The notes beneath the pieces are model-generated. The model did no database searches. It was not told where the DNA came from and was given only the letters and a program-made list of their open reading frames with translations. 54,464 nucleotides of DNA from Candidatus Nanopelagicales bacterium (GTDB lineage: Bacteria > Actinomycetota > Actinomycetes > S36-B12 > GCA-2699445): NCBI GenBank assembly GCA_030700225.1, contig JAUYJT010000057.1, forward strand, positions 1 to 54,464, in the 5' to 3' direction. The position numbers were made by a program, and so were the translations under genes. The number at the start of each line of letters is the position of its first letter. Positions within the stretch are counted from its first letter, which is position 1. This document shows positions 1 to 54,464 of this stretch, one piece after another.

Positions 1-51
1 TAGAGTCACTACTGGCTGACATCGCGTCGGCCGAAACGACGGGAGACAACC

Positions 52-189
52 ATGTCCGACAAAGAAGACACCAACGACAAGACCGCGCAAGACGCCCCAC
101 TGACCGACGAAGAAGCCCAATCCGTGCAAGGCGGCGCCGCCGTAACTCGACGGGAGGAGGCAGAGGCGCGCATCGCCGAAGTCAGGTGA
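52..189 (+). CDS. Short double-glycine leader peptide (putative peptide precursor), copy 1
   Basis: This 45-residue ORF starts with ATG behind a GGGAGA ribosome binding site. Its first 28 residues are acidic and polar and end in LTDEEAQSVQGG. That resembles the double-glycine leaders of bacteriocin and RiPP precursors, where a modifying or exporting protease cuts after GG. The remaining 17 residues are highly charged (Arg/Glu-rich) and contain no Cys. The second copy at 350-502 shares 25 of the 28 leader residues but has an unrelated C-terminus. No modification enzyme or transporter is visible in the window, so the precursor role is inferred from leader shape and the leader-constant/core-variable pattern. 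A duplicated small protein of other function is possible. Confidence 0.5.
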   Translation: MSDKEDTNDKTAQDAPLTDEEAQSVQGGAAVTRREEAEARIAEVR

Positions 190-349
190 ATCGTCGTCGC
201 CTCTGAAGGTTAAGGTCTCAGCGCCTCCGAAGATCCCGTTGAAGGCCGCGACCGGGTGTCGCTAGCGCGCTGCGGTGGCGATCATGGACGCGGAGTCATA
301 GAGTCACTACTGGCTGACATCGTGTCGGCCGAAACGACGGGAGACAGAC

Positions 350-502
350 ATGTCCGACAAAGACAACACCGACGACAAGACCGCACAAGACGCCCCACTC
401 ACCGACGAAGAAGCCCAATCCGTGCAAGGCGGCCGCCGCCAGGGCGACCCGTCTGCCTCGTCGGCTCTTCTGGCCTCTGAAGCAGTCGCTAAAGAAAGCT
501 AG
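350..502 (+). CDS. Short double-glycine leader peptide (putative peptide precursor), copy 2
   Basis: This 50-residue ORF starts with ATG behind the same ribosome binding site context as copy 1. Residues 1-28 match copy 1 except at positions 5, 6 and 8, and the two codon differences in the rest of the leader are silent. After the QGG motif comes a 22-residue segment rich in Ser and Ala (QGDPSASSALLASEAVAKES) that differs from copy 1. Selection on the leader with freedom in the tail is what is expected for peptide precursors. The following 138 bases up to the hydrolase stop codon hold only the repeated 20-base block and nothing else I recognise. Confidence 0.5.
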   Translation: MSDKDNTDDKTAQDAPLTDEEAQSVQGGRRQGDPSASSALLASEAVAKES

Positions 503-640
503 GGCCTCAGCGCCTCCGAAGATCCTCTTGAACGGCTGCGCTCGATTGGCGCCGCCGAGGCTGGACCAGGTGCAAGTGCGCCTCCAAGTTGGCCCCGCGC
601 CGCCGCGCCGCCACGTCCAGCCGAGACGCAGTCCCCGACG

Positions 641-1564
641 TTAGACGGCGGGCTGGTGGCGGGTGAGGAACTCCCGCGCCGCCGCCTGAGCTTCCTCGGC
701 GTGAGGGCTGAGCCAGAACCCGAGGTGAGAGCCCTCCTCGACCCAAAACCGCTCAGCGCCGGGGATGTGCTCATAGGCGTAAACGCCGTCGTAGAACTTC
801 ACGTCCGCGTCGTGAGTGCCGTGGACGATGAGGCTCGGGCACTGGACTTGCTCCACCGGCAGATGGGTGAGTGTGCGAAAGAGCGCCATGTCGTTCTCAG
901 TCCCTGCCTTGCGAGGACCGTAAGGACTCATCGTGTTCATGAACGCCCGCACGAACTCAACAGCCTGCGGAGATCTGAGCGCGCGCTCAATGTGGGCCTT
1001 GATCTGATCCTTGGTGAAGTACCCCTCTGACTTGAAGATCTCCTGGAGGAACCACTCGGGTTTCTTCTCCCCAATCACCTTGAGCAGTCGCTGCCCCGAC
1101 GATGTCGTGAAGATGGCCTGGGAGATCGCGCCTGCGGTCTCGGGCATGTCGTAGAAACCGCTCACAGCGTCGATCGCCACCATAGCCCACACCCTGTCCG
1201 GGTGACGGACCGCGAACATGTAGCCGGGCGGACCACCAGCCGACGCGGAGACCACCGCCACCCGATCAACATTGAGGACGTCCAGCAAAGCGGCGAACAG
1301 GTCGGCCTGATCCTCTATTCCAGCGCCGCTTTCCAACGGGGTGCCCAGATATCCCGGACGCGACACAGACAGCAGCCTGTACTCAGCAGGGTCAAGCCAA
1401 TCCAGCATCAGCCGGGCCTGGTCCACGCCACCGAGCCCGCCGTGAGAGCACAGGATCACAGGTCCGTCCCCAGGGCTCAGGTCGTATTCAACCGGGCCCA
1501 GAGCGGTCTGGATGACCTTGGGTTCGATTGTGATTCCAGGCAGCAGCTCCTCATGTTCGCTCAT
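641..1564 (-). CDS. Alpha/beta hydrolase
   Basis: This is a 307-residue alpha/beta-fold hydrolase of unknown substrate. It shows an oxyanion-hole type HGG segment early on (CSHGGLGG), a nucleophile elbow VSASAGG with Ser as the likely nucleophile, an acid in VHGTHDAD, and the catalytic His in EEGSHLGFW near the C-terminus. I chose the ATG at 1564 because GGAGAG lies about 7 bases upstream; a longer in-frame reading to 1690 would run into the divergent trehalase gene. There is no signal peptide, so it is probably cytoplasmic. It diverges from the trehalase gene with about 119 bp between starts. A 58-bp relic of a close paralogue lies at 4234-4291. Confidence 0.85.
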   Translation of the reverse strand: MSEHEELLPGITIEPKVIQTALGPVEYDLSPGDGPVILCSHGGLGGVDQARLMLDWLDPAEYRLLSVSRPGYLGTPLESGAGIEDQADLFAALLDVLNVDRVAVVSASAGGPPGYMFAVRHPDRVWAMVAIDAVSGFYDMPETAGAISQAIFTTSSGQRLLKVIGEKKPEWFLQEIFKSEGYFTKDQIKAHIERALRSPQAVEFVRAFMNTMSPYGPRKAGTENDMALFRTLTHLPVEQVQCPSLIVHGTHDADVKFYDGVYAYEHIPGAERFWVEEGSHLGFWLSPHAEEAQAAAREFLTRHQPAV

Positions 1565-1683
1565 GTCGCTCTCCTGCAGTCGGGTTCCTGTCATGCCATC
1601 ATGCCCAGAACTCGACTGTGATGCCTGGACGGTCGGCCCGCCGATGGGCCATCCGGGGCAGTCCGGCCGGTAGCCTGGCGCCC

Positions 1684-3864
1684 ATGTCACTGGCCGTCCC
1701 CACGGATCAGAATCGTGTACGCCGACGAACCGTCACGACGCTCACCGGACTGCTAGCGTCCCTGGCTCTCGCCCTGGGTGCCTGTTCGTCCGGCGGAACC
1801 ACGAACAGCGATGATGTGACAATCAACGGACTCGTCGGCGCCGACGGCCGCGACATCGTGATCAAGCGCGCGGCCGACATGCCACCCAACCTCGCCGCCT
1901 GCGTCGGGGGGGCTGACTCACTGTCGCGCAGCCAGTTCCAGGACGAGTGCGTCATGCCCTACATCAACGGCCTATGGGTCGATCCGGCAGGTCTGCTCAG
2001 GCCACACGACGAACTGGCCGCCGCGGCCGAAGACTGGTTGGTCAAGAAGCCCGCCGATGGCAAGTGGCCCATCTACTACTCAGCGGGCCTGAGCGCGGCG
2101 GGCAAGGACTTGAGCAAGATGCTGGACGGGGACGCGAAGCTGGCCGACCAGGTTGTCCTGAAGAAGCTGCCCAACCCTCTGCCCGTGCCGTCGGCTAACC
2201 CGAAGTCGATCTACAACCAAGCCGGCCTGCTTTACGTCCCTAACTCCTATGTGACCCCGGGTGGGATCTTCAACGAGCAGTACGGCTGGGACTCCTACTT
2301 CATCATCGCCGGATTGCTGCGGTCGGCGGAGTACGTCCTGGACCATCCCGAAGGGCAGTACTGGAGCCCAACGGACAGCCGCATGGTGCAACTAGATCCC
2401 CCTACGGCGCGGGCGCTGGCCAAGCGACTGTTCACGATCGCCAAGGGGATGGCCGACAACCAGGCGTTCATGGTCGACTTCTATGCCGGCTTCGTCCCAA
2501 ACGGCAACCGCATCTACTACTTGACCCGGTCCCAGCCTCCGCTCTTGGCCGCGGAGTCGCTGTTGATCTACCGCTTCGCCGAGCAGCACACCGATCTCGT
2601 TCCGTATCAGGGCCAGGAGACCCTGGCGCCGTTCCTGGGTATCCGGGCGCCGACCAGCTACGGCCAGTGGATCAAGAAAGAGATCCTGCCGAGTGCTAGG
2701 AAGTACTACGACTACTTCACCGATCCGCGGACCACTACGTTCGGCGCAAGGACGAACCCTCGCGTCGCGCGCAAGGACGGCCACAAGCTGTTCTCGTATC
2801 ACCCCGACGGTGTGGGCCCGGTCCCCGAGATCGTTCGCAGCCAAGTGCCTGGCAATGCCAACTACTACAGGCAGGTCGCCGCGTACTTCGCGGCGAATCC
2901 GAAAGCCAACCCGCACAAGCGGTTCTATGACGTCGGCGCCGGTGATCCGAGATTCCACTTGACCCAGGACTTCTACCTGGCGGACCGGTCGGTCAGAGCG
3001 TCGGGCTACGACCTGTCCGGCCGCTACGGGGAAGTCGGGCAGCACGCGGCGGATTTCGCTCCGGTCGACCTGCACACGTTGCTGTTCCAGATGGCCAAGG
3101 ACATCAACGAGATGGCCACTATCGCCGGGCGTCCGCCGATCGTCGCGCAGCGGGAGCTGGACGGCTATGTCTCCGCGATGGACAAACTGATGTGGCGCCA
3201 GACCACCGACGGTCCCGGCTCCTACTACTCCGACGCGTGGATCCGCGAGGACGCCCAGGCCCAGCCCGACCCCTATCTGTACGGGACGACTTTCTATCCT
3301 CTGTGGGCGCAAGCCGTCACCGATGAAGGTCGCATCGCTGACATCGTGCGCACAGCCACGACGGCGGGGGAGGTCAGCCAGGACCAGGTGTTCTACCTGT
3401 ATGGCAAGGACGGCAAGATCACGCCAAAGCGCGTGAAGCGGAACGGCCAGATCTCCACGTGCGAGCTGTCCGATCCCAGCGACCCCGGCTCATGCACAGA
3501 CCGTTTCACCACGGTGGCCCAGGCGCCAGTGCCGCTGGTCAGCGATACGAACTTCGGAATCCCCACGAGTCTGAAGCTCACCGGAAATCAGTGGGACTTC
3601 TCCAACGGCTGGGCCCCGGTCCAGTACTTCGCGGCGATTGGACTCGACCGTGCCGGTCGGCCTGACCTGACCGCGGCCGTCGACAACGGCTGGACTTCGG
3701 CGGTGGAGATCGGATTCGCCGCCACGGGCACGATCATCGAGAAGTACTCGGCCACCAACCCGGCCGAGCAGGTCCAGGTGACCAGTGGGTACAGCAAGCC
3801 CCAGGTCGGATTCGGCTGGACCAACGGGGTCTACGTGGACTCGCTGAGCCGATCTAGGCGTTGA
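1684..3864 (+). CDS. Trehalase (GH37-like), lipoprotein
   Basis: This 726-residue protein hydrolyses trehalose to two glucose molecules, by family. Residues 1-35 are a lipoprotein signal peptide: Arg-rich n-region, hydrophobic core, lipobox LGAC, then Ser/Gly linker. The GH37 signatures are present: PGGIFNEQYGWDSY at about 192-205, and QWDFSNGWAP near residue 640. The residues that serve as acid and base in E. coli TreA have counterparts here, Asp443 (SGYDLSGR) and Glu686 (IIEKYS), followed by GFGWTNGV. The protein is longer than periplasmic TreA (about 565). The ATG at 1684 is preferred over one at 1618, because it begins a normal signal peptide. It is expected outside the membrane, taking up or scavenging external trehalose. 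No terminator is evident. Confidence 0.9.
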   Translation: MSLAVPTDQNRVRRRTVTTLTGLLASLALALGACSSGGTTNSDDVTINGLVGADGRDIVIKRAADMPPNLAACVGGADSLSRSQFQDECVMPYINGLWVDPAGLLRPHDELAAAAEDWLVKKPADGKWPIYYSAGLSAAGKDLSKMLDGDAKLADQVVLKKLPNPLPVPSANPKSIYNQAGLLYVPNSYVTPGGIFNEQYGWDSYFIIAGLLRSAEYVLDHPEGQYWSPTDSRMVQLDPPTARALAKRLFTIAKGMADNQAFMVDFYAGFVPNGNRIYYLTRSQPPLLAAESLLIYRFAEQHTDLVPYQGQETLAPFLGIRAPTSYGQWIKKEILPSARKYYDYFTDPRTTTFGARTNPRVARKDGHKLFSYHPDGVGPVPEIVRSQVPGNANYYRQVAAYFAANPKANPHKRFYDVGAGDPRFHLTQDFYLADRSVRASGYDLSGRYGEVGQHAADFAPVDLHTLLFQMAKDINEMATIAGRPPIVAQRELDGYVSAMDKLMWRQTTDGPGSYYSDAWIREDAQAQPDPYLYGTTFYPLWAQAVTDEGRIADIVRTATTAGEVSQDQVFYLYGKDGKITPKRVKRNGQISTCELSDPSDPGSCTDRFTTVAQAPVPLVSDTNFGIPTSLKLTGNQWDFSNGWAPVQYFAAIGLDRAGRPDLTAAVDNGWTSAVEIGFAATGTIIEKYSATNPAEQVQVTSGYSKPQVGFGWTNGVYVDSLSRSRR

Positions 3865-3925
3865 CAGTCTCATCGCGGGCCGGTTCCGCGTAGGTTGCGT
3901 CTGCTGAGTTGACACCGACCAAGTT

Positions 3926-4180
3926 GTGGAGGACGACGTGGATGTTGCCGTGGTCGGCGCCGCCGGGGCATGCGGGCGCCAGCTTTGCATGCGACTGCTT
4001 GAGCGGCGGATCATCCCGACTGAGAACCGCCTCCAGCTCGTGGGGCATCTCGGCGGACCCAGTGAAACCGAGCTTTGGGGACTGCGGGCCGACTCTCCAA
4101 GCCCACACTGGGTTCCTCATCCTCAGCTCCGTCGCCGTGCCACCGCGCAGACACACGGGATTCTTGTCGACACGCCATAG
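3926..4180 (+). pseudogene. Fragment of a lactate/malate dehydrogenase-like gene
   Basis: In the frame starting near 3926 the sequence reads DVAVVGAAGACGRQL, a Rossmann GxxGxxG dinucleotide-binding motif. It is followed by RLQLVGHLGGPSETELWGLRAD, which looks like the N-terminal part of a lactate/malate dehydrogenase-type protein. Resemblance ends at about 4095, and the frame runs into unrelated Pro/Arg-rich sequence up to a stop at 4180. About 55 residues of a family of over 300 remain, so this is a relic. The family assignment is from motif recognition only. Confidence 0.5.
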
Positions 4181-4233
4181 GCACACAACGCGGCTGCTAC
4201 CGGTTCGAAAAGCCCTCACGAGAGCAGCGCCGA

Positions 4234-4291
4234 CGCCGTCGTAGAACTTCTCGTCAGCGTCGTCAGCGTCGTGGATGCTCAGGCTCGGGCA
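4234..4291 (-). pseudogene. Relic of the C-terminal part of an alpha/beta hydrolase
   Basis: These 58 bases align without gaps to 784-841, inside the hydrolase gene at 641-1564, with about 50 identities. Translated on the minus strand, both give CPSL, then a His, then DAD and KFYDGV, so the match keeps the reading frame around the catalytic acid. Flanking sequence on either side does not match. The relic directly abuts the stop codon of vapC. Confidence 0.65.
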
Positions 4292-4297
4292 ACCTTC

Positions 4298-4744
4298 TCA
4301 AGCGGCACCGTGGCTACCCTCCAGTCGGCCGTCGTCGTGAATGTAGAGCTGACCCAGTCGGCTGTCCACCTTGTGCACGTGGCCGTAGTCGTAGTCGTGG
4401 TGCAGGATGACAGCGTCATGCGCTATGGCGTAGGCGGAAACAAGGATGTCCACTGGTCCAGCAGCGCGGGCCCGATGAGACCTCCACAGACCTAGCTGCA
4501 GCTGACGGGCCAGCTGGTCCACCCCGTCACTCCCCAAGTTCTCCATGGAAGAGACAAGAGCGGTTACTCGCTGGAACTGCCGGTAAGTCTGGGTGGTGTG
4601 CAACAGCTCCAGCGCGAGAGGAACACAGGTAGCTGGTTGCCACGCGTTGTTGAACGCCTCCACGACGGCTCGTATGGCCGGGCTACGGCGAACTCCTGCG
4701 TACAGACTGGTGTCGACCATGAAGAGTTGGTGCGACTGACTCAC
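4298..4744 (-). CDS. vapC: VapC-type PIN-domain ribonuclease toxin
   Basis: This 148-residue protein has PIN-domain layout. The acidic residues expected to hold the metal ion are Asp11 (VDTSLY), Glu46 (ALELLHT), Asp99 (VDILVSAYA) and Asp117 or Asp119 near the end. By family such toxins cut specific RNAs, often tRNA or rRNA, and are held in check by the cognate antitoxin. The GTG start overlaps the stop codon of vapB by 4 bases, so the two are translationally coupled. The gene ends right against a hydrolase relic, so the last few residues may have been altered by rearrangement. All acidic positions are intact, and the toxin is probably functional. Confidence 0.8.
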   Translation of the reverse strand: MSQSHQLFMVDTSLYAGVRRSPAIRAVVEAFNNAWQPATCVPLALELLHTTQTYRQFQRVTALVSSMENLGSDGVDQLARQLQLGLWRSHRARAAGPVDILVSAYAIAHDAVILHHDYDYGHVHKVDSRLGQLYIHDDGRLEGSHGAA

Positions 4745-4968
4745 CCGTGCTTCCCCCGAAGGCCCCGGATGGCGTCCGGGTCGTCGAACATGGACACGTC
4801 TTGGTTCACGATGGTGTCTAGAAGTTCGTGAAGCGCCTTCCTGGCTCGCTCTGCTGCCAGTCGGTCGTTCAATGCCACGTTGACGGCCTGCTTCTTGGTC
4901 ACGCCACCCAGCAGTCTCTGCACCCCGGCCAGGGCCGTCTCGTCTATGTCAACCAAGGTCTTCGCCAT
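4741..4968 (-). CDS. vapB: VapB-type antitoxin
   Basis: This 75-residue protein begins with a short ribbon-helix-helix-like segment, TLVDIDETALAGVQRLLGGVTKKQAVNVAL, typical of VapB antitoxins that bind their own promoter. Its C-terminal part (MFDDPDAIRGLRGKHG) is the kind of extended tail that blocks the PIN active site. A strong AAGGAGG ribosome binding site precedes the ATG. The gene is first in a two-gene operon with vapC, which it overlaps by 4 bases. Confidence 0.8.
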   Translation of the reverse strand: MAKTLVDIDETALAGVQRLLGGVTKKQAVNVALNDRLAAERARKALHELLDTIVNQDVSMFDDPDAIRGLRGKHG

Positions 4969-4980
4969 GATCGAGCCTCC

Positions 4981-5020
4981 TTGGATATATCGTCCCCAAG
5001 GTTCTAGTATATACCGCTTC
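4981..5020 (-). promoter_or_regulatory. Probable vapBC promoter/operator region
   Basis: AT-rich words stand out in GC-rich surroundings just upstream of vapB. On the minus strand a TATACT box lies at 5006-5011, and a second TATAT word lies between it and the ribosome binding site. No good -35 box is visible. VapBC complexes commonly autoregulate at such sites, so an operator here is inferred, not shown. Confidence 0.35.
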
Positions 5021-5811
5021 TCGCGAGCGAGGGGAGTACCGCCCTGACCTGGAGTTCCTCTATCGCTTCCACTCCGGGACGGGTCTGATGAGGTTCGTCA
5101 TGGAGCCATCGTCCTGCTCGCCCGGCACGAGTACTCGGACCTCAAGGCCGGGTGTTGTCGGACACGCTCGCTGATCATGGTGGCGTCGCGTTGGGTGGTG
5201 ATGTCCCGGGTCGGTCACCCCCAACGACGCCAACAACCCCTCACACGGTCAGACAGAGCGTCGCTCAACACTTGCTGGAGCTTGGCCCTGGACTTCCATC
5301 CCAGACTGCTCCCCGGAAGAGTCAACGCATGTGCAAGAGCATCCCCTCGAGGGCGTCGGGGCATCGTGGGTTGCCGAATGGAACTGGGGAGGTGTGGTCG
5401 GCTACTCACTGCCCCCTCGGAACGGCAACTGGACCCACGGCCGGAACAACGTGGTGGAGCTCCCAGAGAAAGATGACGGGTCTCTCGAGGAATTCCTAGG
5501 CCTCGCCGAGTCCCGCTGAGGCAGGTTCCTACTTCGGACGAACTGAGCAAGCGGGGGGCGATCGGGCACTTGCGACGCCGGGGCGGCGGTCCCCAGCGGC
5601 GCGGATATCGATCCTGGCTGGCCCCTGGCTCGAGAACTCGGTGTCTGACGCCACCGTCACCGACCGGGCGCTCGTGGATGGTCTGATGCAGGTGGTGCAC
5701 TACTCAGGCTCGCGTCCCGATACTCATCAGTGGGGACAGCATCCCGGACTTGGGAGGGGCAGACGCACACACAGCGGTGGCGCTGGACCCTCAACTCGGA
5801 TCGGGGGGCAC
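5021..5811. other. Stretch without an assignable gene
   Basis: About 790 bases lie between the vapB promoter and the 3' end of the disrupted ATPase gene. Several ORFs of 60-160 codons exist on both strands, but their translations are Arg/Pro/Ser-rich and match nothing I know. The most protein-like piece is a plus-strand frame ending at 5519, which reads WVAEWNWGGVVGY and later VVELPEKDDGSLEEFLGLAE. It could be the tail of a decayed gene. No RNA gene or clear repeat was seen. Confidence 0.4.
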
Positions 5812-7086
5812 TCACTGCCCGAGTAAGGCCAGCGGGACAACCGCGACCCCGTCTGTGCGCCGGTACGCTCTCGGCCCGGTGTTTATGACGACAGGGTTGA
5901 CTAGTTGTGTTCCCAGCCGCTGGCGCAGCCAGTGCAGGTGCCTCACGTCGGCGTCGGTGATGGCGGCGGAGAGCTTGACCTCGATCGCGGCAATGGCATG
6001 GTTGTCGGATTCGATGATGATGTCGACCTCGTTGCGACCGTCTCTGGTGCGCAGGTGGGAAGCGCGCGCCTGGCACGCCTGGGCGAATACTCGAACGCTC
6101 ATGGCGGTTAGCGACTCGAAGAGGGCGCCGAGGAATGGTCCGTCACGGCTGACCCACTCCTCTCCCCCAGACCGGCAATGAGCTGTGCGCGCCCGACGCC
6201 GATGAGTCGGGCTGCGAGCGCCGGATCGGCTAGGTGATGTTTGGCCGCCATGCCCAACTGGCGCAAGTGGTTGTAGGAAGGAACCCAGGCCGGAAGCTCA
6301 TCGATGATGCGCAGGTTCCTTAGGACGTCGATATAGGGGTCGACGGTGCTACGTGCCGGCTTCTGCCCGTGACCCGGCGTCGCGGCGTTGCGTATCTTCT
6401 CCCACTGGGTAGTTGTGGCAGTCGCAGCCGCATAGGCGGCCAGCCAGGCTCGAAGCGTCGCGGGTCGGCGAACCGCCAAGCCAGCTTCGGGAACGTCCCT
6501 TTCCACGATCCGGTCAATGTATCCGTCGAGCTGGATCGGCAATGCGACCTTCGGAAGTCCGAGGAAGCCTGGAAACCCGGATGCCAGGATCGCGTCGACG
6601 TAGTCGACGAGACGCATTGACGAGTGGCCGGACACGGCGGTGGTCGGATTTGTGAGAAGTTGGCTGAGGCTGACGCTCGGAACGCTCAGACCGCGCTCGG
6701 GCAGCGTCATCGGCCTCATTCGCAGAGTGGTGATCCGCCCGGCCCCGGAGTGGGTGGGCGTGCCGACCCCGGGGGCAGACCCCGTCAGGAGGAAGCGTCC
6801 GCCGCTGCCGTCTTAATCGACGGCGCGCTTGACGGCATCCCACACACTCGGCGCCCGTTGCCATTCGTCGAGCAACACGGGAGGCTCGCCCTCGATGCCG
6901 GTGTCTGGGTCGGCCTCGGCGATCGCCCGCTCGGCGGGACGGTCCAGCCGTCTGACGGGCTTCTCGCGCCGCAGCGCAGTCGCGGTCTTGCCGACACCCT
7001 TCGGACCGTCCAGCAGAATCGCGCTCAGGACCGGCGCGAGCTGGTCGAGTTGCGCGTCGATAACTCGACGGAAGTAGTGGTCAACG
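5812..7086 (-). pseudogene. Disrupted AAA ATPase with DUF4143-type C-terminus
   Basis: Read on the minus strand from about 7086, the sequence gives LLDGPKGVGKTATA (Walker A), then LLDEWQRAPSVWDAVKRAVD. An in-frame TAA follows at 6813-6815, and then the same frame resumes with GRFLLTGSAPGVGTPTHSG and RMRPMTLPERGL, the conserved continuation of this ATPase family. A frameshift at about 6140-6175 separates that from the C-terminal part, which ends with EVDIIIESDNHAIAAIEVK, a nuclease-like signature typical of the DUF4143 region. No ATG, GTG or TTG is available at the expected 5' end. With a stop, a frameshift and no start, the gene is almost certainly dead. Confidence 0.8.
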
Positions 7087-7111
7087 CTCCAAGGCTACGT
7101 TGACCGACACG

Positions 7112-7153
7112 TGCGCACTACATTTGCCGAGTCATGTGCACTACATTGGCTGA
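7112..7153. repeat. Pair of 19-bp direct repeats upstream of the ATPase pseudogene
   Basis: The words at 7112-7130 and 7135-7153 match at 16 of 19 positions around a core GCACTACATT. They sit just upstream of the ATPase 5' end (minus strand) and could be a regulator-binding site or the residue of a small duplication. Confidence 0.45.
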
Positions 7154-7250
7154 TTCCGCTCGTCGGTGACCTGGGCGGAGTGTCAGCGTTGGATTCGATC
7201 GTGACCACCGGAGCAATCATCACAGCGGGCCGCGCCCTGCAGGTGTACCA

Positions 7251-7559
7251 CTACCAACGCCCCGAGCCGGCCCGGCCGCGCTGTGTCGCCGGGCGATGGC
7301 CCTCGACCCCCAACATGTCGAGCAGCCGATCAGCAATCACTTCGTCGACTTGCTGCCGTTCGTTCGCAGCAGCGTCGTATCGGTGCATGCCTGCGGACAG
7401 AAGGTGAGTGCCTCTCTGGGCGCCGGATTCCATTGGCGCACGCCGGGCGGCGTCTTGATCGGCGCGGGCTTCGGCGGCCGCCAACACGGCTTCCGCCCCG
7501 CGAATGCGAGCGATCGCGTCGACTATGTCATCGAGACGATCCGCGGGTGACCGGCTCAC
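7251..7559 (-). CDS. HepT-like partner of the MNT gene, hybrid or truncated
   Basis: This 102-residue ORF begins SPADRLDDIVDAIARIRGAEAVLAAAEARADQDAAR, read in pieces as the N-terminal helix region of HepT-like HEPN proteins. HepT is the RNase toxin partner of MNT antitoxins. From about residue 40 it departs from the family: the RX4-6H active-site motif is absent, and the tail (RYDAAANERQQVDEVIADRLLDML and on) is of unknown origin. The GTG start overlaps the stop codon of the MNT gene by 4 bases, as in intact pairs. The protein is either a degraded toxin or a recombinant protein with a new C-terminal half; I cannot tell which. Confidence 0.5.
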   Translation of the reverse strand: MSRSPADRLDDIVDAIARIRGAEAVLAAAEARADQDAARRAPMESGAQRGTHLLSAGMHRYDAAANERQQVDEVIADRLLDMLGVEGHRPATQRGRAGSGRW

Positions 7560-8068
7560 AGCTCCACCGCCTCGGCCAACGCCCTTTCCGCGACTTGGTC
7601 TGCCAGCGAATCCTCTGCCGCAACGTCAACTGGCGCACCGATGACTTCGGACACTTGGTCGGCCAGGCGCGCCAGAGGAACGAGCCCGCGCTCGCGGACC
7701 GGAAAGTCCACGAGGAGGTCCAGGTCGGAATCACTCGATTCCATGCCTCGCGCGACGGAACCGAACACGCGCACGCGCGCAGCTCCGGCAGCCCGGGCGA
7801 GCCTTCGGATATCCCGTCGGTGTCGGACCGCCTTGGTCCCGATCGGGCCCGATAGCGCAGGATGGTCAACCGCTCGCGAGTCCACGACGAGCTGCTGTCC
7901 GCATGCGCGAAGGAGTCGCTCTAGCGTGCTGACCGTCGGGCTCACGGCGCGAGACTCATAGCGGGCAACCATCGCTTGCGTTGTCGCGGCGCGCGCCGCC
8001 AGCCGCGCCTGGCTAAGACCGGCTCGTCTGCGAGCTTCCAGAAGCAGTCGGCCTGGGTCTTTCTCCAC
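7556..8068 (-). CDS. HTH-nucleotidyltransferase fusion (MNT-type antitoxin)
   Basis: This 170-residue protein has an Xre-like helix-turn-helix domain at about residues 7-60 (RRRAGLSQARLAARAATTQAMVARYE in pieces). It then has a minimal nucleotidyltransferase domain with GSVARG followed by SDSDLDLLVDF, fitting the GSx10DxD signature. In MNT/HepT systems the MNT protein AMPylates and silences the HEPN RNase, and the HTH part suggests self-repression. The start is GTG at 8068; the upstream sequence offers no strong ribosome binding site. An 18-bp perfect palindrome lies 8 bases upstream, a likely operator. The downstream partner overlaps it by 4 bases but looks non-catalytic. Confidence 0.75.
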   Translation of the reverse strand: MEKDPGRLLLEARRRAGLSQARLAARAATTQAMVARYESRAVSPTVSTLERLLRACGQQLVVDSRAVDHPALSGPIGTKAVRHRRDIRRLARAAGAARVRVFGSVARGMESSDSDLDLLVDFPVRERGLVPLARLADQVSEVIGAPVDVAAEDSLADQVAERALAEAVEL

Positions 8069-8076
8069 CCAGAAAG

Positions 8077-8094
8077 CATATCATATATGATATG
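8077..8094. promoter_or_regulatory. 18-bp perfect palindrome, likely operator of the MNT gene
   Basis: The word CATATCATATATGATATG equals its own reverse complement. It is strikingly AT-rich for this DNA and ends 8 bases before the GTG start of a gene whose product has an HTH domain. Directly beyond it (8094-8109) is a GC-rich inverted repeat with 7-bp arms. Autoregulation of the MNT operon through this site is the simplest reading. Confidence 0.65.
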
Positions 8095-8176
8095 GGCGCC
8101 CCGGCGCCCAGCAAGTGTGCCAGAGACGACGCGATGCGCCCTCAGGCGACGTGGGGGCGGGCTCCGCGACCCCCAA

Positions 8177-8680
8177 TCAGCACATCTGCGCGACGATCCC
8201 CTTGCCAATGTTGCCGCCAGACAGCCTCGCCATGCGCCTAGCGGTGACGCTGCGCCAACCGGCCATGTGCTGCTTCGCGCCGCGTCCCTTCCAGCGCTTG
8301 TGCATCTTGACCGCATCGATGTGGTCGTCGCCGTAGTCATACGCGGGGTACCTGCCACGCAGCATCCCGTGACGAACCTTGCCGCGCAAGCAGCGACCTT
8401 CTGAGTAGAACGCGCCGACGGCGCCGACGACGCGCTTGCCGCGCTTGCGGATCACCGCGAAGTCGCCGAGGTAGATATCACCGCTCTTGCTCACGTTCCG
8501 CACCATGTACAAGTACCTGGACGCCCGCAGCGCAGAGATACTGCCAGTGCTATCTCCGCCCGCCGCCCCAGTCGCAGCACCCACTGGAACGGCGATCAGT
8601 GACGCCGACATGATTCCTGCCGCCATCACAGCGACGGCCCTGCGCTTCACACGCGTAGCTTCACCCATACGATCACTCAT
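8177..8680 (-). CDS. Secreted basic protein of unknown function
   Basis: I do not recognise this 167-residue protein. Residues 1-37 form a Sec-type signal peptide (positively charged start, then AVAVMAAGIMSASLIAVPVGA). The mature part is rich in Lys, Arg, Gly and Tyr, with YLYMVRNVSKSGDIYLGDFAVIRKRGKRVVG, a Cys in EGRCLRGK, and a Cys as the last residue, which could pair in a disulfide. The ATG at 8680 has AAGGGGTG at a good distance; the longer frame to 8914 lies within tsaD. It stands alone between the MNT locus and tsaD, 65 bp from the tsaD stop codon. Confidence 0.7.
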   Translation of the reverse strand: MSDRMGEATRVKRRAVAVMAAGIMSASLIAVPVGAATGAAGGDSTGSISALRASRYLYMVRNVSKSGDIYLGDFAVIRKRGKRVVGAVGAFYSEGRCLRGKVRHGMLRGRYPAYDYGDDHIDAVKMHKRWKGRGAKQHMAGWRSVTARRMARLSGGNIGKGIVAQMC

Positions 8681-8745
8681 CAAGATCACCCCTTGTCTCT
8701 CCTCCAGTCTAGGTTCGACGCCGCATCGAGAGTCGGACGACCCGA

Positions 8746-9789
8746 TCACACCAGCGGCACGGTCAGAGGCTGCCCCGACGACGCCGGGAAACCGAGATCG
8801 GACGGCTGACGACAGCGGCTCACCATCAGCGACCCCAGGGCCGCGACCATCGCGCCGTTGTCCGTGCACAGATCCGGCCGTGGCACGCGCAACCGGATCC
8901 CGGCAGCCGCGCAACGCTCCTCGGCCAGCTCGCGCAGCCGCGAGTTCGCCGCCACCCCTCCCCCGATCATCAGATGATCGACCCCGCGAACCCGACAGGC
9001 GTCAACCGCCTTGCGGACCAGCACGTCAGCGACGGCCTCCTGGAACGACGCCGCCACATCCGCCACGGGAACCTCCAACCCGTCGAGCCGCCTTTGCTCC
9101 ACCCATCGCGCGACGGCGGTCTTCAGTCCGCTGAAGGAGAAGTCGAACCTGTGCCTCTGGAGGTCACGGGGCGAAGTCAGCCCGCGCGGGAATCGGATAG
9201 CCGCCGCGTCCCCGGCACTTGCGGCGGCATCGACCGGCGGGCCGCCAGGGAACGGCATTCCGAGCAGCCGCCCGACCTTGTCGAAGGCCTCGCCGGCCGC
9301 GTCGTCGATCGTCGCCCCGAGCGGCTCGATCTGGGAGCTGATGTCCTCGGCCAAGACCAGCGAGCTGTGGCCGCCCGAAACCAGCAACGCGATCACGGGC
9401 TCAGGCAGCGGACCGTGCTCCAGCATGTCCACCGCCACATGGGCGGCCAGGTGATTGACCCCGTACACCGGGCGCCCCAGCGCCGCTCCAAGCGCCTTGG
9501 CCGAAGCCACTCCAACGAGCAACGCCCCGACCAGGCCCGGCCCAGCGGTTACCGCTATCGCGTCGATGTCGGCGGGAACCACCTGCGCCCGAGCGCACGC
9601 CCGCTCCAGCGTAGGCACGAGGGCCTCCAGGTGCGCCCGGCTCGCGACCTCCGGCACGACACCGCCGAACCGCGCGTGCTCCTCGGAGCTGCTGGCGATG
9701 GCCTCGCCCAGCAGCCGCTCACCAGCCACGAGTCCGATCCCGGTCTCGTCGCACGAGGTCTCGATCCCCAGCACGAGCGGTTCACTCAT
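8746..9789 (-). CDS. tsaD: tRNA N6-threonylcarbamoyladenosine transferase TsaD
   Basis: TsaD transfers the threonylcarbamoyl group to A37 of ANN-decoding tRNAs, working with TsaB and TsaE in the cytoplasm. The 347-residue protein starts [15 protein letters not shown] and carries the metal-binding HLAAH motif, the SGGHSSLV phosphate loop, and [10 protein letters not shown] near the end; these are the family landmarks. The ATG at 9789 overlaps the end of rimI by 8 bases and gives the standard N-terminus. It is the last gene of the tsaE-tsaB-rimI-tsaD set. Confidence 0.95.
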
Positions 9790-10255
9790 CGCGACCCCCG
9801 TCGCCCGCGCCGCAGGCGGGGATCCGTAGCCGCATGACAACCGCGTCGGTGCCGTCGACGTAGTAGCGACGCCGACGGCCGGTCTCGACGAATCCGGACG
9901 ACTGATACAGCCCTCGCGCGACGTCGTTGTCGGCTCGCACTTCCAGCAGGACCCTCATGCAACCGACCTCGGTGGCGTGGTCGACAGCGGCGTCCAGGAG
10001 CGCCCGGCCCAAGCCCTGGCCCTGGCTTGACCGGTCCACAGCGATGGTCTGCACGTCCGCGTCCGGCGGCGACAGGAACAGACCGACGTAGCCGACAAGC
10101 CGCCCGCCCGATTCGGCGCCCGCATACCAGCGTGTCTCCGGCACGCGCGCCAGCTCGTCCTCGATCTGCTCCGCGGTCCACGCCTCACCGCCGAACAGGT
10201 CCTTCTCCATGGCGGCGACGTCGGGTACGTCATCACCCGTCAGCGGCCGGACCAT
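9782..10255 (-). CDS. rimI: Ribosomal protein S18 alanine N-acetyltransferase RimI
   Basis: This 157-residue GNAT acetyltransferase carries the acetyl-CoA loop motif [14 protein letters not shown] and the late GNAT strand [18 protein letters not shown]. RimI acetylates the N-terminal alanine of S18 and, in several bacteria, other proteins. The start at 10255 overlaps the tsaB stop by 1 base, and the stop lies inside the tsaD start region. This is the usual place for rimI in actinobacteria. The family is sure; the substrate rests on context. Confidence 0.9.
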
Positions 10256-10899
10256 CACGAGCCCCCCGGAAGAGCTGACTTCGCACCCGCCGACGCTGTA
10301 ACGTCCGGGCTGCGCAGGTAGATCGGCACCGGCGGCTCCCCCCGGCCCAACGCGACGAGCTGCGCGGCGAACCGTCCGAGCGCCCCAGGGTCTATCCTCA
10401 CCGATCCACGCTCGCCGGACGCGACCCCGTCGAGCAACCCCGTGTCTCCGTACACCGGAACACCCGCACCAATCTCCGCACGCACTTCGTCGGCCTTGCC
10501 GACATCGGGGCCGCTGATCCGACGCCCGTCGGCATAGCGCGCCCAGAACAGCTCCCGGCGCCGCGCGTCCACTACGACAGCGCAACCCCCGAGCCCTCCG
10601 TCGAACTGGTCAGCCAGAACGTCCAGCGAACAGAACCCCAAGACCGGCAGGTCCAGAGCCCAGCCGATGCTCGACGCGGCGGCCAAGCCGACCCGCAGGC
10701 CGGTGTACAGCCCCGGTCCACGCCCGACGACGACGTGAGTGAACCTTCGGGTCCTGCCTGACATGGCCTCGGCCAGCAACGGCCCGAGTTCCTCGCCATG
10801 GGCGCGAACCCGCGTACCGGATCCGGCGAACACGACCTCGGAGCCGTCATGAACTGCTACCGCAGCGAGAGACCCCGAGGTGTCGATGGCGAGTATCAC
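10255..10899 (-). CDS. tsaB: tRNA threonylcarbamoyladenosine biosynthesis protein TsaB
   Basis: This 214-residue protein is the non-catalytic partner of TsaD in t6A synthesis. It starts ILAIDTSGSLAAVAV and contains VVGRGPGLYTGLRVGL, the two hallmark segments of this ASKHA-fold family. The C-terminal half is weakly conserved, as is usual. Its start overlaps tsaE by 4 bases and its stop overlaps rimI, so translation of the cluster is coupled. Confidence 0.93.
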   Translation of the reverse strand: MILAIDTSGSLAAVAVHDGSEVVFAGSGTRVRAHGEELGPLLAEAMSGRTRRFTHVVVGRGPGLYTGLRVGLAAASSIGWALDLPVLGFCSLDVLADQFDGGLGGCAVVVDARRRELFWARYADGRRISGPDVGKADEVRAEIGAGVPVYGDTGLLDGVASGERGSVRIDPGALGRFAAQLVALGRGEPPVPIYLRSPDVTASAGAKSALPGGS

Positions 10900-11408
10900 G
10901 GGCGCTCCGCTCCGGCCGCACCCAGCGCGGAAGACAGTTCATGCAGCGCGGCCGGGGTCCACCGTTCGCCGTGCCCGCTGACCGCGACGCGGCGCACGTC
11001 ACCGGACTCCCCCTCGGGTCGGTCGATCGCGACCTGAAGCCAGGAATCCGCCACCGCCTCGATAACCGGTCCGCCCCATTCGATGACCGTGATCACGTCG
11101 GCGATGTCCAGGTCCAGGTCGTCGAAGGCAACCGGATCGGACACCCGGTAAGCGTCGCAGTGCAACAGGTCAACCGACGGCCCGGGGTGGAGGCGCGCGA
11201 GCACGAAAGTCGGGCTCGCGATTCCCCGCTCGATGCCCAATCCCTCGCCGATCCCACGCGTCAGCGTCGTCTTGCCAGCGCCAAGCGGACCATCCAGGCA
11301 GACCACGTCGCCCGCTCCCAGCGACCGTGACAACGCGCGGCCAAGCTCAACCATCTCCCCGGCACTACCAACCGCCAATTCGAACGACCCGGTAGCCTCG
11401 GCGTTCAC
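10896..11408 (-). CDS. tsaE: tRNA threonylcarbamoyladenosine biosynthesis ATPase TsaE
   Basis: This 170-residue P-loop protein has Walker A GPLGAGKTTLTRG, followed by ASPTFVLARLH and LLHCDAYRV, typical of TsaE. It binds the TsaB-TsaD complex and its ATPase activity resets the t6A cycle. It overlaps the upstream hydrolase gene by 4 bases and tsaB by 4 bases. Confidence 0.93.
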   Translation of the reverse strand: MNAEATGSFELAVGSAGEMVELGRALSRSLGAGDVVCLDGPLGAGKTTLTRGIGEGLGIERGIASPTFVLARLHPGPSVDLLHCDAYRVSDPVAFDDLDLDIADVITVIEWGGPVIEAVADSWLQVAIDRPEGESGDVRRVAVSGHGERWTPAALHELSSALGAAGAERP

Positions 11409-12481
11409 TGTTCCGCTCGCCGCTCGGCGCGCACGAGCGAAATCAGCTCGCGCAGGTGCATGTTCACCTCGGCGTACCGCTCGGTGATGATCATGTGGCC
11501 GGTTTGCGGGAGGATGACAAGCTCGGCGCCGGGCACGTTGCGGACGATTTCGTGGCTGTGCCCGTGAGGTGTTAGCAGGTCCGAATCGCCAACCATGACC
11601 AGGGTCTCCACGCCCTGCAGGGCCGAGAGGGCCTCGTACTTGTCGTGCTCATCGAAGCCGGGGATGAACTCCGCGATCACGTCGATCGGTGTGCCGATGA
11701 GCATGTCCGCGATGAACCGGGTCTGCGACCGCGACGGCTCCCCGCCGAAGCAGTAGAGCTTCGTCAGCAGGTACGTCAGGTCGCTGGCCCGCGCCCTATT
11801 CCGATCAATGAATTCCTTGCGCGCCGACATGATCGACGCCAGGTGTGCCGTGCGCTGGTGGACCATCTCCGCTGCGGGCGCGGGCAGCCCAAGCGGCACT
11901 TCCCTCATCCGTCCGGGACTGGTCGATATCAGCGCGACGCCCAGGACCTTCGTTCCGAACAGCTCGGGCGCCTGGCCCGCCAGCGCCATGATCGTCATGC
12001 CGCCCATGGAGTGACCAACCAGAATCACTGGGCCGTCTGGCGCGAACCGCTCAAGGATCAAGCGCAGATCGTGTCCGAGCTGATCGATGTTGTGCGTCTC
12101 GGCCGCCGCCCGGCCGCTGCGCCCGTGTGAGCGATGGTCCCAGAAAACGAGCCTGGCCACCGACCTGAGGTCTCGGCGCTGGTAGTGCCAGGAGTCCAGG
12201 TTCAGCGCGAAACCGTGCGAGAACACGACAGTCAGTGCGTCGATCGGGCGATCCGGCTCGTCGACTTCCACATGGAGCTCGGTGCCGTCCCCGGCTTCGA
12301 GCACGTGCCTCTGCCCGCGCAATCCGCCGAAGTCCTCGCCTCGATAGGGGTCGTAGCGGAATGCGCGACCCACGACGGTCTTCTCCAGCATCGCCCCAGC
12401 AGCGGCGCCCGCGACGGCCATGCCCGCCGCGACCAGGCCCTTGACCATCCCGCTTCGCCGCCCGCCGCGCCGGTTGCTCAT
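11405..12481 (-). CDS. Alpha/beta hydrolase, probably membrane-anchored
   Basis: This 358-residue protein starts with a short basic segment and a hydrophobic Ala/Gly-rich stretch (GLVAAGMAVAGAAAGAML) that may anchor it in the membrane. It then has an alpha/beta-hydrolase fold. Landmarks are VVFSHGFALN (oxyanion region), VGHSMGG (nucleophile Ser), GDSDLLTPHGH (acid) and TGHMI (His). Substrate is unknown. The ATG at 12481 overlaps alr by 4 bases, and the gene overlaps tsaE by 4. A hydrolase in this position is common in actinobacteria. Confidence 0.88.
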   Translation of the reverse strand: MSNRRGGRRSGMVKGLVAAGMAVAGAAAGAMLEKTVVGRAFRYDPYRGEDFGGLRGQRHVLEAGDGTELHVEVDEPDRPIDALTVVFSHGFALNLDSWHYQRRDLRSVARLVFWDHRSHGRSGRAAAETHNIDQLGHDLRLILERFAPDGPVILVGHSMGGMTIMALAGQAPELFGTKVLGVALISTSPGRMREVPLGLPAPAAEMVHQRTAHLASIMSARKEFIDRNRARASDLTYLLTKLYCFGGEPSRSQTRFIADMLIGTPIDVIAEFIPGFDEHDKYEALSALQGVETLVMVGDSDLLTPHGHSHEIVRNVPGAELVILPQTGHMIITERYAEVNMHLRELISLVRAERRAEQ

Positions 12482-13611
12482 CTGGAGCCCTCGCGGTAGC
12501 GCCGGGGGATGCGGCTGCCCAGCCTGGTGACGATCTCGTAGTTGATCGTGCCGCAGGCTTCGGCCCAATCGTCCGCGGTCGGCGCTTCGTCCGCCCCAGG
12601 GCCGAACAGCGACACTTGGTCTCCGGCCGCAACGGGCAGGTCCCCAACGTCGAGTACAACCTGGTCCATCGCCACCGCGCCAGCCACTGTGAACCTTCGA
12701 CCGTTCAGCGCCACCGGCAGCACGCCCGACCCAGCGCGCGGAACCCCGTCGGCGTATCCGACCGGGACCAGAGCCAGCCGTGTCGGGCCAGATGTGTGGT
12801 ACAGATGGCCGTAGGAGATTCCCTGGCCGGCCGGGACTTCCTTCACTAGTGCCACGGCGGCCGTGACGCTCATGACCGGCTCAAGGCCTAGCTCCGGACC
12901 GGTTCCCAGCTGCCCCGGCCCGGGGCTAAGCCCGTAGATCCCGATGCCGCAGCGCACCAGATCGAAATGCGTGGCAGGCGCGCACAGCACCCCACCGGTG
13001 TTCGCCAGATGCCGCAGTTCCGGCTTGACGCCAAGTTCTGCCGCGACGTCCAGGGCCTCGGCGAACGTCGCTACCTGATCCGCGGTTACTGGCGATCCGG
13101 GGGTCTCACCGCACGCAAGATGACTCCAGATCCCAACGACCTCGATCCGCCCCGCCTCCCGCGACCTGACCGCGGCGGCCACCAGGTCCGGCCAGTCGGG
13201 CATAGCGCAACCGTTTCGGCCAAGGCCCGTGTCGACCTTCAGGTGGACGCGCGCCCGCTTGAGCTCCCCAGCGCCGGCGCGCGCGACCTGATCGAGCATG
13301 CCGGTAGATGACACGCCAAGCTCCACATCGGTCGCGACGCAAGGCCGCAAGTCCTCCGACGGCGGGTAGAGCCAAGCCATCAGGCGCCCCCGGTCACCAA
13401 CCGCTCGCAGATGCCAAGCCTCCGAAGGCAGAGCCACCCCCAGGAACTCCGCCCCCGCATCCCGAGCCGTCCGCGCAACGGGGATCATCCCGTGCCCGTA
13501 CCCATCAGCTTTCACAACGGCCATGAACGCCGCGCCGCCAGCTTTGGCCCGCAGCAGCCCGATATTCCGGGCGAGTGCGCCCAGATCGATCCACGCCGCT
13601 GCCCGTTCCAC
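12478..13611 (-). CDS. alr: Alanine racemase
   Basis: This 377-residue PLP enzyme interconverts L- and D-alanine, supplying D-Ala for peptidoglycan. The PLP-binding lysine lies in AVVKADGYGHG, and the second catalytic residue, Tyr, lies in GISYGHLYHT. The late segments VAMDQVVLDVGD and GTINYEIVTRLGSRIPRRY are typical. The start used is GTG at 13611; the frame is open slightly further upstream but lacks a better start. The 3' end overlaps the hydrolase gene by 4 bases. Confidence 0.95.
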   Translation of the reverse strand: MERAAAWIDLGALARNIGLLRAKAGGAAFMAVVKADGYGHGMIPVARTARDAGAEFLGVALPSEAWHLRAVGDRGRLMAWLYPPSEDLRPCVATDVELGVSSTGMLDQVARAGAGELKRARVHLKVDTGLGRNGCAMPDWPDLVAAAVRSREAGRIEVVGIWSHLACGETPGSPVTADQVATFAEALDVAAELGVKPELRHLANTGGVLCAPATHFDLVRCGIGIYGLSPGPGQLGTGPELGLEPVMSVTAAVALVKEVPAGQGISYGHLYHTSGPTRLALVPVGYADGVPRAGSGVLPVALNGRRFTVAGAVAMDQVVLDVGDLPVAAGDQVSLFGPGADEAPTADDWAEACGTINYEIVTRLGSRIPRRYREGSR

Positions 13612-13651
13612 ATAGCCATTCTCGCCACTAGAAGCGGCGCGCGCACGGAAC

Positions 13652-15175
13652 TCAGCGGTTGCGGTCTGTGTTTCGCAGTTGTGCGACCGTGTCTGGCACC
13701 GCCTGGACCAAGTCCCAGGCCGTCAGTGGCCTTCCGCTCGCCACAGCAAGCCGCGCCGCCAGCCCGTGCAGATACACCGCTGCGGCGACCTGTCTGAGCG
13801 GATCACTTGGAAGGTGGTGATCCCTCGCGAGAATGCCAGCGATCAGGCCCGACAGGACGTCGCCGGTACCGGCGGTCGCCAAGTCTGGTGGCCCGACTGG
13901 GTCCACGTAGACAGCCCCAGTCGGACCAGCGATCACGGTCCCCGCGCCCTTCAGGAGCACGATCGCGCCCAGCGCCGCCGCCGCCTGCTTGGCCGCTTCG
14001 ACGCGGCTGGCCGACAGATCGAAACCGAGCCGGGCGAACTCGCCCTCGTGCGGTGTCAGCACTGTGGGCACCGGCCTATCCGAGATCCTGCGCCGCAAAT
14101 CCTCCCGCCGGGCGACAATCGTGAGCGCGTCCGCGTCTATGACAACAGGCAGGTCGGAGTACAACAGAGACTCGACCAGCTCCGCGGTTTCCGGCCCTGT
14201 CCCGGCACCGGGTCCAATCGCCCAGGCAGACACCCGCGAGTCGGCGCCCGGCGGCTCGGACCCCCTGATCGCGACCACGTCGGGAAACCGTGAGATGACC
14301 GCGTCGGCGACGCCATCGCCCCGATCGAACACCCGCACCATGCCTACACCGGAGTGGCGGGCGCCCCCGACGACCAAGTGGCAGGCGCCGGGGTACTGCG
14401 ACGACCCGGCCACTATCCCAGCGACGCCGTGGGTGTACTTGTGGTCCTCCTCGCGCGGCGCAGCGACGTATGGCGTCACATCACCGTGTTCCAACAGGCG
14501 AACGCTGGGCAACGAGGCGAGCTGTCGCTGAATGCCGATGTCAGCGACCTCGACCATGCCCGCCCGTTCGCGTCCGGGCGGCAGGACAAGGCCCGGCTTC
14601 AGGCACCCGAAGGTCACTGTGACGTCGGCGGTGAACACCGCGTCGCGATCCGCGACAGCCCCGGTATCCGGATCGACACCGCTTGGGATGTCCACGGCTA
14701 CACGCAGAGCGTTGGAGGCGGCGGCTGCCCGGGCCAGAGTCGCCGCGGGTTCCCGCAGTGCCCCCCGCCCTCCGATCCCGACGATGCCGTCAAGGATCAC
14801 GTCAGCCGCTCTGACCAGTGACGTGGCAGCGGCGACTTCACCTTCCGAGCCAGCTCCCCGGATCCGCCCGCCCTGCCTTGCCAACGCCCGAGCGGCAGCG
14901 GGATGGATCTCGTCACTCAGGGCGATAGCGTTGACGACCACGCCCCTGCGGGCAAGCAAAGCCCCACAGAACAACGCGTCTCCGCCGTTGTTGCCCGAAC
15001 CGACGATCAGTACGACTCGGGAGCCGGCTACGGCACCCCGGTTCTCCCTCAGTATCGAGAAAACCGTGCGCTGCAACGCGCGCGCGGCCCGCTGCATGAG
15101 CGTGTCAGCTGAAACCAGCTTGATCGTCTCGGACTCGGCGACCCGGACCGACTCCACGTCGTAGGCGCGTCTCAC
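13652..15175 (-). CDS. nnr: Bifunctional NAD(P)H-hydrate repair enzyme Nnr
   Basis: This 507-residue enzyme repairs damaged, hydrated NAD(P)H. Residues 1 to about 215 are the epimerase (YjeF N-terminal) half, with VLIVGSGNNGGDALFCG and VDIPSGVDPDTG. Residues from about 230 are the ADP-dependent dehydratase half, with VLTPHEGEFARL and the catalytic-loop motif AGTGDVLSGLIAG. It lies 9 bp after acpS and before alr, the usual actinobacterial order. Confidence 0.95.
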   Translation of the reverse strand: MRRAYDVESVRVAESETIKLVSADTLMQRAARALQRTVFSILRENRGAVAGSRVVLIVGSGNNGGDALFCGALLARRGVVVNAIALSDEIHPAAARALARQGGRIRGAGSEGEVAAATSLVRAADVILDGIVGIGGRGALREPAATLARAAAASNALRVAVDIPSGVDPDTGAVADRDAVFTADVTVTFGCLKPGLVLPPGRERAGMVEVADIGIQRQLASLPSVRLLEHGDVTPYVAAPREEDHKYTHGVAGIVAGSSQYPGACHLVVGGARHSGVGMVRVFDRGDGVADAVISRFPDVVAIRGSEPPGADSRVSAWAIGPGAGTGPETAELVESLLYSDLPVVIDADALTIVARREDLRRRISDRPVPTVLTPHEGEFARLGFDLSASRVEAAKQAAAALGAIVLLKGAGTVIAGPTGAVYVDPVGPPDLATAGTGDVLSGLIAGILARDHHLPSDPLRQVAAAVYLHGLAARLAVASGRPLTAWDLVQAVPDTVAQLRNTDRNR

Positions 15176-15184
15176 GGGAGAAAC

Positions 15185-15604
15185 CTACGCGGATTCACGG
15201 ATGGCTCGAGGAGTTTCGACTCCCTCCAGGGAAACGATTCCTTCGGCTATCACGTAGGCGACCGCAACATCTGCCTCGGTAGCCAGCGACAAGTGCCACG
15301 AGCGTGCCCCCAGATCCCTCGCGGCCGCCAGGACTCCACCTCGCAGGCTCAGATATGGGCGGCCGTCCGGCTCACTCATCACCTCGCAGTCGTGCCATCT
15401 CAATCCTGACGGCACGCCCAGTGCCTTCGCCAGCGCCTGCTTCGCCGCATAGCGGGCAGCGAGTGATGTGGAGCTACGTGGGCCTCCGCCCTCATCAATC
15501 CTCTCCTTGGCCGTGAACAGCATCTCGGCGAATCCCGGAGCGCGATGGATCGTGGCGTCGAACATCGGGATGTTGACCACATCCACACCAATGCCCACAA
15601 TCAC
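15185..15604 (-). CDS. acpS: Holo-[acyl-carrier-protein] synthase, with a substituted metal ligand
   Basis: This 139-residue protein attaches 4'-phosphopantetheine from CoA to acyl carrier protein. It starts with the family signature IVGIGVDVV (Asp8) and has the helix RYAAKQALAKALG. In AcpS proteins that helix normally reads AAKEA, and the Glu binds magnesium. Here residue 56 is Gln (CAG at 15437-15439). The rest, including VSLATEADVAVAYVIAE, is normal. It may still bind metal through Asp8 and water, or be less active. It is placed between glmS and nnr. Confidence 0.9.
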   Translation of the reverse strand: MIVGIGVDVVNIPMFDATIHRAPGFAEMLFTAKERIDEGGGPRSSTSLAARYAAKQALAKALGVPSGLRWHDCEVMSEPDGRPYLSLRGGVLAAARDLGARSWHLSLATEADVAVAYVIAEGIVSLEGVETPRAIRESA

Positions 15605-15657
15605 GGATCAAGCGTCGCACGGCGAACCCCTGGAACGCTCAACGAACCAGGGGTCAA

Positions 15658-17508
15658 CTACTCCACGGTCACGGACTTCGCGAGGTTGCGCGGCTGGTCT
15701 ACGTCGTGGCCTTTCGCTGTAGCCATCTCGCACGCGAACACCTGCAGCGGAACGGTGGCGACAAGTGGCTGCATCAGGGTCGGACAGGGAGGCACGCGTA
15801 TCAGGTGCTCGGCGTACGGCACGACGCTCTCGTCTCCCTCCTCGGCTACGACTATGGTCATCGCTCCCCGGGCGCGGACCTCCTGGATGTTGGAGACGAT
15901 CTTGTCGTGGAGAACCGAGCGCCCCTCCGGCGACGGAACTACAACGACGACCGGCACACCGTCCTCGATCAGGGCGATAGGGCCATGCTTAAGCTCCCCG
16001 GCCGCGAAACCCTCAGCGTGCATGTAGGCCAGTTCCTTCAGCTTCAGCGCACCTTCAAGCGCGACCGGGAACCCGACGTGGCGCCCGATGAACAGCACTG
16101 ATCCGGCGTCAGCCAGAGCCCTAGCCAAGTCTCTGACTCCCTCTACGGTGTCCAGCACGAGGTCCACCTTGCTCGGCATAGCCTCCAGCTCACGCAGAAT
16201 CGCGCGCACCTCGTCGCCGTACATGTTTCCCCGCACCTGGGCGAGATACAGCCCGACCAGGTACGCCGCGACGATCTGCGTAAGAAACGCCTTTGTGGAA
16301 GCGACCGCGATTTCCGGACCAGCGCGCGTGTACAACACCGCGTCACTTTCACGCGGGATCGTCGATCCGACTGTGTTGCAGATCGCCATGACCCTGGCGC
16401 CCTGCTCCCGGGCGTAGCGAAGCGCCATGAGCGTGTCCATGGTCTCGCCGGATTGCGAGATGGCGATCACCAGCGTTTCGGGTCCGACTATGGGATCGCG
16501 GTAGCGGAACTCGCTGGCCAATTCGACCTCGCACGAGATCCTCGTCCAGTGCTCGATCGCGTACTTGGCCACCATGCCCGCGTGATACGCGGTGCCGCAA
16601 GCGACGACGATGATCTTGGTTACCTGCCGGAGTTCGGCGTCAGGAATACGCATGTCGTCCAGGGCGAGCCTGCCGTCGTGGGTAACCCTGCCACGCAGTG
16701 TGTCCGCGACCGCTCTGGGCTGCTCGGATATCTCCTTGAGCATGAACAGGTCGAAGCCGCCCTTCTCGGCGGCCGAGGCGTCCCAGTCGACCGTGAACGG
16801 AGTGGCTTCGGCGGGGACGCCATCGAAGTCCGTGACCGTGACCTTCGTCCCGGTGACCTCGACGACCTGGTCCTGTCCCAGTTCGATCGCTTCACGGGTG
16901 TACTCGATGAACGCGGCGACGTCTGATGCCAGGAACGCCTCGCCGTCACCGACCCCGACAACCAGCGGCGAGTTACGGCGCGCGCCCACGACCAGCCCCG
17001 GGCGCTGGGCGTCGACAGCCACCAACGTGAAGGCACCAGATAACCGGCGGGCGACGCGGCGCAAGGCCTCTGCCAGGTCTCCGTCGGCTTGGGCCATCAT
17101 CGCCGCGACCATGTGCGCGGCGACTTCGCTGTCGGTCTCCGAACTCAGCTCCACTCCGTCGCCACTGAGTTCAGCGCGCAGCTCGGCGAAATTCTCGATG
17201 ATGCCGTTGTGGATGATCGCTATCCGGCCGTCACTTGATACGTGCGGGTGGGCGTTGGTATCAGTCGGGCCGCCGTGAGTCGCCCAGCGCGTGTGCCCGA
17301 TTCCAGTGCCCGAGGCAGGTGGCGTCTCCGCAGCGAGAGCGTCGATCAGGTTGGCGATCTTCCCCGCCCGCTTGCGGCTCCACAGCTCGCCGTCGGCCAC
17401 GAGAGCCACGCCAGCGGAGTCGTACCCTCGGTATTCCAGCCTCTTCAGCCCAGCGAGGACCACTTCGAGCGCGTCTCTATGTCCCGCGTAACCGACGATC
17501 CCGCACAT
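15658..17508 (-). CDS. glmS: Glutamine-fructose-6-phosphate aminotransferase (isomerizing)
   Basis: This 616-residue enzyme makes glucosamine-6-phosphate, the first step to UDP-GlcNAc. The mature N-terminus MCGIVGYAG puts the catalytic Cys at position 2, which fixes the start at 17508. The glutaminase half shows GHTRWATHGGPTDTNAHPH. Two SIS domains follow, with SQSGETMDTL, and the protein ends LAKSVTVE as in the family. It lies downstream of glmM, separated by the 24-bp repeats. No ribozyme is apparent in the 132-bp gap. Confidence 0.97.
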   Translation of the reverse strand: MCGIVGYAGHRDALEVVLAGLKRLEYRGYDSAGVALVADGELWSRKRAGKIANLIDALAAETPPASGTGIGHTRWATHGGPTDTNAHPHVSSDGRIAIIHNGIIENFAELRAELSGDGVELSSETDSEVAAHMVAAMMAQADGDLAEALRRVARRLSGAFTLVAVDAQRPGLVVGARRNSPLVVGVGDGEAFLASDVAAFIEYTREAIELGQDQVVEVTGTKVTVTDFDGVPAEATPFTVDWDASAAEKGGFDLFMLKEISEQPRAVADTLRGRVTHDGRLALDDMRIPDAELRQVTKIIVVACGTAYHAGMVAKYAIEHWTRISCEVELASEFRYRDPIVGPETLVIAISQSGETMDTLMALRYAREQGARVMAICNTVGSTIPRESDAVLYTRAGPEIAVASTKAFLTQIVAAYLVGLYLAQVRGNMYGDEVRAILRELEAMPSKVDLVLDTVEGVRDLARALADAGSVLFIGRHVGFPVALEGALKLKELAYMHAEGFAAGELKHGPIALIEDGVPVVVVVPSPEGRSVLHDKIVSNIQEVRARGAMTIVVAEEGDESVVPYAEHLIRVPPCPTLMQPLVATVPLQVFACEMATAKGHDVDQPRNLAKSVTVE

Positions 17509-17542
17509 GGACGTCAGCCTATGCGCTCCCACTCCGGTCCGG

Positions 17543-17662
17543 GCTCAACCCCGCTGTGGACGCGCGGCTCAACCCTGCCGTGGACGCGCGGCTCAACCCT
17601 GCCGTGGACGCGCGGCTCAACCCTGCCGCGGACGCGCGGCTCAACCCTGCCGTGGACGCGCG
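17543..17662. repeat. Five tandem copies of a 24-bp unit
   Basis: A GC-rich 24-base unit repeats five times, with only three single-base differences scattered among copies. The array fills the glmM-glmS gap and runs into glmM, where the last copy encodes the C-terminal residues and the TGA stop. Every unit therefore carries a TTGAG stop-like word on the minus strand. There are no spacers, so this is a tandem repeat and not a CRISPR. Confidence 0.9.
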
Positions 17663-19014
17663 GGGAGCGACAGCTCATCGCGAATCACTGCCGCGAGTCC
17701 CTCCGCCACTTCGCGGGCCTCATCCTGGCTCGGGGCTTCAACCATCACGCGCACCAGTGGCTCTGTCCCCGACGGGCGCAGCAAGACGCGACCAGAGGTA
17801 CCCAGCTTCGTCTCGGCCTCGGTCAACGCCGCCGCCACAGTCTCGGACCTGTCAACCGCTGCCTTGTCCACGTCCTTGACGTTGACGAGGACCTGCGGCA
17901 GCCGCGTCATAGCGGCAGCGAGCTCGCCGAGAGGGACCCCTTGAGCCGCGACTTCGCTAAGCAGCTGGATCGCGGTCAATGTCCCATCACCGGTGGCGCA
18001 GTAATCGAGCATGACAACATGCCCGCTCTGTTCGCCGCCCAGGTTGTACCCGCCAGCCAGCATCTCCTCCAGCACGTACCGGTCACCCACTGACGTCTGC
18101 TTGACCTCGATGCCGCTGGAGCGCATCGCATTCAGGAACCCAAGATTCGACATCACCGTGGCCACTACGGAGTTCTTGGCCAGACGACCCTGGGAGTGCC
18201 AGGCCTTGGCGAGGATCGCCATGATCTGGTCGCCATCGACGATCTGGCCCGTCGCGTCAACCGCCAGGCACCTGTCCGCGTCGCCGTCGTGCGCGATCCC
18301 CGCGTCAGCGCCCCCTGCCACAACCGCGCGGCACAGATCGGACATGTGAGTCGACCCGCAAGCCTCATTGATGTTGTAGCCGTCAGGCGCGGTGTGAAGC
18401 TCGGTGACTTTGGCACCGAGCTTGCGCAAGGACGCCGGTGATATCTGCGACGCGGCGCCGTTCGCGGTATCTACAACGACCCGCAGACCGCTCAAGTCGT
18501 GCCGGGACGTCCCCACAAGATGGTCGATGTAGCGCTCGGCCGCGTCCGTGTCCGCTCTAACCCGACCCACACCGCTGCCCGTGGGACCCTCATGAGGGAT
18601 CTGAGCAAGCAACCCCTCGATCCGGTCCTCAACGTCGTCAGGCAGTTTGCGTCCATCCGCGCCGAAGAACTTGATTCCGTTGTCGGGCATGGGGTTGTGC
18701 GAGGCAGATAGAACGACGCCGAAGTCGGCTCCAGAATCGGTTGTCAGGAAAGAGACCGCGGGAGTCGGTATCACGCCCGCGTCCCAGACATCTACACCCG
18801 AACCGGCAAGCCCCGCGATGACCGCCGCCGACAGAAATTCTCCGCTCGCCCTGGGGTCGCGGCCCACTACAGCCAAAGGCCGCCGCGCGTCCGCGCCAGT
18901 CCCGGGGTCCGCTAGCACACGAGCTGCCGCCTCCGCCAGGGATAGGGCTGACTGCGCGGTCAGGTCCCGGTTGGCCAGTCCACGCACACCATCGGTGCCA
19001 AAGAGCCGGGCCAT
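17641..19014 (-). CDS. glmM: Phosphoglucosamine mutase
   Basis: This 457-residue enzyme converts glucosamine-6-phosphate to glucosamine-1-phosphate. Family landmarks are LFGTDGVRGLAN at the start, the phosphoserine loop VVLSASHNPMPDNG (Ser105), AHDGDADRCLAVD for metal binding, GGEQSGHVV for sugar binding, and LLRPSGTEPLVRVMVEA for the phosphate. The last residues, PARPRQG, are encoded by the first unit of the 24-bp repeat array. The gene begins 6 bp after rpsI and precedes glmS. Confidence 0.97.
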   Translation of the reverse strand: MARLFGTDGVRGLANRDLTAQSALSLAEAAARVLADPGTGADARRPLAVVGRDPRASGEFLSAAVIAGLAGSGVDVWDAGVIPTPAVSFLTTDSGADFGVVLSASHNPMPDNGIKFFGADGRKLPDDVEDRIEGLLAQIPHEGPTGSGVGRVRADTDAAERYIDHLVGTSRHDLSGLRVVVDTANGAASQISPASLRKLGAKVTELHTAPDGYNINEACGSTHMSDLCRAVVAGGADAGIAHDGDADRCLAVDATGQIVDGDQIMAILAKAWHSQGRLAKNSVVATVMSNLGFLNAMRSSGIEVKQTSVGDRYVLEEMLAGGYNLGGEQSGHVVMLDYCATGDGTLTAIQLLSEVAAQGVPLGELAAAMTRLPQVLVNVKDVDKAAVDRSETVAAALTEAETKLGTSGRVLLRPSGTEPLVRVMVEAPSQDEAREVAEGLAAVIRDELSLPARPRQG

Positions 19015-19020
19015 GCCAAA

Positions 19021-19602
19021 TCAGCGCTTGGAGTACTGGGGGGCCTTCCGGGCCTTCTTGAGCCCGTACTTCTTGCGCTCCTTGACGCGCGGGTCGCGAG
19101 TCAAGAAGCCAGCCTTCTTCAGCGGTGGACGGTACTCGTCCTCCGCGATCTCGTTTAGGCAGCGAGCGATCCCCATTCGCAATGCGCCAGCCTGCCCCGA
19201 GATCCCGCCTCCGTGGATCCTGGCGTTCACATCGAACGCGTCCATCGCATCGATGACTTCGAATGGCCCGCAAACCAGCTGCTGATGAACCTTGTTGGGG
19301 AAGTACTCCTGAAGAGTCTTGCCGTTGACCAACCACTTGCCGCTTCCGGCGACGATGCGGACTCTGGCCACAGCCTCCTTCCGGCGACCCGTTCCAGCGC
19401 TGTCCCCAGTGATCACGGCACGGCGCGCGGTCGCTGGCTGCTTGGTTTCCTCGGATGCTTCGGCGGAAGCCTCGGTCGATGTCGCTTCGGGAGCCTCGGT
19501 CGATGTTGCTTCGGCGGGGGCCTCGGTCGATGTTGCTTCGGGGGCCTCGGTCGTTGCCTCGGGAGCCTCGGCGGATGCCTCTTCAGGAGCCTCGGTCGTC
19601 AC
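19021..19602 (-). CDS. rpsI: 30S ribosomal protein S9 with long N-terminal extension
   Basis: S9 sits in the head of the small subunit, its C-terminal tail reaching the P-site. The normal core begins around residue 70 ([13 protein letters not shown]) and ends [12 protein letters not shown]. Before it lie about 65 extra residues made of Glu, Ala, Pro, Thr and Ser in a repeating EAPEATST pattern, encoded by a degenerate DNA repeat. The total is 193 residues against about 130 usual. It follows rplM by 25 bp. Confidence 0.95.
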
Positions 19603-19627
19603 TGGATGGTTCCTTTCCGGTCTGGTG

Positions 19628-20071
19628 TCACTGGGCGACCTGAGAGAACTCGTAGCTCTCCGGCTGCTGCGCCGAGTGCGGATGATCAGGGCCCGCGTAA
19701 ACCTTGAGCTTCTTGCCCTGTGCGCGCCCCAGCGAGTTGTGCGGCAGCATTCCTTTGACCGCTTTCTCGACGAGCCGACGCGGGTCCTTCTCTCGAAGCT
19801 CGCCGTAGGTCCGCCCGGACAGTCCGCCCGGGTATCCAGAGTGCCGGAAGTCCAACTTCTGCTCGGCCTTCGCCCCGGTCAGCGCGACCTTGTTGGCGTT
19901 GACGACGATCACGAAGTCCCCTGTGTCCACGTGCGGCGCGAACACCGGCTTGTGCTTCCCGCGCAGCAGTTGTGCCGCGTGGCTGGCCAGGCGGCCCAGG
20001 ACGACGTCTGTCGCATCGATGATGTGCCACTTGCGCTCGGTCTCACCCGGCTTGGGCCAGTAGGTGCGCAC
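19628..20071 (-). CDS. rplM: 50S ribosomal protein L13
   Basis: This 147-residue large-subunit protein binds 23S rRNA early in assembly. Recognised from [16 protein letters not shown] at the start, the [12 protein letters not shown] segment, and [16 protein letters not shown]. It is the first gene of the rplM-rpsI operon. A good sigma-A promoter lies 88 to 117 bases upstream. Confidence 0.97.
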
Positions 20072-20158
20072 ACTCTCTCCAAAGTCAGGTATTGCTAGCG
20101 GCTTCCGCGAGGGTCTCGCACCGCATTCGCCGCGCTGGAAGCCCAGATCGACACCCGA

Positions 20159-20188
20159 AGCTTACCCGCGCCCCTCCGCGTGGGTCAA
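20159..20188 (-). promoter_or_regulatory. Probable sigma-A promoter of rplM-rpsI
   Basis: On the minus strand, TTGACC at 20183-20188 is separated by 18 bases from TAAGCT at 20159-20164. It lies in the 179-bp gap upstream of rplM and points toward it. Confidence 0.6.
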
Positions 20189-20250
20189 AATGCCCCCGGA
20201 GGGCGATCCTAGCTCGGCCGCTGAGAGGCGCCCACTCAGCGCCGAACCTG

Positions 20251-21216
20251 TCAGTGGTACGTGATTTCCTTGATCGCCGTGTTGATCCGGGTTCCCTTGG
20301 TCCCGGCGATGATCTCCGGCAGGTCACCCAGTGCGCCGATGACAGCGCTCTTGCCGGGGCAGTTGCGCGCGAACGCCGAGGCAGCCTCAACCTTCGGGCC
20401 CATCGAGCCCGCCGGGAACTGGAACGCGTCGATGTCATCCGGGGATGAGGCCTTGATCGCCTTCTGTTGCGGCATCCCCCAATCGACGTAGACGCCATCG
20501 GCGTCAGTGGCGATCACGAGCAGGTCCGCCTCGAGATCCTGAGCCAGCACTGCCGAGGAACGGTCCTTGTCGATCACCGCCTCGACCCCAACCAGGGTTC
20601 GCGGGTTCTGGTCCGTCGGACTGCTCAGTTGCTCATCGGGCAGATACATCGTGGGAATGCCACCGCCACCTGTGCATACCACCACGGCCCCGAAGTCCAG
20701 CAGACACTTGATCGCCGAGATCTCGAAGATGTGCTTTGGTACCGGGGACGGCACGACCCGGCGCCACATGTCGCCGTCTTGTTTCACGACCCAACCCTTC
20801 TCGGAGGCCAGCCTCTTGGCATCCGCTTCGGGGTACACCGGGCCCACGAACTTGGTGGGGTTCTTCATGGCTGGATCGTCGGGATCTACTTCGGTCATAG
20901 TCAGGATCGTGGCGATGGGCTTCTCGTACGGGAGCAGGTTGCCGAGTTCTTGTTCGATGAAGTACCCGATCATCCCCTCCGTCTGCGCCCCGAGCACGTC
21001 GAACGGGTACGAGGAGGTCTCGTCGTACGAGGAGGCCTGCAGGGACAACAGACCAACCTGGGGGCCGTTCCCGTGCGAGATGACGAGCTGATCCGTCATG
21101 GCCACGGGCGCCAACGCTTCACAGGCGATCATCACGTTCTCTCGCTGGTTCTCGACCGTCATGGCCTCGCCGCGCTTCTGCAGGGCGTTGCCGCCGAGGG
21201 CCGCTACAACTCGCAT
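20251..21216 (-). CDS. arcC: Carbamate kinase
   Basis: This 321-residue enzyme makes ATP from carbamoyl phosphate and ADP, usually in arginine or purine breakdown. Landmarks are [14 protein letters not shown] at the start, [12 protein letters not shown], and [10 protein letters not shown]. The segment [32 protein letters not shown] (in pieces) carries the kinase-fold Lys and Asp residues. It stands alone between rplM-rpsI and truA; no arginine deiminase or ornithine transcarbamoylase gene is in the window. A 381-bp gap with two large inverted repeats lies upstream. Confidence 0.93.
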
Positions 21217-21350
21217 GCTTCCTCCCGAAGTGCTTGGAATCCCTTGCCGGGACCGGAATCTCTTGCCGGCAGCCTGACACTTCTCGACGCCCGTTGCTCG
21301 CCGGAGCTTGGCTCGCTCAACCCGTTCTCACGGCCAGCATCCAGTGCGGC

Positions 21351-21424
21351 GTGATCTTGTTGCGAAACCGGCCAAATGTGGCCGCTTCGCGCATCTGAAG
21401 TGGCCAAATTCGCAACAAGATCAC
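21351..21424. repeat. Long inverted repeat, 16-bp perfect arms
   Basis: The arms GTGATCTTGTTGCGAA at 21351-21366 and its exact reverse complement at 21409-21424 enclose 42 bases. The enclosed part itself holds a 6-bp stem (CGGCCA/TGGCCG). It lies between truA and arcC. It has no run of T on either side, so a simple terminator role is not evident. Confidence 0.8.
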
Positions 21425-21464
21425 TAGGCCGGTCCGTCTGGGGCATGCAGCTTGGTCCGCGCCG

Positions 21465-21582
21465 CCCTCGCGGAAACGGCCGTTCCCGACAAAGGCACCC
21501 GTTTCGGAAGGAAACGACCGTTGCAACGGTCGCGTCTGTACCTCAATGGTCGCGTTTGTAGAAACGGCCGTTTCCGCGAGGG
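21465..21582. repeat. 118-bp palindromic repeat element, copy A
   Basis: Perfect 20-bp terminal arms at 21465-21484 and 21563-21582 contain the core AAACGGCCGTT. The centre holds the palindrome CCGTTGCAACGG. The whole 118 bases closely match the element at 42509-42626 in opposite orientation, so this is a dispersed family. It begins 16 bases after the truA stop codon. Confidence 0.85.
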
Positions 21583-21597
21583 GGAGGGAGGGATGGG

Positions 21598-22470
21598 CTA
21601 GTGGACAGGTCCGCGAACGCGACGCGTCGCCGCGGCTCGCTCGCCCAGCAGCGCATCCGGAGGATAGGTAACGTGCTCCAGAACCAAACCGTGAGCCGGG
21701 GCAACGGTCACCGCGGGGTCTCGCACGCCGCCTGCCAGAACCCGCCCAGGCCACGCGGCGTCGCGCCGGTGCTCGCCAACTGCCAGGAGCGCGCCGACGA
21801 TCGCGCGCACCATTGAGTGACAGAACGCGTCTGACTCGATAGTCACTACCGCGAGCTGACTCCCATCCCGCTCGCATTCCAGCCTCAGCACCCGCCGCAC
21901 CGTTGAGGCACCAGCCCTCGCGCGGCAGAACGCGGCGAAGTCATGCTCACCGATCAACGACCGGGCAGCCATGGACATCTGGGCCAGATCCAAAGGCCGC
22001 TTCCGGTGGACTACGAAACCCCGCAGGATCGGATCCAGCCCCTGAGGATCATCGCTGACACGGTACGCGTAGGCCCGCGACAAGGCCGAGAAACGCGCGT
22101 CGAACCCCGCGGGCGCCTCGGCCACCCGGCGAACGCGAACATCGGCGTCCAGGAACGCATTGATGTGACCGACCAGCCTTGGTCCGCCCCGAGCTTCCCA
22201 TGCCGCCTTTGGCAGATCCACGTGAGCGACTTGCCCGCGAGCATGGACTCCCGCATCGGTCCTGCCCGCGCATACCGTCGAGACCGCGGGCAGGGCGATC
22301 TCGCGACGGAATGACTCGGCGAGGGCGGACTCCAACACTCCTTGTACTGTGCGTTGACCCGGCTGACGGGCCCAACCAGCGAATCGTTCGCCGTCGTATG
22401 CCATGTCCAGGCGAACCCGGACCGTGGGGCCATCGACCTGCATGGTCGTCGAGCCAGAACCGCGGATCAC
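21598..22470 (-). CDS. truA: tRNA pseudouridine(38-40) synthase TruA
   Basis: This 290-residue enzyme converts uridines 38-40 of tRNA anticodon stems to pseudouridine. The catalytic Asp lies in CAGRTDAGVHARGQV. The segments YDGERFAGWARQPGQRTVQG, HDFAAFCRA, and SDAFCHSMVRAIVGALL are typical. The start is uncertain: GTG at 22470 has a G-rich site just upstream, while ATG at 22443 begins nearer to the conserved region. It follows rplQ by about 38 bp. Confidence 0.93.
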   Translation of the reverse strand: MIRGSGSTTMQVDGPTVRVRLDMAYDGERFAGWARQPGQRTVQGVLESALAESFRREIALPAVSTVCAGRTDAGVHARGQVAHVDLPKAAWEARGGPRLVGHINAFLDADVRVRRVAEAPAGFDARFSALSRAYAYRVSDDPQGLDPILRGFVVHRKRPLDLAQMSMAARSLIGEHDFAAFCRARAGASTVRRVLRLECERDGSQLAVVTIESDAFCHSMVRAIVGALLAVGEHRRDAAWPGRVLAGGVRDPAVTVAPAHGLVLEHVTYPPDALLGERAAATRRVRGPVH

Positions 22471-22508
22471 GGTCCCCCATCCCTTGTGCCTCTACGCCCA
22501 GGTGGCGG

Positions 22509-23081
22509 CTACCGCTCCGATTCCTCCGGCGCGATGTCGTCCGCTCCCGAGTCGTCCACCGTCTCGTCTTCGCCCGCATCGGCGGCATCGCCGTCTTCGG
22601 CTACCGCGACTGCTTCGGCGGCCTCTTCTGGCTCACTTGCCGCAGGAGCCTTCGCCGCGCGCTTGGTCGCCGCAGTCGCCTCGGCCACCACTTGCTCCGC
22701 CAAGGGCTCCACCAGTTCGATTACCGCCATCGGCGCGTTGTCGCCCTTGCGCGGGCCGATCTTCACGATGCGGGTATATCCACCCTGGCGTCCGGCGTAC
22801 CCAGGCGCGATGCTGGTGAACAGCTCGTGCACGACCGTCTTGTCGTGGATCACGGCAAGGACCCGGCGACGGGCGTGCAGGTCGCCCCGCTTCGCTGTCG
22901 TGACCAGGCGTTCCGCGAACGGACGTAGGCGACGCGCCTTCGCCTCGGTCGTTGTGATCTTGCCGTGCTCAAACAGCGCCGTCGCCAGATTGGCGAGCAT
23001 GAGCCGCTGGTGGGCGGGGCTGCCGCCCAGCCGGGTCCCCTTGGTCGGCGTTGGCATTTCGACTCCTGTCAGATGACTCAA
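22509..23081 (-). CDS. rplQ: 50S ribosomal protein L17 with acidic tail
   Basis: L17 lines the large-subunit surface near the exit tunnel. The core, about residues 1-125, shows [38 protein letters not shown] and [23 protein letters not shown] further 65 residues follow, rich in Ala, Glu and Asp, giving 190 residues against about 120 in many bacteria; such tails occur in some actinobacteria. It follows rpoA by 39 bp, the standard order. Confidence 0.95.
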
Positions 23082-23120
23082 CCTGCGCTTGCGAGGCTCG
23101 GCGGTCTACCCCGCTTCCCC

Positions 23121-24134
23121 TCAGAACTGCTCTGTCTCCACGAACCCGCCGTCGTCATCGCCGTAGTAGACGACCTGGCTCGGATCGAACCCTGGAGGAC
23201 TGTCCTTCAATGACAGGCCGAGTTCGTACAGCCTGACCTTGACCTCGTCTATCGACTTGCTGCCGAAGTTGCGGATGTCCAACAGGTCCGCCTCGGAACG
23301 CAGGATCAACTCGCCCACCGTGGCGATTCCCTCCCGCTTGAGGCAGTTGTGCGACCGCACTGATAACGCCAGCGCATCGATCGACATGCTCATCTGCTCA
23401 CTGACTTGCTCCTCGTCCGGCGACGGGCCCAAGTCGAGGCCCTCGGCGTCCACGTTCAGCTCGCGGGCTAGCCCGAACAACTCCACCAGGGTCCTACCCG
23501 CCGAGGCGACCGCGTCGCGCGGCAGGATCGACTGCTTCGTGGTGACGTCGAGGATAAGCCGGTCGTAGTCGGTGCGCTGCTCAACCCGCGTCGCCTCAAC
23601 CTTGTAGGTCACCTTCAGCACGGGCGAGTAGATCGAGTCGACCGGGATGCTCCCAAGATCCGTTCCGGCGTCGCGAGCCGGGGCTTGCGCTGACACGTAT
23701 CCGCGTCCCTGCTCGACCGTCAGCTCCACCTCTAGCTGGCCGCGCTCGTCCAATGTGGCCAGTACAAGGTCGGGGTTGTGCACCTCGACGCCAGCGGGCA
23801 GTTGGATGTCCGCGCCCGTGACCACGCACGGCCCGGTCCGGCTCAGGTAGGCCGTAGCCGGTTCGTCGGTGTCACTTGAAACGACCAGAGACTTGACGTT
23901 GAGGATGATCTCGGTGACGTCCTCCTTCACGCCCTCAATGGTCGTGAACTCGTGCATCACGCCCTCGATCTTGATGCGTGTCACCGCCGCGCCGGGGATA
24001 CTGGACAGCAAAGTCCTGCGCAGAGAGTTCCCGAGCGTGTAACCGAATCCTGGTTCGAGTGGCTCCAATACGAAGCTCGAGCGGTATTCGCTGACGGGCT
24101 CCTCGTGCAGGACCGGCCGCTTAGTGATCAGCAC
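23121..24134 (-). CDS. rpoA: DNA-directed RNA polymerase subunit alpha
   Basis: This 337-residue protein assembles the polymerase core. The N-terminal dimerisation domain includes [25 protein letters not shown]. The C-terminal domain (from about 250) has [19 protein letters not shown] and [15 protein letters not shown], the surface that meets UP elements and activators. It lies between rpsD and rplQ. Confidence 0.98.
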
Positions 24135-24209
24135 AGATGTTTCCTTTCCACGACGCCCGCCATATGACGCCGAGATCTCGTTTGACCGCGAGAGTGACCG
24201 CAGCCACGC

Positions 24210-24842
24210 TCACTTGGAATAAAGCTCAACAATCAACTGCTCTTGGACTTCCGTGTCGATCGCCGCACGCTCAGGGAGTGAATGGACCAGTATCCGCAAC
24301 TGCGTCGGAATGGCCTCCAGCCACGCGGGTGGCTGCTTCAGCCCAGCGTCGTTGATCGCCGCGAGGAACGGTGTCAGTTCTCGCGAGGATGACTTCACTT
24401 CGATGATGTCGTTCGGAGAAACACGGTAGGACGGGATGTCAACCTTGCGGCCATTCACCGTGAAGTGCCCGTGGCACACCAGCTGCCTGGCCATGTCCCT
24501 AGAGGAGGCGAAGCCCGCACGGCAAACCACGTTGTCCAACCGGCTCTCCAGGATTACCAGGAGGTTCTCACCGGTCTTGCCGGACTTGCGGCTCGCCTCT
24601 GCGAAGTATCCGCGGAACTGCTTCTCCAATACCCCGTAGATCCGCGCGCACTTCTGCTTCTCCCGCATCTGCAGCAAGTACTCGCTCTCCTTGGTCCGCC
24701 GCGCCTGGCCGTGCATGCCGGGCGGGTAGGCCTTGCGCTTGTCCAAAGGACAGTTGTGCGACTGGCACTTCGAGCCCTTCAGGAACAGCTTCATCTTCTC
24801 CCGGCGGCAACGTCTGCAATCCGGGCCTGTGTATCGCGCCAT
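24210..24842 (-). CDS. rpsD: 30S ribosomal protein S4, zinc-binding type
   Basis: S4 starts small-subunit assembly on 16S rRNA. This 210-residue copy has the Cys pattern CRRC then KCQSHNC near the N-terminus, the zinc-binding form of S4. The S4 RNA-binding domain follows, with RLDNVVCRAGFASSRDMARQLV and VNGRKVDIPSYRV. The start at 24842 gives MARYTGPDCRRC; the longer frame to 24995 overlaps rpsK without support. Confidence 0.97.
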   Translation of the reverse strand: MARYTGPDCRRCRREKMKLFLKGSKCQSHNCPLDKRKAYPPGMHGQARRTKESEYLLQMREKQKCARIYGVLEKQFRGYFAEASRKSGKTGENLLVILESRLDNVVCRAGFASSRDMARQLVCHGHFTVNGRKVDIPSYRVSPNDIIEVKSSSRELTPFLAAINDAGLKQPPAWLEAIPTQLRILVHSLPERAAIDTEVQEQLIVELYSK

Positions 24843-24858
24843 GCTTCTAGCTCTCCTG

Positions 24859-25257
24859 TCAGACGCGTCGGCGTTTGGGGGGGCGGCAGCCGTTGTGGGC
24901 GACTGGGGTGACGTCCGAAATGGACCCGACCTCAAGGCCGGTCGCCTGCAACGACCGGATCGCGGTCTCGCGACCGGAGCCGGGGCCACGGACAAACACG
25001 TCTACCTTGCGCATTCCGTGATCCATGGCGCGACGCGCCGCGGCCTCAGCCGCCATCTGCGCGGCGAACGGCGTCGACTTGCGACTGCCTTTGAACCCGA
25101 CTTGACCCGCGCTGGACCACGCGATGACGGCGCCATTGGGGTCGCTGATCGTGATGATTGTGTTGTTGAACGTGCTCTTTATATGGGCGTGCCCATGAGC
25201 GATGTTCTTCTTTTCCTTGCGGCGCACTTTCTTGGCGCCCGCGCCCTTTGGTGGCAT
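24859..25257 (-). CDS. rpsK: 30S ribosomal protein S11
   Basis: This 132-residue protein of the small-subunit platform contains [40 protein letters not shown] and [18 protein letters not shown]. It ends with [15 protein letters not shown], as expected. It lies 25 bp after rpsM and 16 bp before rpsD. Confidence 0.98.
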
Positions 25258-25282
25258 TAGCGGCGTTCACTCCTACAGGTGG

Positions 25283-25657
25283 TCATCTGGCCTTCTTCTT
25301 CCCGGCAACCGTCTTGCGCGGACCCTTGCGGGTGCGTGCGTTCGTGTGGGTCCTCTGACCTCGCACAGGTAGTCCCCGCCGATGCCTGATGCCCTGGTAG
25401 GACCCGACTTCGACCTTCCGGCGGATATCTGCTTGAACTTCGCGGCGCAGATCTCCTTCGATCTTGTAGTTCGCCTGGATCCAGTCACGAAGTTTGACGA
25501 GGTCCTCATCACCCAGATCGTGCACACGCAGATCCGGGTTGACCTCCGTGGCGGCCAGGGTTTCCTTGGCGCGCGTCCGGCCCATTCCATAGATATAGGT
25601 GAGAGCGACCTCGATCCGCTTGTCGCGGGGCAGGTCAACACCAACGAGTCGTGCCAT
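25283..25657 (-). CDS. rpsM: 30S ribosomal protein S13
   Basis: This 124-residue protein of the small-subunit head contacts L5 and the P-site tRNA. It starts [20 protein letters not shown] and has [31 protein letters not shown] and a Lys/Arg-rich tail. It follows rpmJ after a 147-bp gap in which I see no gene. Confidence 0.98.
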
Positions 25658-25804
25658 CGGGCGCCGTCCTCTTCCTTGGGTCTGTGGCAGGTCGTCCGCG
25701 GTACCGATCCCGCCGCCCGGCGGGTTCCCGGCCTGTCATCCGGGAGTGTCGTCCTGAGCTCGGCACGAGCCAGATCAGGGGACGGGTACCGCTTTTCGCG
25801 TCAG

Positions 25805-25918
25805 CTAGCCCTGACGCTGTTTGTGCCGCGCGTTGCTGCAAATGACCATCACACGCCCTTTGCGGCGTATGACGCGACACTTGTCGCACATCGGCTTCAC
25901 GCTCGGTTTCACCTTCAT
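25805..25918 (-). CDS. rpmJ: 50S ribosomal protein L36, zinc-binding type
   Basis: This 37-residue protein starts [19 protein letters not shown] and ends [12 protein letters not shown], with the CxxC, C and H ligands of the zinc form. It was found by reading the sequence between infA and rpsM, and it is in the expected place. The start at 25918 is ATG and the stop is TAG. Confidence 0.97.
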
Positions 25919-25941
25919 GCTGCAAGAACTCCGGCCCTGTC

Positions 25942-26163
25942 CTACTTGTACCGATAGATGATTCGGCCCCTTGTGAGGTCGTACGGAGACAGCTCCACAA
26001 CTACGCGGTCGTCCGGGAGTATTCGGATGTAATGCATCCGCATCTTCCCGCTGATATGCGCAAGAACCTTGTGGCCGTTGTCCAGTTCCACTCGGAACAT
26101 CGCGTTGGGCAATGACTCGACGACGGTGCCTTCAAGCTCGATCGCACCGTCTTTCTTCGCCAT
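25942..26163 (-). CDS. infA: Translation initiation factor IF-1
   Basis: IF-1 sits in the ribosomal A-site during initiation. The 73-residue protein starts [20 protein letters not shown] and has the OB-fold landmarks [12 protein letters not shown] and [17 protein letters not shown]. The upstream-extended frame to 26205 adds non-conserved residues. It follows adk by 92 bp, with no map gene between. Confidence 0.98.
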
Positions 26164-26255
26164 TCCCTCGGCTTTCCTAACCCCGGCTATGCACGTCGTG
26201 CGCATGGCCAGCCGGTCGAGTCTACGACACGCCCCCCGGAAGCACCAATCGCGGG

Positions 26256-26819
26256 TCAGTCGCTCAGCGCCGCCATGATGCGTTTGTTCACGTCCTCGAT
26301 GCTGCCCATTCCGTCGACCTGGACGAGGATGCCCATCTGGGAGTACATGCGCGTCAACGGCTCAGTCTGCTCCGCGTAGACCTCCATGCGCCGCCGGATG
26401 ACGTCTTCGGTGTCATCGGGCCGACCTTCGATTTGGGCACGCTTCAACAACCGCTGCACAACTTCCTCGGTGTCAGCGGTGATCTCCAGCGCCCGGTCCA
26501 GCTCGTAGCCCTGATCTTGGAGAATCCGGTTCAGCTCCGAAACTTGCGGCGCCGTGCGGGGGTATCCGTCCAACAGGAAGCCGCCCACGGCGTCCGGCTC
26601 GCTCAACCGCTGCGCCACCATCGCGTTCGTCACGCTGTCAGGCACATACTCCCCGGCATCCATGTGCTTCTTGGCCTCCACGCCTAGTGGCGTGCCCTGG
26701 CCGACGTTGGCCCTGAATATCTCCCCCGTCGAGATGTGCGGGATGGACAGGTGCTTGGCGATCAAGGCCGCTTGCGTACCTTTGCCGGCGCCGGGAGGAC
26801 CCATGATGACCATTCGCAT
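26256..26819 (-). CDS. adk: Adenylate kinase
   Basis: This 187-residue enzyme converts AMP and ATP to two ADP. The P-loop is [10 protein letters not shown], and the family segment [12 protein letters not shown] is present. The LID is the short type without zinc cysteines, which suits the length. It overlaps the secY stop by 1 base. Confidence 0.97.
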
Positions 26820-28117
26820 CAGCGGAGGAACCCTTCGTAGTTACGCTGCTGGAGCTGTGACTGTATCTGCTTCACGGTGTCCAGGCCCACCCCAACCATG
26901 ATGAGCAGACTGGTCCCGCCGAAGACGAAGTTCTGGCCGACTCCCATGCCTCCGAAGGCCACGACGGGCAAAACCGCCACCAGCCCAAGGTAGAGCGAGC
27001 CGGGTGCTGTGAGCCTGCTCAGCACATACGCGAGGTACTTGGCCGTCGGCGCACCTGGGCGGATGCCAGGGATGAACCCGTTGCTCTTGTTCAGGTTCTC
27101 CGCGACTTCAGTCGGATTGAATGTGATCGAGACGTAGAAGTAGCAGAAGAAGATGATCAAGAGCAAGAAGCCCAGCAGATACAGCGGCTCAGTCCCGTTC
27201 TGGAAGTTTGACAGGAACCACTGGGCTACCTCCCCGTCGCCACCGCTTAGCTGAACTATCAGCAGCGGCACGAACATGATGGATGACGCGAAGATCACAG
27301 GGATCACGCCCGCCATGTTCACCTTCAACGGAATGTACGTGGAAGCGCCGCCGAAGAAGCGCCGCCCAACCTGGTTCCGGCCATGCTGGACAGGGATCCT
27401 GCGCTGGGCCTGTTCGACGAACACCACCAGCCCGACCACCGCCACCCCTATGACCAGCGTCAGAGCGAACGCCAGCCAGCCGCTCTCAGCCAAGATCTTC
27501 AAGAACTGGGATGGCATAACAGAGATGATCGATGTGAAGATCAACAACGACATGCCGTTACCGATCCCCCGGTCAGTGATCAGCTCTCCGAGCCACATGA
27601 TCACACCGGTACCGGCCGTCATCGTAAGCACCATTACGGCCATCTGCTGCGGCGACTGATGCGGGATGATCTCCTCATTACAGCCCTGGAACAGCTGTCC
27701 GGGATTGCGCGCCAGCGCCAGAATGCTGGCCGATTGAAGAACCGCCAACCCCATTGTCAAGTACCGCGTGTACTGGGTGATCGTGGCTTGGCCGGCCTGG
27801 CCCTCCTTGCGCAGCTTCTCCAGTCGCGGAATGACCACGGCCATCAACTGCAAGATGATCGAAGCCGTGATGTAAGGCATGATCCCCAGCGCGAAAACGC
27901 TGAGCTGGAGCAGCGCTCCGCCGGAGAACAGGTTAACCATCGCGAACAGCGGATTGTCCGCAACCACGTCGACGCATGTCTGGACAGCGCGGTAGTCAAT
28001 CCCGGGCGTAGGCACGACGGATCCCAGCCGGAAGATCGCGATCAACGCGAGCGCCATCAGCATCTTACGCCGCAGATCCGGGGTCCGGAATGCGGAAGCG
28101 AATGCTCCTATGTGCAC
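26819..28117 (-). CDS. secY: Protein translocase subunit SecY
   Basis: This 432-residue membrane protein forms the Sec channel. About ten hydrophobic segments can be seen. Landmarks are LGSVVPTPGID in the first loop, FALGIMPYITASIILQLM (plug and second helix), the RGIGNGMSLLIF loop, and PGIRPGAPTAKYLAYVLSRL. The 264 bp before it hold a long inverted repeat and a possible promoter, so transcription may restart here. Confidence 0.98.
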   Translation of the reverse strand: MHIGAFASAFRTPDLRRKMLMALALIAIFRLGSVVPTPGIDYRAVQTCVDVVADNPLFAMVNLFSGGALLQLSVFALGIMPYITASIILQLMAVVIPRLEKLRKEGQAGQATITQYTRYLTMGLAVLQSASILALARNPGQLFQGCNEEIIPHQSPQQMAVMVLTMTAGTGVIMWLGELITDRGIGNGMSLLIFTSIISVMPSQFLKILAESGWLAFALTLVIGVAVVGLVVFVEQAQRRIPVQHGRNQVGRRFFGGASTYIPLKVNMAGVIPVIFASSIMFVPLLIVQLSGGDGEVAQWFLSNFQNGTEPLYLLGFLLLIIFFCYFYVSITFNPTEVAENLNKSNGFIPGIRPGAPTAKYLAYVLSRLTAPGSLYLGLVAVLPVVAFGGMGVGQNFVFGGTSLLIMVGVGLDTVKQIQSQLQQRNYEGFLR

Positions 28118-28156
28118 TCAGTGCCTCCTGATCGTGCCAGCGAATCCCGGATGAGC

Positions 28157-28185
28157 GTATCAGCGCCCCCCTGCCGCCCGGTCCA
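28157..28185 (-). promoter_or_regulatory. Candidate promoter of secY-adk
   Basis: On the minus strand, TGGACC at 28180-28185 and TGATAC at 28157-28162 are 17 bases apart, about 40 bases before secY. The match to consensus is moderate. Confidence 0.4.
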
Positions 28186-28258
28186 GATGGCCGCCCTTCG
28201 GCGTGACCGGCCAAGGGCCACCCCTCGTGAGCCCTCCGACCCCGGCTTCGCGGTCAAC

Positions 28259-28348
28259 TGATGCAAATCCTCTGTTGATCAAGCTCCGTAGCGATCTTCC
28301 CTTCCTGAGCGATCGCGGATCACCTTGATCAACAGAGGATTCGCATCA
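28259..28348. repeat. Long inverted repeat, 25-bp arms, one mismatch
   Basis: Arms at 28259-28283 and 28324-28348 are reverse complements except at one base, and their core word is TCCTCTGTTGATCAAG. The 40-base loop holds GCGATC twice. It lies between rplO and secY; after the second arm there is no T-run, so it may be an attenuator, a processing site or a mobile repeat. Confidence 0.85.
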
Positions 28349-28381
28349 CAGGGCTGACTATCAAGCGCTGGGGGTGCCGCC

Positions 28382-28819
28382 TCAAACGACCGTCGCCGAG
28401 CCGCCCGCCGCGGTGATCTTCTCAGCAGCCGACTTGGAGAACGCGTTCACCGACACGCTCACCGCTATCGCGATAGCGCCGTTGCCCAGGATCTTCACGG
28501 GTCGACCAGCGCGAACAGCGCCCTTGGCTACAAGGTCGTCGACACTGACCTCTCCGCCGTCGGGGAACAACTCAGCCAACCGGTCGACATTCACGGTCTG
28601 GTACTCGGTGCGGAACGGGTTCTTGAACCCCCTCAGCTTGGGCAGGCGCATGTGCAACGGCATCTGGCCGCCCTCAAAGGACGCCGGAACCGTTCCGCGG
28701 GCCCTTGATCCCTTCATTCCGCGCCCGGAAGTCTTGCCCTTAGAGCCTTCGCCGCGACCCTTGCGGATCGGCTCGGTCCTGGCCCCAGGAGCCGGACGCA
28801 GGTGATGTGCCTTCAGCAT
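28382..28819 (-). CDS. rplO: 50S ribosomal protein L15
   Basis: This 145-residue assembly protein contains [41 protein letters not shown] and [20 protein letters not shown]. It overlaps rpmD by 1 base. The stop is followed at a short distance by the 25-bp-arm inverted repeat. Confidence 0.97.
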
Positions 28820-29004
28820 CAGCTGACCTCCTCGACGTCGACCAAGTGCGAAACGACGTTGACCATGCCCCGGATTTCGGGGCGATCGGGCTGCACGACC
28901 GAATCCCCGATGCGCTTAAGCCCTAGGGACCTCAAACTGTCGCGCTGTGCCTTGGTCCCGCCTATCTTCGAACGCTTCTGCGTCACTTTGATGCTCGCCA
29001 TCAT
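28819..29004 (-). CDS. rpmD: 50S ribosomal protein L30
   Basis: This 61-residue protein reads [20 protein letters not shown], then [12 protein letters not shown], the L30 core. Two ATG codons stand in a row at the start. The first overlaps the rpsE stop in an ATGA arrangement. Confidence 0.95.
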
Positions 29005-29582
29005 GACGTCCCCGCAGCCATCGCTCGACGCAAGTAGTCAGGCGCCACATCCTCAAGTGGCAGGCCACGACGGGCCGCGACCTGCTCGGGCCGCTCCAGC
29101 ATCTTCAGAGCGCGAACGGTCGCGTGAACGATGTTGATCGGGTTGTCCGAGCCCAGGGACTTGGTGAGCACATCGGCGATTCCGGCGCACTCGAGCACCG
29201 CCCGGACCGGACCTCCGGCGATCACGCCCGTACCGGGCGACGCCGGTCGCAGAAGCACGACCCCGGCAGCCTCTTCGCCCACGATCGGGTGCGGAATCGT
29301 TCCTTGGATCCGAGGCACCGGGAAGAAGTTCCTCTTGGCCTCTTCGACACCCTTGGCTATCGCCGAGGGCACCTCCTTGGCCTTGCCGTACCCAACTCCG
29401 ACTCGACCGTCGCCGTCTCCCACCACGACCAGCGCCGTGAAGCTGAAACGCCGCCCGCCCTTGACTACCTTCGACACGCGATTGATCGCCACCACGCGCT
29501 CGAGGAAGGCGTTGCGATCTTCCTTGCCGCCACGATCCCTGCGCTCTCTGCGCTCACCGCCGCTGCGTCGCTGCCCTGCCAT
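29001..29582 (-). CDS. rpsE: 30S ribosomal protein S5
   Basis: This 193-residue protein takes part in decoding accuracy and mRNA unwinding. Landmarks are [58 protein letters not shown] and [21 protein letters not shown] basic N-terminus of about 25 residues precedes the core. It follows rplR by 49 bp and overlaps rpmD by 4. Confidence 0.98.
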
Positions 29583-29631
29583 CTCGTCCTTCTCTCCTCA
29601 GCGGACCAACCACCCGTGGGCAGGGGGTCCT

Positions 29632-30018
29632 TTAGAACTTGAGTCCACCTTCGCGGGCGCCGTCAGCGAGAGCTGCGACCCGGCCGTGGTACTTGTTGCC
29701 TCCGCGGTCGAACACCACGTCACCTATGCCCGCCTCGCGGGCCCGGCTCGCCAGGCGTTCGCCCACCAGGCGGGCGCGCCCTGTCTTGTCCGTGGCAGCG
29801 CCACGCACGTCGGCTTCCATCGAAGAAGCCGAAGCCAACGTCCGGCCCGCCAGATCGTCTACTACCTGAGCCACCATGTGGCGACTGGACCGGGTCACAA
29901 CCAAACGGGGCCTGTCGGGCGTGCCCTGAACCTTCTTGCGCACGCGCGAGTGCCGACGCGAACGGGCGACCCGGAAGCGGCTCCCTGAGCCCAACTTCGC
30001 AACGACGGACATGGTCAC
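29632..30018 (-). CDS. rplR: 50S ribosomal protein L18
   Basis: This 128-residue 5S rRNA-binding protein has [34 protein letters not shown] and [20 protein letters not shown]. It overlaps rplF by 4 bases. Confidence 0.97.
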
Positions 30019-30551
30019 TTACCTGCCTTCCCGGCCTTGCGCCGGATAACTTCGTCGGAGTACCGCACGCCCTTACCTTTGTAGGGCTCGGGCGGACGCA
30101 ACTTGCGGATACCAGCGGCAACCTCACCGACCTGCTGCTTGTCGATCCCGCGGATGTGGAACTTGGTTGGTGTTTCGACTTCGAACTTGATTCCTGAAGG
30201 AGCCTCGACGTTCACCGGGTGGCTGAACCCCAACGCCATCTCGAGATCAGCTCCCTTGGCGACGACGCGATAGCCCGTACCGACGACCTCGAGGGTCTTG
30301 CTGTATCCCTCGGTTACGCCGATGACCATGTTGGCTACGAGCGAACGAGTCAGCCCATGCAGCTGGCGGCTGACGCGCTCGTCGTCGGGTCGCGTGACAG
30401 TGACGATCCCCTCGGACTCAGCGACCCTGATGGGCTCCGCCACCACTAGCTCAAGCTGCCCGCCGGGGCCGGTGACACCAACGGCCTGGCCGGAGATCGA
30501 GACCTTAACCCCTGCTGGGATTGTGATCGGCTGACGACCGATGCGTGACAT
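30015..30551 (-). CDS. rplF: 50S ribosomal protein L6
   Basis: This 178-residue protein lies near the factor-binding site. It starts [20 protein letters not shown] and has [21 protein letters not shown], read in parts, and [20 protein letters not shown] near the end. It follows rpsH by 9 bp. Confidence 0.97.
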
Positions 30552-30560
30552 CTCGACCCC

Positions 30561-30959
30561 TCACCAAACGTAGGCGAGAACTTCCCCGCCTACCTTCTGC
30601 TTGGCCGCTTGCCGCTGAGTCAGCAGCCCGCTGGACGAGGAGATGATCGCCGTGCCCAGTCCGCCCAGGACCCGCGGCAGCTCGGTGCTGCGCGCGTACA
30701 CGCGCAGACCGGGCTTCGAAACCCGGCGCAACCCGCCGATCGATCGTTCCCGGTTCGGTCCGTACTTCAGGATCAGCGTCAAGGACTTGCCGGTCTCAGC
30801 GTCCTCCACCTTGAAATCCGCGATGTAGCCCTCTTGCCGCAGGATCTCGGCGATCCCAACCTTGATCTTCGATGACGGCATGGAAGTGCTCTCGTGATAC
30901 GCCGAATTGGCGTTCCTCAGTCGCGTCAGCATGTCCGCGATCGGATCAGTCATTGTCAT
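30561..30959 (-). CDS. rpsH: 30S ribosomal protein S8
   Basis: S8 binds the central domain of 16S rRNA and in many bacteria represses the spc operon. The 132-residue protein starts [18 protein letters not shown], the normal N-terminus, so I use the ATG at 30959 and not the longer frame. The end reads [20 protein letters not shown], which is conserved. Confidence 0.97.
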
Positions 30960-31023
30960 GGCCGCCTCGGCCTTCCTCGCTGCGGTTTCCACCAAAGACC
31001 TACAGCGTCGTTTCCGCTACCCA

Positions 31024-31209
31024 CTACCAACTGCTCTTCGTGACACCCGGAAGTTCGCCCCTGTGAGCCATCTCCCGCAGGCACACCCGGCACAGCCCGA
31101 ACTTGCGGTACACCGAATGCGGACGGCCGCACCTGGTGCAGCGCGTGTAGCCCCGGACGGCGAACTTGGGCTTCGCGTTCGCCTTGTTGACCAATGCCTT
31201 CTTCGCCAC
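31024..31209 (-). CDS. rpsN: 30S ribosomal protein S14, zinc-binding type Z
   Basis: This 61-residue short S14 has two CxxC pairs, [10 protein letters not shown] and [11 protein letters not shown], which hold a zinc ion. The length and cysteines mark the zinc form; many actinobacteria keep a zinc-free paralogue elsewhere for zinc starvation. It begins 1 bp after rplE ends and precedes rpsH by 64 bp. Confidence 0.97.
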
Positions 31210-31210
31210 G

Positions 31211-31774
31211 TCAGTTCTCCTTGAACGGGAAGCCCAGCAACCGCAGCAAGGCGCGTCCCTCTTCGTCTGTCCCGGCAGTAGTCACTACCGTGATGTCCAT
31301 TCCGCGTGTCCGGTCGATCTTGTCGGCGTTGACCTCGTGAAACATGACCTGCTCGGTCAAGCCAAACGTGAAGTTGCCGTGGCCGTCGAACTGCTTCGGC
31401 GACAATCCCCGGAAGTCGCGGATCCGAGGAAGAGCGAGGGAAACGAGTCGGTCCAAGAACTCCCACATCCTGTCCCCGCGCAGAGTGACCTTCGCGCCGA
31501 TCTGCTGACCTTCGCGGAGCTTGAACTGGGCGATCGACTTCGTCGCCCGCGTCACGGCCGGGCGCTGACCAGTGATCGCGGTCAGGTCCCTGATCGCGCC
31601 CTCGATCAGCTTCGAGTCACGCGCCGCCTCGCCTACGCCCATGTTCACCGACACCTTGCTGACACGGGGCACCCGCATGACATTGCCGAAGCTGAACTCC
31701 TCCATCAGGGCGGGAACGATCTGAGAGTCGTAACGCTCCCGAAGCCTCGGTTTGGTCGTTGTCGCGGTAGTCAT
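31211..31774 (-). CDS. rplE: 50S ribosomal protein L5
   Basis: This 187-residue 5S rRNA-binding protein of the central protuberance contains [60 protein letters not shown] and [20 protein letters not shown]. It overlaps rplX by 4 bases. Confidence 0.98.
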
Positions 31775-32133
31775 CGCAGTTCCTTGCCGGTTCGCTTGCT
31801 GTATCGAACGTTCCGCGTGGCGGAGTAGGAGGACCCGTCGGCACGCATCTTGTCGACGACCTCGGGGCGGAATCCCACTCTCGTCGCCAACCCGTCCTCA
31901 GGATCGACAACCATGACGTTGGACACGTGGATCGGCGCCTCTCGCGTCTCGATCCCACCGGTCTTGCCGCCGCGCGATGACTGCCCGATCTTGGTGTGCT
32001 TGCGGACTCGGTTGATCCCCTCGACGATCAGCCGGTCCGACTCAGGCATGACAGCTAGCACTTTCCCGGTCAGTCCACGGTCCTTGCCCGCGATCACCTG
32101 CACGGTGTCGCCAGAACGCACAGCCGCACTCAT
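31771..32133 (-). CDS. rplX: 50S ribosomal protein L24
   Basis: This 120-residue protein has the KOW motif [14 protein letters not shown] and then [20 protein letters not shown] and [12 protein letters not shown]. The ATG at 32133 overlaps the rplN stop as TGATG, with GGAGG 7 bases upstream; a GTG one codon earlier is also possible. Confidence 0.95.
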
Positions 32134-32501
32134 CACAACACCTCCGGAGCCAGCGAAATGATCTTCATGTACTTCTTCTCCCGCAGCTCGCGCCCGACCG
32201 GACCAAAGATGCGCGTTCCTCGGGGCTCGCCGTCGGCCTTCAACAGGACCACCGCGTTGTCATCGAACCGGATGTAGGACCCATCGACACGTCGGCTGGC
32301 CTTGAGCGTGCGCACAACGACAGCCTTGACGACCTCGCCCTTCTTGACGTTCCCACCAGGTATGGCGTCCTTCACCGTGCATACGACCACGTCGCCAATG
32401 CCCGCGTAGCGTCGCCCGGAGCCGCCGAGCACGCGGATGCAAAGCAGCTCCTTGGCACCCGTGTTGTCGGCGACTCTGACTCGCGACTCCTGCTGGATCA
32501 T
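32133..32501 (-). CDS. rplN: 50S ribosomal protein L14
   Basis: This 122-residue protein reads [40 protein letters not shown] and [20 protein letters not shown], the full L14 pattern. It is the first gene of the spc-type set, 80 bp after rpsQ. The gap shows no strong promoter. Confidence 0.98.
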
Positions 32502-32581
32502 CTGTCTTTCTCCTGATCGTCATTCCGGTTCCCGGTCCACTGGGCCTTGCGAGCGCGCCCGTCGCACGGAAGTAGAACCTG

Positions 32582-32857
32582 CTACTTGGCCTTCTCCAGG
32601 ACCCGGACGACCCGCCAGCGCTTAGTCGCCGACCGTGGCCTGGTCTCCATCAACTCGACTCTGTCCCCGACCCCGGCGCTGTTGTCCTCGTCGTGAGCCT
32701 TCAGCTTGCTCGTGCGTCGCACGACCTTGCCATACATCGCGTGCTTGAATCGGTCCTCCACCGCGACGACAACTGTCTTGTCCATCTTGTCGCTGACGAC
32801 TAGGCCCTCGCGCACCTTGCGATGTCCGCGGCTGTTGGCCGCTACGTCTTGCGTCAT
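32582..32857 (-). CDS. rpsQ: 30S ribosomal protein S17
   Basis: This 91-residue OB-fold protein contains [40 protein letters not shown] and [20 protein letters not shown]. It is the last gene of the S10-type operon and overlaps rpmC by 4 bases. Confidence 0.97.
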
Positions 32858-33102
32858 TCCGTGCCCCCTTCGGGCTCGTCGGCCCCCACGATCCCCGTGA
32901 TGCCGAGCTCACGTTCGCGCAGGACCGTGTAGATCCGAGCGATGTCGCGCCTGACTGCCTTCAGCCGCCCGTGGCTCTCCAACTGGCCTGTGGCCGATTG
33001 GAATCTGAGGTTGAACAACTCCGCCTTGAGTTCGAGAAGGCGCGCTGTCAAGTCCTCGTCATCCAGACCCCGTAGCTCGAGCGTCTTGGTACCGACACTC
33101 AT
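32854..33102 (-). CDS. rpmC: 50S ribosomal protein L29
   Basis: This 82-residue protein at the exit tunnel has [20 protein letters not shown] and [19 protein letters not shown], then a short acidic tail. It overlaps rplP by 1 base and rpsQ by 4. Confidence 0.95.
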
Positions 33103-33524
33103 CAGGCCTCACCTGCCAGATCTCGCCGAATGATCCGGCACTTGACCGGAAGCTTGTGCATGGCTCTCTCCAGTGCTTCCTTGGCGACATGCTCGTCCGG
33201 GTAACTCAGTTCGAACATCACCCGGCCAGGCTTGACGTTCGCGACCCACCACTCCGGCGAGCCCTTGCCCGAACCCATCCGCGTCTCGGCGGGCTTCTTG
33301 GTCAACGGGCGATCCGGGAAGATGTTGATCCAGACCTTCCCGCCTCGGCGAACCCGGCGGTTGATGGCGATACGGGCGGACTCGATCTGACGGTTCGTGA
33401 CGTATCCGGGCTCGAGGGACTGCAAACCCCACTCGCCGTTGGACACCCTGGTCTCGCCCTTGGCCAGACCTCTGCGGTTGGGGTGATGCTGTTTGCGGTG
33501 CTTGATTCTTCTGGGAACGAGCAT
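33102..33524 (-). CDS. rplP: 50S ribosomal protein L16
   Basis: This 140-residue protein helps shape the A-site. It starts [19 protein letters not shown] and has [40 protein letters not shown] and [12 protein letters not shown]. Its start overlaps the rpsC stop by 1 base. Confidence 0.98.
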
Positions 33525-34351
33525 CAGCTGACCCCCTCCTGCGCCGCAGCGGGCTGCGCTTCCGCAGGCTGCGCCGCCGCTTCCTGGGCAGCGGGCTGAG
33601 CTTCCGATTCGCGAGGAGCCTCGGGCTGCCTCGGGCGGCCACGCCCCGCGCCCGGTGCGCGACGACGGCCCAATAGCTTCTGCGCCTCGGCCTGCTCCCG
33701 CTCCGCGCGAGTCGCGGGCACGTCACCTTTGTAGATCCAGACCTTGACGCCGATCCGCCCGAACGTCGTGTGAGCCTCTGCCAACCCGTAGTCGATGTTG
33801 GCCCGCAACGTGTGCAGCGGAACGCGGCCTTCCCGGTAGAACTCGGTGCGGCTCATCTCCGCGCCACCAAGGCGTCCAGATACCTGCACCCGGATCCCCT
33901 GGGCTCCCGCTTTCAACGTGGACTGCAAAGCCCTGCGCATCGCGCGACGGAACGCCACTCGTCCGGAGAGCTGCTCAGCCACGCCCTGCGCGACGAGCTG
34001 CGCTTCGAGCTCAGGGTCCTTGACCTCCAGCACATTCACCTGCACCTGCTTGCCGGTCAGCTCCTCCAGCGATCGCTTCAGTGCGTCGGTCTCCTTGCCG
34101 CCGCGACCGATCACGATTCCCGGGCGGGCGGTGTGAACCCACAGCTCGACGCGGCTCTGGGCTCTTTGAATCGTCACCTTGCTGATCGCGGCACGCGGCA
34201 TGCGTTCGGCGATGAGCCGACGAATCTTCACGTCCTCCTCGACGTAGTCGCGGTAGCGCTGACCAGGCTTGTGCCCGTCCGCGAACCAGTTGGAGGTGTA
34301 GTCCGTTGTGTACCCGAGGCGGAAGCCATGCGGGTGGACCTTCTGACCCAT
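33524..34351 (-). CDS. rpsC: 30S ribosomal protein S3 with Ala/Gln/Pro-rich tail
   Basis: S3 lies at the mRNA entry channel. The 275-residue protein starts [20 protein letters not shown] and has the KH-domain segment [20 protein letters not shown] and [20 protein letters not shown]. After about residue 225 comes a tail of Arg, then Glu, Ala, Gln and Pro repeats of low complexity. The core is normal. Confidence 0.97.
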
Positions 34352-34356
34352 TTAGC

Positions 34357-34725
34357 TCATCTCCTCTTCCCGGCCGCGGACAGATTGGTGCCAGACTCGG
34401 CCACGACGACAGTTATGTGGCAGCTCCGCTTCCGGATCCGGTAGGCCCGCCCCTGCGCGCGAGGCTTGATCCGCTTCATCGTCGGTCCCTCGTCCACGTA
34501 GGCAGTTGCCACTACCAGGGACCGGCCATCCAGTCCGTGGTTGTTCGTTGCGTTCGCCATCGCACTGTCCAGCACCTTCAGGGTCGGTTCGCTGGCCCCC
34601 TGCGGCGCGAAGGTCAGCACTGAGCGTGCCTGATCCGCTGGAAGACCTCTGATGAGGTCCACCACGCGCCGCGCCTTCGTGGGTGACACGCGCACATTTC
34701 GCGCCTGTGCCCTGGCTTCCATCAC
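34357..34725 (-). CDS. rplV: 50S ribosomal protein L22
   Basis: This 122-residue exit-tunnel protein reads [40 protein letters not shown] and [20 protein letters not shown], the L22 pattern. It lies 26 bp after rpsS and 5 bp before rpsC. Confidence 0.97.
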
Positions 34726-34751
34726 TCAACCCCTTGCTTATCCCGCCCGGC

Positions 34752-35033
34752 TCAGCGCCGGCGAGCCTTACGGTCGTCTCTCACATGGCCCCGGAACGTA
34801 CGGGTTGGGGCGAATTCGCCGAGCTTGTGCCCGACCATGTCCTCGCTGATGAACACCGGAACGTGCTTGCGCCCGTCGTGAACCGCGAAAGTGTGGTCGA
34901 TCATCGCCGGCACGACCATCGATCGTCGCGACCATGTCTTGATCACATTCCGGGTGCCCTTCTCGTTCTGGGCAACTACCTTGGCCATCAAGTGGCTGTC
35001 CACAAACGGGCCCTTCTTCAAGCTACGTGGCAT
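34752..35033 (-). CDS. rpsS: 30S ribosomal protein S19
   Basis: This 93-residue protein of the small-subunit head reads [39 protein letters not shown] and [17 protein letters not shown]. It lies 14 bp after rplB. Confidence 0.98.
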
Positions 35034-35047
35034 CTGCTGCTCTTCCC

Positions 35048-35884
35048 CTAGCGCTTCTTGCCGGTCTTGCGGCGTCGAATGATCAACTTGTCACTGGACT
35101 TCCCAGGCCTCCTGGTCCGCCCTTCTGGCTTGCCCTTCGGACTCACCGGATGGCGTCCCCCGGATGTCTTTCCTTCGCCACCGCCGTGAGGATGATCCAC
35201 TGGGTTCATCACGACTCCACGAACCGTTGGACGGCGACCCTTCCAGCGCATGCGCCCAGCCTTGCCCCAGTTCAGGTTCGACTGCTCAGCGTTGCCGACC
35301 TCCCCGACTGTCGCCCTGCAGCGCACTTCGACGTTTCGGATCTCGCCTGACGGCATCCGCAGCTGCGCTAACTTTCCCTCGCGGGCCACGAGCTGGACAC
35401 TGCTGCCAGCCGAGCGCGCGATCTTCGCCCCGCCACCGGGGCGCAGCTCCACCGCGTGGATGACAGTCCCGACCGGGATGTTCCGCAAAGGCAGGTTGTT
35501 GCCGGGCTTGATGTCCGCAGCTGGGCCGGTTTCGATCCGGTCCCCCGCACGAAGCTTGTTCGGAGCGATGATGTACCGCTTCTCACCATCGGCGAAGTGC
35601 AGCAACGCGATGCGCGCGGTCCTGTTCGGGTCGTACTCGATCTGGGCCACCTTCGCCGGAACGCCGTCCTTGTCCCAGCGCCGGAAATCGACAACGCGGT
35701 AGGCGCGCTTGTGCCCACCTCCCCGGTGGCGGGTAGTAATCCGCCCAGCACTGTTGCGGCCACCCTTGCCAGGCAAGGGGCGAACCAGCGACTTCTCCGG
35801 ACGATCGCGCGTGAGCTCAGCGAAGTCGGCGACACTGGAGCCACGACGCCCCGGGGTCGTCGGCTTGTATCTACGGATGCCCAT
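35048..35884 (-). CDS. rplB: 50S ribosomal protein L2
   Basis: This 278-residue protein supports the peptidyl transferase centre. Landmarks are [40 protein letters not shown], the [16 protein letters not shown] loop with its conserved His, and [15 protein letters not shown] at the end. Confidence 0.98.
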
Positions 35885-35913
35885 TGCTGCTCACTTCCTG
35901 TGTCGTCACGCGG

Positions 35914-36213
35914 TCAGGAGACCGGCCCGCCGAAGATGTCGATACGGTCGCCCTTCGCAACCGAAACGATCGCGCGCTTGGTGTTGGCCCGACGTCCGAA
36001 CCCATACCTAGTGCGCACACGCTTTCCCTGGCGATTCATCGTGTTCACCGAGGTGACTTTCACTCCGAACGCGTTCTCTACAGCGATCTTGATCGCGGTC
36101 TTGTTCGCCCGCCGATCCACGACGAACGTGTACTTGTTCTCGTCCAGCAGCCTGTAGGTCTTTTCCGAGACCGCGGGGCCTACCAGGATGTTCCTTGGAT
36201 CGATGATCCTCAT
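35914..36213 (-). CDS. rplW: 50S ribosomal protein L23
   Basis: This 99-residue protein forms the exit-site platform for trigger factor and SRP. It reads [39 protein letters not shown] and [20 protein letters not shown]. It overlaps rplD by 4 bases. Confidence 0.97.
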
Positions 36214-36866
36214 GCCGTCGCCCCCTCGGCCTTCTCTGAGAAGCCACGGGCAGCCAGGAACTCCGCCAAACCCTCTCTGGAGAACACGACCCGGTCACTG
36301 ATAACCACGTCGTAGGCGCTTGCCTGGTCCGCGGACACCAACTGCACCGCGGGCACGTTGCGCAGGGACAGCCATGTCGTTTCCTCGCCGCGCGACAGCA
36401 CTACAAGGATCCGGCCATCCAACGCCCAGTCACCCAGAGCCGCGAGTGCGGCCTTTGTGCTTGGCGTCTCACCCGTCACCAGCTCGGTGACGACGCTGAC
36501 CCTTCCGGCCCTTGCCCTGTCGGAGAGCACTCCCCTAAGTGCCGCTGCCTTCATCTTCTTGGGCGTGCGCTGCGAGTAGTCCCGAGGCGTCGGGCCGTGC
36601 ACGACCCCACCGCCGGTGAACTGAGGAGCCCTGATCGAACCCTGCCGGGCGCGACCGGTGCCCTTCTGCTTGTACGGCTTGCGGCCGCCACCGGAAACCT
36701 GCGCTCGGGTCTTCGTCGAATGATTCCCGCTGCGGGCCGCGGCGAGTTGCGCCACGACTACTTGATGGATCAGCGGCACGTTGGTCTCAACGTCGAATAG
36801 CTCCGCTGGAAGCTCGACGGATTCCACGGCTTCTCCGGAAGCACCGCGGACCTCTACGGCGGTCAT
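36210..36866 (-). CDS. rplD: 50S ribosomal protein L4
   Basis: This 218-residue protein reaches into the exit tunnel with its loop [20 protein letters not shown] and [20 protein letters not shown]. In E. coli L4 also represses the S10 operon. The ATG at 36866 overlaps the rplC stop by 4 bases and gives MTAVEVRG; the longer frame to 37058 lies within rplC. Confidence 0.97.
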
Positions 36867-37513
36867 GACTGACCTCCCTTCGCGGAGAATCGGATGAGGA
36901 CAACCGAACCGTTGGGGCCGGGCACCGCTCCGCGGATTAGCAGGACCCCATTGGCCGTATCCACCTTGTGGACCAGAAGGTTCGGCGTCGTGTGCCGCGC
37001 GCCACCCATGCGCCCAGCCATCCGAAGGCCCTTGAAGACCCGGGCGGGCGTCGCGCACGCGCCGATCGATCCCGGAGAACGGTGCTTTCGGTCCACACCG
37101 TGCGACGCACGCAGGCCGTGGAAGCCATGGCGCTTCATGACGCCGGCGTATCCCTTGCCCTTAGTCGTTCCCGTAACGTCGACGCGCTGGCCCGCGCTGA
37201 ATACGGTCACGTCGAACTCATCGCCGGGTGACAGCTCTGACACGTCATCGATGCGCAGTTCCACTAGGTGACGCCTGGGCGTGACACCAGCCTTGGCGAA
37301 GTGGCCCGCCATCGGCTTGGTGACCTTGCGGGGATCGATCTGTCCGTACCCGATCTGAACGGCGGAATAGCCATCCGATTCCTGCGACCGAACCTGCGTG
37401 ACAACGCAGGGCCCTGTCTTCACGACGGTCACGGGCACGACACGGTTGTTCTCGTCCCAAACCTGTGTCATCCCGAGCTTCGTGCCCAGTAGTCCTTTGA
37501 CCGCGGTGCTCAT
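36863..37513 (-). CDS. rplC: 50S ribosomal protein L3
   Basis: This 216-residue protein reads [40 protein letters not shown] and the loop [20 protein letters not shown] with [19 protein letters not shown] near the peptidyl transferase centre. It lies 5 bp after rpsJ. Confidence 0.98.
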
Positions 37514-37518
37514 TTTCC

Positions 37519-37827
37519 TCAGCCCTTGATCTCAATCGAGACGCCTGACGGCAGGTCCAAGCGCATCAGTGCGTCAACCGTCTTCGGTGTCGGGTCGATG
37601 ATGTCGATCAGTCGCTTGTGCGTACGCATCTCGAAGTGCTCGCGACTGTCCTTGTACTTGTGCGGCGACCGGATGACGCAGTAGACGTTCTTCTCCGTCG
37701 GCAGAGGCACCGGCCCGGCGACCTTCGCTCCGGTACGCGTAGCGGTCTCGATGATCCGGCGGGCCGACTTGTCGATCACATCGTGGTCGTAAGCCTTGAG
37801 CCGGATGCGGATCTTCTGTTCCGCCAT
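37519..37827 (-). CDS. rpsJ: 30S ribosomal protein S10
   Basis: This 102-residue protein also acts in antitermination as NusE. It reads [40 protein letters not shown] and [20 protein letters not shown]. It is first in the S10 set; the 67-bp gap to tuf holds a strong stem-loop, and no clear promoter is seen, so read-through from tuf is possible. Confidence 0.98.
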
Positions 37828-37850
37828 GGTGCCTGTGTCCTTATCTATTC

Positions 37851-37884
37851 AGCTGGTGCGGCGACGGTTGCCGCCGCACCAGCT
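37851..37884 (-). terminator. Stem-loop between tuf and rpsJ
   Basis: A perfect 13-bp stem, AGCTGGTGCGGCG with its complement, encloses an 8-base loop, 11 bases after the tuf stop codon. No T-run follows on the minus strand, so it may be a weak terminator, an attenuator or a 3'-end stabiliser. Confidence 0.6.
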
Positions 37885-37894
37885 CCTTGACTAG

Positions 37895-39088
37895 CTACTT
37901 GATGATCTTCGTGACTCGGCCAGCGCCGACGGTGCGACCACCCTCGCGGATCGCGAACCGCTGACCCTCTTCCAGCGCGATGGGCTGGATCAGGGCAACC
38001 GTCATGTCGGTGTTGTCGCCAGGCATGACCATCTCTTTGCCCTCAGGCAACGAAACGATCCCAGTCACGTCCGTGGTCCGTATGTAGAACTGCGGGCGGT
38101 ACGACTCGAAGAACGGGGTGTGACGCCCGCCCTCTTCCTTCGACAGCACGTAGACCTGGGCCTCGAAATCGGTGTGCGGGGTCGTCGTGCCCGGCTTGAT
38201 GACAACCTGGCCGCGCTCGACATCCTCGCGCTTCGTGCCGCGAAGCAGAAGGCCAACGTTCTCACCGGCCTGTCCTTCGTCCAGCAACTTGCGGAACATC
38301 TCCACACCAGTCACGACGGTCTTTGTCGACGTCGGCCTGATTCCAATAACCTCGACCTCCTCGTTGACCTTCACAACGCCGCGCTCGATGCGGCCGGTCA
38401 CAACCGTCCCGCGCCCTGTGATGGTGAACACGTCCTCGATCGGCATCAGGAACGGCTTGTCGATCTCCCTCTCGGGGGTCGGGATGAACTCATCCACCGC
38501 GTCCATCAGCTCCTGGATCGCTTCCCCCCACTTGGCGTCGCCCTGCAAGGCCGGGAAGGCGGCGACGCGCACAACGGGGGTGTCATCGCCTGGGAACTCG
38601 TAGGTTGTAAGCAGCTCGCGTACCTCGAGCTCAACAAGCTCAAGAATCTCGTCGTCGTCGACCATGTCGCACTTGTTGAGCGCGACAACGATCGACGGCA
38701 CACCAACCTGGCGGGCGAGCAGCACATGCTCCTTGGTCTGGGGCATGGGCCCGTCAGTCGCCGCGACTACCAGGATCGCACCGTCCATCTGAGCAGCACC
38801 GGTGATCATGTTCTTGATGTAGTCCGCGTGACCTGGGCAGTCGACGTGGGCGTAGTGACGCGCCTCCGTCTGGTACTCCACGTGCGCGATCGAGATCGTG
38901 ATCCCTCGCTGACGCTCCTCCGGAGCCTTGTCGATCTCGTCGAAAGGCGTGAAGGGGTTAATATCCGGGTGCTTGTCATGCAGCACCTTCGTAATGGCCG
39001 CCGTCAGCGTCGTCTTACCGTGGTCGATGTGACCGATGGTGCCGATGTTGACGTGCGGCTTCGTCCGCTCGAACTTCGCCTTCGCCAC
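37895..39088 (-). CDS. tuf: Elongation factor Tu
   Basis: This 397-residue GTPase brings aminoacyl-tRNA to the ribosome. Landmarks are [14 protein letters not shown] (G1), the RGITIS switch, DCPGHADY (G3), NKCDMV (G4), and [12 protein letters not shown] and [15 protein letters not shown] in domain 3. It follows fusA by 131 bp, where a small 6-bp stem at 39120-39135 is visible and no strong promoter. Confidence 0.99.
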
Positions 39089-39219
39089 TTGGGTCCTCCT
39101 TGACCTCGTACCGCGGCTAGCGACCGATTGGTCGCAGCCCTGGGTGGTTTCGTATTCCTTCCCATTCCGGGTCGCTCCTAAGTGCGCGGCCCGGCAAGTA
39201 TTCAGTTGTTTCCCGTCAC

Positions 39220-41313
39220 CTACTCGCCCCTCGCCTTCGCGACGATCTCAGTGGCAACGTTGGTGGGGACCTGAGCATAGGAGTCGAACTGCATGCTGTA
39301 GGAAGCACGGCCCTGGGTCCGGCTGCGTAGGTCCCCCACATAGCCGAACATCTCCGACAGCGGCACGACCGCCGATACGACTCTGGCCCCCGACTGCTCG
39401 TCCATTGAGTGCACGTGCCCACGCCGGGAGTTCAGATCACCGATCACGTCCCCCATGAAGTCGTCCGGTGTGGTCACCTCAACGGCCATGATCGGCTCCA
39501 GGAGAACCGGTCCGGCGCGGTTGGCGGCCTGCTTGAAAGCCATGGACCCGGCTATCTTGAATGCCAGCTCGGAGGAGTCGACGTCGTGTGAAGCGCCGTC
39601 CCGCAGCGTGACCTTGACGTCGACCATCGGGTACCCGGCGAGAACGCCGTACTCCATCGCGTCCTGGCATCCAGCGTCGACGCTTGGGATGTACTCCTTG
39701 GGGATACGGCCACCGGTGACCTTGTTAGCGAACTCGTAGCCGCCGTCACCATCTCCGCCAGCGGGCTCGATGTCGATGACAACACGCCCAAACTGACCGG
39801 ATCCACCGGTCTGCTTCTTGTGCGTGTACTCGACCTTCTCCACCTTCTTGGTGATGGTCTCCCGATAGGCCACCTGGGGCCGCCCAATGTTCGCCTCGAC
39901 CCCGAACTCCCGCCGCATCCGGTCGACGAGGACCTCCAGGTGCAGTTCGCCCATGCCGGCGATGATCGTCTGGCCGGTCTCTTCGTCGCTTCGGACCTGG
40001 AACGTTGGGTCCTCGTCCGCCAGCCGCTGGATCGCGGTCGCCAACTTGTCCTGGTCGCTCTTGGTCTTGGGCTCGATGGCCACTGAGATGACGGGCGCCG
40101 GGAACGACATGGACTCCAGAACGACGGGCTTGTTGGGGTCACAGAGCGTCTCGCCGGTCGTCGTCATCTTCAGTCCCATGACGGCAACGATCTCTCCGGC
40201 CCCGACGGAGGCGATCTCCTCACGCTTGTTGGCGTGCATCCTGTAGATCTTGCCGATCCGTTCCTTCTTGCCCTTGACGCTGTTGAGAACGTGGGATCCG
40301 GCCGTCAGTGAGCCCGAGTACACCCGCAGATAGGTCAACTTGCCCAAGTGCGGATCGCTCATGATCTTGAACGCCAGAGCCGCGAAAGGTGCGCTCGTCG
40401 ACGGCTCCCGCTCAACGATCTCGTCCTCATCGCGAGTCGAGTGACCCTTGATCGCCCGAACATCCAGAGGCGACGGCAAGTACGCGACGACGGCGTCGAG
40501 CAACGGCTGGACGCCCTTGTTCTTGAAGGAGGAGCCGCATAGAACGGGAGTCAGCGAGCCCGCGATGGTCGCGCGGCGGATAGCGGCGCGCAACTCGTCC
40601 GCGGATGGCTCTTGCCCGTCGAGGTATTTCTCCATCATGTCGTCGTCGGCTTCAGCGATGGTCTCAAGCAGCCGGTCCCGCCACTCACGCGCGACCTGCT
40701 GGTGGCTGGCGGGAATCTCACGGTCCTCGTAGTCGTCGCCAATCTGCGTCGAGTCTGGCCAGATCAGCGCCCGGCTACTGACCAGGTCGATAACACCGGT
40801 GAATCCGGCTTCGGCGCCTATCGGCAGCTGCAGCACCAGCGGCGTGGCGGACAGCCGGTTCTCGATCATGTCGACACACCGGTGGAATTCCGCTCCCACC
40901 CGGTCGAGCTTGTTGACGAAGCTAATGCGCGGGACCTCGTAGCGGTCAGCCTGACGCCAGACCGTCTCCGATTGGGGTTCGACACCGGCCACTCCGTCGA
41001 ACACGGCCACAGCTCCGTCGAGCACGCGCAGCGATCGCTCCACCTCCACCGTGAAGTCCACGTGGCCGGGTGTGTCAATGATGTTGATCTGGTGGTCGGC
41101 CCAATGGCAGGTCGTCGCGGCGGAAGTAATTGTGATCCCCCGCTCCTGCTCCTGCTCCATCCAGTCCATCGTGGCGGCGCCCTCGTGGACCTCACCGATC
41201 TTGTAGTTGATGCCCGTGTAGAACAGTATCCGCTCGGTGGTCGTCGTCTTGCCCGCGTCGATATGCGCCATGATCCCGATATTCCGGACCTTGGCCAGAT
41301 CAATGGTGGACAT
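39220..41313 (-). CDS. fusA: Elongation factor G
   Basis: This 697-residue translocase GTPase has [15 protein letters not shown] (G1), [17 protein letters not shown] and [10 protein letters not shown]. Later domains show [13 protein letters not shown] and the domain IV segment [14 protein letters not shown]. The ATG at 41313 gives [19 protein letters not shown]; the longer frame to 41433 overlaps rpsG. It follows rpsG by 22 bp. Confidence 0.98.
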
Positions 41314-41335
41314 GATTTCCGTGCGTTTCTGCTGA

Positions 41336-41806
41336 TTACCAGCGGTAGTGGGCGAACGCCTTGTTCGCCTCAGCCATCTTGTGGGTGTCTTCTCGCTTCT
41401 TGACGCTGGCGCCAAGGCCGTTGGAAGCGTCAAGGAGTTCGTTCATCAGCCGCTCGGTCATCGTCTTCTCCCGGCGCTGACGCGAGTAGCTGACGATCCA
41501 CCGCAGCCCCAGCGTCGTGGAGCGGCCAGGGCGCACTTCGACCGGCACCTGGTAAGTGGCGCCACCAACGCGGCGGGAGCGGACCTCAAGGGTCGGCTTC
41601 ACATTGTCCACGGCCCTGCGCAGGGTGGCGACGGGATCCGTCCCGGTCTTCTTCTCACACCCAGCCAACGCACCGTAGACAACGCTTTGGGAAAGTGACC
41701 TCTTGCCGTCGAGCAGGATCTTGTTCACAAGTTGAGTGACGAGCTGTGAGTCGTACACGGGGTCGGCTATGACTCGCCGCTTCTCCGCCGGACCTTTGCG
41801 AGGCAT
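41336..41806 (-). CDS. rpsG: 30S ribosomal protein S7
   Basis: This 156-residue protein starts assembly of the small-subunit head. It reads [58 protein letters not shown] and ends NKAFAHYRW. The ATG overlaps the rpsL TAA stop by 1 base. Confidence 0.98.
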
Positions 41807-42180
41807 TAGCCCTTCTCCTTCTTCGCGCCATAGCGGCTGCGCGCCTGCTTGCGGTTCTTGACTCCCTGGGTGTCGAGGGCGCCACGGATGATCTTGTAAC
41901 GCACACCGGGGAGATCCTTGACCCGGCCACCGCGGACAAGCACGATCGAGTGCTCCTGCAGGTTGTGGCCTACCCCTGGGATGTACGCGGTCACTTCGAT
42001 GCCGGATGACAACCTGACGCGCGCGACCTTACGCAGCGCTGAGTTCGGCTTCTTCGGCGTCGTTGTGTAGACACGCGTGCACACTCCCCTGCGCTGCGGG
42101 CAACCCTTCAGCGCCGGGGTCTTGTTCTTGGCGATCTTGTCCTCGCGGCCCTTTCGGACAAGCTGCTGGATCGTGGGCAC
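41806..42180 (-). CDS. rpsL: 30S ribosomal protein S12
   Basis: This 124-residue decoding-centre protein starts [19 protein letters not shown] and has [20 protein letters not shown] and [20 protein letters not shown]. The Lys positions linked to streptomycin sensitivity are present as in wild type. It opens the str operon; a sigma-A promoter lies about 255 bp upstream, leaving a long leader. Confidence 0.98.
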
Positions 42181-42302
42181 CTGGTCTCCAGTTCTCGCGC
42201 TCGATCGTCACTGTCTTCGCGGGCCGAACGAACGCCGTAGTGTCCGATTCGTCCCACCCCCGAGGTCGGGTGTGTCGCGCCGCCCGAAGGGCGTCACGAC
42301 CT

Positions 42303-42339
42303 GCTCCGAATCTTGGGGAGGTTCCCCGGGATTCGGAGC
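42303..42339 (-). promoter_or_regulatory. Stem-loop in the rpsL leader
   Basis: A 10-bp perfect outer stem (GCTCCGAATC/GATTCGGAGC) and an inner GGGGA/TCCCC stem, flanked by small bulges, lie between the rpsL promoter and the gene. A second short hairpin, CGCCC-TTCG-GGGCG-like, follows nearer the gene. No T-run follows, so a leader structure is more likely than a terminator. Confidence 0.6.
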
Positions 42340-42435
42340 AACCGCCCGTTGCGGGTCAGCTAATGGCTAGACCGACAACGAGACCGGACATCCGGGTTCC
42401 CGAGCGCGCCCAGCGGGAGCTGGACACGAGTGATA

Positions 42436-42464
42436 ACGATACCCTCACCCTTCAGCATGGTCAA
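42436..42464 (-). promoter_or_regulatory. Probable sigma-A promoter of rpsL-rpsG-fusA-tuf
   Basis: On the minus strand, TTGACC at 42459-42464, a 17-base spacer and TATCGT at 42436-42441 fit a sigma-A promoter facing rpsL. Transcription would start near 42429, making a leader of about 250 bases. Confidence 0.65.
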
Positions 42465-42508
42465 AGCGGCCCCGAGGCCACCCGCTCCAGCTAGCCCAGG
42501 TGTCCCGC

Positions 42509-42626
42509 TCCGCCGAAGCGGCCGTTCCCGACAAACGCGACCGTTTGGGTACAGACGCGCCCGTTGCAACGGTAGTTTCCTTGCGTAACGAGCGCTTCTG
42601 TCGGGAACGGCCGCTTCCGCAGGCGC
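42509..42626. repeat. 118-bp palindromic repeat element, copy B
   Basis: Arms of 19 bp at 42515-42533 and 42599-42617 (core AAGCGGCCGTTCCCGACA) are exact reverse complements. The inner sequence includes CCGTTGCAACGG. The element matches copy A at 21465-21582 in inverted orientation along its whole length. It lies about 27 bases after the rpoC stop. Confidence 0.85.
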
Positions 42627-42652
42627 GGGGGTTCGATCTTGCCAGAGCGCCC

Positions 42653-46540
<3,888 letters not shown>

Positions 46541-46615
46541 TTGGTTTCCTTACTTATGCCTCTGGTTCTGAACGTGTGCGTCGCAGGGGTCGGCTGACCG
46601 GCCCTATGCGGGTGC

Positions 46616-50083
<3,468 letters not shown>

Positions 50084-50221
50084 GAAGCGTCCTTCCAGGA
50101 GACGCGCGCATTCACGATTTTCCGCCAAATCCCACCCGCACCATTCACCGGCCCTCCGAGTCTTGCGCGGCTCAGGACAGGGACAGCCGGGGGTTCATCT
50201 AATGGGATTGCGCAGCTTCGA

Positions 50222-50251
50222 AGAATACACGACCACGCCCTTGCGGAGCAA
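50222..50251 (-). promoter_or_regulatory. Probable promoter of rpoB-rpoC
   Basis: On the minus strand, TTGCTC at 50246-50251 and TATTCT at 50222-50227 are 18 bases apart. The site lies in the 238-bp gap between rplL and rpoB, giving a leader of about 130 bases. Confidence 0.55.
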
Positions 50252-50321
50252 ACAGCCCCGGTTCGGGCCTGGCCGTGGCAAGCGGGAGTGGCCGCGACCA
50301 TCTGGGTGTCGCGGTCAGGCG

Positions 50322-50708
50322 TCACTTGATGGCGACTGTGGCGCCGGCTCCTTCGAGTGCCGCCTTGGCCTTCTCGGCCGCGTCCTTGGAGGCCTTCTCA
50401 ATGATGGCCTTGGGGGCGCTTTCGACCAGATCCTTCGCCTCTTTCAGACCAAGGTCGGTCAGAGCCCGGACCTCTTTGATGACCTGGATCTTCTTCTCGC
50501 CCACAGACTCCAGAACTACGTCGAACTCGTCCTGCTCCTCGACGGCTTCGGCTTCGCCCCCTGCGGGAGCTCCGGCGGCCGCGACGGCGACAGGAGCGGC
50601 GGCAGTGACCTCGAAGGTGTCCTCAAACTTCTTCACGAACTCGCTCAACTCGATCAAGGTCATTTCCTTGAACGTCTCGAGCAGTTCGTCTGTGCTGAGC
50701 TTCGCCAT
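50322..50708 (-). CDS. rplL: 50S ribosomal protein L7/L12
   Basis: This 128-residue stalk protein recruits elongation factors. The N-terminal dimer helix reads [20 protein letters not shown]. An Ala-rich hinge follows, and the C-terminal domain has [20 protein letters not shown] and [11 protein letters not shown]. It lies 84 bp after rplJ. Confidence 0.98.
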
Positions 50709-50792
50709 GATCGGCAGTTTCCTTTCGTTGCGCTCCGGCTTGGGGCCGGACTCCTTGACGGGCCGCCGGGCGGCGGCCAGGGGTCAGGGCCG

Positions 50793-51452
50793 TCAGCCCT
50801 CTGTCTCTGGTGGTGCTTCTTCTGTCTCCGGTGGTGCTTCTTCGGCTGCGGCCTCGGGGGCGGCTGGGGCCTCTGGGGCCTCTGCAGCTGCGGGGGCCTC
50901 GGGGGCGGCTGGCTCGGCCTCCGGGGCGGCAGCGGCCTCGGCCTCCTTCTTCACGCGCAGCGCGTCGAACGTACGAGCCGCCTGGGAAAGCGGCGCCGCG
51001 AACAAGGATGCGGCGTTCGCCATGGAGGCCTTCATCGCTCCGGCCAGCTTGGCCAAGAGGACGTCGCGCGACTCAAGCTCGGCCAGCGCGCTGACCTCCT
51101 GCGCGGTCAAGGCGCGACCTTCGAAGTGCCCGCCCTTCAGCACTAGAGCCGGATGCTCCTTGGCGAACTTCTTCAGACCCTTGGCAGCCTCGACAACGTC
51201 ACCGGTGACAAACGCCACGGCGGACGGCCCAACTAGCAAGTTGGACAGTTCAGGGACGCCAGCTTGATCAACGGCGAGCTTGGTCAGCGTGTTCTTGACG
51301 ATGGCGTACTTGGCCGACCCCGACAGGCAGCGGCGCAGTTCCTGTAGCTGAGAAACGGTCAATCCGCGGTAGTCGGTTAGCACCACACCGGTCGCAGAAC
51401 GGAACTGCTCCGCTAGCTCGGCAACTGCCTGAGTCTTGTCAGCCCTCGACAT
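50793..51452 (-). CDS. rplJ: 50S ribosomal protein L10 with Ala/Glu/Pro-rich tail
   Basis: L10 is the base of the ribosomal stalk and carries L7/L12 dimers. The 219-residue protein reads [33 protein letters not shown] and [18 protein letters not shown]. After about residue 170 comes a tail of repeated EAPAAPEA and [10 protein letters not shown], encoded by repetitive DNA. An L10-type leader lies upstream. Confidence 0.96.
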
Positions 51453-51472
51453 GAGCTCCCCTCCTGATCGGA

Positions 51473-51585
51473 CCGCCGACCGAAGGGAGCGCGGGCAAGC
51501 CAGTCACTCGAACGAGTGCTGAACAACCTGCGCGGGTCGCCCCCAGTGGGGCCTTCGGTCTAAGACGGCCAGCGGTCTTCGGCTG
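51473..51585 (-). ncRNA. Ribosomal protein L10 leader (autoregulatory RNA)
   Basis: On the minus strand the 5' leader of rplJ begins CCGAAGACCGC and near its end has CGGCGGTCC, so GACCGC can pair with GCGGTC to close the structure. Between them are smaller hairpins (GGCCCCACTGGGGGC and CACTCGTTCGAGTG). This matches the L10 leader known from actinobacteria, where L10 or its complex with L12 binds and limits rplJL expression. Exact ends are estimates. Confidence 0.65.
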
Positions 51586-51589
51586 GGTC

Positions 51590-51619
51590 AGGTTACGTGT
51601 GAATGGTCGCGGACGTCAA
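51590..51619 (-). promoter_or_regulatory. Probable sigma-A promoter of rplJ-rplL
   Basis: On the minus strand, TTGACG at 51614-51619, an 18-base spacer and TAACCT at 51590-51595 lie just upstream of the L10 leader, so the transcript would start close to the first leader helix. Confidence 0.6.
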
Positions 51620-51850
51620 ACGCGCGCGTTGACTCATCACAGATGCCCGCGGAATCGTTGCCCGACGCCTGGCACCCAATCGGGGTGAACGATCGGTGCT
51701 CGGGGCTGGATCTCACCGAATCTGCCCGATATGGCGGTTACCCGGCCGGGATTGGCGTTCTTAACAACCATTGCGGGTCGATCCGGGGTGTCCAGGCGGA
51801 GTCGGGCCGATTCCGCGCCACGACACAGACAGCAACCGGCCAGGCAGACG
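51620..51850. other. Intergenic region between the rplJ promoter and the lipoprotein pair
   Basis: About 230 bases upstream of the rplJ promoter carry no ORF I would support, no RNA gene and no clear repeat. It is the meeting point of two minus-strand units, so it should hold the end of the lipoprotein transcript, but no strong terminator is visible. Confidence 0.4.
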
Positions 51851-52315
51851 TCACGGGCAGGGCGGCGGAGTCTTCGTCGTCAGGTCGAACCGGATCACTT
51901 CAGGGTTGTACTTCGACTGGAAGATGATGGCATCACCTGGCTCGACAGAAGCGAACCCTCGTTCCACGTCCCACCCATGCTCACCGGTCAAGATAACCCG
52001 CCCCCGGGCATACGGCGTCGGCCATCCAGGAGGGGGCCCTCCATTCCCCCACTTCGCGGGGGGACCCCCACCGAAAGGCGACGTCTCCCAGGTCTTCCCC
52101 CCAAACTGAAGAAACTGGATCCCACACTTCGTCGGCAGCTTTACTGCGGGACCTAGGACGGCTGGTATCGGTACACCGCTCGGCCACACATCAGGAGTCT
52201 GCCCAACGCTCGATGGAGAGGGTTCCGGCGCAGGCGAGGAGCAGGCCGCGACAGCGCCCACCAGGACGATCCCAACCACCAGCGCCAGCCAGCGACCAGC
52301 CCGGCTTCTGCCCAT
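51851..52315 (-). CDS. Lipoprotein of unknown family, paralogue 1
   Basis: This 154-residue protein has a lipoprotein signal peptide (RWLALVVGIVLVGAVAACSS, lipobox AAC) and a Pro/Ser-rich linker. A conserved part follows: KLPTKCGIQFLQFGGKTWET, then SPFGGGPPAKWGNGGPPPGW. It ends KTPPPCP, with a Cys near each end of the conserved part that could form a disulfide. I chose ATG at 52315 because AAGGGG lies about 8 bases upstream; an ATG two codons earlier has the site directly adjoining. A paralogue lies 567 bp upstream in the same direction. I recognise no family. Confidence 0.8.
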   Translation of the reverse strand: MGRSRAGRWLALVVGIVLVGAVAACSSPAPEPSPSSVGQTPDVWPSGVPIPAVLGPAVKLPTKCGIQFLQFGGKTWETSPFGGGPPAKWGNGGPPPGWPTPYARGRVILTGEHGWDVERGFASVEPGDAIIFQSKYNPEVIRFDLTTKTPPPCP

Positions 52316-52441
52316 GATCATTCCCCTTCCAGGACGCCGCCAATCTGGGCCGGTTCGGCCGCAGCGCAGCACGCGTCCTGGCTTCTGACGTCACGGCGCC
52401 CCCAGAAGTTCCCGGTACTGGGCGACGACCGCATACAGACG

Positions 52442-52882
52442 TCATGGGCAGGGCGGCGGAGTCCTCGTCGTCAAGTGGAACCGAAGCGGGCTTGGCTCAT
52501 ACACCGACGTGAAGAGAAGGACATCTCCCATGGGGATGACTCGTCCCTTGGCTTCTGGCATCGGCCATCCCGGCGGCGGCCCACCATTCCCCCACTTCGC
52601 GGGGGGACCCCCACCGAACGGCGACGTCTCCCAGGTCTTCCCCTTCGCCTGAAGGAACTGGATCCCGCACTTCGTCGACAACTTCACCGGATCACCAACG
52701 ATAGCTGGAACCGGATCATCGCTTGGCCACACATCAGGAGTCGGCCAAACCTCCGAAGGTGGGGGTACCCCCGCTTGCTGGGGGAAAGGTTCCGGCTGGG
52801 GCGAAGAGCAGGCCCCGACAGCGCCCACCAGCACGATCCCAACCACCAGCGCCACCCAGCGACCAGCCCGGCTTCTGCCCAT
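52442..52882 (-). CDS. Lipoprotein of unknown family, paralogue 2
   Basis: This 146-residue protein matches paralogue 1 in its signal peptide (RWVALVVGIVLVGAVGACSS), in the block KCGIQFLQAKGKTWET with SPFGGGPPAKWGNGG, and in the C-terminal TRTPPPCP. The linker is longer here and the segment before the end differs (GRVIPMGDVLLFTSVYEP). The start is placed as in paralogue 1. The pair is a tandem duplication; the first gene transcribed is this one. Anchored outside the cell membrane by prediction; function unknown. Confidence 0.8.
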   Translation of the reverse strand: MGRSRAGRWVALVVGIVLVGAVGACSSPQPEPFPQQAGVPPPSEVWPTPDVWPSDDPVPAIVGDPVKLSTKCGIQFLQAKGKTWETSPFGGGPPAKWGNGGPPPGWPMPEAKGRVIPMGDVLLFTSVYEPSPLRFHLTTRTPPPCP

Positions 52883-53027
52883 GATCATTCCCCTTCCACG
52901 AGGCCTTTCACGCACGGCGTCCAGGCGACGGCTGAGTGCCTGTCCTGATCTCTGACGTGTACGAGTCGCCCCAAGTTCCCAACACGGGCACGCGGCTTAT
53001 CGAAGGACCCACCGTCGGACGAAAAGC

Positions 53028-53051
53028 GGCTCTCCCGGCATGAATGTGGGT
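53028..53051. repeat. Left terminal inverted repeat of the IS
   Basis: 24 bases beginning GGCTCTCCCGGCATG are the exact reverse complement of the last 24 bases of the window. Confidence 0.95.
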
Positions 53052-53193
53052 GAGTTTCGGCGCTGAGAGTGCCGAACCGGTGCGGGGCAACGGATCTGGC
53101 GACACGGTGACCGGTGGGTAAGGCGCACACGGGGCGTGGCTCTATGTTCGGAAGTCGACCAAGACAAACCGGACAGAAGAGGATCACCGCCCC

Positions 53194-54441
53194 GTGCGCG
53201 TCACCACTCTATGCAAACGCCTGCTCGATCTCGACGGGATCAGCGTCACGAAGGTCGACTTCGCCGGCGGCGTGCTGGTCGCCGACGTGGCGCTGCGACG
53301 ACGCCTGCTGGCTTGTCCGCGGTGTGCGTTCACCACGCGGGCGCGCTATGACACCCGGCCGGTGCACTCACTGTGGCGCGGCCTGGACCTGGGCCGGCGC
53401 AAGGTCAGCGTGCGCGCGGTGCTGCGCCGGCTGGCCTGCCCCAGCCACGGGGTGGTCACCGAGGGCGTGCCGTTCGCCCGAGCCAGCTCCCGGTTCACCC
53501 GTGACTTCGAGGACCTGATCGCCTACCTGGCGACCAAGACCGACAAGACCACGATCACCCGGCTGCACCGCATCGACTGGGACACCGTGGGCCGAATCTG
53601 CGAACGCGTCGTCGCCGACGGACTGGACCCGGCCCGCCTCGACGGGCTCGTGTCGATCGGGGTGGACGAGGTCAGCTGGCGCCGCCGACATCGCTACCTC
53701 ACCTTGGTCACCGACCACACCGGGAAGAAGATCGTGTGGGGCGCCGAAGGCAAGGACGCCGCCACCCTCGATGAGTTCTTCGCCGACCTCGGTGCCGACC
53801 GGGCCGACCGGCTGCAGGCGATCAGCATGGACATGGGCGCGGCGTTCAACAAGTCCGCCCAACAGAACGCGTTGAACGCGAGCCGCTGTATCGACCCCTA
53901 CCACTGCGTCCAACTGGTCACCGAGGCCCTCGACATCGAACGACGCAAGGCCTGGAACGAGCTGCGCCAGCTGCCCGACCAGCAGGCCGCCAAGACGTTC
54001 AAGGGCGCCCGCTGGGTCCTGCTCAAACGCCCCGAGAACCTCTCCGACGACCAGCAAGCCACCCTGCGCAAGCTACGCCGACGCGGCGGCGCAGTATGGC
54101 GGGCCTACAGCCTCAAGGAAGCCTTCCGCGCCATCTTCGCCGGCGACCTCGACCCCACCCAGACCGCCACCACCTTGGACCGCTGGTGCACGGTGGCCAG
54201 CCGGTCCAGACTGCCCGCGTTCATCCGGGTCGCCAAAACCATCCGAAAGTTCCGCCCAGGCATCCTCGCCGCGATCGAGCTCGGCATCAACAACGCTCGC
54301 GCCGAAGGCCTGAACAACCACGTCAGGCTGATCACCCGCCGCGCCTACGGCTTCCACTCCGCCCACGCAGCCCTCGCCCTTGTCATGCTCTCCTGCGGCC
54401 CCATCGACCTACGCCTCCCTCACGAGCGGCCGACCCGATGA
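53194..54441 (+). CDS. ISL3-family transposase
   Basis: This 415-residue protein has an N-terminal zinc-finger-like region with CPRC and CPSHG, then an HTH-like part. The DDE catalytic core follows, with Asp in SIGVDEVSWRRRHRY, Asp in AISMDMGAAFNKS, and Glu in NNARAEGLNNHVRLITRRAY. It starts with GTG at 53194; the stop TGA enters the right inverted repeat by 1 base. It appears intact. Confidence 0.93.
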   Translation: MRVTTLCKRLLDLDGISVTKVDFAGGVLVADVALRRRLLACPRCAFTTRARYDTRPVHSLWRGLDLGRRKVSVRAVLRRLACPSHGVVTEGVPFARASSRFTRDFEDLIAYLATKTDKTTITRLHRIDWDTVGRICERVVADGLDPARLDGLVSIGVDEVSWRRRHRYLTLVTDHTGKKIVWGAEGKDAATLDEFFADLGADRADRLQAISMDMGAAFNKSAQQNALNASRCIDPYHCVQLVTEALDIERRKAWNELRQLPDQQAAKTFKGARWVLLKRPENLSDDQQATLRKLRRRGGAVWRAYSLKEAFRAIFAGDLDPTQTATTLDRWCTVASRSRLPAFIRVAKTIRKFRPGILAAIELGINNARAEGLNNHVRLITRRAYGFHSAHAALALVMLSCGPIDLRLPHERPTR

Positions 54442-54464
54442 CCCACATTCATGCCGGGAGAGCC
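54441..54464. repeat. Right terminal inverted repeat of the IS
   Basis: 24 bases ending GCCGGGAGAGCC match the left end in inverted orientation; they close the window. Confidence 0.95.

Follow-up and report, generated by a model that had tools for sequence, protein, structure and literature searches.

The window, that is, the whole stretch of 54,464 nucleotides analysed here, is contig C57 taken from its base 1, in a genome of 2.6 Mb assembled into 85 contigs. At its left end lie two short open reading frames on the plus strand, 52-189 (precursor gene 1, 45 aa) and 350-502 (precursor gene 2, 50 aa), each starting with ATG and each preceded at 6-7 nt by a ribosome-binding-like GGGAG (41-45 and 339-343, respectively). 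Their 28-aa leaders, MSDKEDTNDKTAQDAPLTDEEAQSVQGG at 52-135 and MSDKDNTDDKTAQDAPLTDEEAQSVQGG at 350-433, agree in 25 of 28 residues, with mismatches at positions 5, 6 and 8; re-reading the window sequence confirmed both the coordinates and this identity, which the original prediction had reported. The shared leader terminates in LTDEEAQSVQGG, and the cut at the double-glycine site of precursor 1 is predicted after base 135 from the C39 consensus (PMC6363468). The tails that follow, a 17-aa core AAVTRREEAEARIAEVR (136-186) and a 22-aa core RRQGDPSASSALLASEAVAKES, are unrelated to each other. The two genes are embedded in conserved flanks: upstream regions at 1-51 (cut by the contig start) and 285-349, and 3' blocks at 205-250 and 494-540 (83% identity), the latter being the final element of the array in the window. 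The second cassette is followed by a gene for an alpha/beta hydrolase (641-1597, minus strand) that is unrelated to the array. Pfam and NCBIfam gave no credible match for the two window precursors; the TatA matches at E 0.04-0.1 are at chance level.

When window positions 52-502 were searched against the entire genome, contig C4 was the only other place with matches, on the minus strand close to the left contig end. With one precursor as the query, three copies on C4 were found in addition to the two in the window, and none in 59 related genomes; there were likewise no precursor matches among 72,556 plasmids. The three C4 copies are intact (L005 760-891, 480-623 and 190-336), represent the same cassette of about 300 bp, lie inside 0.9 kb beside a YcaO-TfuA gene pair, and have the cores AAVRRKEENLFVPEG (copy C4_1), AALRRSEWILEAKEENLRL and GAASVTVEARLRVTETDSGG. 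Given these three further copies, the pattern of the window pair is not due to chance. The mean pairwise DNA identity of the five copies is 94% in the 51 bp upstream, 90% in the leader and 31% in the core, and it is 82% (four copies) in a block of about 46 bp 3' of the core. Complete divergence after GG, as stated originally, is true of the window pair but not of the family, in which the tails of three of the five copies start with AAV or AAL with RR shortly after, and KEENL is common to two of the five. A promoter scan of C4 1-1200 gave no sigma-70-like site.

Four alignment columns vary within leader codons 13-28; each is a third codon position, and every change is silent (P about 0.002 if the changes were placed at random). 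Because one of the antisense frames likewise shows silent changes only, this variation alone does not fix the strand; we argue for the strand from the ribosome-binding-like site, the GG motif and the corresponding motif in the relative G113 (see below). The upstream DNA is conserved as much as the leader, as might be expected if the repeats were a non-coding REP or MITE-like element with incidental reading frames, but the five copies in the genome all lie within two arrays, the second half of the leader varies silently only, and a matching motif occupies the equivalent place beside YcaO in G113; we find this explanation barely credible. It is also conceivable that the array consists of decaying duplicates, with one or two copies functional and the tails varying for want of constraint, considering that the tail differences between C4_1 and C4_2 include indels and frame shifts and that a probable IS lies beyond the third C4 copy. 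Such decay seems unlikely to us: all five reading frames are intact, with a start, a ribosome-binding-like site and GG, the changes in leader codons 13-28 are silent throughout, and divergent cores behind a constant leader are typical of multi-precursor RiPPs, for which hypervariable cores are reported (PMC4603692).

The original prediction saw no maturation gene in the window and proposed looking to the left of it for additional copies and for genes of the C39 or YcaO type; such genes, as well as the copies, are found on contig C4 of the same genome. The C4 genes run from the array outward, on the strand opposite to it, in the order YcaO, TfuA, HlyD-like, C39 peptidase-ABC exporter, second ABC subunit and pentapeptide-repeat protein. 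YcaO and TfuA are adjacent (L005 1048-2178 and 2181-3617; PF02624 at 4.8e-61 and PF07812 at 2.7e-40), with the precursor genes beside the pair, and this YcaO is the sole one in the genome. Its best relative among solved structures is MJ1094, and for TfuA it is 6xp8, a structure whose description assigns that TfuA to peptide backbone thioamidation. The exporter contains a C39 peptidase domain (PF03412, 2e-31), in which the motif QMEATECG (Gln, Cys), His and Asp, read in the sequence, are all retained. The transporter parts are near kin of the NHLP bacteriocin export models and do not reach their curated equivalog cut-offs: NHLM_micro_ABC1 at 5.6e-241 (802 bits vs cut-off 853), ABC2 at 5.1e-189 (630 vs 709) and HlyD at 1e-33 (117 vs 156). 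At the far end of the cluster, the pentapeptide-repeat protein (L005 9091-9816) has a lipoprotein-like signal (LLLGACS), and its gene may serve self-protection.

Bases 1-73 of the window are an exact repeat of copy 2 on C4. Bases 1 to about 155 of C4 (L005) are the end of a multicopy element, of which about ten other copies, near 90% identity, sit mostly at contig ends; the element, probably an IS, interrupts the assembly at numerous contig ends. The 73-bp exact repeat at the start of C57 together with the termination of C4 in this element make an assembly break inside one array likely. The five cassettes are confined to two contigs, both arrays are at or near a contig end, and if C4 is reversed and followed by C57, all five precursors point in the same direction, head to tail. 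We infer from the contig ends that C4 and C57 belong to one locus, which would put the window cassettes in the same locus as the C4 YcaO-TfuA pair; thus the window is likely to begin with the broken-off end of a natural-product cluster. In practical terms, an assembly can split a RiPP cluster in such a manner that orphan precursors are on one contig and the enzymes on another.

In a structural study of a C39 protease, leader residues Leu-12, Leu-7 and Val-4 occupy a hydrophobic groove ahead of the GG site, and the ComA recognition pattern is cited there as L(-12)-X3-E(-8)-L(-7) (PMC6363468). The acidic, 28-aa leader of the array has L-12, E-8, A-7, V-4, G-2 and G-1 at these positions. Judged by these residues, it fits the C39 consensus apart from position -7, where Ala stands in place of Leu, which counts against our explanation. 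So does the presence of three C39 exporters in the genome (on C4, C61 and C20), two of them beyond C4. The precursors had also been compared to Nif11-like ones; this part is not supported, since the two window precursors match no Pfam family at E 1, the Nif11 domain (PF07862) included, whereas the precursors of the sister clusters do match Nif11.

Of 166 genomes of the order that were compared, G113 is the only other one whose TfuA resembles ours this closely, and its YcaO-TfuA pair is the closest to ours (identity of 49% for YcaO and 46% for TfuA). Just 5' of this pair there is a short reading frame, ...DDALNDEEIAAAQGG-GVAEQAERDHAAILADEGLIGSEDKHK, whose 5' side is cut by the contig start; the leader upstream of this nearest YcaO relative ends in LNDEEIAAAQGG, i.e., it is a GG leader. 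A leader profile run over 395 genomes of the class gave, outside this genome, only weak matches (best E 0.002), which we judged to be chance. The leader is limited to this genome and, by motif only, to one relative, which again counts against our explanation. A phmmer search revealed no leader-like reading frames near the actinomycete and mycobacterial relatives of YcaO, where precursors of other types occur, and no NHLP-type C39 exporter was recognised by homology within up to 10 kb in these relatives. In the YcaO tree, our protein and that of G113 fall on the side of actinomycete and mycobacterial YcaO-TfuA proteins, and the order's other YcaOs, including those of Nif11-type clusters, are separated from them (100/99 support). 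The cluster thus joins a YcaO-TfuA pair of the actinomycete type to an exporter and a cut site of the Nif11-cluster type.

Concerning the role of YcaO-TfuA, it might be objected that the leader and the C39 exporter are enough for export and that the cores are ordinary-looking and charged, so that the array could encode unmodified double-glycine peptides (bacteriocins or signals) with the YcaO-TfuA pair serving another substrate. We consider this decidedly unlikely: the pair adjoins the array and contains the only YcaO of the genome, G113 retains a GG leader directly 5' of its own pair, and no second precursor type was recognised at the C4 locus. The reading as a RiPP precursor with a double-glycine cut site, already proposed from the window alone, gains support from the C4 copies together with YcaO, TfuA and the C39 peptidase-transporter.

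The nature of the modification is a separate point. Azolines and amidines are also made by YcaO enzymes, and four of the five cores contain at least one Ser or Thr, so that the precursors could be GG-leader RiPPs in which YcaO-TfuA forms azolines or amidines on some cores. Cys is absent from all five, and the core of C4_1 (AAVRRKEENLFVPEG) lacks Cys, Ser and Thr, which excludes azolines at that core; no cyclodehydratase partner (C-protein) or dehydrogenase was recognised in the C4 cluster, and YcaO and TfuA are most like the McrA-thioamidation pair. Such alternative chemistry appears highly unlikely to us, and the association of TfuA with YcaO and the C4_1 core point to backbone thioamidation as the likeliest YcaO chemistry.

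We therefore propose the following mechanism. Each cassette would encode the constant acidic leader and a different short core; the leader would recruit the YcaO-TfuA pair, which is presumed to put at least one backbone thioamide into the core. Judging from the gene content, the catalytic residues and the leader motif, cleavage after Gly-Gly would fall to the C39 domain that the NHLP-type ABC exporter carries, and a set of linear peptides of 15-22 residues would then be secreted by this exporter together with the HlyD-like protein and the second ABC subunit. Since the cores diverge while the leader and flanks are near-constant, one enzyme set could make a small peptide library. We believe that the two window reading frames are, with good probability, precursors of such a YcaO-TfuA RiPP cluster and close an array of five or more cassettes, the products being thioamidated, cut by C39 and exported. 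That the secreted peptides act as antagonists or signals is a guess.

The closest known arrangements differ in one or another component. The TfuA-YcaO clusters for thioamidated RiPPs in Actinobacteria, the RiPPER set with thiovarsolins among them (PMC6511847), are similar in having adjacent YcaO and TfuA beside small precursors, and in the tree the array YcaO sides with the actinomycete and mycobacterial YcaO-TfuA proteins; our cluster differs by the double-glycine leader and the NHLP-type C39 exporter. Nif11-leader TfuA clusters with GG cleavage (PMC8120280) occur in the order too (e.g., L041, L048, L049 and L051) and share YcaO-TfuA, GG precursors and, at several loci, NHLP-type ABC transporters, but their leaders are of the Nif11 type and about 60-65 aa long, compared to 28 aa and no Pfam match in the array, and the array YcaO belongs to a separate supported clade. 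The NHLP/Nif11 TOMM clusters (PMC4603692) are comparable in their hypervariable cores, NHLP-type export and, in some, tandem precursors; here, the lack of a recognised C-protein or dehydrogenase and the presence of TfuA indicate that ours is not an azole cluster. Class II lanthipeptide systems (prochlorosins and the LahA set, PMC6363468) likewise combine numerous precursors, divergent in the core, with a single conserved GG leader, and the LahA precursors are cut by one C39 protease. LanM is absent from the C4 locus, being seen only on contig C61 with Nif11-type, Cys-containing precursors; taken with the Cys-free cores, the earlier view that a lanthipeptide is unlikely stands.

TfuA clusters with GG precursors (PMC8120280) and multi-precursor RiPPs with hypervariable cores (PMC4603692) are already known, and the clusters of known thioamide RiPPs are reported to be without transport-related proteins (PMC8120280). 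Neither the genome and plasmid collections that were searched nor the papers screened contained the short leader family. We judge the locus to be a real, partly split YcaO-TfuA/C39 RiPP cluster with a short leader not described before and hypervariable cores. To our knowledge, few thioamide RiPPs are known, and it is tempting to see here a new subclass of them that combines an actinomycete-type YcaO-TfuA pair, a C39/NHLP-type exporter and minimal 28-aa double-glycine leaders, with a cassette array in which only the core diversifies between constant flanks, and a secreted library of linear thioamides; we offer this as a tentative possibility. The built-in C39 exporter, the very short leaders and the five natural cores could make the locus a compact system in which to determine the leader residues and core amides that YcaO-TfuA uses.

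Several observations were made along with these results. Modelling of the TfuA homologue of G113 gave an all-helical C-terminal half, and in a structure search with the whole model the sole clear match was between its N-terminal half and TfuA 6xp8; a leader-binding winged helix in TfuA's long C-terminal half, an idea considered beforehand, gained no support from this whole-model search. Contig C61 of the genome (G000:C61; L123 314-592, 1021-1311 and 1269-4580) carries a separate class II lanthipeptide cluster, in which LanM consists of DUF4135 and LANC_like, the Nif11-leader precursors end in SGG and have Cys-containing cores, and the C39 exporter is some 2.5 kb from the LanM gene. The third C39 exporter, on contig C20 (G000:C20; L124 1325-6015), has a second ABC subunit, and no precursor was recognised there by the filter used.

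At the order's other YcaO-TfuA loci the precursors are long and of the Nif11 type, and several of these loci have NHLP-type transporters. Tandem Nif11-type precursors of a sister family lie beside YcaO-TfuA-NHLP clusters in L048 (9354-9605 and 9697-9948, with identical protein sequences) and L049 (6986-7240 and 7386-7640). The precursor L043 3743-4039 has a Thr-rich tail after GG (GGGDTITTTTTTTTVTASASAAVAT) and is found beside two tandem YcaO genes and TfuA. Mycobacterial YcaO-TfuA loci (L063-L104) contain tiny reading frames of 26-31 aa of the form M(S/A/T)HE(L/I/V/M)LF.., which begin alike and diverge in their acidic tails; no relevant paper on MSHELLF or MAHELLF turned up in the literature searched. 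There are 30 of them in 23 loci (e.g., L075 9251-9334, 9517-9600 and 9704-9787), mostly a few hundred bp 5' of YcaO, with several paralogous loci per genome and tandem triples in two loci, and they look like candidate miniature precursors.
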